DNA of 41,396 nt from Rhodocyclales bacterium (GTDB lineage: Bacteria > Pseudomonadota > Gammaproteobacteria > Burkholderiales > Rhodocyclaceae): positions 1 to 41,396 of the forward strand of contig JACPUD010000016.1 in assembly GCA_016192435.1 (NCBI GenBank), in the 5' to 3' direction. The notes beneath the pieces were generated by a model. The model was given only the letters and a program-made list of their open reading frames with translations, made no database searches and was not told the DNA's origin. This document shows positions 1 through 41,396 of the stretch, in pieces. How positions within the stretch are numbered: the first letter of the stretch is position 1; each line of letters opens with the position of its first letter. A program made the translations under genes and the position numbers.

Positions 1-107
1 ATACACCCATCGCCTGCGACAATGTTTTCCACATCTTCGTCGACTCGAAGGCATCCTGGTGGGATGTCGGCGATGCGCATCCGCGCTTCGCCGGGCGCAA
101 GCCCTGA
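1..107 (+). CDS. C-terminal end of an unidentified protein (partial)
   Basis: An open frame enters from the left edge (first full codon at base 3) and stops with TGA at 105-107. It gives about 34 residues ending WWDVGDAHPRFAGRKP. Codon use is GC-rich like the neighbours and the stop lies 15 bases before the next start, so this is probably the tail of a real gene transcribed in the same direction. The fragment is too short to assign to a family. Confidence 0.45.
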   Translation, partial: TPIACDNVFHIFVDSKASWWDVGDAHPRFAGRKP

Positions 108-122
108 GGGCAGGAGGTGCCT

Positions 123-599
123 GTGCCGCCGAACTCGCTGACGGAACTGCAGAAGACCCGCGTTTTCTGCAAGGCCATGGTCAGGCGCCGCGCCGCGACT
201 TCCGGCGGCATGTCGCTGATCCCGATTCCGGGCGTGGACATCGCCGGCGACATCGGTCTGCTGCTCGAACTGATTCCGGCGATCAACCGTAAATTCGGTC
301 TGACGCCGGAGCAGATCGACGAGCTCGATCCGCGGCACAAGGTGCTGATCTATGCCATGCTGAAAAAGGTCGGCAGCGACCTGGCGGGGCGGGCGATCAC
401 CCGGCAACTCGCGGTTGCGGCTATGAAGAAAGTCGGCGTGCGCCTCGCCACCAGGCAGGTGCTCAAGTACCTCCCCGTCGCCGGGCAGGCCGCTGCCGTG
501 GCCCTCAGCGTGACGGCGATGATGTATCTGGGCAACTCGCATGTCGACGCCTGTTATGAAATTGCCAAGGGAGCAATCAGGAATGAATCAGGGGACTGA
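123..599 (+). CDS. small helical protein of unknown function
   Basis: 158 residues, not assigned to a family. GTG at 123 is chosen because AGGAGG lies five bases upstream (112-117). The protein is mostly helical, with a PIPGVD motif near residue 35 and a hydrophobic C-terminal stretch (about 118-140) that could touch or cross the membrane. The P-x-P-G-x-D motif followed by helices recalls the helical C-terminal part of DUF697/IRG-type GTPases, but no GTPase domain is present, so this is only a resemblance. It overlaps the next gene by 17 bases, which suggests co-transcription and translational coupling. Confidence 0.6.
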   Translation: MPPNSLTELQKTRVFCKAMVRRRAATSGGMSLIPIPGVDIAGDIGLLLELIPAINRKFGLTPEQIDELDPRHKVLIYAMLKKVGSDLAGRAITRQLAVAAMKKVGVRLATRQVLKYLPVAGQAAAVALSVTAMMYLGNSHVDACYEIAKGAIRNESGD

Positions 600-1143
600 G
601 CCAGCGAATTTCGCGATCCCGCAAGAACTGGAGACCCGGCGGTTGCGGCTGCGGATGTTCCGCGACGACGACTGGCGCGGACTGCACGAGCATTACGCCG
701 ATCCGGAATGCACGCGCTTCACCTTTCGCCGTGCTTTGACGGAAGCCGCGACCTGGCGCGCCATGGCCAGCATGGCCGGGCACTGGCTGCTGCGCGGCTA
801 TGGACCCTACGCGGTCGAGGAAAAGTCCTCGGGTACCGTGCTGGGCACGGTCGGGGCCTGGTATCCGATCGAATGGCCGGAGCCGGAAATCAAGTGGTCG
901 CTGGCGCGGCGGCACTGGGGCCAGGGCTACGCCAGCGAGGCGGTGCGCGCGGTGCAGCGCATGGCGCAGGACTGCCTGCCGCACCTGCGTCTGATCAGTC
1001 TGATCGACAGCCGCAACGAGGCCTCGATCCGGCTCGCGCTGGCGGTCGGCGCCGTGCTCGAACGCGAGATCGAATTCGCCGGTGCGCCTTTCCACGTGTA
1101 CCGTCATCCGGAAAAGCATCAGGCGTCGGAAACACAAACATGA
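583..1143 (+). CDS. GNAT family N-acetyltransferase
   Basis: 186 residues. The opening ETRRLRLRMFRDDD is the usual start of the RimJ/RimL-like branch of GNAT acetyltransferases, which move an acetyl group from acetyl-CoA to an amine, often a protein N-terminus. The segment around residues 95-125 (WSLARRHWGQGYASEAVRA) matches the acetyl-CoA pyrophosphate-binding motif A (R-x-x-G-x-G/A), and NEASIRLALAVGA near the C-terminus is the typical motif B. ATG 583 has AAGGGAG nine bases upstream; the gene overlaps both neighbours. The substrate cannot be read from the sequence. Confidence 0.88.
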   Translation: MNQGTEPANFAIPQELETRRLRLRMFRDDDWRGLHEHYADPECTRFTFRRALTEAATWRAMASMAGHWLLRGYGPYAVEEKSSGTVLGTVGAWYPIEWPEPEIKWSLARRHWGQGYASEAVRAVQRMAQDCLPHLRLISLIDSRNEASIRLALAVGAVLEREIEFAGAPFHVYRHPEKHQASETQT

Positions 1144-1910
1144 CATCGCGCGCCATCGTCGCCCTGCTGCCGGCGCTATTCGCCATTGAAGTCGCCGCGG
1201 CCGATTTGCCGGCGGGCAACTGCGCTGCGCCGCAGGCGGCGACGGATCTTTCCCGTTGCGATTTTTCGCGCAAGAAACTGGCGGGCAGGGATTTGCACGG
1301 CGCGCGGCTGGCCGGCGCCAAGCTGGAAGGCACGGATTTCAGCAAAGCCAACCTGTCCGCCGCCGACCTCAGCGGCAGCAATGCCAAATGGGCCAAGTTC
1401 ACCGGCGCCAATCTTGCCGGCGCGGCCCTGCGCAATGCCGACCTGTTTCATGCGACCTTCGACGACGGCGATCTGAGCGGCGCGAATCTCGCCGGCGCCA
1501 ACCTGTTCGGCGCCAACCTGATCAACACCCGGGCGCCGCGGGCCGATTTTTCCGGCGCCTACCTGAAGGACGTGCTGATGGAGGGGATCGACCTCTCGGG
1601 CGGCTCGATCCGCAACTGCTATGCGTTTCGCGGCGTGTTTTCCGGTGCCCGCCTGGTCGGCACCGATCTGTCCGGGGCCGACCTGACCGGCGCCGCGATG
1701 GAGCAGGCCGACTTCACGGATGCCCGGCTCAGGCAGACGCGGCTCAAGGGCGCCACCCTGCGCCAGGCGGTATTCTTCAATGCCGACATGCAGGATGCCG
1801 ACCTGGCCAATGCCGATGTCTGGAACGCCAGCTTCGACCGGGCGCTGAACCGCAGCGATTCGGTGCAGGAGGCTCTGGTCGAACCTTTCGTTGTCAGGGA
1901 ACGCCGGTAG
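1140..1910 (+). CDS. exported pentapeptide-repeat protein
   Basis: 256 residues. The ATG overlaps the stop of the acetyltransferase gene (ATGA), so translation is probably coupled. The first 21 residues form a signal peptide (hydrophobic core, cleavage likely after AVAA-type residues near 20), followed by a short spacer containing two cysteines. From about residue 45 to 245 the chain is a run of pentapeptides of the A(D/N)LxG type, the signature of a right-handed quadrilateral beta-helix. Such folds are scaffolds or protein mimics; the export signal makes a gyrase-protecting Qnr-type role unlikely. No catalytic motif is visible and the function is unknown. Confidence 0.85.
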   Translation: MTSRAIVALLPALFAIEVAAADLPAGNCAAPQAATDLSRCDFSRKKLAGRDLHGARLAGAKLEGTDFSKANLSAADLSGSNAKWAKFTGANLAGAALRNADLFHATFDDGDLSGANLAGANLFGANLINTRAPRADFSGAYLKDVLMEGIDLSGGSIRNCYAFRGVFSGARLVGTDLSGADLTGAAMEQADFTDARLRQTRLKGATLRQAVFFNADMQDADLANADVWNASFDRALNRSDSVQEALVEPFVVRERR

Positions 1911-1941
1911 TTCCCCGGCCTGCCAGCGCGGAGCACCCGGC

Positions 1942-2796
1942 ATGAACATGAGCGCAGAAAACCTGGCTTTCGAACTGCGCAGCGCCGACGGCGTAACCCT
2001 GGCGGGCCAGGCCTGGCTGCCGCCCCAGCCGCTGGCGGTGATCGCGGTGGTGCATGGCATCGCCGAGCATTCGGGTCGCTATGCCTTTCTCGCGGCAAGG
2101 GCCAATCGCCAGGGCATAGGCGTGGTCTCGGTGGATTTGCGCGGCCATGGCCGCTCGCCGGGCGAGCGTTCCTATGTCGAACGCTTCGACGACTATCTGC
2201 TGGACGTCGATGCACTGCTGACAACGGCGCAGGAATTTGCCGCGGGCCGCCCGCTGTTCCTCATGGGGCACAGCATGGGTGGCGCGATTGCCCTGCGCTG
2301 GCTGGCGCTGCGCCGGCAGCCGCTGGCGGGGGTGATTCTGTCGTCCGCCGCGCTGAAGATCGGCGGCGACGTGCCGCGCCTGCTGGTGGCGCTGGCGCCG
2401 CTGCTGTCGCGCTGGCTGCCGCACCTGCGCGGCAGCCGCCTCGATCCGACGCTGATCAGCCGCGATGCGGCGGCGGTGGCGGCCTATGTCGATGACCCGC
2501 TGGTCAGCCTACAGGCGCCGCCGGCGCGCACCGGGGCCGAGTTGCTGCGGATCATGGCGGCCAATCGCGCATCGGCGCCGGGGCTCGATGCGCCGGTGTA
2601 CCTGTTTCACGGCGATGCCGACCGGCTCACCGACCCGGCCGGCAGCCGGGAAATTTTCGACCTGTGGGGCGGCGCGGACCGCAGCCTGCGGCTGTGGTCC
2701 GGCAGCCGCCACGAGACGCTCAACGACCTGGACCGCGAGGACGTGGCGGCGGAGCTGCTGGACTGGGTGCGGGCGCATACCCCGAAGAGCGATTAG
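1942..2796 (+). CDS. alpha/beta hydrolase, monoacylglycerol lipase-like
   Basis: 284 residues. It carries the marks of the serine aminopeptidase S33 / monoglyceride lipase family (Hydrolase_4): the oxyanion-type motif HGIAEHSGRY near residue 38, the nucleophile elbow GHSMGG near residue 110, the acid residue in HGDADRLTDP near 220 and a late histidine in SRHETLND near 255. These families cleave acyl-glycerols or lysophospholipids. There is no signal peptide, so it is probably cytoplasmic or loosely membrane-associated. The start is the ATG at 1942; another in-frame ATG lies two codons later. The true substrate is unknown. Confidence 0.88.
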   Translation: MNMSAENLAFELRSADGVTLAGQAWLPPQPLAVIAVVHGIAEHSGRYAFLAARANRQGIGVVSVDLRGHGRSPGERSYVERFDDYLLDVDALLTTAQEFAAGRPLFLMGHSMGGAIALRWLALRRQPLAGVILSSAALKIGGDVPRLLVALAPLLSRWLPHLRGSRLDPTLISRDAAAVAAYVDDPLVSLQAPPARTGAELLRIMAANRASAPGLDAPVYLFHGDADRLTDPAGSREIFDLWGGADRSLRLWSGSRHETLNDLDREDVAAELLDWVRAHTPKSD

Positions 2797-2936
2797 ATCA
2801 TTGGCGTTGCGATTCTGGCCCGGCGCCGGAGCTTGCCATTCGCCGCGCAACGTCCGATGAACTATGGTTGTATTAACGCTTATGCTGCCAATGACTGCAC
2901 TTCCGACGATGAAATAACGCAAATGCGAATTGAACA

Positions 2937-3030
2937 CCCGCCCCCCTTCGCCCCCCTCGCGGGGGGTTCCTGGTTGGCTCGCTGCGCTCGAATGTTGCAG
3001 GGCGCACTCATTGGTGCGTTTCACGTTAAA
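2937..3030 (+). repeat. dispersed ~94-base repeat, copy A
   Basis: Starts with a C-rich block and a hairpin at 2951-2966 (six C, TCGC, six G), continues with GGCTCGCTGCGCTCGA and ends with CGTTTCACGTTAAA. A second copy in inverted orientation lies at 29857-29947 with the same beginning, middle and end but a different stretch of about 25 bases before the last block. It fills most of the gap before the DUF3014-type gene. No coding sequence is seen in 2797-3088. Confidence 0.8.
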
Positions 3031-3088
3031 GGGGCCTTCGGGGCCGCTACGCCTGGCTTGTCCTGCAACCATTGAAGGAGATCGCATC

Positions 3089-3871
3089 ATGCAAAAAACA
3101 ACACTATGGGGGGCGGCAGCCGCCGTGCTGATCGGCGCTGGTGCGGCAGCCTATTATTTCCTGCAGGATGAGCCGCCGCCGCCGGCTCCAGCGCCAAAAA
3201 TTGCGCGCGATCCGGTGCGGGCGGCGCCTGCGCCGGTTGTGGCGCCGACCATACGCCATCCGCTCGCCGGCGTAACGGCCACGGGTCTGCCCGATCTGGA
3301 GCAGAGCGATGCGCCCCTGCTGCAGGCGCTGGACGAATTGCTGGGCAAGAAATGGCGGGCCTATTACTTCCCCGAAAGTGTGGTCCGGCGCATCGTCGCC
3401 ACCGTGGATAATCTTCCGCGCCAGCGCCTGCCGGCCGATGTGATGCCGTTCAAGCGCGTACCCAAGGCTTTCGTCACGACGGGCAAGGGCGATTCACTGG
3501 CGATCGGCGCGCGCAATTCTGCTCGCTATGCCGCCTATGTGTCGGTCGTTGCCGCGCTCGATGCGGCGAAACTGGTCGCGGTGTATGTGCGCTTCTATCC
3601 GCTGTTCCAGAAGGCCTACGAGGAGTTGGGGAACCCGAAGGCCTATTTCAACGATCGCCTGGTCGCAGCCATCGACGACCTGCTGGCTGCGCCGGAACTT
3701 GCCGGACCGGTCAAACTGGTGCGGCCGCTGCTGCATTACGAGTTCGCCGATCCCGCGCTGGAAGCGCGCTCCGCCGGCCAGAAGATCATGATCCGGATGG
3801 GCAACGACAACGCCGCCAGGGTCAAAGCCAAGTTGCGCGAGGTCCGCAAGCTGGTGGCGACCGGAGGATGA
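3089..3871 (+). CDS. DUF3014-type membrane-anchored protein
   Basis: 260 residues. ATG 3089 is preceded by GAAGGAG at a good distance. A single transmembrane segment (about residues 6-26, ending AAAYYFL) is followed by a proline-rich linker and then a globular domain with LLGKKW, RRIVATVDNLPR and RLPADVMPFKRVP, which I recognise as the DUF3014 family found in many proteobacteria. The topology (short cytoplasmic N-terminus, proline-rich linker, periplasmic domain) suggests an envelope role, but no activity is known for the family. It stands alone between a repeat and a possible terminator. Confidence 0.8.
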   Translation: MQKTTLWGAAAAVLIGAGAAAYYFLQDEPPPPAPAPKIARDPVRAAPAPVVAPTIRHPLAGVTATGLPDLEQSDAPLLQALDELLGKKWRAYYFPESVVRRIVATVDNLPRQRLPADVMPFKRVPKAFVTTGKGDSLAIGARNSARYAAYVSVVAALDAAKLVAVYVRFYPLFQKAYEELGNPKAYFNDRLVAAIDDLLAAPELAGPVKLVRPLLHYEFADPALEARSAGQKIMIRMGNDNAARVKAKLREVRKLVATGG

Positions 3872-4237
3872 ACTCGCCAAATGGGGAAATAAAACAAACC
3901 ACTTCAAGAGTTGGGTTTTTAGTCTTATAGTTAACCTATCACGAACACACGGGGCGAAACCCTGCTTCGCGTGTTTTCCCGAGCCGGTGCCAAAGCGCCT
4001 GCTCTCCCTGCGGATCGGGAGCAACTCCCGGCTGCACTGTGATGGGGTCGGTGGATTCTGCCCTCAAGGCTAGGATCGGCCGACCCGGTTTTCTTCGTTG
4101 TCTCTCCACGGCAGGCGCATGCCACGACAAGTGGCGCGTTGGCCGTTCGAGGCGCGAGATGAAATCCATGATCTTGGCGCGGCTTTGTTTCTCGCTTGAA
4201 GAAACGCCGCGCCGCACAGGCGAGGGAGCAGGGAGTA
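3872..4237 (+). other. 366-base structured leader upstream of rnfB
   Basis: No convincing gene. The plus strand holds several inverted repeats: CGGGAG (4016-4021) with CTCCCG (4025-4030), where the same GGGAG could pair instead with CTCCC at 4004-4008; GGGTCGG (4045-4051) with CCGACCC (4080-4086); and a strong hairpin with arms GGCGCGGC (4176-4183) and GCCGCGCC (4206-4213), extended inside by GTTTC/GAAAC. The last hairpin ends 24 bases before the rnfB start. This could be an untranslated leader with a control role. It matches no riboswitch class I can name. Confidence 0.4.
3896..3920 (+). terminator. possible Rho-independent terminator after the DUF3014-type gene
   Basis: AAACC-ACT, loop TCAAG, AGT, two-base bulge, GGTTT, running into a T-tract at 3916-3920. 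The stem is short and AT-rich, so strength is uncertain. Confidence 0.45.
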
Positions 4238-5116
4238 GTGGAGTCGTTGTCCAATCTGGCAGTTGCAGGCGCTTTCATGGCGGGGCTGGGCGTGGTCCTG
4301 GCGCTGCTGCTGGCCTTTGCCAACAAGAAGCTTTACGTCTATGAAGACCCGCGCATCGGCGAGGTTGAGGACCTGCTGCCGAAGTCGAATTGCGGGGCCT
4401 GCGGCCAGGCCGGCTGCCGCGATTTCGCCGAGAAGGTGGTCGGCGGCGACATCATTCCCGCGCAGTGCACGGTCAGTACGCCGCAGCAGCGCCAGGGCAT
4501 TGCCGACCTGCTCGGCGTCGCCGCCGGCACCATGGAGAAAAAAGTGGCGCGCCTGGCCTGCGGTGGCGGCCGTCATGTGGCCTTCCTGCGCGCGCGCTAC
4601 GAGGGCCTCAAGACCTGCCGCGCGGCGGCCGTGGTCTCCGGCGGCGGCAAGGAGTGCGCCTGGGGTTGCCTCGGCCTGGCCGACTGCGCCACAGCCTGCA
4701 CCTTCGATGCCATCGCCATGGATGGCCACGGCCTGCCGGTGGTCGATAGCGAGAAGTGTTCGGCCTGCAACGACTGCGTCGAGGTCTGTCCCAAGGGCCT
4801 GTTCAGCCTGGAACCGGTCAGCCACCGCCTCTGGGTGGCGTGCAAGAACCAGGCCGACGGCGACACCGCCGAGGCTTCCTGCGAGGTGGCCTGCACCGCC
4901 TGCGGCAAGTGCGTCGCCGATGCGCCGCAGAAGCTGATGCAACTGGTCGGCCAACTGGCCGTGGTCAATTACGACTGGAACGACCGCGCCACGCGCGCAC
5001 CCATCGAACGCTGCCCGACCGGCGCCATCGTCTGGTTCGAAACCCCCGACCGGCCGGTCAAGGGCGCCGCCGCCAAGAAAATCCTGCGCAACGATCCGTT
5101 GCCCCTGCATTATTGA
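4238..5116 (+). CDS. rnfB: Rnf electron-transport complex subunit B (RnfB)
   Basis: 292 residues. RnfB is the iron-sulfur entry subunit of the Rnf complex, which couples electron flow between ferredoxin and NAD to ion transport. An N-terminal membrane helix (about residues 8-28) is followed by the four-cysteine cluster domain C52, C55, C60 and C77 and by ferredoxin-type motifs, including CSACNDCVEVCP near 174 and CTACGKC near 217. GTG 4238 is preferred because GAGGGAG lies nine bases upstream and it begins just before the membrane helix; a TTG at 4196 would add 14 residues and fall inside a strong hairpin. It opens the rnf operon and is separated from the other rnf genes by the large PFOR gene. 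Confidence 0.93.
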   Translation: MESLSNLAVAGAFMAGLGVVLALLLAFANKKLYVYEDPRIGEVEDLLPKSNCGACGQAGCRDFAEKVVGGDIIPAQCTVSTPQQRQGIADLLGVAAGTMEKKVARLACGGGRHVAFLRARYEGLKTCRAAAVVSGGGKECAWGCLGLADCATACTFDAIAMDGHGLPVVDSEKCSACNDCVEVCPKGLFSLEPVSHRLWVACKNQADGDTAEASCEVACTACGKCVADAPQKLMQLVGQLAVVNYDWNDRATRAPIERCPTGAIVWFETPDRPVKGAAAKKILRNDPLPLHY

Positions 5117-5139
5117 ATTCGCATTGTTAGGAAGCTGCC

Positions 5140-8100
5140 ATGCCCATCACGCTGATCAAGAAAATCTTCTCCTCCACGCTGCTTGAGTCCGGCAGCGCCG
5201 GCGTCGATGCAAAGTCGGTCAAGTACCCCGGCCTGCGCGACGCGGTCGACGGCAACACCGCCGTGATCCATGTCGAGCGCGAGGCGTCCGACGCCGCCGG
5301 CGCCTACCCGATCACGCCTTCGACGCAGATGGGCGAGTACTGGGCGGAGGAGGTCGCCGCCGGGCATCTGAACATTTCCGACCGGCCGCTGATTTTCATC
5401 GAGCCCGAATCCGAGCACGCCGCCGCCGGCGTTACCGCCGGCATGGCCATGACCGGCCTGCGCGCGGTCAATTTCTCGTCCGGCCAGGGCGTTGCCTTCA
5501 TGCACGAGTCGCTCTACGCCGCGGTCGGCAAGCGCCTGCCCTATGTGCTCAACATGGGCTGTCGCGCCATCACCAAGGTCTCGCTCAACGTCCATGCCGG
5601 CCACGACGACTATCACTGCATCGACGACACCGGCTTCATCCAGGTCATGGCCAAGAACGCCACCGCGGCCGCCGACCTCAACCTGATCGCGCGCAAGCTC
5701 GCCGAGCTGTCGCTGACGCCGGCGATCATCGGCCAGGACGGCTTCCTCACCACCCACCTGATCGAATCGGCGCTGCTGCCCGAGCGCGAACTGGTGGCCG
5801 AGTATCTGGGCAAGCCCGATGACCTGATCGACACGCCGACGCCGGCGCAGCAGATGCTGTTCGGGCCGAAGCGCCGCCGCGTGCCAGCGATCTGGGACGT
5901 GGACAGCCCGGTGGTATCGGGCACGGTGCAGAACCAGGACGCCTACATGCAGGCCACGGCGGGCCAGCGCCCGTATTTCTTCGACCACATCGAAGCCCTT
6001 GCCGACGGCTGCATGGACCAGTTCGCCGCACTGACCGGGCGCCGCTACCAGCGCGTCGCCGGATTCAAGGTCGACGATGCCGATTACATCATCCTCGGCA
6101 TGGGCAGCATGATCGTGCAGGCCGAAGCGGTCGCCGACTATCTGCGCGAGACGCGCAAGCTCAAGGTCGGCGTGGTCGACCTGACCATGTTCCGTCCCTT
6201 CCCCGGCGACCTGCTGGGGCATGTGCTGCGCGGCAAAAAGGGTGTGGCGGTGCTGGAGCGCACCGACCAGCCGCTGGCCGAAGACCTGCCGGTGATCCGC
6301 GAACTGCGCGCGGTGCTGATGAAGTGCGTCGAAAATGGCATGGCGGCGACCCAGGGCCAGGGCGGCGAACTGCCATTCCCCGGATATGCCAGCTACGGCG
6401 CGGGCGAGCTGCCGCGCCTGTATTCGGGCTGTTACGGCCTCGGTTCGCGCGACCTGCAGCCCGAGGCGTTGATCGGCACGGTGGAGAACATGCTGCCGGA
6501 TGGAGCGCAGCGCAAGTTCTTCTACCTTTCGGTCGATTTCGCCCGCGATCCGATCAATCCCAAGGACGAGGTACATCAGCAGGATATCGCCGACAAGTAT
6601 CCGCGCATCCGCGAACTGGGCGTGCGCGGCTCGGAGAATCCCAACCTCTTGCCCAAGGGCGCGATCACCGTGCGCATGCACTCGGTCGGCGGCTGGGGCG
6701 CCATCACCACCGGCAAGAACCTGGCGATGACCTTGTTCGAACTGCTCGGCTGGGACATCAAGGCCAATCCCAAGTACGGTTCGGAGAAGAAGGGCCAGCC
6801 GACCACCTACTACCTCTCGGCGGCGCCGGAACCGATCCGCATCAACTGCGAATACACCTATGTCGATGTCGTGCTCTCGCCCGACCCGGCGGTGTTCGGC
6901 CACAGCAATCCGCTTTCGGGTCTGAAAAAGGGCGGCTTCTTCATCATCCAGTCCAATCTCGGCGGCGAGACCTGGGCCAGCTTCCCGCTCTGGGCGCAGA
7001 AGTTCATCGTCGACAACGAGATTCGCGTGTTCTACCTCGATGCCTTCCAGATCGCCCGCGACGAGGCCGGCGCGGCGGAACTGCAGTTGCGCATGCAGGG
7101 CATCGCCTTCCAGGGCGCCTTCTTCGCCGCCAGTCCGACCATGGCCAACGCCGGGCTGACCGAGGATGCGCTGTTCACGGCGATCGAGGCGCAGCTGCAG
7201 GCCAAGTTCGGCGGCAAGGGCGCGCGCGTGGTGGCCGACAACCTGCGCGTGGTGCGCCGCGGCTACACCGAGCTGACCGAGATCACCGAGAAGGAAGTCG
7301 GCGTCACGCGCAAGACTTTCGTCAAGAAGGATGCCGGCCTGCCGGTGATGCTGCAGCAGATGCCGGCCAGCGACGGCAAGATCGCCGACATCCACCGCTT
7401 CTGGGAACAGACCGGCAACTTCTACCTGACCGGCCGCGGCAACGACAACCTGGTCGATCCCTTCATCGGCATGTCGCTGGTGCCGGCCGCCACCGGCGTC
7501 TATCGCGACATGACGGGCATCCGCTTCGAGCACCCGAAATGGATCGCGGAGAACTGCACGGCCTGCGGCAACTGCTACACGGAATGTCCGGACTCGGCGA
7601 TTCCGGGCCTGGTCAGTTCGGTCTCCGACGTGCTGGCGACGGCCTTGAACCGCATCGAAACCTCGGGCACGCCGACGCGCTTCCTGCGCCGCGCCGTGCG
7701 CAGCGTCGAGAAGAAGCTGCGGGCGCTGGTGGACCACCACGGCGGTGCCGTGCGTCCGCTGTTCGACATCGCCATCGACGAGGTCATCGCCGAGGCGCCC
7801 GACGCGGATCGCGCCGGCCTGGCGGCCGAGTTCACCCAGTTGCAGATCCAGCTCGGCGGCTTCCAGTTCGGCACCACCAAGCCCTACTGGGGCCAGATGG
7901 AGAAGAAGGCCAAGGGCAGCGGCGGGCTCTTCTCGATCACCGTCAACCCGTACACCTGCAAGGGCTGCGCGCTGTGCGTGACGGTCTGCGAGGACAACGC
8001 GCTGGAAATGGTGACGCAGACCGAGGAATCGGTCGATCGCCTGCGCCGCGACTGGAACACCTGGCTGGAACTGCCGACCACGCCCAAGGAATACAGCCGC

Positions 8101-10083
8101 ATCGACAGTCTCGACGAAAAGATCGGCGCGCTGGAGACCCTGCTGCTGGACAAGCAGAACTACAACTCGATGGCCTGCGGCGACGGCGCCTGCCTCGGCT
8201 GCGGCGAGAAGACCGCGATCCACTTGTTCACCTCGACCGTGACGGCGCTGATGCAGCCGCGCGTTGCGGCCTTCATCGAAAAGCTCGACGGGTTGATCGC
8301 GCGCCTGGAACAGCACATGCGCGTCAAGCTGGCCTCGGCGGTCGACCTGTCCGACACCGGCGCCGTGGTGCGCGCGGTCGACTCGACCGGCCGCCACGAT
8401 CTGACCCTGTCCAGCCTGGCGACCAAGCTCAACGCCGACAAGCCCTCGCAACTGCTCGACCCGGCCTGGGTCAAGAACACCGCGCAACTGCTGGAAAAGC
8501 TCAAGGACCTCAAGTGGCGCTACGTCGAAGGCCCGAGCAAGCGCGGCCGCGCCGAGATGGGCATCGTCAATTCGACGGGCTGCACCTCGGTCTGGGGTTC
8601 GACCTATCCCTTCCATCCCTACCCCTTCCCCTGGACCTCGCACCTGTTCCAGGATTCGCCCTCGGTGGCGATGGGTCTGTTCGAAGGCCACATGGCGAAG
8701 ATGGCCGAGGGCTTCAAGGCCGTGCGCATGGCCGAACAGGAACTGGCCGGCGACTACCTGCCGGATCGCGACGAGGATTTCTATCGCCGCTTCAACTGGA
8801 ACAAGTTCTCGGCAGACGAGTGGCTGCTCTGTCCGCCCGTGGTGGCGATCGGCGGCGACGGCGCGATGTATGACATCGGCTTCCAGAACCTGTCGCGCGC
8901 GCTGATGTCGGGCATGCCGATCAAGGTCCTGGTGGTCGATACCCAGGTGTATTCGAACACCGGCGGCCAGGCCTGCACCTCGGGCTTCATCAGCCAGGTC
9001 TCGGACATGGCGCCGTTCGGCAGCGCCTCGCGCGGCAAGCAGGAAACGCGCAAGGAAATCTCGCTGATCGGCATGGCGCACCGCACTTCCTACGTCATGT
9101 CGGGCACCATCGCGCACGTCAATCATCTGCTCGAATCCTATGTCGATGGCTTGAACAGCCGGCGTCCGGCGCTGTTCAACATCTATGCCGTGTGTCCGCC
9201 GGAACACGGCGTCGGCGACGACAAGAGCGTGGATCAGAGCAAGCTGGCGGTGGAAGGCCGCGCCTATCCGCTGTTCCGCTTCGATCCCGATGCCGGCACC
9301 ACCTTCAAGGAATGCGTCAGCCTGGACGGCAACCCTTCGCTCGATACCGACTGGCCGACCTACAGCCTCAAGTACGTGGACGAGGCCGGCGCCGAGCAGA
9401 CCATGACGCTGCCGATGACCTTCGCCGATTTCGCCGCGACCGAGGCGCGCTTCCTCAAGCAGTTCAAGAAGGCGCCGCCGGAAACCTGGAACGAAAACAT
9501 GCTGCCGGTGGCCGAGTTCATCCAGCTCGACAAGGATGAACGCGAAGGGCATTTCCCCTTCATCTGGGCGGTGGACAAGAAGAACCGCCTGACGCGCCTG
9601 CTGCTGACCGAGGATCTGGTGCGCTCGACCGAGGAAAGGCTGCACTTCTGGCGCCAGTTGCGCGGCATCGCCGGGCTCGACGCCGTGGCTTCGGATGCCG
9701 GCGAGGTGGCCGAGCGCGTGCGCAGCGAACTGCTGGCGAAGATCAGCGCCAGCCTCGGCCTGGGCGGCGTTGCCGATGTCGCGCCGGCAAGAGTTGGCGC
9801 TGGCGACACGGTGGCGGCAGCCAATGCCGGCGGCTTCGAGCCGGTATGGATCGAGACGCCCGAATGCACGGCCTGCGACGAGTGCACCACGCTGGCGCCG
9901 AAAGTATTCGCCTACAACGAGCAGAAGCTTGCCGTGGTGATCAATCCGAAGGGCGCCAAGTTCGCCGACATCGTCAAGGCCGCCGAGAAATGCACGGCCG
10001 CCTGCATCCATCCCGGCACGCCGTGGAACATGGCCGAGCCTGGTGTGGAAAAGCTCATGGCGCGCGCCGCGAAGTTCAACTGA
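5140..10083 (+). CDS. nifJ: pyruvate:ferredoxin (flavodoxin) oxidoreductase with C-terminal ferredoxin domain
   Basis: 1647 residues, against roughly 1170-1200 for usual NifJ. It converts pyruvate and CoA to acetyl-CoA and CO2 with reduction of ferredoxin, or the reverse. Domain order: PFOR domains I/II from about residue 34 (YPITPSTQMGE near 56); the gamma domain with MHSVGGWGAITTGKNLA; a 4Fe-4S motif CTACGNCYTECP at about 806; a helical insert of roughly 130 residues; a second motif CKGCALCVTVC at about 940; the thiamine-diphosphate domain with GDGACLGCGEK near 1014 and GDGAMYDIGFQN with YSNTGGQ near 1240-1275; and an added C-terminal domain starting CTACDEC near 1576, resembling a single-cluster ferredoxin. 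A copy of the short dispersed repeat lies in the linker before that domain. Its position between rnfB and rnfC suggests direct exchange of electrons with Rnf. Substrate specificity among 2-oxoacids is inferred. Confidence 0.93.
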   Translation: MPITLIKKIFSSTLLESGSAGVDAKSVKYPGLRDAVDGNTAVIHVEREASDAAGAYPITPSTQMGEYWAEEVAAGHLNISDRPLIFIEPESEHAAAGVTAGMAMTGLRAVNFSSGQGVAFMHESLYAAVGKRLPYVLNMGCRAITKVSLNVHAGHDDYHCIDDTGFIQVMAKNATAAADLNLIARKLAELSLTPAIIGQDGFLTTHLIESALLPERELVAEYLGKPDDLIDTPTPAQQMLFGPKRRRVPAIWDVDSPVVSGTVQNQDAYMQATAGQRPYFFDHIEALADGCMDQFAALTGRRYQRVAGFKVDDADYIILGMGSMIVQAEAVADYLRETRKLKVGVVDLTMFRPFPGDLLGHVLRGKKGVAVLERTDQPLAEDLPVIRELRAVLMKCVENGMAATQGQGGELPFPGYASYGAGELPRLYSGCYGLGSRDLQPEALIGTVENMLPDGAQRKFFYLSVDFARDPINPKDEVHQQDIADKYPRIRELGVRGSENPNLLPKGAITVRMHSVGGWGAITTGKNLAMTLFELLGWDIKANPKYGSEKKGQPTTYYLSAAPEPIRINCEYTYVDVVLSPDPAVFGHSNPLSGLKKGGFFIIQSNLGGETWASFPLWAQKFIVDNEIRVFYLDAFQIARDEAGAAELQLRMQGIAFQGAFFAASPTMANAGLTEDALFTAIEAQLQAKFGGKGARVVADNLRVVRRGYTELTEITEKEVGVTRKTFVKKDAGLPVMLQQMPASDGKIADIHRFWEQTGNFYLTGRGNDNLVDPFIGMSLVPAATGVYRDMTGIRFEHPKWIAENCTACGNCYTECPDSAIPGLVSSVSDVLATALNRIETSGTPTRFLRRAVRSVEKKLRALVDHHGGAVRPLFDIAIDEVIAEAPDADRAGLAAEFTQLQIQLGGFQFGTTKPYWGQMEKKAKGSGGLFSITVNPYTCKGCALCVTVCEDNALEMVTQTEESVDRLRRDWNTWLELPTTPKEYSRIDSLDEKIGALETLLLDKQNYNSMACGDGACLGCGEKTAIHLFTSTVTALMQPRVAAFIEKLDGLIARLEQHMRVKLASAVDLSDTGAVVRAVDSTGRHDLTLSSLATKLNADKPSQLLDPAWVKNTAQLLEKLKDLKWRYVEGPSKRGRAEMGIVNSTGCTSVWGSTYPFHPYPFPWTSHLFQDSPSVAMGLFEGHMAKMAEGFKAVRMAEQELAGDYLPDRDEDFYRRFNWNKFSADEWLLCPPVVAIGGDGAMYDIGFQNLSRALMSGMPIKVLVVDTQVYSNTGGQACTSGFISQVSDMAPFGSASRGKQETRKEISLIGMAHRTSYVMSGTIAHVNHLLESYVDGLNSRRPALFNIYAVCPPEHGVGDDKSVDQSKLAVEGRAYPLFRFDPDAGTTFKECVSLDGNPSLDTDWPTYSLKYVDEAGAEQTMTLPMTFADFAATEARFLKQFKKAPPETWNENMLPVAEFIQLDKDEREGHFPFIWAVDKKNRLTRLLLTEDLVRSTEERLHFWRQLRGIAGLDAVASDAGEVAERVRSELLAKISASLGLGGVADVAPARVGAGDTVAAANAGGFEPVWIETPECTACDECTTLAPKVFAYNEQKLAVVINPKGAKFADIVKAAEKCTAACIHPGTPWNMAEPGVEKLMARAAKFN
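9783..9811 (+). repeat. short dispersed repeat, copy 1 (inside nifJ)
   Basis: Core GCAAGAGTTGGCGCTGGC followed by GACACGG. It is read as A-R-V-G-A-G-D-T in the linker between the PFOR core and the C-terminal ferredoxin domain. The same bases recur at 13162-13189 in rnfG in the same reading frame. Confidence 0.75.
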
Positions 10084-10089
10084 TCCGTC

Positions 10090-11469
10090 ATGAAGCTGGT
10101 CTCCTATTTCCGCGGCGAGGCCTTCCAGCGCGGCGTGCATCCGCCGTCGTGCAAGCTGACGGCCGCCGGCAAGATTCGCCGTCTGCCGTTTCCGCCGAAG
10201 GTCACGGTGCCGCTGTCGCAGCATATCGGCAAGGTGCCGCGGCCCATCGTGCGCGTCGGCCAGGAGGTGCTGCGCGGCCAGCCGATCGCCAGGAGCGACG
10301 AGTGGCTGTCGGTGCCGCATCATGCGCCGCTGTCCGGCGTGGTCGAGTTCATCGGCCTGCGTCCGGGCATGCGTGGCGCCTGGGTCGAATCCATCGTCAT
10401 TCGCGCCCATCCCGGCGCGACGCAGGAAGATCTCTGGGGCCGGCCGCGCGATCTGTCGCAGGCCAGCGGCCAGGATATCCTGCAGGCGATCTGGGATACC
10501 GGCATGGTCGGCCTCGGCGGCGCCGCCTTTCCGACCCACGCCAAGCTCTCGGTGCCGAAGCAGGCCAAGGTGCATACCCTGGTGGTGAATGGCTGTGAGT
10601 GCGAGCCCTACCTGACCTGCGATCACCGCGTCATGGTCGAGCATGCGCAGGACCTGATCCACGGCATCCGCTATGCCATGCGCGCCACCGGCGCGGTGCG
10701 CGCCATCATCGGCGTCGAGGACAACAAGCCCGACGCCGTCGCGGTGCTGCGCCAGGCCATCGCCTGGGCCGGCGCCGGCGGCGCGTTTCCCGAGGGCACG
10801 ATCCATGTCGAGGCGGTGCCGACCAAGTACCCGCAGGGTGCCGAGCGCATGCTGATCATGGCCTTGTTCGGCACCGAGATGCCGGCTGGCGGCCTGCCCA
10901 TCGCGCTCGGCATGGTGGTCAGCAACGTCGGCACGCTGGCTGCGCTGGGGGCTTTGCTGCCGGCCGGGCGCGGCCTCACCGAGCGCGTGGTGACCATCAC
11001 CGGCCCCGGCGTGGCGCGGCCGGGCGACTATCGCGTGATCCTCGGCACGCCGCTCAAGTTCGTGCTCGACTACGCCGGCGTGCCGGCGGTCGATGCGCTC
11101 GACGCGCGCCAGGTAATCCTCGGCGGGCCGATGATGGGCCAGGCCATCGGCTCGCTCGACGTACCGATCACCAAGGGCGTTTCCGGCGTGCTGGTGTTCC
11201 GCCACGAGGACATGGTCGAGCGCGAAGCGCGCCAGACCTATCCCTGCATCAAGTGCGGCGAGTGCGTCGAGTCCTGCCCGATGGGCCTCAATCCCTCGAC
11301 CCTGGGCATGCTCGCTGCCAAGCGCGAATACGACCAGATGGGCGAGCGTTATTTCCTCGGCGACTGCTTCGAGTGCGGCTGCTGCACCTATGTCTGCCCG
11401 TCCAACATTCCGCTGGTGCAGCAGTTCCGCGTCGCCAAGCAGATCCTGCGCGAGAAGGCCGCAGCATGA
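10090..11469 (+). CDS. rnfC: Rnf electron-transport complex subunit C (RnfC)
   Basis: 459 residues. RnfC is the peripheral FMN- and NADH-binding subunit, homologous to NqrA and the 51-kDa subunit of complex I. Visible features: N-terminal domain with GGVHPP-like RGVHPPSCK, the nucleotide-binding region with GLGGAAFPTHAKL and NGCECEPYLTCDHR near residues 140-178, and two 4Fe-4S motifs, CIKCGECVESCP near 386 and CFECGCCTYVCPSNIP near 426. It starts six bases after the nifJ stop. The C-terminus is short, without the long alanine/lysine-rich tail of enterobacterial RsxC. Confidence 0.95.
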   Translation: MKLVSYFRGEAFQRGVHPPSCKLTAAGKIRRLPFPPKVTVPLSQHIGKVPRPIVRVGQEVLRGQPIARSDEWLSVPHHAPLSGVVEFIGLRPGMRGAWVESIVIRAHPGATQEDLWGRPRDLSQASGQDILQAIWDTGMVGLGGAAFPTHAKLSVPKQAKVHTLVVNGCECEPYLTCDHRVMVEHAQDLIHGIRYAMRATGAVRAIIGVEDNKPDAVAVLRQAIAWAGAGGAFPEGTIHVEAVPTKYPQGAERMLIMALFGTEMPAGGLPIALGMVVSNVGTLAALGALLPAGRGLTERVVTITGPGVARPGDYRVILGTPLKFVLDYAGVPAVDALDARQVILGGPMMGQAIGSLDVPITKGVSGVLVFRHEDMVEREARQTYPCIKCGECVESCPMGLNPSTLGMLAAKREYDQMGERYFLGDCFECGCCTYVCPSNIPLVQQFRVAKQILREKAAA

Positions 11470-11488
11470 AATTGCAAAAGGCATTTGG

Positions 11489-11607
11489 TCCGCAGATTTC
11501 GCAGATTTTCGCAGATGAAAAAAGGCTCCGGGTCCGTTACGTGCCCGCCGAGCCTTTGGCGCCGGCCGTTGGTTTGTCAAATCTGCGCAATCTGCGAAAT
11601 CTGCGGA
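11489..11607 (+). repeat. large inverted-repeat element between rnfC and rnfD
   Basis: Left arm 11489-11516 and right arm 11581-11607 are near-perfect reverse complements built from repeats of the GCAGATT type (for example TCCGCAGATTTCGCAGATT). Inside is a second perfect stem, AAAGGCTC (11521-11528) with GAGCCTTT (11550-11557). The element fills the gap of about 157 bases in an otherwise tight operon. No gene is seen in it. Confidence 0.8.
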
Positions 11608-11626
11608 CTGATTCGAGGTGCTTCGC

Positions 11627-12772
11627 ATGAATCCAGCGCCCATCGAAATCCGCTCCGCACCGCACGTGCAGGGGCCGAAGAGCGTCGAGACCATCATGCG
11701 GCATGTGGTGTATTCGCTGCTGCCGATCTGCGCCTTCTATGTCTTCCAGTACGGCATCTCGGCGCTGGCTTCGATCCTCGTCGTCACCGCCGCCTGTCTG
11801 CTTGCCGAGCGCTACTTCGTGCGCACCGGCACCCAGGCCGGACGCCTCTCGGACTACTCGGCCGTCATCACCGGGCTGCTGCTGGCGCTGACCCTGCCGC
11901 CGGGCTTCCCGCTGTGGATGGGGGCCGTCGCCGGTCTGGTCGCGATCGCGCTGGGCAAGGCGCTGTTTGGCGGCATCGGCTTCAACGTCTTCAACCCGGC
12001 GCTGGTTGGCCGCGCCTTCGTCCAGGCGGCGTTCCCCACCGCCATCGCGACCTATACGCCGTCCTTTCTGGCCGGACGCTTCACCGAGTTCATTCCCTCG
12101 TCGCTGGCCTGGCCGCTGATGATTCCGGCCGACGCGGCGACCTGGCTCAAGGCGAAGAATCTCGATGCCCTGGCCGGCGCCACGCCACTGGCGAAATGGA
12201 AGTTCGACGGCGTGCTGGCCAATGCCGGCGACCTGCTGACTTCGCTCTCCGGCAACATGGCGGTGGGTCCGGCGCCGCTGCTGATCCTGGTCTGCGGCGC
12301 CTATCTGGCGCTGCGCCGCTTCATGGACTGGCGCATCCCGCTGGCGATCATCGGCAGCGCCGCGCTGACCGCCTGGCTGCTGTTCGCCTTCGACCCGGTG
12401 CGCTACCCGAATCCCTTTTTCATGCTGTTCTCCGGCGGCCTGATCCTCGGCGCCGTGTATATGGCGACCGACATGGCGACCTCGCCGGTGACGCCCAAGG
12501 GCATGTGGGTCTATGGCGCGCTGATCGGCTTGCTTACCGTGGTGATCCGCTACTACAGCGGCCTGCCGGAAGGCGTCATGTACGCGATCCTGATCGCCAA
12601 TGCCGCTTCGCCGCTGATCGAGAGGATCACCCAGCCGGTGCCCTTCGGCCGCGGCGTGCTCAACCGCCACAAGCGCGCCACCTATCCGCTGAACCCCGGC
12701 TACATTTCGCGCGAGGAAGCCGGCGCGGTGACGCCGAAGAAGCGCTTCCTGCCCAAGAAGCCGAAAAAATGA
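11627..12772 (+). CDS. rnfD: Rnf electron-transport complex subunit D (RnfD)
   Basis: 381 residues, a polytopic membrane protein homologous to NqrB. ATG 11627 has GAGGTG six bases upstream. The motif AGATPLA places Thr186 where RnfD/NqrB proteins carry a phosphodiester-linked FMN. Other family marks are GGIGFNVFNPALVGRAF near 110 and the late MATDMATSPVTPKG stretch. It forms part of the ion-conducting membrane core. Its stop overlaps the rnfG start (ATGA), so the two are translationally coupled. Confidence 0.95.
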   Translation: MNPAPIEIRSAPHVQGPKSVETIMRHVVYSLLPICAFYVFQYGISALASILVVTAACLLAERYFVRTGTQAGRLSDYSAVITGLLLALTLPPGFPLWMGAVAGLVAIALGKALFGGIGFNVFNPALVGRAFVQAAFPTAIATYTPSFLAGRFTEFIPSSLAWPLMIPADAATWLKAKNLDALAGATPLAKWKFDGVLANAGDLLTSLSGNMAVGPAPLLILVCGAYLALRRFMDWRIPLAIIGSAALTAWLLFAFDPVRYPNPFFMLFSGGLILGAVYMATDMATSPVTPKGMWVYGALIGLLTVVIRYYSGLPEGVMYAILIANAASPLIERITQPVPFGRGVLNRHKRATYPLNPGYISREEAGAVTPKKRFLPKKPKK

Positions 12773-13626
12773 CCAAGAACGACAATCCCCCCGGCCCCCT
12801 TTCCACGAAAGGGGGTGACAACGGTTCAGCCGCTGGCGCGGCTTCCGGGTTCGTAGCTGGCCCCGCCTTGGGGCGGCCCGGCGGCGGGGCCGCGTCGGCG
12901 AAGGCCGAGGACGGTGCGCGTGTGATACCCATCGCGGTCGTCCAGCCTGCGGTCGTCTCGCCGACGTCGCCCACCGCCGCGATGATCCGCACCCTGGGCC
13001 TGGTCTCCGCCATCTGCGGCCTGATCATCGTCGGCGCCTACCAGGGCACCTATGACGCGGTCGCCGCCAACAAGCGCATCGCTACCGAGCGCGCCGTGTT
13101 CAAGGTGATACCGGCGGCGCAGTCGATTGCCGAATACGTCGCGCTGCCGGGTGGCGGCATTGCGCCAAGAGTTGGCGCTGGCGACACGGCGCCCGGCGGC
13201 GTGAAATTCTTCGCCGCCTACGACGCCGGCGGCAAGCTCGCCGGCATCGCCGCCGAAGGCGGCGCCAAGGGCTACGCCGACACCGTGCGCATCATGTTCG
13301 GCTACTCGCCGGACTGCCAGTGCGTGGTCGGCATCGGCGTGGTCGCCATGCGCGAGACGCCGGGCATCGGCGACAAGATCATCACCGACAAGAACTTCCT
13401 CGCCAACTTCAACGCGCTCGACGTCAAGCTCAAGGCCGACCTCTCGGCGCTGGCCAACGAGGTCAAGGCGGTCAAGCACGGCGCCAAGATCAATCCGTGG
13501 CAGATCGACGCGATTGCCGGCGCCACGATCACCTCGCGCGCGGTGGGCAAGGCGATCAACGATTCGGCGCAGGTCTTGCTGCCGCGCCTGGTTCCCAATC
13601 TCGACAAGCTCAGGAGCAAATCATGA
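12769..13626 (+). CDS. rnfG: Rnf electron-transport complex subunit G (RnfG), with unusual N-terminal extension
   Basis: 285 residues. RnfG is a single-span subunit with a periplasmic FMN domain; AGATITS near residues 251-256 is the flavin site, with Thr255 the expected covalent attachment residue. The membrane helix is at about 66-86. The first 65 or so residues are a low-complexity Gly/Ala/Pro extension not normal for the family, encoded by repeat-like DNA with a perfect hairpin at 12795-12815. A further insertion reading A-P-R-V-G-A-G-D-T (13162-13189) is a copy of the short dispersed repeat. The frame stays open through both. A shorter protein starting at Met76 or another internal codon is possible, but the ATGA overlap with rnfD supports 12769. 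Confidence 0.9.
   Translation: MTKNDNPPGPLSTKGGDNGSAAGAASGFVAGPALGRPGGGAASAKAEDGARVIPIAVVQPAVVSPTSPTAAMIRTLGLVSAICGLIIVGAYQGTYDAVAANKRIATERAVFKVIPAAQSIAEYVALPGGGIAPRVGAGDTAPGGVKFFAAYDAGGKLAGIAAEGGAKGYADTVRIMFGYSPDCQCVVGIGVVAMRETPGIGDKIITDKNFLANFNALDVKLKADLSALANEVKAVKHGAKINPWQIDAIAGATITSRAVGKAINDSAQVLLPRLVPNLDKLRSKS
12795..12815 (+). repeat. perfect 9-bp hairpin inside the start of rnfG
   Basis: CCCCCTTTC, loop CAC, GAAAGGGGG, beginning 27 bases after the rnfG ATG. It is followed by further GC-rich palindromic sequence (GGCCCCGCC/GGGGCGGCC near 12860-12885) of the kind usually seen between genes in betaproteobacteria. Confidence 0.75.
13162..13189 (+). repeat. short dispersed repeat, copy 2 (inside rnfG)
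   Basis: GCGCCAAGAGTTGGCGCTGG followed by CGACACGG. It is in the same orientation and reading frame as copy 1 in nifJ, and adds a P-R-V-G-A-G-D-T stretch to the periplasmic domain of RnfG. Confidence 0.75.
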
Positions 13627-14273
13627 ATTCGTCCACCGCAGTGACCTGGGATGAATTCATGGAAGGCGTCTGGCGCCAGAACCCGGTGTTCGTCATGGTG
13701 CTGGGCATGTGCCCGACCTTGGCGGTCACGGTCTCGGTGGTGAATGCGCTGTCGATGGGGGTGTCTACGATGCTGGTGCTGATCGCCTCCTGCGGCCTCG
13801 TGTCGATGATGCGCAATATCACGCCGAAGGAAGTGCGCATCGCCGTCTACATCGTGATCATAGCCACCTTCGTCACGGTGGTCGATTATGCGATCCAGGC
13901 CATCAGCCTGACGCTTTACGACGCGCTCGGCGCCTTCATCCAGTTGATCGTGGTGAACTGCATCATCCTCGGCCGCGCCGAGGCGCATGCCGCGAAGAAT
14001 CCTCCGCTGCCGGCCATGATCAATGCCGCGGGCATGGGTGTCGGCTTCACCATCGGTCTTCTGGCGCTGGGCACGGTGCGCGAGATCCTCGGTGCCGGCA
14101 CGCTGTTCGGCGCGGCGCTGTTCGGCGCCCAGTTCCAGCCCTGGGTGATCATGGTGCTGCCGCCCGGCGGCTTCTTCGTGCTCGGCGCCTGGCTGCTGCT
14201 GTTCTCGTGGATCGCGCGGCGCAAGCTGCGCAAGCAGCGCGGTGCGCCGCTGGAGGCAACCCAGAATGCATGA
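13623..14273 (+). CDS. rnfE: Rnf electron-transport complex subunit E (RnfE)
   Basis: 216 residues, a polytopic membrane subunit paralogous to RnfA and homologous to NqrD. It keeps one conserved cysteine in each symmetry half, Cys30 in VLGMCPTLAVT and Cys113 in VVNCIILGRAEA; together with the RnfA pair these are known to hold an intramembrane 2Fe-2S cluster. ATG 13623 overlaps the rnfG stop and has AGGAG seven bases upstream. The C-terminus ends in a short basic tail. Confidence 0.95.
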   Translation: MNSSTAVTWDEFMEGVWRQNPVFVMVLGMCPTLAVTVSVVNALSMGVSTMLVLIASCGLVSMMRNITPKEVRIAVYIVIIATFVTVVDYAIQAISLTLYDALGAFIQLIVVNCIILGRAEAHAAKNPPLPAMINAAGMGVGFTIGLLALGTVREILGAGTLFGAALFGAQFQPWVIMVLPPGGFFVLGAWLLLFSWIARRKLRKQRGAPLEATQNA

Positions 14274-14844
14274 ATCCGCCTTCCAGATTTTCATCAATGC
14301 GTTGCTCGCCAACAATTTCGTGCTGGCGATGTTCCTCGGCCTGTGTCCTTTCCTCGGCGTTTCGGGCAAGCTCGACACGGCCTTTCCGATGGGTGTGGCG
14401 ACCACTTTCGTGATGCTGGTGGCTTCGCTTTGCGCCTACGGCCTGAACCTGCTGCTGTCGGCCTTCCACCTCGAATTCCTGCGCCTGATTTCCTACATCG
14501 TGATCATCGCTTCGGCGGTGCAGCTGGTCGAAATGGTGCTGAAAAAGTACAGCCCGAAGCTGTTTCGCGCGCTGGGCATCTACCTGCCGCTGATCACCAC
14601 CAACTGCGCCGTGCTCGGCGTCGCGCTGTTCCAGACCGCGCGCGAATACGACTTCGCCCAGTCCGTCACCTTCAGCGTCGGCGGCGGCGCCGGCTTCACC
14701 CTGGCGCTGGTGCTGATGGCCAGCGTGCGTGAGCGCCTGACGCTGTCCAACGTGCCCGACCTGGCGCAGGGCACGGCCCTGTCCTTGATACTGGCGGGCA
14801 TTCTGTCGCTGTCCTTCATGGGCTTTGCCGGACTGGGCGGCTGA
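14266..14844 (+). CDS. rnfA: Rnf electron-transport complex subunit A (RnfA)
   Basis: 192 residues, the usual size. It has six predicted helices, with the paired cysteines Cys27 (LGLCPFLGVS) and Cys114 (TTNCAVLG), the RnfA half of the intramembrane 2Fe-2S site shared with RnfE. The start overlaps the end of rnfE by eight bases and has TGGAGG upstream. Gene order here (B-PFOR-C-D-G-E-A) differs from the common A-B-C-D-G-E arrangement. Confidence 0.95.
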   Translation: MHESAFQIFINALLANNFVLAMFLGLCPFLGVSGKLDTAFPMGVATTFVMLVASLCAYGLNLLLSAFHLEFLRLISYIVIIASAVQLVEMVLKKYSPKLFRALGIYLPLITTNCAVLGVALFQTAREYDFAQSVTFSVGGGAGFTLALVLMASVRERLTLSNVPDLAQGTALSLILAGILSLSFMGFAGLGG

Positions 14845-15047
14845 TGGGCACTTACCTGCTCACTGTCGGCCTGATCTTCGCCATCATGCTCGGCGGCATC
14901 GCCGTCGAGCGCCTCTACCGCCGCTTCGCCGCGAAGAACCCGCAGCTCGGCCCCTTCCGCGACAGCAGCAAGTGCGGCTGCTGCGCGGCCGGCAGCGGCT
15001 GCAGCGACGGGTCCTGTGCGGAACCGGAGGCGCCGCCTCGTCACTGA
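14844..15047 (+). CDS. small Cys-rich membrane protein, NqrM-like
   Basis: 67 residues. One N-terminal membrane helix (about 4-22) is followed by a basic stretch and a cysteine-rich tail (Cys44, 46, 47, 53 and 58). This layout matches NqrM/DUF539 proteins, which are needed to insert iron into the NqrD/NqrE site, the counterpart of RnfA/RnfE. The start overlaps the rnfA stop by one base (TGATG), which ties it to the operon. The similarity is in layout and context and I cannot confirm family membership; a small FeoB-associated Cys-rich protein is the main alternative. Confidence 0.6.
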   Translation: MGTYLLTVGLIFAIMLGGIAVERLYRRFAAKNPQLGPFRDSSKCGCCAAGSGCSDGSCAEPEAPPRH

Positions 15048-15071
15048 TCTGTCATTTCCGGAGCCAATGCC

Positions 15072-15929
15072 ATGCCGCTAGCCAAGCCCCCCGTGCCTCC
15101 CCCCGCCAGGATCTGGTCCGCCGTCCTTGCCGAGTCGCGCCGCATCACGCCGCTCGACTCGCGCGAGGAAGTGCGCCATCTGCTGTTCCATATCGGCAAC
15201 CTGTCCTTCGATGCGGCGCCCGGCAATTGCATCCGCGTCCTGGCGCCGGGACAGTTCGGCAACCGGCACCACACGCGCCTGTATTCGCTGATGGACCTGG
15301 AGCGGCGCGGCGATGCCACCGAGTTCGCCATCTGCGTGCGGCGCTGTACCTACATCGACGATTTCAACGGTGAGCAATACCCGGGCATCGCCTCCAACTA
15401 CTTGTGCGACCTGCGTGTCGACGACGTCATCGAGTTCGCCGGCCCGGTCGGCTATCCCTTCGTGATTCCGGATAACAAGAATGCCGATATCCTGATGCTG
15501 GGCATGGGCACCGGGATTGCACCCTTCCGTACCCTGATCCGCCAGATCTACGAAAAGATCGGCGGCTGGAAGGGCAGGGTCAGGCTGTTCTACGGCGCCA
15601 GGAGCCCGCTGGAAATGCTCTACATGAACGACGAGAACAACGATCTCGCCAATTACTACGACCAGCCGACCTTCAAGGCCTTCCAGGCCGTTAGCCCGCG
15701 CCCGCATTTCGACGCGCCGGTGGCGCTGGACCAGGCCCTGGCACAGAACGCGGCGGAAGTCTGGGACATGATGCAGCGCCGGGATACGCGGGTTTTCATC
15801 GCCGGCACCGGGAACACGCTGGCCATGCTCGACCAGGCCATGGTCGAACTGGCCGGCTCGGCCCGGGACTGGGTGGCGGTGCACGACAAACTGCGCAGCA
15901 GCGGACGCTGGAGCGAAGTGCTGTACTGA
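15072..15929 (+). CDS. ferredoxin-NADP+ reductase, plant-type FNR family
   Basis: 285 residues. FAD-binding signature RLYSL at 69-73, the GPVGYPF loop near 132, and the NADP-binding motif GMGTGIAPFR near 143, followed by RVRLFYGARSP and the C-terminal FIAGTGNTLAM region. The closing WSEVLY with a terminal tyrosine is typical of plant-type enzymes, where it stacks on the flavin. It would move electrons between reduced ferredoxin and NADP(H). It follows the NqrM-like gene by 24 bases and closes the PFOR/Rnf operon, so the operon could pass pyruvate-derived electrons to either NAD (Rnf) or NADP (FNR). Confidence 0.9.
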   Translation: MPLAKPPVPPPARIWSAVLAESRRITPLDSREEVRHLLFHIGNLSFDAAPGNCIRVLAPGQFGNRHHTRLYSLMDLERRGDATEFAICVRRCTYIDDFNGEQYPGIASNYLCDLRVDDVIEFAGPVGYPFVIPDNKNADILMLGMGTGIAPFRTLIRQIYEKIGGWKGRVRLFYGARSPLEMLYMNDENNDLANYYDQPTFKAFQAVSPRPHFDAPVALDQALAQNAAEVWDMMQRRDTRVFIAGTGNTLAMLDQAMVELAGSARDWVAVHDKLRSSGRWSEVLY

Positions 15930-15946
15930 AGGTGGCGGACCCGTCT

Positions 15947-16375
15947 TCAGCGCGGGCGTAGCGTCACCGCGCAGTGAACCTGCCTGGGGCACAGCACGGC
16001 GCGTACCAGCCGTTCCGGCATGCCTTCCTGCCAGGACGAGTCGGACGGGTAGGAGTAGATGCGGATATGCCAGACCGCGCCGGCTTCGCGCACCAGTTGG
16101 ATGTTCGCCTTGAAGGCTTTTTCCGCATCGGCACCCGAGCGGTGCAGCTCGCTATGCAGCAGCTTCAGCACGGCTTCAGACTGCGGATCGATCAATTCCG
16201 GATGCGCCAGGTCGCGGTCTGCGATGCAACGGATGTAATGCGTATAGATCTGCGTGCCCTCGCCGCCGATCCAGCAGTCGAAGCCGATGTCCGACTGCGT
16301 GACTTCAGCCGTCTGGGCGCGGGCGGGACCGATCGCCAGCAACACGCCGCATAGAATCGCACAGGCATATCTCAT
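15947..16375 (-). CDS. small exported protein of unknown function
   Basis: 142 residues, not recognised. A clear signal peptide ends at PARAQ near residue 21. The mature part has three cysteines (in FDCWIGGE, IRCIAD and AVLCPRQVHC-type contexts, four with the last), which may form disulfides in the periplasm. It is convergent with the FNR gene, leaving 17 bases between stops, and divergent from the diguanylate cyclase gene. Confidence 0.7.
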   Translation of the reverse strand: MRYACAILCGVLLAIGPARAQTAEVTQSDIGFDCWIGGEGTQIYTHYIRCIADRDLAHPELIDPQSEAVLKLLHSELHRSGADAEKAFKANIQLVREAGAVWHIRIYSYPSDSSWQEGMPERLVRAVLCPRQVHCAVTLRPR

Positions 16376-16485
16376 GGTGAAATCATACGCCGGCCGCGGC
16401 CGGTGCGATGCGGAAAATTGGCACGGGCGCGGCTACGGGGTGATCGAGGCGATACGCAGGCCGCCATCGATGGACATCAGTTACT

Positions 16486-17538
16486 ATGTCTAAAGTACAA
16501 GGTCGGCGGGCTTTTATCCAAACTATTCAAATGAACAATCATCACGATCGTGAGCTGGAACTGTCGGTGCGGCTGATGGAACACCTGGTCGTGCCGACGT
16601 TCGTGCTGGATGCCGACTGCCGGGTCATCATCTGGAACCGTGCCTGCGAACGTCTGACCGGCATCAAGGCAGGCGAGGTCATCGGTAGCCGCGAACACTG
16701 GCGCGGCTTCTACAACGAGCCGCGCCCCTGTCTGGCCGACCTGATCGCCCAGGGCCGCACCGAGGAGATCGACGCGCTCTACGTCGATCACGATCACGCG
16801 GCGACCGATGCCGTGCCGGCCCACGGCCGCCGCGCGGAGAACTGGTGCGTCATGCCGCAGTTGGGCACGCGGCTTTATCTCGCCATCGATTCCGGTCCCA
16901 TCTTCGACGAAACCGGCAAGCTGATTGCCGTGGTGGAGACCCTGCGCGACATGACGGCGCAGAAGGAAGCGCAGGCGGCGCTGCAGCGCCTGGCCAACCG
17001 CGACGGCCTGACCGGGGTGGCCAACCGGCGCTGCCTGGATGAAACCCTGCAGGCAGAATGGGCGCGCGGTACGCGGGATGGCAAGCCGCTTTCGCTGGTC
17101 CTGCTCGACGTCGACCACTTCAAGGGCTACAACGACATTTTCGGCCATCAGGGCGGGGATGCCTGCCTGAAGGCGCTTGCCGCCGCGATGGTGACGTCCT
17201 GCCTGCGTTCGGTCGATCTGATCGCGCGCTACGGCGGCGAGGAATTCGCCGCCATCCTGCCCGGCACCACGGTCGACGGCGCGCTTACGGTAGCCCGGCG
17301 CATCGGCGCCGAGATTGCGGCGCTGAAGCTGCCGCATCCCGGCAACAATCGCGTCGGCCATGTCTCGGTCAGCCTCGGTGCGGCCACCGTGGTGCCCGAT
17401 CGCACGCTCGAAGCGAAGGATCTGGTAGCGGCCGCCGACCGCGCGCTGTATGCTGCAAAGGCGGCCGGACGCAATTGCGCAATCCATGTCGAGCAACTCG
17501 ACGAGGGGCGACGGCTGAACCAGGTGCCGGCAGCCTGA
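16486..17538 (+). CDS. PAS-GGDEF diguanylate cyclase
   Basis: 350 residues. An N-terminal PAS domain (about 25-150, starting LSVRLMEHLVVPTFVLDADC) is followed by a GGDEF domain from about 165. The active-site motif is GGEEF at 250-254, with an RxxD inhibitory site (R241-S-V-D244) at the right spacing, so it should make cyclic di-GMP and be product-inhibited. There are no membrane segments, so it is cytoplasmic. Start 16486 is the longest plausible choice; ATG 16531 just before the PAS domain is a real alternative, as neither has a clear ribosome site. The PAS ligand is unknown. Confidence 0.9.
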   Translation: MSKVQGRRAFIQTIQMNNHHDRELELSVRLMEHLVVPTFVLDADCRVIIWNRACERLTGIKAGEVIGSREHWRGFYNEPRPCLADLIAQGRTEEIDALYVDHDHAATDAVPAHGRRAENWCVMPQLGTRLYLAIDSGPIFDETGKLIAVVETLRDMTAQKEAQAALQRLANRDGLTGVANRRCLDETLQAEWARGTRDGKPLSLVLLDVDHFKGYNDIFGHQGGDACLKALAAAMVTSCLRSVDLIARYGGEEFAAILPGTTVDGALTVARRIGAEIAALKLPHPGNNRVGHVSVSLGAATVVPDRTLEAKDLVAAADRALYAAKAAGRNCAIHVEQLDEGRRLNQVPAA

Positions 17539-17627
17539 TGCCGTTCCCGCATACCGGTCGAATTGCGCGGGCTGCCCCGCGACAATGCCGTTCGACTTTT
17601 GAAATTAGCTGCAGGTAGAATCCAGGC

Positions 17628-18842
17628 ATGGACACTACCCGCCGCCTCGGCGTTGCCATCGTCATAGTATTGATTGCCTTGGCGGGCGTGCTGACCACCC
17701 AGCGATCCGCATCGCTGCCGCCGCTGCGCATCGGCGTGCTGCATTCCCTGACCGGTACCATGGCGGCCAGTGAGCGGCCGCTGGTGGATGCGGCACGACT
17801 GGCGGTGGAGGAAATCAATGCCGCCGGCGGTTTGCTCGGCCGGCCGGTCGAAATCCTGGTTGCCGACAGCCGTTCCGATCCGGCTGCGGCGGCAGCCGAA
17901 GCCGAACGGCTGATCGTGGCGGAAGGCGTCAGCGCATTGTTTGCCTGCTGGACCTCGGCCTGCCGCAAGGCGCTGCTGCCAGTGGTGGAGCGGCATCGCC
18001 ATTTGATGTTCTTTCCGCTCCAGTATGAAGGCCTGGAACAGTCGCCGAATATTTTCTATACGGGCCTTGCGCCCAACCAGCAGATCCTGCCCGGGACGCG
18101 CTGGGCCCTGGACCATCTTGGCAGGAAAATCTATCTGCTGGGTTCCGACTACATTTTCCCACGCACCGCGAACCGCATCATCCGCGACCTGGCGCAAGTC
18201 GGCGGCGGCGAGCTGTTGGCCGAGCGCTACCGGCCGCTGGGCGACGCCAGCTTCGATGAGATCGTCGCCGAACTGCAGGACCTGAAACCTGACGTGGTGC
18301 TCAATACCCTGAACGGCGACAGCAATCTGCATTTCTTCCGCGCCCTGCATGCCGCCGGACTGGACGCCTTGCCGGTGATGTCCTTCAGCATCGCGGAGGG
18401 CGAGTTGCGGGCGATGGGGCTGGCCAAAGCACATCCCAATCACTATGCCGTATGGAGCTACTTCGGCAGCCTGCCGGGGGAGGCCAACCGGCGTTTCGTT
18501 GCCGCCTTCCAGGCACGCTACGGTACGGATCGGGTAACCAGCGGTCCGATCGAGGCGGCCTATGTCAGCATCAAGCTCTGGGCGCAGGCGGTGCGCGATG
18601 CCGGCAGCGAGAAACCCGGCCTGGTCAATCTCCTGGTGCAGCAGCAGAGCATCGCGGCGCCGTCCGGACTGTTCGCCGTCGACCGCTCGACGCGCCACAT
18701 GTGGCGACCGGTGCGCATCGGCAAGGAGCGCGCCGACCGGGGCTTCGACCTGGTGTGGGATTCGGGCGTCGCGCTGCGGCCGATGCCTTTCCCCGACTAT
18801 CGTTCGCACGTCGCCTGGCAGCAGGTGCAGTTGGCGCCATGA
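17628..18842 (+). CDS. periplasmic substrate-binding protein, urea/amide (UrtA/AmiC) type
   Basis: 404 residues. An N-terminal hydrophobic segment (about 8-24) serves as a signal or anchor. The mature part begins LRIGVLHSLTGTMA, typical of the Peripla_BP_5 branch that binds urea, short amides and branched-chain amino acids; QYEGLEQSPNIFYTGLAPNQQ is characteristic of the UrtA-like subgroup. There are no ABC permease or ATPase genes nearby. Instead the stop overlaps the ATG of the large cyclic-di-GMP sensor (ATGA), so it probably acts as a ligand-binding partner of that sensor. The ligand cannot be read from the sequence. Confidence 0.85.
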   Translation: MDTTRRLGVAIVIVLIALAGVLTTQRSASLPPLRIGVLHSLTGTMAASERPLVDAARLAVEEINAAGGLLGRPVEILVADSRSDPAAAAAEAERLIVAEGVSALFACWTSACRKALLPVVERHRHLMFFPLQYEGLEQSPNIFYTGLAPNQQILPGTRWALDHLGRKIYLLGSDYIFPRTANRIIRDLAQVGGGELLAERYRPLGDASFDEIVAELQDLKPDVVLNTLNGDSNLHFFRALHAAGLDALPVMSFSIAEGELRAMGLAKAHPNHYAVWSYFGSLPGEANRRFVAAFQARYGTDRVTSGPIEAAYVSIKLWAQAVRDAGSEKPGLVNLLVQQQSIAAPSGLFAVDRSTRHMWRPVRIGKERADRGFDLVWDSGVALRPMPFPDYRSHVAWQQVQLAP

Positions 18843-21800
18843 AAAAGCTGCCGCCGCTGATGATCGTCGCCCGCCTGTCGATCAGCTACCTGCTGGTGGC
18901 GGTTCTGCCGCTGGCCGGTCTGGCCCTGTATTACCAGGTCTCGTTCGAGGCTGCGCTGCGCAAGACCGTGCTGCAGAGCCTGGCCGTCATTGCCGACAAG
19001 AAAGTCGACAAGATCGAAACCTACATAGGCGAGCGCATGAGCGATGCGCAGCAGGCCAGCCACAGCGCCACGGTCAGGGAGGCGATCGCCAGCTTCGGAC
19101 CGGCCTTCCGCCGGGGCGGGCTGCGCGCACCCGACTATCTGGCCGCCGAACTCCGCCTGCGCGAGATGCTGGCCGGCATGCAAGGGGCGGATTACCACGA
19201 CCTGCTGTTGATCGATGCCGCCGGCGACGTGGTGTTCTCCACGGCGGGCGAACAGGATCTGGGCACCAACCTGAGAACCGGCCCCTGGCGCGACACCCAG
19301 CTGGCACAGGGGTTCGAACTGGCGCTGGGCACGCTGCAGACCCATCTCACCCGCTTCAAGCCCTATCCGCCCTCGGGGCAGCGCGCGGCGGCCTTTCTGG
19401 TGTCGCCGGTGCTCAGCGAAGGCGTACTGGTGGGAGCGCTGGCCTTGCAGGTGGATCTGGAGCGGCTCCAAGCGGTGGTTACCGACCGTAGCGGCCTGGG
19501 CGCTTCCGGCGAAGTCGCGCTGGCTCAACGCGACGGTGACGGCGTCCTGTTCACCGCACCCCTCAACATGAAGCCCGACGCCGCCTATCGCTTCCGGCTG
19601 GCCTTGACGGCGACACCCTACCCGATGCAGCAGGCGCTGGCTGGCAGCCGCGACACGGGGATGGTCCAGGATTTCAACGGCGTCGAAAGCGTGGCGGCCT
19701 GGCGTTACCTGCCATCGCTGGGCTGGGGCATGGTGGTGAAGACCGATGCCGCGGAGGCGCTGGCGCCGGTGGCGCGCTTGCACCGCTTGAGCTATCTCGC
19801 GCTGGGGCTGTTCCTGTTGTTTTCCGCAGTCGCCGCGGTGTGGCTCGGACGTTCGCTGTCGCGTCCGGTGCGGCGGCTGACGGCGATTGCCGAAGAGATC
19901 GCCGGCGGCAATCTGTCCCGCCGCGCGCCCAGTGGCGGCGGCGACGAACTGGGACGGCTGGCTGACGCCTTCAACCACATGACGGATGAGCTGGTGGCGG
20001 CCCGCGTCGACCTCGAAGCCCGGGTGCTGGCACGCACGGCCGAGTTGGCCGAAGCGAATCACCAACTGCAGGCGAGTCTGTCGAAGCTCGACGAAGCGCA
20101 GCGCATTGCCGAGGTAGGGTCGTGGGAACTCGATCTGGTCAGCGGCAAACTGCTTTGGTCGGACGAGATATTCCGCATCTTCGAAATCGAGCGCAAGAAT
20201 TTCAGCGCCACCTACGAGGCCTTCCTCAACGTGGTTCATCCGCAGGACCGGGACCCCGTCAGCCGGGCCTATGCGGACTCGCTGGCGGCCCGCACGCCCT
20301 ATGAAATCACCCATCGTCTGCTGATGGCGGATGGGCGCATCAAGTGGGTGAACGAACGCTGCGAATCCGAATACGACGAACAGGGCAAGGCGCTGCGCTC
20401 GCTCGGAACGGTACAGGACATCACCGAGCGCAAGCGCGCCGAGCAGGCTCTGCTTGCCTCGGAATTGTTTGCCAAGGAGACCATCGATGCGATCCCGGCC
20501 CACATGTGCGTGCTCGACCGAAACGGGCGGATCATGGCGGTCAATCAGGCGTGGCGAGAGTTCTACGAGAACAACCCGGCGCCGGCCCAGGGCCTGAATT
20601 ATTTCCTCGGCGCCGATTATCTGCAGACCTGCACTGCCGCCACCGGCCCCGGCGCGGAAAATGCCGAGCAGATGGCGGAGGGCATACGCCGGGTGATCAG
20701 CGGCGAGTGTGAGGCATTCACCATCGAATATCCCTGTCATGGCCCGGATGAACGCCGCTGGTTCATCGCCAGGGTGACGCGCTTCCATGGCGACAGCGGC
20801 AACGTCGTCGTGACCCACGACAACATTACGGCGAAGAAACAGGCCGAGGCCGCGATCCAGCTTTATGCCAGCGTGTTCGAGCACAGCGCCGAAGCCATCG
20901 TGATCAGCGACGCCGACAATCGCATCCTGGCCGTGAATGCTGCATTTACCCTGTTGACGGGCTATGCCAGCGACGAGGCAGTCGGCAGGAATCCGGGTTT
21001 CCTCGCCACCGGGCAGACTCCTGCGACAATCTACCGCGAAATGTGGACCGCGCTCAAGGAGAGCGGCTCCTGGCAGGGCGAGATCTGGGATCGACGCAAG
21101 GACGGCACGGTCTATCCGAAATGGCTGTCGCTGTCGGTGGTGCGCGACGCCGCCGGCCAGATCACCCATTACATCGGCAGCTTTGCCGACCTCTCCGAGC
21201 GCAAGGTGGCCGAACAGCGCATCACGCACTTGGCCAACCATGACGCCCTGACCGGCCTTTTCAATCGGCTCAGCCTGAAGGAAAGACTGGAGCAGGCCCT
21301 GGCGACGGTGAGGCGGGAGCATCGCGCCCTGGCGGTGCTGTTCATCGATATGGATCGTTTCAAGGCCATCAACGATTCCCTGGGACACGCGGTGGGCGAC
21401 GAGATGCTGTTGGAAGTGGCCCGACGCCTGCGCGACGAAGTGCGCGACAGCGATATCGTGGCGCGTCTTGGCGGCGACGATTTTGTCGTGGTGCTGACCG
21501 ATGTCGAAGGGGCCAACGCGGCGGCCCGGGTGGCGGACAAACTGCTGCGCGTGCTGGGGCAGCCCTACCGGATTCGCGAGCACCAATTGCACTCGACGCC
21601 CAGCATCGGCGTCGCTTTCTTCCCGATTGACGGCGAAGACGGCGAAACCCTGTTGAAGAGCGCCGATACGGCGATGTATCACGCCAAGTCCCAGGGACGC
21701 AACAACGTCCAGTTCTTCACCGCGGCGATGAACCAGGCGGCGATCGAGCGGCTGCGCCTGGACCATGACTTGCGGGTGGCGCTGGAGCAGGGCCAGTTTG

Positions 21801-22591
21801 AACTGCATTACCAACCCAAGCTGGAAGCCTGCGCCAACTCCGAGAGTTGCGATGCCTGCGACGATCGCATCTGCCGCGTGGTCGGGGTCGAAGCGCTGGT
21901 GCGCTGGCGTCATCCGCGCGACGGACTGATCTCGCCGCTGAAATTCATTCCCGTGGCCGAGGAAACCGGCTTGATCCTGCCGCTGGGCGAATGGGTGCTG
22001 GACGAAGCCTGCCGGCAGCTGCGCGCCTGGCGGGATGCAGGCATCGCGGGCGCGACCATGGCGGTTAACCTGTCGGCTCACCAACTGGGGTCGCCCAGCT
22101 TGCTCGGCTTCGTCCGGGAAACCCTGGTACGCCACGGCTTGACCGGCGCCGATCTGGAACTCGAAATAACCGAATCGGCAGTGATGGACGACCCCGCTGC
22201 CAGCATAGGCAGACTTAACGCCTTGCGCGAACTCGGCGTCAAGCTGTCGATCGACGACTTCGGCACCGGCTATTCATCGCTCAGCTACCTCAAGCTGCTG
22301 CCGATACACACGCTGAAGCTCGACCAGTCCTTCGTGCGGGACATCGAGAGCGACCCCAACGACGTCGCGATCTGCACCGCCACCATCGCCCTGGCCCACA
22401 ATCTCGGACTGACGGTGGTTGGCGAGGGCGTCGAGACGGAAGCACAGCACCGCTTCCTCGCTGGTCACGGCTGCGACTTCCTGCAAGGCTACCTGTTCAG
22501 CAAGCCCGTTGTTGCGGCCGAGGCGCTGGCATTCATGCGCCAGCGCAACATGCCGGAAACGGCTTCAGCATTACCTGCAACCACGGCTTGA
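18839..22591 (+). CDS. membrane sensor: Cache-HAMP-PAS-PAS-PAS-GGDEF-EAL
   Basis: 1250 residues. Membrane helix 1 at about 12-31, a periplasmic Cache-type domain to about 310, helix 2 at about 318-338, HAMP to about 392, PAS domains starting near 420, 540 and 674, GGDEF from about 794 and EAL from about 975. The cyclase motif is GGDDF (878-882) with an RxxD site just upstream. The phosphodiesterase side keeps EAL (1018-1020), NLS, ELEITES, the DDFGTG loop, KLDQSF and GEGVET, so it should hydrolyse cyclic di-GMP. Between YQPK and EAL there is a short insert with Cys998, Cys1004, Cys1007 and Cys1012, absent from the usual EAL fold. It is translationally coupled to the binding-protein gene upstream. 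Confidence 0.93.
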   Translation: MKKLPPLMIVARLSISYLLVAVLPLAGLALYYQVSFEAALRKTVLQSLAVIADKKVDKIETYIGERMSDAQQASHSATVREAIASFGPAFRRGGLRAPDYLAAELRLREMLAGMQGADYHDLLLIDAAGDVVFSTAGEQDLGTNLRTGPWRDTQLAQGFELALGTLQTHLTRFKPYPPSGQRAAAFLVSPVLSEGVLVGALALQVDLERLQAVVTDRSGLGASGEVALAQRDGDGVLFTAPLNMKPDAAYRFRLALTATPYPMQQALAGSRDTGMVQDFNGVESVAAWRYLPSLGWGMVVKTDAAEALAPVARLHRLSYLALGLFLLFSAVAAVWLGRSLSRPVRRLTAIAEEIAGGNLSRRAPSGGGDELGRLADAFNHMTDELVAARVDLEARVLARTAELAEANHQLQASLSKLDEAQRIAEVGSWELDLVSGKLLWSDEIFRIFEIERKNFSATYEAFLNVVHPQDRDPVSRAYADSLAARTPYEITHRLLMADGRIKWVNERCESEYDEQGKALRSLGTVQDITERKRAEQALLASELFAKETIDAIPAHMCVLDRNGRIMAVNQAWREFYENNPAPAQGLNYFLGADYLQTCTAATGPGAENAEQMAEGIRRVISGECEAFTIEYPCHGPDERRWFIARVTRFHGDSGNVVVTHDNITAKKQAEAAIQLYASVFEHSAEAIVISDADNRILAVNAAFTLLTGYASDEAVGRNPGFLATGQTPATIYREMWTALKESGSWQGEIWDRRKDGTVYPKWLSLSVVRDAAGQITHYIGSFADLSERKVAEQRITHLANHDALTGLFNRLSLKERLEQALATVRREHRALAVLFIDMDRFKAINDSLGHAVGDEMLLEVARRLRDEVRDSDIVARLGGDDFVVVLTDVEGANAAARVADKLLRVLGQPYRIREHQLHSTPSIGVAFFPIDGEDGETLLKSADTAMYHAKSQGRNNVQFFTAAMNQAAIERLRLDHDLRVALEQGQFELHYQPKLEACANSESCDACDDRICRVVGVEALVRWRHPRDGLISPLKFIPVAEETGLILPLGEWVLDEACRQLRAWRDAGIAGATMAVNLSAHQLGSPSLLGFVRETLVRHGLTGADLELEITESAVMDDPAASIGRLNALRELGVKLSIDDFGTGYSSLSYLKLLPIHTLKLDQSFVRDIESDPNDVAICTATIALAHNLGLTVVGEGVETEAQHRFLAGHGCDFLQGYLFSKPVVAAEALAFMRQRNMPETASALPATTA

Positions 22592-22961
22592 CTCCTGCGC
22601 GGAAGTCGCTGCGGTGTCGGTCTTGTAGCCAGGGATTCGGGTCGGCGAATCGACGCTATTTCTTTCGTATCGAATAATTTGATATGCGCCAGCGCCGGAC
22701 GTTTTGTCTGCGCCGCAACATGTTGATTGGCTACCGGAATGTCCTGTATGCGCGTGCTGCCGGGAGACCGGCAGGCATACTACTTTTGCAATAAATCCAC
22801 ATATAAACATAAAGCTAGCGGGATTGACAACAGCAAAATCCAGCTCAAAATCCAGTTCGTAGCCACATCATCAGTACCGGTTCCGCATTCGGTCTGATGC
22901 CAGGCACCTGCTGTGTGGCAAGCACGACCGACCACCGGCGAAACAACCGGGTCCAGTTCAG
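22592..22961 (+). other. gene-poor, lower-GC stretch
   Basis: No supported gene. Base composition falls well below the neighbours around 22655-22690 and 22780-22830, where several ATA/TAA-rich runs occur, and AAAATCCAG is repeated directly near 22836-22855. Possible promoter-like elements exist in the AT-rich parts but none is convincing. I see no inverted-repeat ends or transposase remains. Confidence 0.4.
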
Positions 22962-23291
22962 ATGAATGACTTCCATGCCATAAAAGCGCCGGATGACATC
23001 GCCAGGCTGGTGGCGACCAATGCCCGACTTGATATGGTGACCGTGAAATGCTTTTGCAGCCAACAGTACGGGAAATACATCAGCTGCTTCGTCGATGCAG
23101 GCAACAGAACAGCCCCGTTCCTCGCCAGGGCCCTGGGCGGCGATGTCCTGGGGGGCGCGATAGTGTCATTCGTGATTGCCATACCGCCGGACTTTTTCTG
23201 CGATCAACGCGATGGAAACCAACTCGTCAAGGGCGGCAAATGTCTATGCCGGCGGGGCTACAGCCAGGTCAATTCGAAGCTTGCACCCTAA
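22962..23291 (+). CDS. possible small hypothetical protein
   Basis: 109 residues, starting MNDFHAIKAPDD. Codon choice is less biased to G/C at third positions than in the neighbours and no ribosome-binding site is visible. The chain has five cysteines (FC, KCFC-type and KCLC contexts) and a hydrophobic centre (VLGGAIVSFVIAIP). It could be a recently acquired gene, a decayed gene or a chance frame. I do not recognise it. Confidence 0.3.
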   Translation: MNDFHAIKAPDDIARLVATNARLDMVTVKCFCSQQYGKYISCFVDAGNRTAPFLARALGGDVLGGAIVSFVIAIPPDFFCDQRDGNQLVKGGKCLCRRGYSQVNSKLAP

Positions 23292-23386
23292 GCGGCCGGG
23301 TTGCCGCAGCCCTGCATGTGCGCCGGTGAATCCGGCCTGCGCCGCCAGTCGCCGACGGCCCGTCGTTGCGGCAGAGCCGCGCCGCG

Positions 23387-25348
23387 CTACTGGCTCTGGA
23401 TATCCGCGGGCAGAGTCCATGCCCGCAGCGCGCGCAGCAGCGATCGCTTCTTGGCCTGATGCGCCTGCATGCGGCGCAGGATGTCGTCCAGGGTGCGCAT
23501 GGCCTCGGCGATGTGCGGCCCCTTGTTGAGCATCACGCATTCCGCCCGCTCGCCCATGGCGGCGTCGGTGATTTCGGCGCGCGACGGCAGGCCGGTCTTG
23601 GCCAGCGTCTCCAGCACCTGGGTGGCCCAGATCACCGGCATGTGCGCGGCTTCCGCGGCCCAGAGGATCTCTTCCTGGACCTCGGCCAGGCGTTCGTAGC
23701 CGCACTCGACGGCGAGGTCGCCGCGCGCGATCATGATCCCTGCCGCCTGGCTCGCCATCGCCGAGAAAAGCAGTTCCGGAAGATTCTCGAAAGCCCGTCG
23801 CGTCTCTATCTTGAGCACGATGCCGAGATCGGGCTTGCCGAGCTGGCGCAAACCGGTGCGCAATGTCGCTATGTCGCTGGCGCGCTGCACGAAGGACAGA
23901 CCCACGAGGTCCGCCTCCTGGGCCACGACGGCCAGGTCTTCGAGGTCCTTGCCGGTCAGGGCGGGCAGTTTGAGCTGGCTGTCCGGCAGGTTGATGCCCT
24001 TGTCGCTGGCGAGCTTTTCGCCGCAGTCCCGGGCGTGGGTGATTTCCACCTCCAGCCAGTTCTTTTCGATGCCCCGGATCACCCCACCGATGCGGCCGTC
24101 ATCGAACCAGATGCGTTCGCCGACGCAGACGTCCTTGAAAATCTCGGGCAGCGTACACGCGACGGCAGCAACGGGTTGCTGCTGCTTCTTTTTCGCTTTG
24201 AAGACCGGCGCGTGATTCGCGGCGCGCGTCAGGTGCAGGATATCGCCGCGCGCCAGGTGCAACAATCCCTCCGCGCGCGGCAGGTCGGACACGGCGCTGG
24301 ATCGCGGACGAGCGCCTTTGCGGCGTCGCTTGAGGCGGGTAGCGGCGACCAGGTAGGCGGTGCGGACGCATTCCGCGAGAACGCCGGCATCTTCGCGCAG
24401 CACCACATGAAGACTGCGTTTGGCGCCGCGCGCGTCGGTCAGGTCGATGTGGTCGCCCAGCTCCAGTTGTGCCAGCCATGCCGCGTCGACGCCGACGTGG
24501 GCCGACGCGCCGCTCACCGGGGTGCTTGCCCCATTGGCGCGCAAGCCGACCAGGCAGGGCATCAACACCCGGCCGAACTCGTCGCGCAGGGGCCGCAGCT
24601 TGAGTACCGGGTCGCCCGCGGGAAGCGCGCCGGTGCGCAGCTTCGGCCCGCCGACATCCATCAGGATGCGCACCGGGCGCCGTTCCGCCTTCGCCGCGCG
24701 GCGCACGTTGGCGGCCATGGCGCGCCACTGGTCGGCGGTGTCGTGGGCGCAATTGATGCGGGCGATATCCATCCCGGACTGCACCAGTTGCCTGACCAGG
24801 CCATAGTCTGCGGCGGCCTCCGTGGACAAGGTGACCATGATGCGCACGGCTCTTTCCGCCGGCGGCGCGCCGAGCAGTTCGTCGGTGTGCCGTTCGAGCA
24901 GTTTCCGGCTGCTCTCCATGCCCACCGGTTCATCTTCCAGCGGCGGCCGCCAGGGCTTGCCGGTCATCCGGTGCAGGATGCCGAGCACCTTGTCGAGATT
25001 GGCCAGGACATGGGATTCGGCCCGTCCGAGCGAGGACAGGCCCACCCGTGCCAGCGATTCCTGCAAGGGGCGGCGGTCGCTCTGGCGCAAGCGCAGGTAA
25101 TGGGCGAAATTGCGGGCGCTGATCCGATAGCCGGGGTCGAGATTCTCCAGGTGCGGCGCCAAGCTATTTTCGTAGGCCAGCAATTTGCCGCGCAAGGTCC
25201 ATAGCTGTCCGATAATGGCGTCGCAACTGGCCTGATCCCAAGTGTCTGCAGGCTGTCCGTCGGGAGCGGCGGCAGGACGCGAGGCGTTTTTTTTCGCGGC
25301 GGACTTGGCCCGCACTTTTTTCGTCGATGAAGGAGTCTGCGCGGCCAT
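23387..25348 (-). CDS. atypical pyruvate kinase-like protein
   Basis: 653 residues. The C-terminal half follows the pyruvate kinase barrel: GGPKLRTG near 243, VLKIET with Lys513 in the catalytic position, MIARGDLAVECG near 538-550 for the metal ligands, and ATQVLETL with PSRAEITDAA. Differences are large: an N-terminal extension of about 170 residues (Lys/Ala-rich start, then a helical domain), a Lys/Arg-rich insert within the B domain (near 345-430), NKGPH in place of the usual SGETA, and no C-terminal allosteric domain. The protein may be an unregulated kinase or may have another phosphotransfer role. ATG 25348 is preferred over an upstream TTG at 25366, though neither has a good ribosome site. 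It stands alone on the minus strand. Confidence 0.75.
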   Translation of the reverse strand: MAAQTPSSTKKVRAKSAAKKNASRPAAAPDGQPADTWDQASCDAIIGQLWTLRGKLLAYENSLAPHLENLDPGYRISARNFAHYLRLRQSDRRPLQESLARVGLSSLGRAESHVLANLDKVLGILHRMTGKPWRPPLEDEPVGMESSRKLLERHTDELLGAPPAERAVRIMVTLSTEAAADYGLVRQLVQSGMDIARINCAHDTADQWRAMAANVRRAAKAERRPVRILMDVGGPKLRTGALPAGDPVLKLRPLRDEFGRVLMPCLVGLRANGASTPVSGASAHVGVDAAWLAQLELGDHIDLTDARGAKRSLHVVLREDAGVLAECVRTAYLVAATRLKRRRKGARPRSSAVSDLPRAEGLLHLARGDILHLTRAANHAPVFKAKKKQQQPVAAVACTLPEIFKDVCVGERIWFDDGRIGGVIRGIEKNWLEVEITHARDCGEKLASDKGINLPDSQLKLPALTGKDLEDLAVVAQEADLVGLSFVQRASDIATLRTGLRQLGKPDLGIVLKIETRRAFENLPELLFSAMASQAAGIMIARGDLAVECGYERLAEVQEEILWAAEAAHMPVIWATQVLETLAKTGLPSRAEITDAAMGERAECVMLNKGPHIAEAMRTLDDILRRMQAHQAKKRSLLRALRAWTLPADIQSQ

Positions 25349-25496
25349 GGTGTCCGATGATTTCAACGGTTCAAATCCGGTGTGAACGAGGCGCCGGCGT
25401 CGGCCAGGCGCGTTGCAAAGGCAGAGGCTAGTTTAGGCCAATAATGTGGCGGGCATGCGCTCGAGGACCGGATTGCGCAGCGGTACCCGTTTCTCG

Positions 25497-25524
25497 CCGT
25501 GTCATCAGCGCCAACTCTTGCGGC
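25497..25524 (-). repeat. short dispersed repeat, copy 5
   Basis: On the minus strand it reads GCCGCAAGAGTTGGCGCTGA then TGACACGG, matching copies 1 and 2 along its whole length apart from two or three bases. It lies seven bases beyond the stop of the VanZ-like gene. Confidence 0.75.
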
Positions 25525-25530
25525 ACCCGG

Positions 25531-25899
25531 TCAGGGCGGGAGCTCGCCGTCCTCTGGTTTGGCCGGCGCGATGCGGTGCGAGGCCCAGCTCAGTGCGTAC
25601 CCGGCCACGACCCCAAGGTCATCGGCGATCCAGTCGGCCCAATCGGCGCGGCGGTAGGTCGTGAAGGATTGAAGTATCTCGATCAGGCCGCCGAACATCG
25701 CCAGACCGGCCAAGAGCGCGATGCTGTGCTTCGGATAGCCGCGCAGTCCGAAAACCGCGAGCGCGAAGAAGCCGATGAAATGGTTGCTCTTGTCCCAGCC
25801 GGTGGTCGGAAGTTCGGCGGTGGTGGGCGCCAGCGAGAGCACCAGGACCGCTGCGGCGCTGGTCCAGAAGCTGTATTTCCAGAAAGTGTTTGCGCTCAT
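25531..25899 (-). CDS. VanZ-like membrane protein
   Basis: 122 residues. Three or four hydrophobic segments, with the VanZ-family marks LSLAPTT, GWDKSNHFIGFFALAVFG (the conserved K-x-x-H-F) near residues 36-53, and the acidic DWADWIADDLGVVAG motif near 92-106. The family is named for a teicoplanin-resistance gene, but most members in proteobacteria have no known role. The ATG at 25899 is chosen because the family begins just before the first membrane segment; longer starts up to 26022 are open but add non-family sequence. Confidence 0.75.
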   Translation of the reverse strand: MSANTFWKYSFWTSAAAVLVLSLAPTTAELPTTGWDKSNHFIGFFALAVFGLRGYPKHSIALLAGLAMFGGLIEILQSFTTYRRADWADWIADDLGVVAGYALSWASHRIAPAKPEDGELPP

Positions 25900-26043
25900 T
25901 CGGGGAATGCCAGGCAGGCGCAGCATCGCTTGCGAAGCCCCGATGGTAATCCGGCTGGCGATTGCCGGTGAGCAGGTGCACCTGCCTTGCGCCGCCAGCC
26001 TCCATGCCGGGCCCTGAGCCAAGCCGCTCGGGCGCCATGTCGC

Positions 26044-26069
26044 CGTACCGTCAGCGCCAACTCTTGCGC
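26044..26069 (-). repeat. short dispersed repeat, copy 6
   Basis: On the minus strand it reads GCGCAAGAGTTGGCGCTGAC then GGTACGG. It lies six bases beyond the stop of the uroporphyrinogen methyltransferase gene, the same kind of position as copy 5. Confidence 0.7.
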
Positions 26070-26074
26070 TGGGC

Positions 26075-26842
26075 TTAGTCGCTGCCTTCCTCGAACCAGC
26101 GCAGCTTGTCGCGCAGGGTGACGACTTCGCCGACGATGATCAGGGTCGGGGCGCGCAGATTGGCGGCTTCGGCCAGGGCGGGCAGGGTGGTCAGGGTGCC
26201 GGTGACGGTGCGCTGGCTGGGCTGGGTGCCATGCTGCACGATGGCGGCCGGCCAGTCTGCGGGCAGGCCGTGTTCCATGAGCTTGGCGCACAGATGCGGC
26301 AGGCCCGACAGGCCCATGTAGATGACCACCGTCTGGCGCCGCCGGGCGAGGCCGGGCCAGTCCAGGTTCATGCTGCCGTCCTTGAGGTGGCCGGTGACGA
26401 AGACGCAGGCCTGGGCGTGGTTGCGGTGGGTCAGCGGGATGCCGGCGTAGGAGGCGACGCCGGCCGCGGCGGTGATGCCGGGCACCACCTCGAAATTGAT
26501 GCCGTCGGCGTGGAGGGTTTCGACTTCCTCGCCGCCGCGGCCGAAGATGTACGGGTCGCCGCCCTTGAGCCTGACCACGCGCTTGCCGGTCCTGGCCAGG
26601 CGCACCAGCAGCTGGTTGATCTGCTCCTGGGGAATGGCGTGGTTGCCTCGTTCCTTGCCGGCATAGATGCGCTCGGCATCGGGACGGGCGAGGTCGAGCA
26701 CGGCTTTCGAGACCAGGTTGTCGTAGACCAGGACATCGGCTTCGCCGATCAGGCGTGCGGCTTTCAGGGTCAGCAACTCGGGGTCGCCGGGACCGGCACC
26801 GACCAGATAGACCCAGCCGGCTTGGGCAGGAATTGGTTTCAT
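26075..26842 (-). CDS. cobA: uroporphyrinogen-III C-methyltransferase (SUMT)
   Basis: 255 residues. Methylates uroporphyrinogen III twice with S-adenosylmethionine to give precorrin-2, the branch point to siroheme and cobalamin. Motifs: [18 protein letters not shown] at the N-terminus, [16 protein letters not shown] near 90-105, [21 protein letters not shown] near 120-140, and GTLTTLP near 220. It is a stand-alone enzyme without the CysG dehydrogenase/ferrochelatase part. The start at 26842 (MKPIPAQ) fits the family; a longer frame adds 19 unlike residues. It follows dsrR by 40 bases, so it is probably part of the dsr transcript and supplies siroheme for DsrAB. Confidence 0.93.
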
Positions 26843-26882
26843 GGGGTTGAATGCTAGCGCAGCTTTTACGCTTGCTGCTTGA

Positions 26883-27224
26883 TCAGGAACAACCGCCACC
26901 GCAACTTCCGCAGCCGCTCTTGGCGGTCGGGCTGCTGCAGCCGCCGCGGAAAATGAACTGGAATTCCCCCGGCTGGACCTCGGTAAAGTCCAGCGTGGTG
27001 TTCTCCAGCAGGGGCTGGCTGGGCGGCGCGATCAGGATCATGACGCCGCCGCCGACGTCGAGCACCAGATCGTCTTCGCGCTCCTCGTCGAAACCCATGC
27101 CGTAGACCAGTTCGCCATCGTCTGCGTCGAGCTTGGCGGCGACGCGCAGCATCGGCTTGCTCTCGGCTTGTTCGGCGGCGGCACGCGCGATCTGTTCGGC
27201 GGCGAGAGGGGTCAGGGTGAACAT
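26883..27224 (-). CDS. dsrR: DsrR, IscA-like accessory protein
   Basis: 113 residues. DsrR has the A-type iron-sulfur carrier fold and is needed for normal expression of the dsr system. Here the family start ([11 protein letters not shown]) and the region LRVAAKL are clear; the cysteine that IscA carries after that strand is missing, as known for DsrR. The C-terminus, however, is rich in cysteine and glycine (GGCSSP, then [11 protein letters not shown]: Cys96, 104, 107 and 112), somewhat like the CGCG tail of IscA. The gene overlaps the end of dsrN by 13 bases and has AAGGAAG upstream. Confidence 0.88.
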
Positions 27225-28633
27225 GGGATGGCTTCCTTGGTATCGGCAGTGAGACAGGCGCGCACATGCTGGACGAACTTTGCCGGCCAGTCGCAGCCGG
27301 TGGTGGCGCGCAGATGGGTATAGGAGGCGAGCAGGCGGTGCAGCAGCACGCCGTCGTGCTTGCCGTCGACGCCATAGCCGCGGCGCACGGTGTAGGCGTA
27401 GCGGGTGTCGGCGGGCAGGCCGCTAAGGCTCGAATAGTGGAATTCGTGGGCATGCAGCGGGGCCGATGTGGCGCCGACAGTGGATTCGCGCCAGGGATGG
27501 TCGGCGTTGGCTTCGAGGATTACATAGCCGCGGCCCACGGGTTTGGCATGCATCTGAATGTCACCAGGGATCACGCCGACCATTTCGGCTTTCCTGCCCT
27601 GCCACTCGATGCTGCGCGCCAGGTACATCAGGCCGCCGCATTCGGCATAAGTGGGCAGGCCGCCTTCGATGGCGCGGCGGATGTCGGCACGCAGTGCGGC
27701 ATTGGCCTCCAGACCGTCGAGGAAGCATTCGGGAAAGCCGCCGCCGATCAGCAGGCCATCGCAGGGCGGCAGTTTCGAATCTTTCAGGGTATCGAAATAC
27801 ACGGTCTGCGCACCAGCCGCGGCCAGCGCATCGAGGTCGTCGGCGTAATAGAAGCCGAAGGCCGCGTCGCGGGCGATGGCGATGCGTACCGGCTTTTCGC
27901 GATTCGGCGGCGGCAGCGTGGGCGGCGCCAGGGCCACGTCGGTATGACTGATGGCGAGCAGGCGGTCGAGATCGACCTGGGCGGCAATGCGCTGGCCGAT
28001 GGCGGCGATGTGTCGTTCGGCTTCGGCGGTTTCGTTCGCCGGCATCAGACCCAGATGGCGTTCGACCAGCGCCAGTTCGGCGTCTTCCTGCACCGCGCCG
28101 ATCACCGGGACATCGGTGTAGTGCTCGATCACGGCGCGCAGCTTGGCTTCGTGGCGGCGACCGCCGAGGCGGTTGAGGATTACGCCGGCAATGCGGATGT
28201 TGCGGTCGAATGCCTGGTAGCCGAGGATCAGCGGCGCGATGCCGCGCGTCATGCCGCGCGCATCGAGCACCAGCACCACCGGCAGGTCGAGCAGGCGCGC
28301 CAGCGCGGCATTGCTGTTGGAGCCCTGCAGGTCGAGCCCGTCGTAGAGCCCCTTGTTGCCTTCGACCAGGCAGACCTCGGCGTCGTGGCCGTGGCGGGCG
28401 AATTGCTCGCGCAGCTCGGCATCGGGCGAAATGAAGAAATCCAGGTTGTAGCAGGGACGTCCCGCGGCGACCGAAAGCCAGAGCGGGTCGATGTAGTCCG
28501 GCCCTTTCTTGAAGGGCTGCACGGAGCGCGCACGCTGGCCGTGCTTGCCGGAACTCAGCGCCGCCGCCAGGCCGATGCTGATGGTGGTCTTGCCCGAGGA
28601 CTTGTGCGCGGCTGAAATCAGGAAGCGATGCAT
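27212..28633 (-). CDS. dsrN: DsrN, cobyrinic acid a,c-diamide synthase-like (siroheme amidation)
   Basis: 473 residues. It resembles CobB/CbiA: an N-terminal ATP-binding domain with the P-loop SSGKTTI near 13 and FKKGPDYIDPLW near 41, and a C-terminal class-I glutamine amidotransferase domain with the nucleophile in LPTYAECGGLMYLA near 333 and a late His in HAHEFHYS. In the dsr system the enzyme is thought to amidate siroheme to the siroamide found in sulfite reductase. It starts 22 bases after dsrP and overlaps dsrR. There are no other cobalamin genes in the window, which supports the siroheme role. Confidence 0.93.
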   Translation of the reverse strand: MHRFLISAAHKSSGKTTISIGLAAALSSGKHGQRARSVQPFKKGPDYIDPLWLSVAAGRPCYNLDFFISPDAELREQFARHGHDAEVCLVEGNKGLYDGLDLQGSNSNAALARLLDLPVVLVLDARGMTRGIAPLILGYQAFDRNIRIAGVILNRLGGRRHEAKLRAVIEHYTDVPVIGAVQEDAELALVERHLGLMPANETAEAERHIAAIGQRIAAQVDLDRLLAISHTDVALAPPTLPPPNREKPVRIAIARDAAFGFYYADDLDALAAAGAQTVYFDTLKDSKLPPCDGLLIGGGFPECFLDGLEANAALRADIRRAIEGGLPTYAECGGLMYLARSIEWQGRKAEMVGVIPGDIQMHAKPVGRGYVILEANADHPWRESTVGATSAPLHAHEFHYSSLSGLPADTRYAYTVRRGYGVDGKHDGVLLHRLLASYTHLRATTGCDWPAKFVQHVRACLTADTKEAIPCSP

Positions 28634-28655
28634 GCGCGCCGGCCGTACTGCGAAA

Positions 28656-29855
28656 TCAATCCTTGATGCCGGACGCCGCTTCGAGTTCGGCCAGATCGTC
28701 CTGCGGCAGGAAGTGCAGGATGCGCACGCCGATCGTGGTCATGGTGAAGGCCAGGCCCAAGCCGCCGACGGCGAGCAGGATTTCCGGCAGGCGGGCGCTG
28801 TAGTGATCGACGGCACCGTCCATGAAGCTGCTGGCGACATCGTAGCCGGGGAATATGTCGAGCGGGAAGGCCTGGCCGCCGATGATGAAGACATAGAGCT
28901 GAAAGTAGGCGCCGAGGATCACCAGCAGGGCCGCGACATTGACCCAGAGTACCTTGTTGCGGGTACCCGGACTGAACAGCAGGACCAGCGGCAGCAGGCT
29001 GCCGAGCAGCACCTGGCCGATCCAGAACTGGCTGGCGAACTCGCTGTCGAACAGGATGAAATATTCGAAGGCGATGTTTTTGGCGAAATAGGCGTTGACC
29101 AGGTGCAGCATGAAGGTGAAATACAGCACGGCGGCGACGAAAGTGGCCAGCAGGTTCTTCATGCGCTGAAGGATCAGCGGCGGCAGCGTCATGTTGTTCC
29201 ACGCGTACATGGTGGTCTGCACCACGAGGAACACGGCCAGGCCCCAGGAGAAGGACATGATGATGAACATCGGCGCCAGCAGGGCGCTGCCGTAGGCCTG
29301 GCGCGCAACGAGGAAGGCGAAGATGGAGCCGGTGCCGCTGGTCAGGACCACGCGCCAGATGAAAGTCGCGAGACCCGCCGCCTTGGAGTACGGGTTCATG
29401 CGGCGTTCCATCATGGTCCACAGATAGACACCGACCAGGGCATAGAACACCGGATAGAGGATCACGTTCCAGCCGAACACCGAGGTCGGGTTGAAGTGCG
29501 TCGCGGCGACCATCAGCCGGTCGGCACGGCCGAGGTCGAGCATGATGACGAACAGGCCGCCGCTCAGCATGGCGATGGCGAGCAGGCCGGACAGCGGCGC
29601 GCGCGGCTTGTAGAGCACGCGGCCGAAGACCGAGCCCATCGAGGCGACGTTGAGCACGCCGGAAGCGGCGATGATCAGGAAAATGGCGATCACATGGGGC
29701 AGGCCCCAGACGATCTGGTTGTTCATGCCGGTCACGACATGGCCCGAATGCTCCATGTACAGCGCGGCGGCGAAACCGAGCGCCGAGACCAGGCCGCCGA
29801 TGCCGGCGAGCAGGTAGAAGAAGCCTTCTTCGTGGCGGGGATTGAGGGTAGCCAT
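28656..29855 (-). CDS. dsrP: DsrP, NrfD-type integral membrane subunit of DsrMKJOP
   Basis: 399 residues with about ten hydrophobic helices. It belongs to the NrfD/PsrC family and forms, with the ferredoxin DsrO and cytochrome DsrJ, the quinone-interacting module of DsrMKJOP. Family marks include GGLVSALGFAAALYMEHSGH near the N-terminus and LGRADRLMVAATHFNPTSVFGWN near 105-128. The ATG follows the end of the dispersed repeat copy B (CACGTTAAAT then ATG), and no purine-rich ribosome site is visible, unlike the other dsr genes. That repeat separates it from dsrO by 168 bases. The C-terminus (DDLAELEAASGIKD) is cytoplasmic and acidic. Confidence 0.95.
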   Translation of the reverse strand: MATLNPRHEEGFFYLLAGIGGLVSALGFAAALYMEHSGHVVTGMNNQIVWGLPHVIAIFLIIAASGVLNVASMGSVFGRVLYKPRAPLSGLLAIAMLSGGLFVIMLDLGRADRLMVAATHFNPTSVFGWNVILYPVFYALVGVYLWTMMERRMNPYSKAAGLATFIWRVVLTSGTGSIFAFLVARQAYGSALLAPMFIIMSFSWGLAVFLVVQTTMYAWNNMTLPPLILQRMKNLLATFVAAVLYFTFMLHLVNAYFAKNIAFEYFILFDSEFASQFWIGQVLLGSLLPLVLLFSPGTRNKVLWVNVAALLVILGAYFQLYVFIIGGQAFPLDIFPGYDVASSFMDGAVDHYSARLPEILLAVGGLGLAFTMTTIGVRILHFLPQDDLAELEAASGIKD

Positions 29856-29856
29856 A

Positions 29857-29947
29857 TTTAACGTGAAACGACAGGATGGGTCGCTGTCGATATCGAGCGA
29901 AGCGAGCCGTGCAGTAACCCCCCGCGAGGGGGGCGAAGGGGGGCGGG
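29857..29947 (-). repeat. dispersed ~94-base repeat, copy B, between dsrO and dsrP
   Basis: Inverted relative to copy A (2937-3030). On the minus strand it opens with the same C-rich block and C6-TCGC-G6 hairpin, continues GGCTCGCTTCGCTCGA and ends CGTTTCACGTTAAA one base before the dsrP start codon. Confidence 0.8.
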
Positions 29948-30023
29948 CCGAGCTTGCCTGCTCATGGCAAGACGATGGTGCGCACGTTTCATGATTTGAG
30001 GGTCGCGATCGAAGGCATGAGCG

Positions 30024-30785
30024 TCAGATACCCTGGTAACGGACGCCGAGGTTGAGGCGCAGATCGCTACGAACTTGCGTGGTCGGTACGCTGGCGATGC
30101 GTTTGGCGATGTCGCTGGTCGGATCGCTGAGGTCGCCGAAGGTCATCGCGCCCGTCGGGCAGGATTCGACGCAGGCCGGAGTCTGGCCCTTGTCCACGCG
30201 ATGCACGCACAGCGTGCAGGATTCGACGCAGCCCTGGCCGCGCGGCACTTCGGGGTTCTGCTCGGTCAGCGGCGCATGGACGAAGGAACGGGCCTTGTAG
30301 GGGCAGGCCATCATGCAGTAGCGGCAGCCGATGCACGTGTGGCGGTCGACCAGCACAATGCCGTCGGCGCGCTTCATCGAGGCGCCGGTGGGGCAGACGT
30401 CGACGCAGGGCGGGTTGGCGCAGTGCTGGCACATCATCGGCAGCTCGGTCTTGCGGCCGTCGCGGCGGTCGACCAGTTCGATCTTGCGGATCCATTGCGA
30501 GTTCTGCCGCGCGTCGGGCAACTTTTCGCTGACGCCGTTTTCGGTGTGGCAGGCGTCGATGCACTTGGTGCACCCCGGTGCGCACTTGCCGGCGTCGATC
30601 AGCAGGCCCCAGCGCACGGTGGGCGAGGCCGCGGTGCCGGCCTTGCGCGCTTCCGTGGCGGCCGCAGCTTCGCCGACGGCCATCAGGTGCAGGCCAGGCG
30701 CAATCGCGGTGAAGCCGAGACCGGCGACGCCTGCTCCGGCGGCGGCGATGAATTTGCGACGTGGGTTGTTATCGGCGTTACTCAT
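30024..30785 (-). CDS. dsrO: DsrO, periplasmic iron-sulfur subunit of DsrMKJOP
   Basis: 253 residues. A twin-arginine signal (NPRRKFIAAAGAGVAGLGF) directs it to the periplasm. Ferredoxin-type cysteine groups follow: CAPGCTKCIDACH near 69, CQHCANPPCVDVCP near 118, CIGCRYCMMACP near 148 and CVESCTLCVHRV with CVESCP near 180-200. It passes electrons between DsrJ and DsrP. The ATG overlaps the dsrJ stop (ATGA). Codons upstream of 30785 stay open but lie inside dsrJ and are not part of this gene. Confidence 0.95.
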   Translation of the reverse strand: MSNADNNPRRKFIAAAGAGVAGLGFTAIAPGLHLMAVGEAAAATEARKAGTAASPTVRWGLLIDAGKCAPGCTKCIDACHTENGVSEKLPDARQNSQWIRKIELVDRRDGRKTELPMMCQHCANPPCVDVCPTGASMKRADGIVLVDRHTCIGCRYCMMACPYKARSFVHAPLTEQNPEVPRGQGCVESCTLCVHRVDKGQTPACVESCPTGAMTFGDLSDPTSDIAKRIASVPTTQVRSDLRLNLGVRYQGI

Positions 30786-31186
30786 GGCTTCAATCCTGCG
30801 GCCTTGAACTTGGCCTTGGGCTGGTGGCACTCGAAGCAGTCGAGCTTGACCGCGACGTAGCTGTGGCAGCTTTCGCAGAAGTTTTCCTTGCCACCCAGCA
30901 CCGAACCGGTCTTCTGGCTGGCATGGCACTCGATGCAGGCGTTGAGCGAGGCCGGTTCGCCGCGGATGCCGGCGCGCAGCGTGCGGTCGCGCTGGTGCTT
31001 GAGCATCTCCATGTGGTTGCGGCGCATTTCGTCGGCCGGTGCAATGCACTTGCCGGGATTGGCGATCTCGATCACCGGCTTGGCCGTGCGGCCGCCTTCG
31101 CCGGCAAGAGTTGGCGCTGGCCATACGGTGACCAGCGCGGCGATGAACGCCGTGATGGCGGTGACGAGGAGGCGCAGCAGCTTCAT
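30782..31186 (-). CDS. dsrJ: DsrJ, triheme cytochrome c of DsrMKJOP
   Basis: 134 residues. An N-terminal hydrophobic segment (about 5-24) acts as uncleaved signal or anchor, and three haem-binding motifs follow: CIECH near 84, CESCH near 103 and CFECH near 116. The cysteine in NPGKCIAPADE near 48 corresponds to the residue proposed as the unusual axial ligand in DsrJ. The start 31186 (MKLLRLLV) is chosen over longer frames because it begins the membrane segment. A copy of the short dispersed repeat at 31100-31128 encodes the VWPAPTLAGEGG part just after the membrane segment. Confidence 0.93.
   Translation of the reverse strand: MKLLRLLVTAITAFIAALVTVWPAPTLAGEGGRTAKPVIEIANPGKCIAPADEMRRNHMEMLKHQRDRTLRAGIRGEPASLNACIECHASQKTGSVLGGKENFCESCHSYVAVKLDCFECHQPKAKFKAAGLKP
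31100..31128 (+). repeat. short dispersed repeat, copy 3 (inside dsrJ)
   Basis: On the plus strand, antisense to dsrJ, it reads GCCGGCAAGAGTTGGCGCTG then GCCATACGG. It falls in the signal/anchor-to-haem linker of DsrJ and is read there as A-P-T-L-A-G-E, a different frame from copies 1 and 2. Confidence 0.75.
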
Positions 31187-31193
31187 GAGTGAG

Positions 31194-33164
31194 TTACTCG
31201 CCCAGGCCCATCTGGATGTAGCCGGTCGGACAGACATCGGCGCAGATGTGGCAGCCGATGCACTTGTCGTAGTCGGTGGCGACGTAGCGTCCGGTCATGG
31301 TCTCGGTTTTCTTGACCTTGTACACCGCGGTCTGCGGGCAATACACGACGCAGTTGTCGCACTCGAAGCACTGGCCGCAGCTCATGCAGCGCTTGGCCTC
31401 GGCGATGACTTGCGCTTCGGTCAGCGCGTCGATGCGCTCGTCGAAATTGCCCAGCGCCGAATCCTTGTTCAGGTGCGTAATGTGGCGCTTGTTGCGTGCG
31501 GTGTATTGGAAGTGACCGAGGAAGAGCTGGTCGTGCGGAATCACGTAGCGCTCGGAGCGGTTCTCGTAGTTATGCACCACTTCCTTGCTCTTGTCGGTGC
31601 CGTGCAGGGCGCCCTTGACCTCGCCCATCTGGACGCCCTTCTCGACGTACTTGCGCATCAGGTCGAAGGCATGCACGTCGATCTTGGGCCGGCGCACCAT
31701 TTCCTGGCCGGCGAGGAACTGGTCGATGCCGTCGGCGGCAATCGCGCCGTGGCCGACGGCGGTGGTCAGCAGGTGGGGACGGATCACGTCGCCACCGGCG
31801 AAGACGCCGGGCTTGCCGGCAACCTGGTAGTTCTTGTCGGCCGCGACCATGCCCTTGCCTGAGTTGAATTCCTCGATGCCGGTGAAATCCACGGCCTGGC
31901 CGATGGCGGAAACGATCAGGTCGGCCGGCAGTTCCTTTTCCGTGCCTTCGATGGGCTTGATGTCGAGCCGGCCCGAAATCATCTTTGCCTCGCACTGCTT
32001 GACGCGCAGCGCGGTGGCGCGGCCGTCGGCACCCTTGACCACGCCGATCGGCATCCAGCCACCCATGATGGTGATGCCTTCGGCTTCGGCATGCTCGATT
32101 TCAGGCTTGCTGGCGGTCATGAAGACGGAGGTCAGCGTGACTTCCGCGCCCTGGCGCAGGGACACGTCGGCCACGTCCTGGGCCATATGGCCGGCGATGG
32201 CGCTTTCGAAATCGGTCGGATTGACCTTGTCGATGTGGCCGAGGCGGCGCGCCACGGTGGCGACGTCCATCGAGGTGTCGCCGCCGCCGACCACCACCAC
32301 GCGCTTGCCGACGGTCTTCAGGCGGCCGTCGTTGAAGGCCTTGAGGAAGGCCGTGGCGGTGACCACGTTGGGTGCGGCGTGCTCAGCCGGATCGCCGGGC
32401 AGCGGCAGGGCGCGGCCGGCCTGGGCGCCGAGGCCGAGGAAGATCGCGTCGAAACTGGCGCGCAATTGATCCAGGGTGACGTCGGTGCCGATGCGGGTCT
32501 TCAGGTGCACTTCGACGCCGAGATCGAGGATGCGCTGGATTTCGGCGTCGAGCGTGTCGCGCGGCGTGCGATAGCCCGGGATGCCGTAGCGCATCATGCC
32601 GCCGAGATATTCATGCTCATCGAATATGGTGCAGCTGTGGCCCTTGAGCGTCAGGTGGTAGGCCGCGGAAAGGCCGGCCGGGCCGCCGCCGATGATGGCG
32701 ATTTTCCTGCCGGTCTTCTTTTCCGGCGCCGTGAACTTCAGGTTGTTCTTGATCGCCCAGTCGCCGAGGTAATGCTCGACCGAGTTGATGCCGACGTGGT
32801 CTTCGACCTGGTTGCGGTTGCAGCCGGTTTCGCAGGGCGCGGGGCAGACGCGGCCCATCACGGCGGGCAGCGGGTTGGCTTCGGTGAGGCGGCGCCAGGC
32901 GTATTCCTGCCAGGTCATGGTCGGCTTGCCGTCGGCGCCGACCGGGGGCTTCTCGATGCCGCGCACGATATTGAGGTAGCCGCGGATGTCCTCGCCGGAC
33001 GGGCAGGAACCCTGGCAGGGCGGCGTCGACTGGACGTAGGTCGGGCACTTGTAGGAGTAGCTGGCCTGGAAGATCTGTTGCTGCCAGCGCTTGAACTTCG
33101 TGTCGCCTTCCTTGAAGCGGCGGAAATTCAGTTTCTCGGTGGTGGTTTCAGGCGTGGCGGACAT
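31194..33164 (-). CDS. dsrL: DsrL, iron-sulfur flavoprotein NAD(P)H oxidoreductase
   Basis: 656 residues, the usual length. It resembles the small subunit of glutamate synthase: N-terminal cysteine motif region (CQGSCPSG near 50, CPAPCETGCNRNQ near 103), FAD site IIGGGPAGLSAAYH near 153, NAD(P) site VVVGGGDTSMDVATVARRLG near 285, and two added C-terminal ferredoxin motifs, CMSCGQCFECDNC near 590 and CIGCHICADVCP near 633. In sulfur oxidizers it takes electrons from rDsrAB to NAD(P). It lies between dsrK and dsrJ, with seven bases to dsrJ. Confidence 0.96.
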   Translation of the reverse strand: MSATPETTTEKLNFRRFKEGDTKFKRWQQQIFQASYSYKCPTYVQSTPPCQGSCPSGEDIRGYLNIVRGIEKPPVGADGKPTMTWQEYAWRRLTEANPLPAVMGRVCPAPCETGCNRNQVEDHVGINSVEHYLGDWAIKNNLKFTAPEKKTGRKIAIIGGGPAGLSAAYHLTLKGHSCTIFDEHEYLGGMMRYGIPGYRTPRDTLDAEIQRILDLGVEVHLKTRIGTDVTLDQLRASFDAIFLGLGAQAGRALPLPGDPAEHAAPNVVTATAFLKAFNDGRLKTVGKRVVVVGGGDTSMDVATVARRLGHIDKVNPTDFESAIAGHMAQDVADVSLRQGAEVTLTSVFMTASKPEIEHAEAEGITIMGGWMPIGVVKGADGRATALRVKQCEAKMISGRLDIKPIEGTEKELPADLIVSAIGQAVDFTGIEEFNSGKGMVAADKNYQVAGKPGVFAGGDVIRPHLLTTAVGHGAIAADGIDQFLAGQEMVRRPKIDVHAFDLMRKYVEKGVQMGEVKGALHGTDKSKEVVHNYENRSERYVIPHDQLFLGHFQYTARNKRHITHLNKDSALGNFDERIDALTEAQVIAEAKRCMSCGQCFECDNCVVYCPQTAVYKVKKTETMTGRYVATDYDKCIGCHICADVCPTGYIQMGLGE

Positions 33165-33191
33165 AAGGGGTCTCCAGATAAGTCTTGTTCG

Positions 33192-34790
33192 TCATTGCTC
33201 GTTGTTGAGCACGATCGCGGTGCTGACCAGTTGGTGCACGCCGCCGACCATGCTCATCTTGAAGCCGTAGTAGGGCAGCACCTTGGTGAATTGGGCCTTG
33301 CAGATGGCGCAGATGGTGGCCATGAAATTGACGCCGTTGTGCTGCACGATCTCGTTCAGCGCTTCCATGCGCGGCAGCGCGCCCTTGACCCGCAGGTCGA
33401 GCAGTTCATCGGTCAGCAGACCGCCGCCGCCGCCGCAGCAGAAGGTTTTTTCGCGTGTGGTGGCTTCCGACATGTCGACGTAGTGGTTGGCTACGGCGCG
33501 GATGATGTTGCGCGGGATGTCGAACTGGCCGCCGGCGTAATCGCCCATGCGCGAGCCGCGCGCGACGTTGCAGGAATCGTGGAAGGTGATGATGCGATGA
33601 TCGTTGGCTTCCTTATTGAACTTGAGGCGCCCGGCCTGGATCAGGTCCCAGGTCACTTCGCAGATATGCGAGGGCTGCTTGTAGTTCGGGTCGAGCTGCT
33701 TTTGCAGCTGGATCGCAAACGGGTCGCTGGCGCCGGCGCCGATGCCGGTCAGGGTGTTCCAGAAGGCGTAGGCGACGCGCCAGGCGTGGCCGCATTCGCC
33801 GACCACGATGCGCTTGACGCCGAGTTCCAGCGCGGCTTCGCGCACGCGCAGGGCGATCTTCTGCATCTGCTCGTAGTTGCCGATGAACATGCCGAAGTTG
33901 CCGGCTTCCGAGGCCTTGGAGGACAGCGTCCAGGAGATGCCGGCGGCGTGGAACACCTTGCCGTAGCCGATCAGGCTATCGACGTGCGGCTCGGCGAAGA
34001 AGTCGGCGGAAGGCGTGACCAGGAGCACTTCGGCGCCCTTGACGTCGAGTGGGTACTTGACCGCGGCGCCGGTGTCTTCCAGCACGTCCTCTTCGAGGCC
34101 TTCCAGCGTGTTTTCCAGCGCCGGGCCGGGCAGGCCGAGGTTGTTGCCGATCTTGTGCACCTTGCCCATGATCTCGTTCACGTACTTGTGGCCGAGACCC
34201 ACGCTGTCCATGATTTCCTTGGCTGCCATGGTGACTTCGGCGGTGTCGATGCCGTAGGGGCAGAACACCGAGCAGCGGCGGCACTCGGAACACTGGTTGT
34301 AGTAGCGGAACCAGTCGTCGAGCACGTCCTTGGTCATGTCGCGCGCGCCGACCAGCTTGGGGAACAGCTTGCCGGGCAGGGTGTAGTAGCGGCGATACAC
34401 CGAGCGCATCAGGTCTTGCCTCGCCACCGGCATGTTCTTCGGGTCGCCGGTGCCGATGAAATAGTGGCACTTGTCGGTGCAGGCGCCGCAATGCACGCAG
34501 GCATCCATGTAGACGCGCAGCGAGCGGTACTTGCCGAGCAGTTCGCCCATCTTGGCGACGGCCTTCTGTTCCCAACCATCGACCAGCGCGCCGGGAAAGC
34601 CGAGGGCTTCGTTGTGTACGGCGGCGGAGACATAGGGGTTGGACTCGACCATGGCATCGACCTGCAGGGCCGGCATGGTCGGGTATTCGCGGTAGGCCGG
34701 CGCGACCACCTTGGCCTTTTCGGCCGGCTTGGCGGGTGCGGCAGGAGTCGGCGCTGGCGCTACGGCGACGGGTGTGGTTTCGTCGGCCAT
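33192..34790 (-). CDS. dsrK: DsrK, HdrD-like iron-sulfur subunit of DsrMKJOP
   Basis: 532 residues. Two ferredoxin motifs, CVHCGACTDKCH near 98 and CSECRRCSVFCPYG near 163, and two CCG-type domains like those of heterodisulfide reductase HdrD, with CGHAWRVAYAFW near 333 and FCCGGGGGLLTDEL near 448. It is the proposed site for reduction or oxidation of the DsrC trisulfide on the cytoplasmic side. The start 34790 (MADETTPV) has dsrM ending two bases before it. Residues 5-35 form a Pro/Ala/Lys-rich linker containing a worn copy of the short dispersed repeat. Confidence 0.96.
   Translation of the reverse strand: MADETTPVAVAPAPTPAAPAKPAEKAKVVAPAYREYPTMPALQVDAMVESNPYVSAAVHNEALGFPGALVDGWEQKAVAKMGELLGKYRSLRVYMDACVHCGACTDKCHYFIGTGDPKNMPVARQDLMRSVYRRYYTLPGKLFPKLVGARDMTKDVLDDWFRYYNQCSECRRCSVFCPYGIDTAEVTMAAKEIMDSVGLGHKYVNEIMGKVHKIGNNLGLPGPALENTLEGLEEDVLEDTGAAVKYPLDVKGAEVLLVTPSADFFAEPHVDSLIGYGKVFHAAGISWTLSSKASEAGNFGMFIGNYEQMQKIALRVREAALELGVKRIVVGECGHAWRVAYAFWNTLTGIGAGASDPFAIQLQKQLDPNYKQPSHICEVTWDLIQAGRLKFNKEANDHRIITFHDSCNVARGSRMGDYAGGQFDIPRNIIRAVANHYVDMSEATTREKTFCCGGGGGLLTDELLDLRVKGALPRMEALNEIVQHNGVNFMATICAICKAQFTKVLPYYGFKMSMVGGVHQLVSTAIVLNNEQ
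34741..34765 (+). repeat. short dispersed repeat, copy 4 (degenerate, inside dsrK)
   Basis: GCAGGAGTCGGCGCTGGC then GCTACGG on the plus strand, antisense to dsrK. It keeps the general shape of the repeat but differs in the AAGAGTTGG core, so it may be coincidental in Ala/Pro-rich coding sequence. Confidence 0.35.
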
Positions 34791-34792
34791 GA

Positions 34793-35518
34793 TCAGTTCT
34801 TCGTTCCGAGAGTGGCCGCCCAGGGCGCCAGATGCCGCGTTTCGCGCGGGTTGTCGACCTGGTTGCGGGTCGGCGAGAAGAACACGCCGGGAGCGTGCAG
34901 CAGCTTGCTGACCGGGAACACGATCATCAGCAGCACGACCATGCCCAGGTGCAGGTAAAGGCCGGGGTGGGCCGGCAGCGGATTGATTTCGAACACCATC
35001 AGGCCGAGGAAGAAGGTCTTCACGGCGACGACGTCGGTGTGCATGACGAATTTCATCAGCAGGCCGGTGACGGCGATGCCGAGCAGCAGGGCCAGCATCA
35101 AATGATCGGAGGGGGTCGAGATGTAGCGGATGCGCTCGACCAGGAAGCGTCGCGCCCAGAGCCCGGCCAGGCCTGCGGCCATGGCGAAGCCGGCATACAT
35201 GCCGAAGGGCTGGATGAAGGCGATGATGGCATGCACCGGTTCGGTGAAATAGCGCAGATGGCGCAGCAGCACCAGCGCGAGGCCGACATGGAACAGCCAG
35301 CCCAGCGCCCAGATCCACAGATTGGACTTGAACAGGCTCTCGAAAAACACCACTTCGCGGAACATGCGGAAGACCACCCCGCCCGTCGTGGTTGGTGCCG
35401 GCGTGGTGGGAATCTTCAGCGGCGCCGGGGCCTGCGCGTACTCGTAAACCCTGTACGCGATGCCGCCCACCAGGATCAGCGTGGCAACGTAGAACAGCAG
35501 GGCGAAGAGTAGATTCAT
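34793..35518 (-). CDS. dsrM: DsrM, NarI-like cytochrome b subunit of DsrMKJOP
   Basis: 241 residues with six hydrophobic helices. Like NarI it should hold two b-type haems; candidate histidines lie in WLFHVGLALVLLRHLRYF near 75-90, FVMHTD near 158 and LYLHLGMVVL near 187. It transfers electrons between the quinone pool and DsrK. A terminator-like hairpin at 35570-35616 lies in the 133-base gap between dsrC and this gene. Confidence 0.95.
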   Translation of the reverse strand: MNLLFALLFYVATLILVGGIAYRVYEYAQAPAPLKIPTTPAPTTTGGVVFRMFREVVFFESLFKSNLWIWALGWLFHVGLALVLLRHLRYFTEPVHAIIAFIQPFGMYAGFAMAAGLAGLWARRFLVERIRYISTPSDHLMLALLLGIAVTGLLMKFVMHTDVVAVKTFFLGLMVFEINPLPAHPGLYLHLGMVVLLMIVFPVSKLLHAPGVFFSPTRNQVDNPRETRHLAPWAATLGTKN

Positions 35519-35569
35519 TGGTCGGAAAATGCTCGGGTCAAGGAATGCGGGTGAGGCAGGATGAATGGG

Positions 35570-35616
35570 AAAAAAAGAGGCGCCGGAGGCTCAAGGAGGA
35601 CCATAGTCCGACGCCT
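35570..35616 (-). terminator. Rho-independent terminator between dsrC and dsrM
   Basis: On the minus strand: AGGCGTCGGA, a 19-base loop, TCCGGCGCCT (ten pairs, one of them T.G), then C and seven T. It begins 36 bases beyond the dsrC stop, inside what is otherwise one dsr operon, so it should let only part of the transcription through into dsrMKLJOPNR. Confidence 0.7.
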
Positions 35617-35651
35617 ACCCCAATCAATCGCCAACCAGTTCGCGCCAGTCT

Positions 35652-35987
35652 TCAGACGCAGCCGGTCGGCTTCGGCAGGCCGGCGATCTTGCATGCCTGC
35701 TTGGCCGGACCGTAGGGGAACAGGTCGTACAGATACTGGCTGGTGCCCTTGTCCGGACCGAGCTTCTTGCCGATGGCCTTGGTCAGCACGCGCACGGCCG
35801 GGGCGATCTGGAACTCGTTGTAGTAGTCGCGCAGGAAATTGATGACTTCCCAGTGCTGGTCGGTCATGGCGACGTTTTCGGTCTGCGCCAGGTAGTTGCC
35901 GACGTCCTCGTTCCATTCGCCGAGGTTGACCAGATAGCCTTCTTCGTCGGTTTCGTAGGACTTGCCGTTGACTTCGATGCTGGACAT
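35652..35987 (-). CDS. dsrC: DsrC, sulfur-carrier protein
   Basis: 111 residues. It contains the family core MTDQHWEVINFLRDYY and the C-terminal arm with both redox cysteines: Cys99 in AKQACKIAG and Cys110 as the second-last residue. Having both is the mark of true DsrC, which carries sulfur as a persulfide to DsrAB and releases a trisulfide. GAAGGAGACA-type sequence precedes the ATG on the minus strand. It follows dsrEFH, its sulfur donor, and is followed by a terminator, which would favour high dsrC transcript levels. Confidence 0.97.
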   Translation of the reverse strand: MSSIEVNGKSYETDEEGYLVNLGEWNEDVGNYLAQTENVAMTDQHWEVINFLRDYYNEFQIAPAVRVLTKAIGKKLGPDKGTSQYLYDLFPYGPAKQACKIAGLPKPTGCV

Positions 35988-36041
35988 GAATGTCTCCTTG
36001 AAAAGTATGGGGTGTGAAATGTTTCGTTTACAGCGAAGCTG

Positions 36042-36341
36042 TTACAGCCAGGACTGGCAGTTCTTGTGCTCAGCGACCAGGTCGACGAAGCCGCCGTAAT
36101 CCACGGTGGCAACGCCCGCCATGACGCGGTCGCCCATGCCGCGCGCTTCCAGGTCCGGCGCGAGGGCATAGATCTTGAAGCGCGAGAGTGCGTCGCGCAG
36201 GTGGTTTTCGGCCGTATTGCCACGGGTGGCGGCATAGACCGCGTCCTCGATCAGCAGAATGGCAGCGCCGTCCTGGGCAACCCGCAGGCAGGATTCCAGC
36301 GCATTGCGTTCGGCCGGCGATTTATTGACGATGTGCAACAT
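36042..36341 (-). CDS. dsrH: DsrH, subunit of the DsrEFH sulfur transferase
   Basis: 99 residues, TusB family. It opens MLHIVNKSPAERNALESC, with Cys18 near the position of the conserved cysteine of DsrH, and ends in the typical tryptophan-containing NCQSWL. It forms a hexamer with DsrE and DsrF that hands sulfur to DsrC. It lies 11 bases after dsrF and 54 bases before dsrC. Confidence 0.95.
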   Translation of the reverse strand: MLHIVNKSPAERNALESCLRVAQDGAAILLIEDAVYAATRGNTAENHLRDALSRFKIYALAPDLEARGMGDRVMAGVATVDYGGFVDLVAEHKNCQSWL

Positions 36342-36352
36342 TGTTTTCTCCC

Positions 36353-36724
36353 TTAGAAGCTGAGGACGACGTCCATCTCGTCCATCAGCTTGCCCAGTTC
36401 GGCACGCGACATGACGGTGACGTCGACCAGCAGGTCGTCTTCGGTCAGGCCGCGGGCGGTCAGGGCTTCGGCTTCGACATAGAGCTTCTCGATGTCGTAG
36501 CCGTCCAGCGCGCGGTAGGTCGGCGAGAAGTTCTTGTTCTCGATACCCTTGGTCTGCTGGCCCTTTTTCAGCTGGAATATGCCGTCGTCCATGAAGACGA
36601 GGCTGACGTCCTGGTCGAAGGCCGCCGTGATCAGCACCACTTCCAGCGATTCGAGCGCATAGATGGTGCCGTAGGGGGCCTTGCGATTGACGAACATGAA
36701 CTTCTTGATGGCGCCTTCGCTCAT
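36353..36724 (-). CDS. dsrF: DsrF, subunit of the DsrEFH sulfur transferase
   Basis: 123 residues, TusC family. The ATG at 36724 gives MSEGAIKKFMFVNRKAPYGT, matching the family start; a few extra codons upstream are open but overlap dsrE. DsrF lacks the active cysteine of DsrE and has a structural role in the hexamer; no cysteine is seen in this copy. It starts one base after the dsrE stop. Confidence 0.95.
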   Translation of the reverse strand: MSEGAIKKFMFVNRKAPYGTIYALESLEVVLITAAFDQDVSLVFMDDGIFQLKKGQQTKGIENKNFSPTYRALDGYDIEKLYVEAEALTARGLTEDDLLVDVTVMSRAELGKLMDEMDVVLSF

Positions 36725-36725
36725 G

Positions 36726-37085
36726 TCAGTCTCCAAAGGTCACGAGGCGGTCGGCCTCGATGCCGGCTTCGACCAGCTGGCCGAGTCCCGAAATGCGGAA
36801 GCCCGGTGCCAGGTTCTCGTCGCGAATGCCGCGCCGCAGGGCGGCGGCAACGCAGACCACGAGGTCGAGCTTGTGGTCTTCCGCGAGCTTGGACCAGCGC
36901 GTGACGATGTTGCGATCGTCCTGCGGCGGCTCGGTCAGCGACGACGCGTTGTTCACGCCGTCGTTGTAGAAGAACACGCGACGAATCTCGTGGCCCTTCT
37001 CCAGCGCAGCCCGGCAGAACAGGTAAGCCGAGTCGCTGGCCTGGTGCTGGTAGGGTCCTTCGTTGATGGTGACTGCAAATTTCAT
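36726..37085 (-). CDS. dsrE: DsrE, catalytic subunit of the DsrEFH sulfur transferase
   Basis: 119 residues, TusD family. It opens MKFAVTINEGPYQHQASDSA and carries the active Cys78 in DLVVCVAAALRRG, the same number as in Allochromatium DsrE. This cysteine receives persulfide sulfur (from TusA-type donors) and passes it to DsrC. It lies 23 bases downstream of dsrB. Confidence 0.96.
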   Translation of the reverse strand: MKFAVTINEGPYQHQASDSAYLFCRAALEKGHEIRRVFFYNDGVNNASSLTEPPQDDRNIVTRWSKLAEDHKLDLVVCVAAALRRGIRDENLAPGFRISGLGQLVEAGIEADRLVTFGD

Positions 37086-37108
37086 GAGCTAACTTTCCTC
37101 ACTTGCTC

Positions 37109-38197
37109 TCAGAAACGGATGTGGGTCGAGGCGTTGAGATTGGCACGCGAACCGCGCCAGTCGTCGATCAGGTACTTGGTGAAGGGCAGACCGGTCTTCT
37201 CGAAGAAACGCGGCCAGCCGATGCGGTCGATCCAGTCCGACAGGCGCTCCCAGGGACGGGCGTCGGCCTTGTAGGTGCGCAGGATGTTGCCCACCACGGC
37301 ATTGACTTCGGGCCAGCGCGGCGCGTTGTTGGGCAGGCCGGAAGCGACCATCTTCATGAAGGTGGGCTTGCCGCGCGCATTGGAGTTCTTGCCGCCGACC
37401 CAGATCGCCAGCTTGGAATGCTCCGGATCGTTGATCTGCATCGGCGGGCAGGGGGGATAGCAGGCGCCGCAGCAGATACACTTCTTTTCATCGACTTCGA
37501 GCGAAGGCTTGCCATTGACCAGTGCCGGACGGATCGCGGCGACCGGGCAGCGGGCGACGACGGTCGGGCGCTCGCAAACGTTGGCGACTAGGTCGTGGTT
37601 GATCTTGGGCGGCTTGGTGTGCTGGATGATCACGGCGATGTCGGCCTGGCCGCCGCAGTTGATCTCGCAGCAGGAGGTGGACATATGCACGCGGTTGGGC
37701 ATTTCCTCGTTCTTGAACTCGTGGTAGAGCTCGTCCATCATCGACTTGACCACGCCCGAGGCGTCGGTGCCGGGGATGTCGCAGTGCAGCCAGCCCTGAG
37801 TGTGGGATACCATCGACACCGAGTTGCCGGTGCCGCCGACGGGGAAACCGTTCTTTTCGAGTTCGGCGATCATCGGCTCGACCTTCTTCTGGTCGGCAAC
37901 CATGAACTCGATGTTGGAACGAATCGTGAAGCGGACAAAACCTTCGGCGAACTGGTCGGCGATGTCGCACAGCTTGCGGATGGTCCAGACGTCCATCTGG
38001 CGCTGGGTGCCGGCGCGCACGGTCCAGATCTCATCGCCGCTATGCGACACGTGGTGCAGCACGCCGGGACGGGGCCGGTCGTGATACTTCCAGTTGCCGT
38101 AGTTCTTGATCATCGTCGGGTGCAGGTGCGGCTTGTTGTCCGGCACGCCGCATTCGATGGCTTTGCGCAGCGGGGCGGGTGGGGTGGGTGCATTCAT
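37109..38197 (-). CDS. dsrB: DsrB, beta subunit of reverse dissimilatory sulfite reductase
   Basis: 362 residues. Visible motifs: sirohaem-site region with TSCCEINCGGQADIAV near 170-186, CERPTVVARCPVAAIRP near 210-225, and the ferredoxin insert CICCGACYPPCPPMQI near 238-250. With DsrA it forms the cytoplasmic enzyme that oxidizes the sulfur of DsrC persulfide to sulfite. It starts 11 bases after dsrA. The length fits the family. Confidence 0.97.
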   Translation of the reverse strand: MNAPTPPAPLRKAIECGVPDNKPHLHPTMIKNYGNWKYHDRPRPGVLHHVSHSGDEIWTVRAGTQRQMDVWTIRKLCDIADQFAEGFVRFTIRSNIEFMVADQKKVEPMIAELEKNGFPVGGTGNSVSMVSHTQGWLHCDIPGTDASGVVKSMMDELYHEFKNEEMPNRVHMSTSCCEINCGGQADIAVIIQHTKPPKINHDLVANVCERPTVVARCPVAAIRPALVNGKPSLEVDEKKCICCGACYPPCPPMQINDPEHSKLAIWVGGKNSNARGKPTFMKMVASGLPNNAPRWPEVNAVVGNILRTYKADARPWERLSDWIDRIGWPRFFEKTGLPFTKYLIDDWRGSRANLNASTHIRF

Positions 38198-38208
38198 GCT
38201 CGATCTCC

Positions 38209-39504
38209 TCAGGCGGCAGCTTTTTTGGCGTTGATCCGGGCGACTTCTTCGTCCCAGCCGGCGGTATTGACATAGGGGTTCATGCGCGGCGTCGAGACCA
38301 TGTTGGCGTCGATGTCGACTTCGATGCCTTCGAGGAAATTGACCAGGCCGATGCGCTCGATCATTTCGCCGGTGCGTTCATGCTCCAGCGCGTTCTCGGC
38401 GAAGAAATCGATGATCTTCTGACCCAGCTCGGTCAGCTTCTCGTAGTCCTCGTCCTTCTGCAGCGGCATGAAGGGAATCACTACGGTGCCCATCAGGTCG
38501 CCGATCTTCAGCGTGCGCTTGCCGCCGACCAGAACCGTGGCGCCCTTGTCGACACCGGTCGCCAGCGCGCCGGTCATGACGTTGATGCAGTGCATGCAGC
38601 GCACGCAGTCCTTGTTGTCGATTTCCAGAGCCTGGGCGTCATTGATGGCGACGCTGGAGAAGTGGCTGTCCTTGCGGACGTCCTTGATCTCCTTGATCTG
38701 GATCGCCTTGGTCGGGCAGCGGGCGACGACGTCATTGACCAGTTCGTTCATGCCGTGCTTGGCAAACCACTTCTTGCCCAGCGCGTCGTCGGTGCGGATG
38801 TTGTCGCGCCAGGTGCCGATCACGGCCATGTCCGAACGCTGGATGGAATTCATGCAGTCGTTGGGGCAGCCGGAGAACTTGAACTTGAACTTGTAGGGCA
38901 GGGCCGGACGATGGATGTCGTCGAGGAAGGTATTCAGCACTTCGCGGTGGGCCTTGGCTTCGTCATAGCAGGACTGCTCGCAACGGGCCGCGCCGACGCA
39001 GGACATCGAGGTGCGCACGGCCGGGCCGGCGCCGCCGAGGTCGAAGCCCATATCGTTGATTTCGTCGAAGGCCTTTTGCACGTTTTCCGTGGTGGCGCCC
39101 TGGAACATGATGTCGCCCGACTGGCCGTGCAGCGCGATCAGGCCGGAGCCGTGCTTTTCCCAGATGTCGCAGAACTGGCGCAGCGTCGCGGTGTTGTAGT
39201 GCATGCCGGGAGGCGGCATGACGCGGATGGTGTGGAACTCGGCGGCATCCTTGAACACCGGGTTGCCCTTGTCATCCTTGATTTCGGTGAAGCGCGGGAT
39301 GATGCCGCCGCCGTAGCCGCGCACGCCGACCGTGCCGCCCTTCCAGTAGCCCTTGCGGGTCTGGTAGGAATGTTCCAGATGGCCGAGAATGTCGACCACG
39401 TAATCCTTGTCCTTGGCCAGGCGCTTGAGGCCGGTGACGAAGCTCGGCCAGGGGCCGCTTTCCAGTTGATCCAGGTTCGGTGTTGGGTGCATGGGCTTGG
39501 CCAT
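38209..39504 (-). CDS. dsrA: DsrA, alpha subunit of reverse dissimilatory sulfite reductase
   Basis: 431 residues. The sirohaem/4Fe-4S ligands lie in CVGAARCEQSC near 168 and FSGCPNDCMNS near 210, and the ferredoxin domain has CPTKAIQI near 265 and CVRCMHCINV near 300. The ATG at 39504 has AGGAGA on the minus strand seven bases upstream. As first gene of the cluster it probably follows the main dsr promoter in the 190-base divergent region. DsrL and DsrEFH in the same cluster indicate the oxidative type. Confidence 0.97.
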   Translation of the reverse strand: MAKPMHPTPNLDQLESGPWPSFVTGLKRLAKDKDYVVDILGHLEHSYQTRKGYWKGGTVGVRGYGGGIIPRFTEIKDDKGNPVFKDAAEFHTIRVMPPPGMHYNTATLRQFCDIWEKHGSGLIALHGQSGDIMFQGATTENVQKAFDEINDMGFDLGGAGPAVRTSMSCVGAARCEQSCYDEAKAHREVLNTFLDDIHRPALPYKFKFKFSGCPNDCMNSIQRSDMAVIGTWRDNIRTDDALGKKWFAKHGMNELVNDVVARCPTKAIQIKEIKDVRKDSHFSSVAINDAQALEIDNKDCVRCMHCINVMTGALATGVDKGATVLVGGKRTLKIGDLMGTVVIPFMPLQKDEDYEKLTELGQKIIDFFAENALEHERTGEMIERIGLVNFLEGIEVDIDANMVSTPRMNPYVNTAGWDEEVARINAKKAAA

Positions 39505-39576
39505 GGTTGGTCTCCTCGTTGTCGGGGGGGGTAACTCGATGGAGCGATGTTAGGAGTCTGTGCGGTGCACAAACCA

Positions 39577-39614
39577 TACCTCCGGCAGGTAATTCGACCT
39601 ACCCCAAAGGGTTA
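39577..39614. promoter_or_regulatory. two palindromes in the dsrA divergent region, possible operators
   Basis: TACCT-CCGGC-AGGTA at 39577-39591 and, nine bases on, TACCC-CAAA-GGGTTA at 39600-39614 (arms ACCC/GGGT). Both resemble the T-A-C-C/G-G-T-A type sites bound by NarL/FixJ-family regulators. They lie about 73-110 bases before the dsrA start and about 80-120 before the divergent small gene, suitable for controlling either or both. Confidence 0.45.
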
Positions 39615-39695
39615 TATGCTTGCACTCCCATCCGGTGATGGCTGTTGACCCGTCGCTGGTGCCATAGTCCGCACCCAATAGAGATTGGAAACCCA

Positions 39696-39935
39696 TTGGA
39701 TACCGTCACCTCGCTCGACAAGTTCCGTGTGCCCATCGGCAACCAGGAGATCGAACTGCAACAGTTCGTCTTCGAGGCCGGCGGCATGCCGCTACTGCGC
39801 ACGCGGATTCGCGAGCGCAGCCGCTTCACCATTTTCGACATCGATCCGGCCACCGCCGCACGTTGGGGCAAGGTGCTCTGCGCCTGGGCCGCAACGCAGC
39901 CCGGCGGTGCCGAAGCGGGCGGGGAGAACGAGTGA
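39696..39935 (+). CDS. small protein of unknown function, coupled to Cas6-like gene
   Basis: 79 residues from a TTG start at 39696 (LDTVTSLDKF, with GGA seven bases upstream); an earlier TTG at 39645 would add 17 residues. The core, EIELQQFVFEAGGMPLLRTRIRE and RFTIFDIDPATAARWG, looks like a compact folded domain, but I cannot name the family. The stop overlaps the GTG of the Cas6-like gene (GTGA), so the two are likely made together. It reads away from dsrA from a shared upstream region. Confidence 0.7.
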   Translation: MDTVTSLDKFRVPIGNQEIELQQFVFEAGGMPLLRTRIRERSRFTIFDIDPATAARWGKVLCAWAATQPGGAEAGGENE

Positions 39936-40561
39936 ATCATGCGCCGGACGAGGCTTCGGCCGCGATGGTCGACGTGGTGTTCTCGCTCGAAGCGGGAACA
40001 TTCGGCGACGACCATGCCGAGGCCTTGGCGCGGGCGGTACGGCGTGTCCTGCCCTGGTTCGACGAGGAAGCCGAAGCCGGCATTCTGCCGCTGTCCGGGC
40101 TGGCGCACGGCAACAATGGTGTGTGTTTCGTCGGCCGTCGCAGCCGGTTGGCCTTGCGTCTGCCGATTCACCGTAGTGCCAGCGCCAACTCTCTGGCCGG
40201 CGCCCGGCTCGATCTGGACGGCGCGGTGCTGACCGTGGGTGCGGGCAGCGTCCGTCCGCTGCTGCCGGCGCGCGGTGTCGTCTACTCGCATCTGGTCAGT
40301 GTCGGCGCCGACGACGAGATCGAATTTATCGCGCGCTGCAAGTCGCTGCTGGCCGGGCGCGGCCTGCAGCCGCAACTGATTACCGGCAAGGCGCAGGAGC
40401 TGCGCACGGCGCAGGGCGTCGTGCGTGGTTTCAGCCTGATGCTGCATGGCCTGGCCGCCGCGGAATCGCTGGCCATGCAGGAGTGCGGCCTCGGCGCGCA
40501 TCGCATGCTGGGCTGCGGCTTATTCATTCCACATAAATCAGTCGTTGCCGTCGGCAACTGA
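39932..40561 (+). CDS. Cas6/Cmx6-like RAMP-fold protein without a CRISPR array
   Basis: 209 residues from GTG 39932, with GGGGAG six bases upstream. The pattern VVFSLEAGTFGDDHAEAL at the N-terminus, SRLALRLP near 70, LDGAVLTVGAGSVRPLLPARGVVYSHLV near 95-120, and the C-terminal glycine-rich ECGLGAHRMLGCGLFIPHK near 185-203 matches what I know of the type I-MYXAN Cas6 family (Cmx6, Cas6-2). Cas6 proteins cut precursor CRISPR RNA. No CRISPR repeats or other cas genes are seen here. The conserved early histidine region of the family (L-P-x-H-E) appears as LPWFDEE, so catalysis is uncertain. A copy of the short dispersed repeat lies inside at 40171-40200. Confidence 0.75.
   Translation: MNHAPDEASAAMVDVVFSLEAGTFGDDHAEALARAVRRVLPWFDEEAEAGILPLSGLAHGNNGVCFVGRRSRLALRLPIHRSASANSLAGARLDLDGAVLTVGAGSVRPLLPARGVVYSHLVSVGADDEIEFIARCKSLLAGRGLQPQLITGKAQELRTAQGVVRGFSLMLHGLAAAESLAMQECGLGAHRMLGCGLFIPHKSVVAVGN
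40171..40200 (-). repeat. short dispersed repeat, copy 7 (inside the Cas6-like gene)
   Basis: On the minus strand it reads CCAGAGAGTTGGCGCTGGCA then CTACGG. It is antisense to the gene, which reads it as H-R-S-A-S-A-N-S-L-A-G. Confidence 0.65.
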
Positions 40562-40586
40562 CCCAAATCGAACGAGGAGAACCCTG

Positions 40587-41069
40587 ATGTCCGAAGTTGC
40601 CACCGTTACGCTCGATGTATGCGGCCTGCCCTGTCCGGCACCGCTCCTGGGCGCCAAGAAACTGATCGACGACCTGCAGCCCGGCCAGACGCTGCGCCTG
40701 ATTTCCGATTGTCCCGGCACCGCCGACGACTTGTTCGCCTGGGCCAAGGTGACCGGCAATGTCGTGCTCGGCAGCGAAAAGCTGGGCGGTCACAAGAGCG
40801 CCTACCTGATCCAGCGCGCCGGCGGCGCCAATGCCACACCGGTCGCCCATGTCACCCTCGACATGCGCGGCGTGTCCTGTCCCGGCCCCATCGTGCAGGC
40901 GAAAAAGCTGCTCGACGGCATGCAGCCGGGCGAGGTGCTGCAACTGGTCAGCGATTGCCCCGGTTCGGCCGACGACATCACGTCCTGGGCCAAGGCCGGC
41001 GCCGCCAATTTGGTGTTTACGCATGAATCCGGACGCGGCGTGCACGAGTTTTATCTGCGCAAGGCTTGA
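40587..41069 (+). CDS. tandem TusA-domain sulfur carrier
   Basis: 160 residues: two TusA-like domains in one chain (about 5-78 and 86-160). Each has the active motif, CPAP with Cys16 in the first and CPGP with Cys98 in the second, followed by the helix AKKL. Each also has a second cysteine in SDCPGTADD (Cys42) and SDCPGSADD (Cys124), where single TusA proteins usually have no cysteine. TusA accepts sulfur from rhodanese or cysteine desulfurase and passes it to DsrE. ATG 40587 has GAGGAGA upstream. It probably belongs to the same transcript as the Cas6-like gene, 25 bases before it. Confidence 0.9.
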   Translation: MSEVATVTLDVCGLPCPAPLLGAKKLIDDLQPGQTLRLISDCPGTADDLFAWAKVTGNVVLGSEKLGGHKSAYLIQRAGGANATPVAHVTLDMRGVSCPGPIVQAKKLLDGMQPGEVLQLVSDCPGSADDITSWAKAGAANLVFTHESGRGVHEFYLRKA

Positions 41070-41087
41070 GCCTTGCGCAGATAAAAC
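41048..41087. repeat. perfect 18-bp hairpin spanning the stop of the tandem TusA gene
   Basis: Arms 41048-41065 and 41070-41087 are exact reverse complements (GTTTTATCTGCGCAAGGC and its complement) around the loop TTGA. The stop codon TGA (41067-41069) lies in the loop. No T-run follows the second arm, so it is not a standard Rho-independent terminator on either strand. Confidence 0.85.
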
Positions 41088-41154
41088 CTTCAAAAGACTA
41101 CCCATCCCCCGACCCCTTCCCCACGGCAAAGGGCAAATTTTTAGAGGAGATCCC

Positions 41155-41396
41155 ATGAGCTACACCATCAACGGCGTCGAGAAGGAAGTGAACGAGTACG
41201 GCTACCTGCTGGAGCCTGACTTCAGCGAGGAAGCGGTGCACGTGATCGCCGCCGCCTGCGGCATCACCATGACCGACCAGCACTGGAAGGTCGTCAATTT
41301 CCTGCGCGAGAAGTACAAGGAAGACGGCCACACGCCGAACATGCGCAACCTGATCAAAGGTCTGCAGGAGGAAGGCGACATGCCCGAGGCCGACAG
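41155..41396 (+). CDS. second DsrC/TusE-like protein (cut by window end)
   Basis: 80 residues before the sequence ends. ATG 41155 has AGAGGAGA upstream. ITMTDQHWKVVNFLREKY is the DsrC/TusE core and NMRNLIKGLQEE follows, but the N-terminal part (MSYTINGVEKEVNEYGYLLEPDFSEEAV) differs clearly from DsrC in the dsr cluster, and an extra Cys lies in AAACGIT near 41. The C-terminal arm with the redox cysteines is outside the window, so it cannot be decided whether this is a full DsrC, a TusE or a regulatory relative. Confidence 0.9.
   Translation, partial: MSYTINGVEKEVNEYGYLLEPDFSEEAVHVIAAACGITMTDQHWKVVNFLREKYKEDGHTPNMRNLIKGLQEEGDMPEAD

Follow-up and report, generated by a model that had tools for sequence, protein, structure and literature searches.

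A Cas6-like gene in the reverse-Dsr locus, probably borrowed for sulfur metabolism

The reverse-Dsr (rDsr) pathway is among the main routes by which bacteria oxidise sulfur, and little is known of how it is controlled. At the end of the window, by which we mean the whole stretch of 41,396 nucleotides analysed here, a dsr locus includes a gene for a Cas6-like protein (39932-40561, plus strand; 209 residues, GTG start). Directly 5' of it, and overlapping its start by 4 nt (GTGA), lies a small gene of family DUF6967 (39696-39935, plus strand; 79 residues, TTG start; PF22295, E 8.4e-30). On the same strand it is followed by a tandem TusA (40587-41069; 160 residues with two TusA stretches; PF01206, E 4.5e-36) and by a second DsrC paralog (41155-41396; PF04358, E 2.8e-19), which is cut by the contig end so that its C-terminal residues are not visible. 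The minus strand carries dsrA (38209-39504; TIGR02064, 516.1 bits), dsrB (37109-38197; TIGR02066, 523.6 bits), three reading frames that we take to be dsrE (36726-37085), dsrF (36353-36736) and dsrH (36042-36341), with matches at the same place in relatives, and the region of the canonical dsrC (35670-35981), with the tail KQACKIAGLPKPTGCV. The sulfur-gene setting described in a first-pass annotation, with dsrA divergent and TusA and a second DsrC downstream, is thus as stated. A perfect 18-bp hairpin extends across the TusA stop (41048-41087, plus strand).

The same annotation had assigned the gene to the type I-MYXAN Cas6/Cmx6 family, and profile searches bear this out: the protein scores 164.4 bits (E 4e-48) against the Pfam Cas6 family PF09559, with a curated cut-off of 26.7, and 126.7 bits against the NCBIfam family TIGR02807 (cas6_cmx6), with a cut-off of 98.85. 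The Cas6 models of PADLOC match as well. The RAMP-type, glycine-rich motif at the C-terminus is also real, with conserved G186, G188, G194, G196 and R191 in the pattern GxGxxRxxGCG. Structure prediction, suggested earlier as a check, gave a Cas6 fold: the AlphaFold2 model (pLDDT 88, pTM 0.84; 78 sequences as input) is predicted to contain two ferredoxin-like folds, its top match in the PDB is 8fcj, the Cas6 of a type I-B CAST (TM 0.84, rmsd 1.9, 26% identity), and each of the 38 Foldseek matches at E <=0.001 is either an entry of the Cas6/Cse3 type or a Cascade complex. By profile and by predicted fold, the gene product is a genuine member of the Cas6 family. TIGR02807 matches all 24 of 24 dsr-linked members at E <=1e-10, and for the window protein and one of the 24, where score and cut-off could be compared (126.7 and 129 bits), both lie above it. 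Because NCBI's naming model for CRISPR Cas6 matches, the role of the gene is probably hidden by its name.

The gene does not have the appearance of a CRISPR gene. As had been noted from the letters, no array or other cas gene is apparent in the 41-kb window: an array scan, which detected the positive control L230, found no CRISPR-like array in the window, and genome-wide profile searches gave no match to Cas1, Cas7 or Cas5 on the contig of the window (C13). Linkage to cas genes and an array, a feature of type I-MYXAN Cas6/Cmx6, is absent here. Nor was an array found in any of 160 loci scanned; two CRISPR-like flags (L111 and L062) were rejected as tandem or dispersed repeats.

The genome of the window does have an array of its own. 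Another contig (C90, 3883 nt; L230) carries at 714-3883 a type I-C-like Cas4-Cas1-Cas2, where Cas4 and Cas2 are presumed from their sequence, and an array in which a 37-nt repeat occurs at least 15 times; the Cas6-like protein might then be a CRISPR Cas6 that serves this array in trans. We consider this extremely improbable, as the Cas1 on that contig is of type I-C, a type in which Cas5 processes the repeats and Cas6 is not known to occur. A locus has been classed as I-C by the presence of cas8c and the absence of cas6 in PMC5944118. It also speaks against service in trans that, besides the 160 loci without an array, 42 of 78 tested carriers of the Cas6-like gene have no match to Cas1 (36 have one, some of them weak); these 78 were hand-picked, 67 from a class sample that includes the genome of the window and 11 from an order sample. 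Profiles for Cas7 (PF05107) and Cas5 (PF09704) have no match in the window genome, which is 83% complete, and the interference genes of its I-C system are therefore missing or located in assembly gaps. A Cas6 match in a sulfur oxidiser is accordingly no reason to infer that CRISPR is present.

What the gene is linked to is the rDsr locus. In an order sample of 300 genomes, the Cas6-like gene was found in 58 and DUF6967 in 54, always as one copy, with both in 50 genomes. Loci were fetched for 36 of the 58 carriers, and for four genomes with DUF6967 only. The comparison of neighbourhoods that had been proposed gave a uniform result, as dsrA is divergent in 36 of 36 Cas6-like loci (about 4.7 kb away in L040), and all 36 have dsrAB and, within 1.5 kb downstream, a DsrC paralog ending in KGGY. 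DUF6967 adjoins the Cas6-like gene in relatives. In a class sample of 369 genomes, 118 carry the gene, with one match each save for one that is split into two pieces. Cas6-like gene and DsrA occur together in 111 genomes, the former alone in 7, the latter alone in 8 and neither in 243 (Fisher p 7e-75, relatedness among the genomes being left uncorrected; DsrA was counted at E <1e-30 with partial genes included, giving 119 genomes). The two genes are at most 6 kb apart in 82 of the 111 genomes, and divergent in 82 of these 82, while they are on different contigs in 27 and far apart on one contig in 2. Among 40 class loci that were fetched, picked to include odd cases and several short contigs, dsrAB is present in 26 and the KGGY-type DsrC in 31.

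In a collection of named records, at least 583 relatives of the protein were confirmed, and the titles of those listed are nearly all from Gamma-, Beta- or unspecified Proteobacteria, which suggests that the class sampled above is Gammaproteobacteria as GTDB defines it. The 80 retained loci contain dsrA or dsrB in 60 cases and a same-strand DsrC paralog in 65, of which 64 end in KGGY and one is cut off. The locus L222 is from a record titled Halobacteria archaeon and has a dsr locus of the proteobacterial type; this metagenome-assembled genome is probably mislabelled or chimeric. In a phylum sample of 229 genomes, the Cas6-like gene occurs in two, both from the order of the window. Five genomes of only 1.0-1.1 Mb have kept the Cas6-like gene and DsrA and have no Cas1, and this retention suggests strong selection on the gene. 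The earlier proposal of a domesticated, non-CRISPR role tied to the rDsr locus is supported by linkage and co-occurrence in the order, class and named samples. Judged from linkage, co-occurrence and phylogeny, the protein very probably has a Cas6 fold, is separate from CRISPR, and has become part of the reverse-Dsr locus, with which it is inherited in single copy.

The association is not without exceptions. Three members of a single family (G407, G621 and G523; loci L105-L107) lack dsrAB in the 18-kb locus, and any dsr gene is absent from the 6.5 kb around the Cas6-like gene; G407 and G621 have a KGGY-type DsrC at a distance of about 8 kb. Eight genomes in the class sample have DsrA and lack the Cas6-like gene. 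Among them, its absence from G408 and G509 may be an assembly gap, as the KGGY-type gene sits at the start of a contig, and G505, which is 99% complete, seems truly to be without it. DsrA-positive genomes of other classes lacked the gene in 45 of 45 cases in a draw of 229 genomes, taken to be that of the phylum sample. Of 20 fetched from these 45, 17 contain dsrAB but no dsrEFH and appear to represent a different type of Dsr, and two others (L232 and L233) are complete rDsr loci in genomes without the Cas6-like gene. The 45 absences were rejected as proof of dispensability because only these two are complete rDsr loci. Since the genomes of L232 and L233 lack the gene, as does G505, rDsr can evidently do without it.

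Some further features of these loci deserve mention. In other classes, L234-L243 and L245-L251 show another arrangement of the Dsr genes, in which dsrL comes after dsrAB and dsrEFH is absent from the 10-15 kb. In L102-L141, the stretch from dsrA to the Cas6-like gene and just after it contains a conserved TauD-type dioxygenase and small proteins of about 62, 235 and 70 residues, the tested representatives of which have no match in Pfam or NCBIfam; in many genomes these genes all belong to the divergent string.

Comparison with CRISPR-type Cas6 proteins was based on eight comparators, namely seven proteins from cyanobacterial plasmids and 8fcj. In a midpoint-rooted tree with a bootstrap that had not fully settled, one branch with a support of 100/100 separates 60 dsr-type proteins from the eight. 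So clean a split could mean that the dsr-linked proteins form a branch older than and outside CRISPR, from which the CRISPR Cas6 of that type was derived, or with which it shares an ancestor. We regard this as improbable, as CRISPR-type Cas6 of the same profile is found in another phylum on cyanobacterial plasmids and the fold is common to a wide set of CRISPR Cas6 enzymes, whereas the dsr-linked family appeared in the phylum sample only in those two members of the order of the window; the clean split, moreover, comes from a tree with a midpoint root only. One comparator (L146, plasmid of Gloeobacter morelensis, 5971-6762) has no annotated cas gene besides itself within its 12.6 kb, and lies near PAPS-reductase-like and cupin genes; it is possibly a second non-CRISPR case.

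The aligned proteins (186 dsr-type and the eight CRISPR-type) have several residues in common: R76 is present in all of them, H28 in 173/186 and 7/8, and R191 with the glycine-rich loop in both groups. The retained Cas6 fold, loop and common arginines argue for a nucleic-acid or RNA ligand. Four other positions are nearly invariant in the dsr-type proteins only: R70 (185/186 vs 1/8), E129 (185/186 vs 0/8), K202 (183/186 vs 0/8) and H201 (172/186 vs 0/8). The reverse holds for Lys190 (1/186 vs 7/8) and for His44 (0/186 vs 6/8), a candidate catalytic residue of CRISPR-type Cas6. His52 is present in 165/186 dsr-type proteins and absent from that of the window. Within the same aligned domain, the net charge ranges from +2 to +13 in the comparators (+6 to +14 for their whole proteins), while the dsr-type proteins have a median of 0, with 8 of the 186 at +6 or more; the charge is thus lower in the dsr-type, with overlapping ranges and conserved Arg, His and Lys positions that remain. 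The lower net charge and the lost His44 argue against a standard Cas6 nuclease, which the loss of this residue in 186/186 proteins would make less likely.

The lower charge and the new near-invariant residues R70, E129, H201 and K202, together with neighbours that are sulfur-relay proteins, would fit a Cas6 fold reused for protein binding, one that scaffolds DsrC, TusA or DsrAB or helps to assemble them, without any RNA. We consider this rather unlikely, as the glycine-rich loop, R76 and R191 of the CRISPR-type proteins have been kept. That the protein binds structured RNA through its Cas6 fold and glycine-rich loop appears to us somewhat more probable than its opposite.

Two hairpins had been put forward as RNA substrates, and the data support neither as proposed. 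No RNA family was detected in the window at gathering scores. No perfect stem of at least 10 bp (loop 3-10) is present in the window apart from the hairpin at the TusA stop, which has no second copy in the genome and looks like a recent inverted copy. None of 13 relatives has a similar stem, and only one of them (L035) has TusA at that spot; two others have unrelated 11-bp stems further downstream. This hairpin was therefore rejected as a substrate, and is probably unrelated to the Cas6-like protein.

The second candidate was the hairpin after dsrC, which had been described as strong. The 100 nt after dsrC are structured (z < -2) in 59% of 106 loci, four of which lack the Cas6-like gene, and in 54% of the 102 carrier loci; the corresponding value after the KGGY-type gene is 43% of 138, and that of a coding control 7% of 122. 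There is no excess over this control that would indicate a structured leader in the 100 nt before dsrA (6% of 126) or a structured region in the 100 nt after cas6 (8% of 155). Stems of at least 7 bp after dsrC are followed by a T-tract in only 1 of 58 loci with a perfect stem, and they are for this reason not plain terminators; possibly they are a stability or processing element for the dsrC mRNA. In the window, however, the region after dsrC has a z of only -1.42, which is not significant, and 3 of 4 order-level loci without the Cas6-like gene are structured there as well. Structure after dsrC is thus common, yet not tied to the Cas6-like gene, and as a specific substrate it is retained only in the less likely reading that follows.

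These data also bear on an active endoribonuclease that would cut hairpins of dsr transcripts, for example after dsrC, and so set the high ratio of dsrC to dsrM. The retained H28 and the frequent structure after dsrC with its single T-tract are compatible with such an enzyme, and a Cas6 without the canonical histidine can be active, as is described for Cas6-1 of S. solfataricus in PMC4041471. Against it stand the loss of His44 in all 186 proteins and of Lys190 in 185, and stem sequences that differ among the loci compared. We judge the endoribonuclease unlikely, and favour an RNA-binding regulator because the stems after dsrC are also found without the gene and that of the window is not significant.

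In G150 and G020, which belong to the same genus, DUF6967 and the Cas6-like domain share a single frame and form a natural fusion protein (L034, 8819-9712, and L071, 8228-9115, both on the minus strand). The DsrC paralog downstream ends in KGGY, where canonical DsrC has GC and one further residue. As the copy in the window is cut at 41396, these data come from relatives, in which the last redox cysteine is missing from 66 of 66 tails and the other is kept in five (L034, L035, L037, L050 and L071). Because the last redox cysteine has been lost, a role as sulfur carrier appears unlikely for the KGGY-type DsrC, and the loss would fit a regulatory, non-catalytic role. For A. vinosum, PMC5944118 describes binding of canonical DsrC to DNA upstream of dsr. 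The KGGY-type DsrC and the Cas6-like gene are not obligate partners, as the former also occurs in dsr genomes without the latter (G752, G835, G217, G277 and G505).

Our preferred explanation is an exapted Cas6 in the rDsr locus that acts as an RNA-binding regulator together with DUF6967 and the KGGY-type DsrC, and we give it a probability of about 0.5. The fold and the glycine-rich loop would hold a structured RNA; with the adjacent or fused DUF6967 and the neighbouring DsrC paralog, the protein would form a module for regulation, which would sense how the sulfur relay stands and adjust expression of the dsr genes accordingly. Direct cleavage of RNA is conceivable in this module and is not needed. 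Regulation of the dsr genes as such is put forward tentatively, with chances slightly short of even. Several observations count against the preferred explanation: an RNA partner was not found, the regions after cas6 and before dsrA being close to the coding control; the net charge is below that of CRISPR-type Cas6; and there are KGGY-type DsrC genes and rDsr loci without the Cas6-like gene, and carriers without dsrAB (G407, G621 and G523). A bolder version holds that an ancestor of these sulfur oxidisers acquired a Cas6 endoribonuclease in a single event, and that the enzyme now processes or protects specific hairpins of dsr messages such as that after dsrC, tuning the stoichiometry of the relay in response to the cysteine-less DsrC. 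It seems doubtful to us; if true, a CRISPR RNA enzyme would have been turned into a regulator of metabolic genes and inherited across a whole bacterial class.

Within the open literature, with subscription papers outside the scope, no report of a Cas6-like gene in a dsr locus was found in the parts of the papers available. This applies to PMC10952691, PMC5728499, PMC5944118, PMC10212523, PMC4041471, PMC6397845, PMC7596348 and PMC11406059, the available sections of which contain no description of such a gene; the open papers that hold both Cas6 and dsr terms include PMC8889020, PMC10989796, PMC5109826, PMC4046663 and PMC8226683. The gene is present as a single copy in nearly every sampled rDsr carrier of the class. 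Probably sulfur metabolism has borrowed it, and regulation through RNA binding is the likeliest use. If the protein acts on RNA, it would be a clear example of core metabolism being served by a protein from CRISPR processing.

Four known systems invite comparison. The DsrC paralogs without C-terminal cysteine, which we take to be RspA, resemble the neighbouring paralog in lacking the last cysteine in 66 of 66 tails; this likeness concerns the partner gene and not the Cas6-like gene, and the copy in the window is truncated. Cas6 of Pyrococcus furiosus (3pkm, 3i4h) has the fold in common with our protein (TMq 0.62-0.66) but is a distant CRISPR enzyme with 13-14% identity, and profile searches from the Cas6-like family, made in an attempt to map catalytic residues, did not reach it. 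The Cas6 of the type I-B CAST is much closer in fold, as reported above, and is matched by profile with an E of 1.2e-23; according to the title of its entry, 8fcj is a subunit of a CAST Cascade complex, whereas the Cas6-like gene sits in a sulfur locus. Type I-MYXAN Cas6/Cmx6 (TIGR02807, PF09559) has the profile match above the curated cut-off, length, H28, R76 and glycine-rich loop in common with the dsr-linked family. Scores against PF09559 overlap (147-224 bits for full-length dsr-linked proteins, 169-252 for CRISPR-type comparators), while those against TIGR02807 tend to be lower in the dsr-linked proteins (126.7 and 129 bits in two, compared with 161-255 in seven comparators), the best of 24 (E 7.7e-47) being about as strong as the weakest of the seven. 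The dsr-linked family differs from these CRISPR proteins in having no cas genes or array nearby and neither His44 nor Lys190, and in its lower net charge and its gain of R70, E129, H201 and K202.
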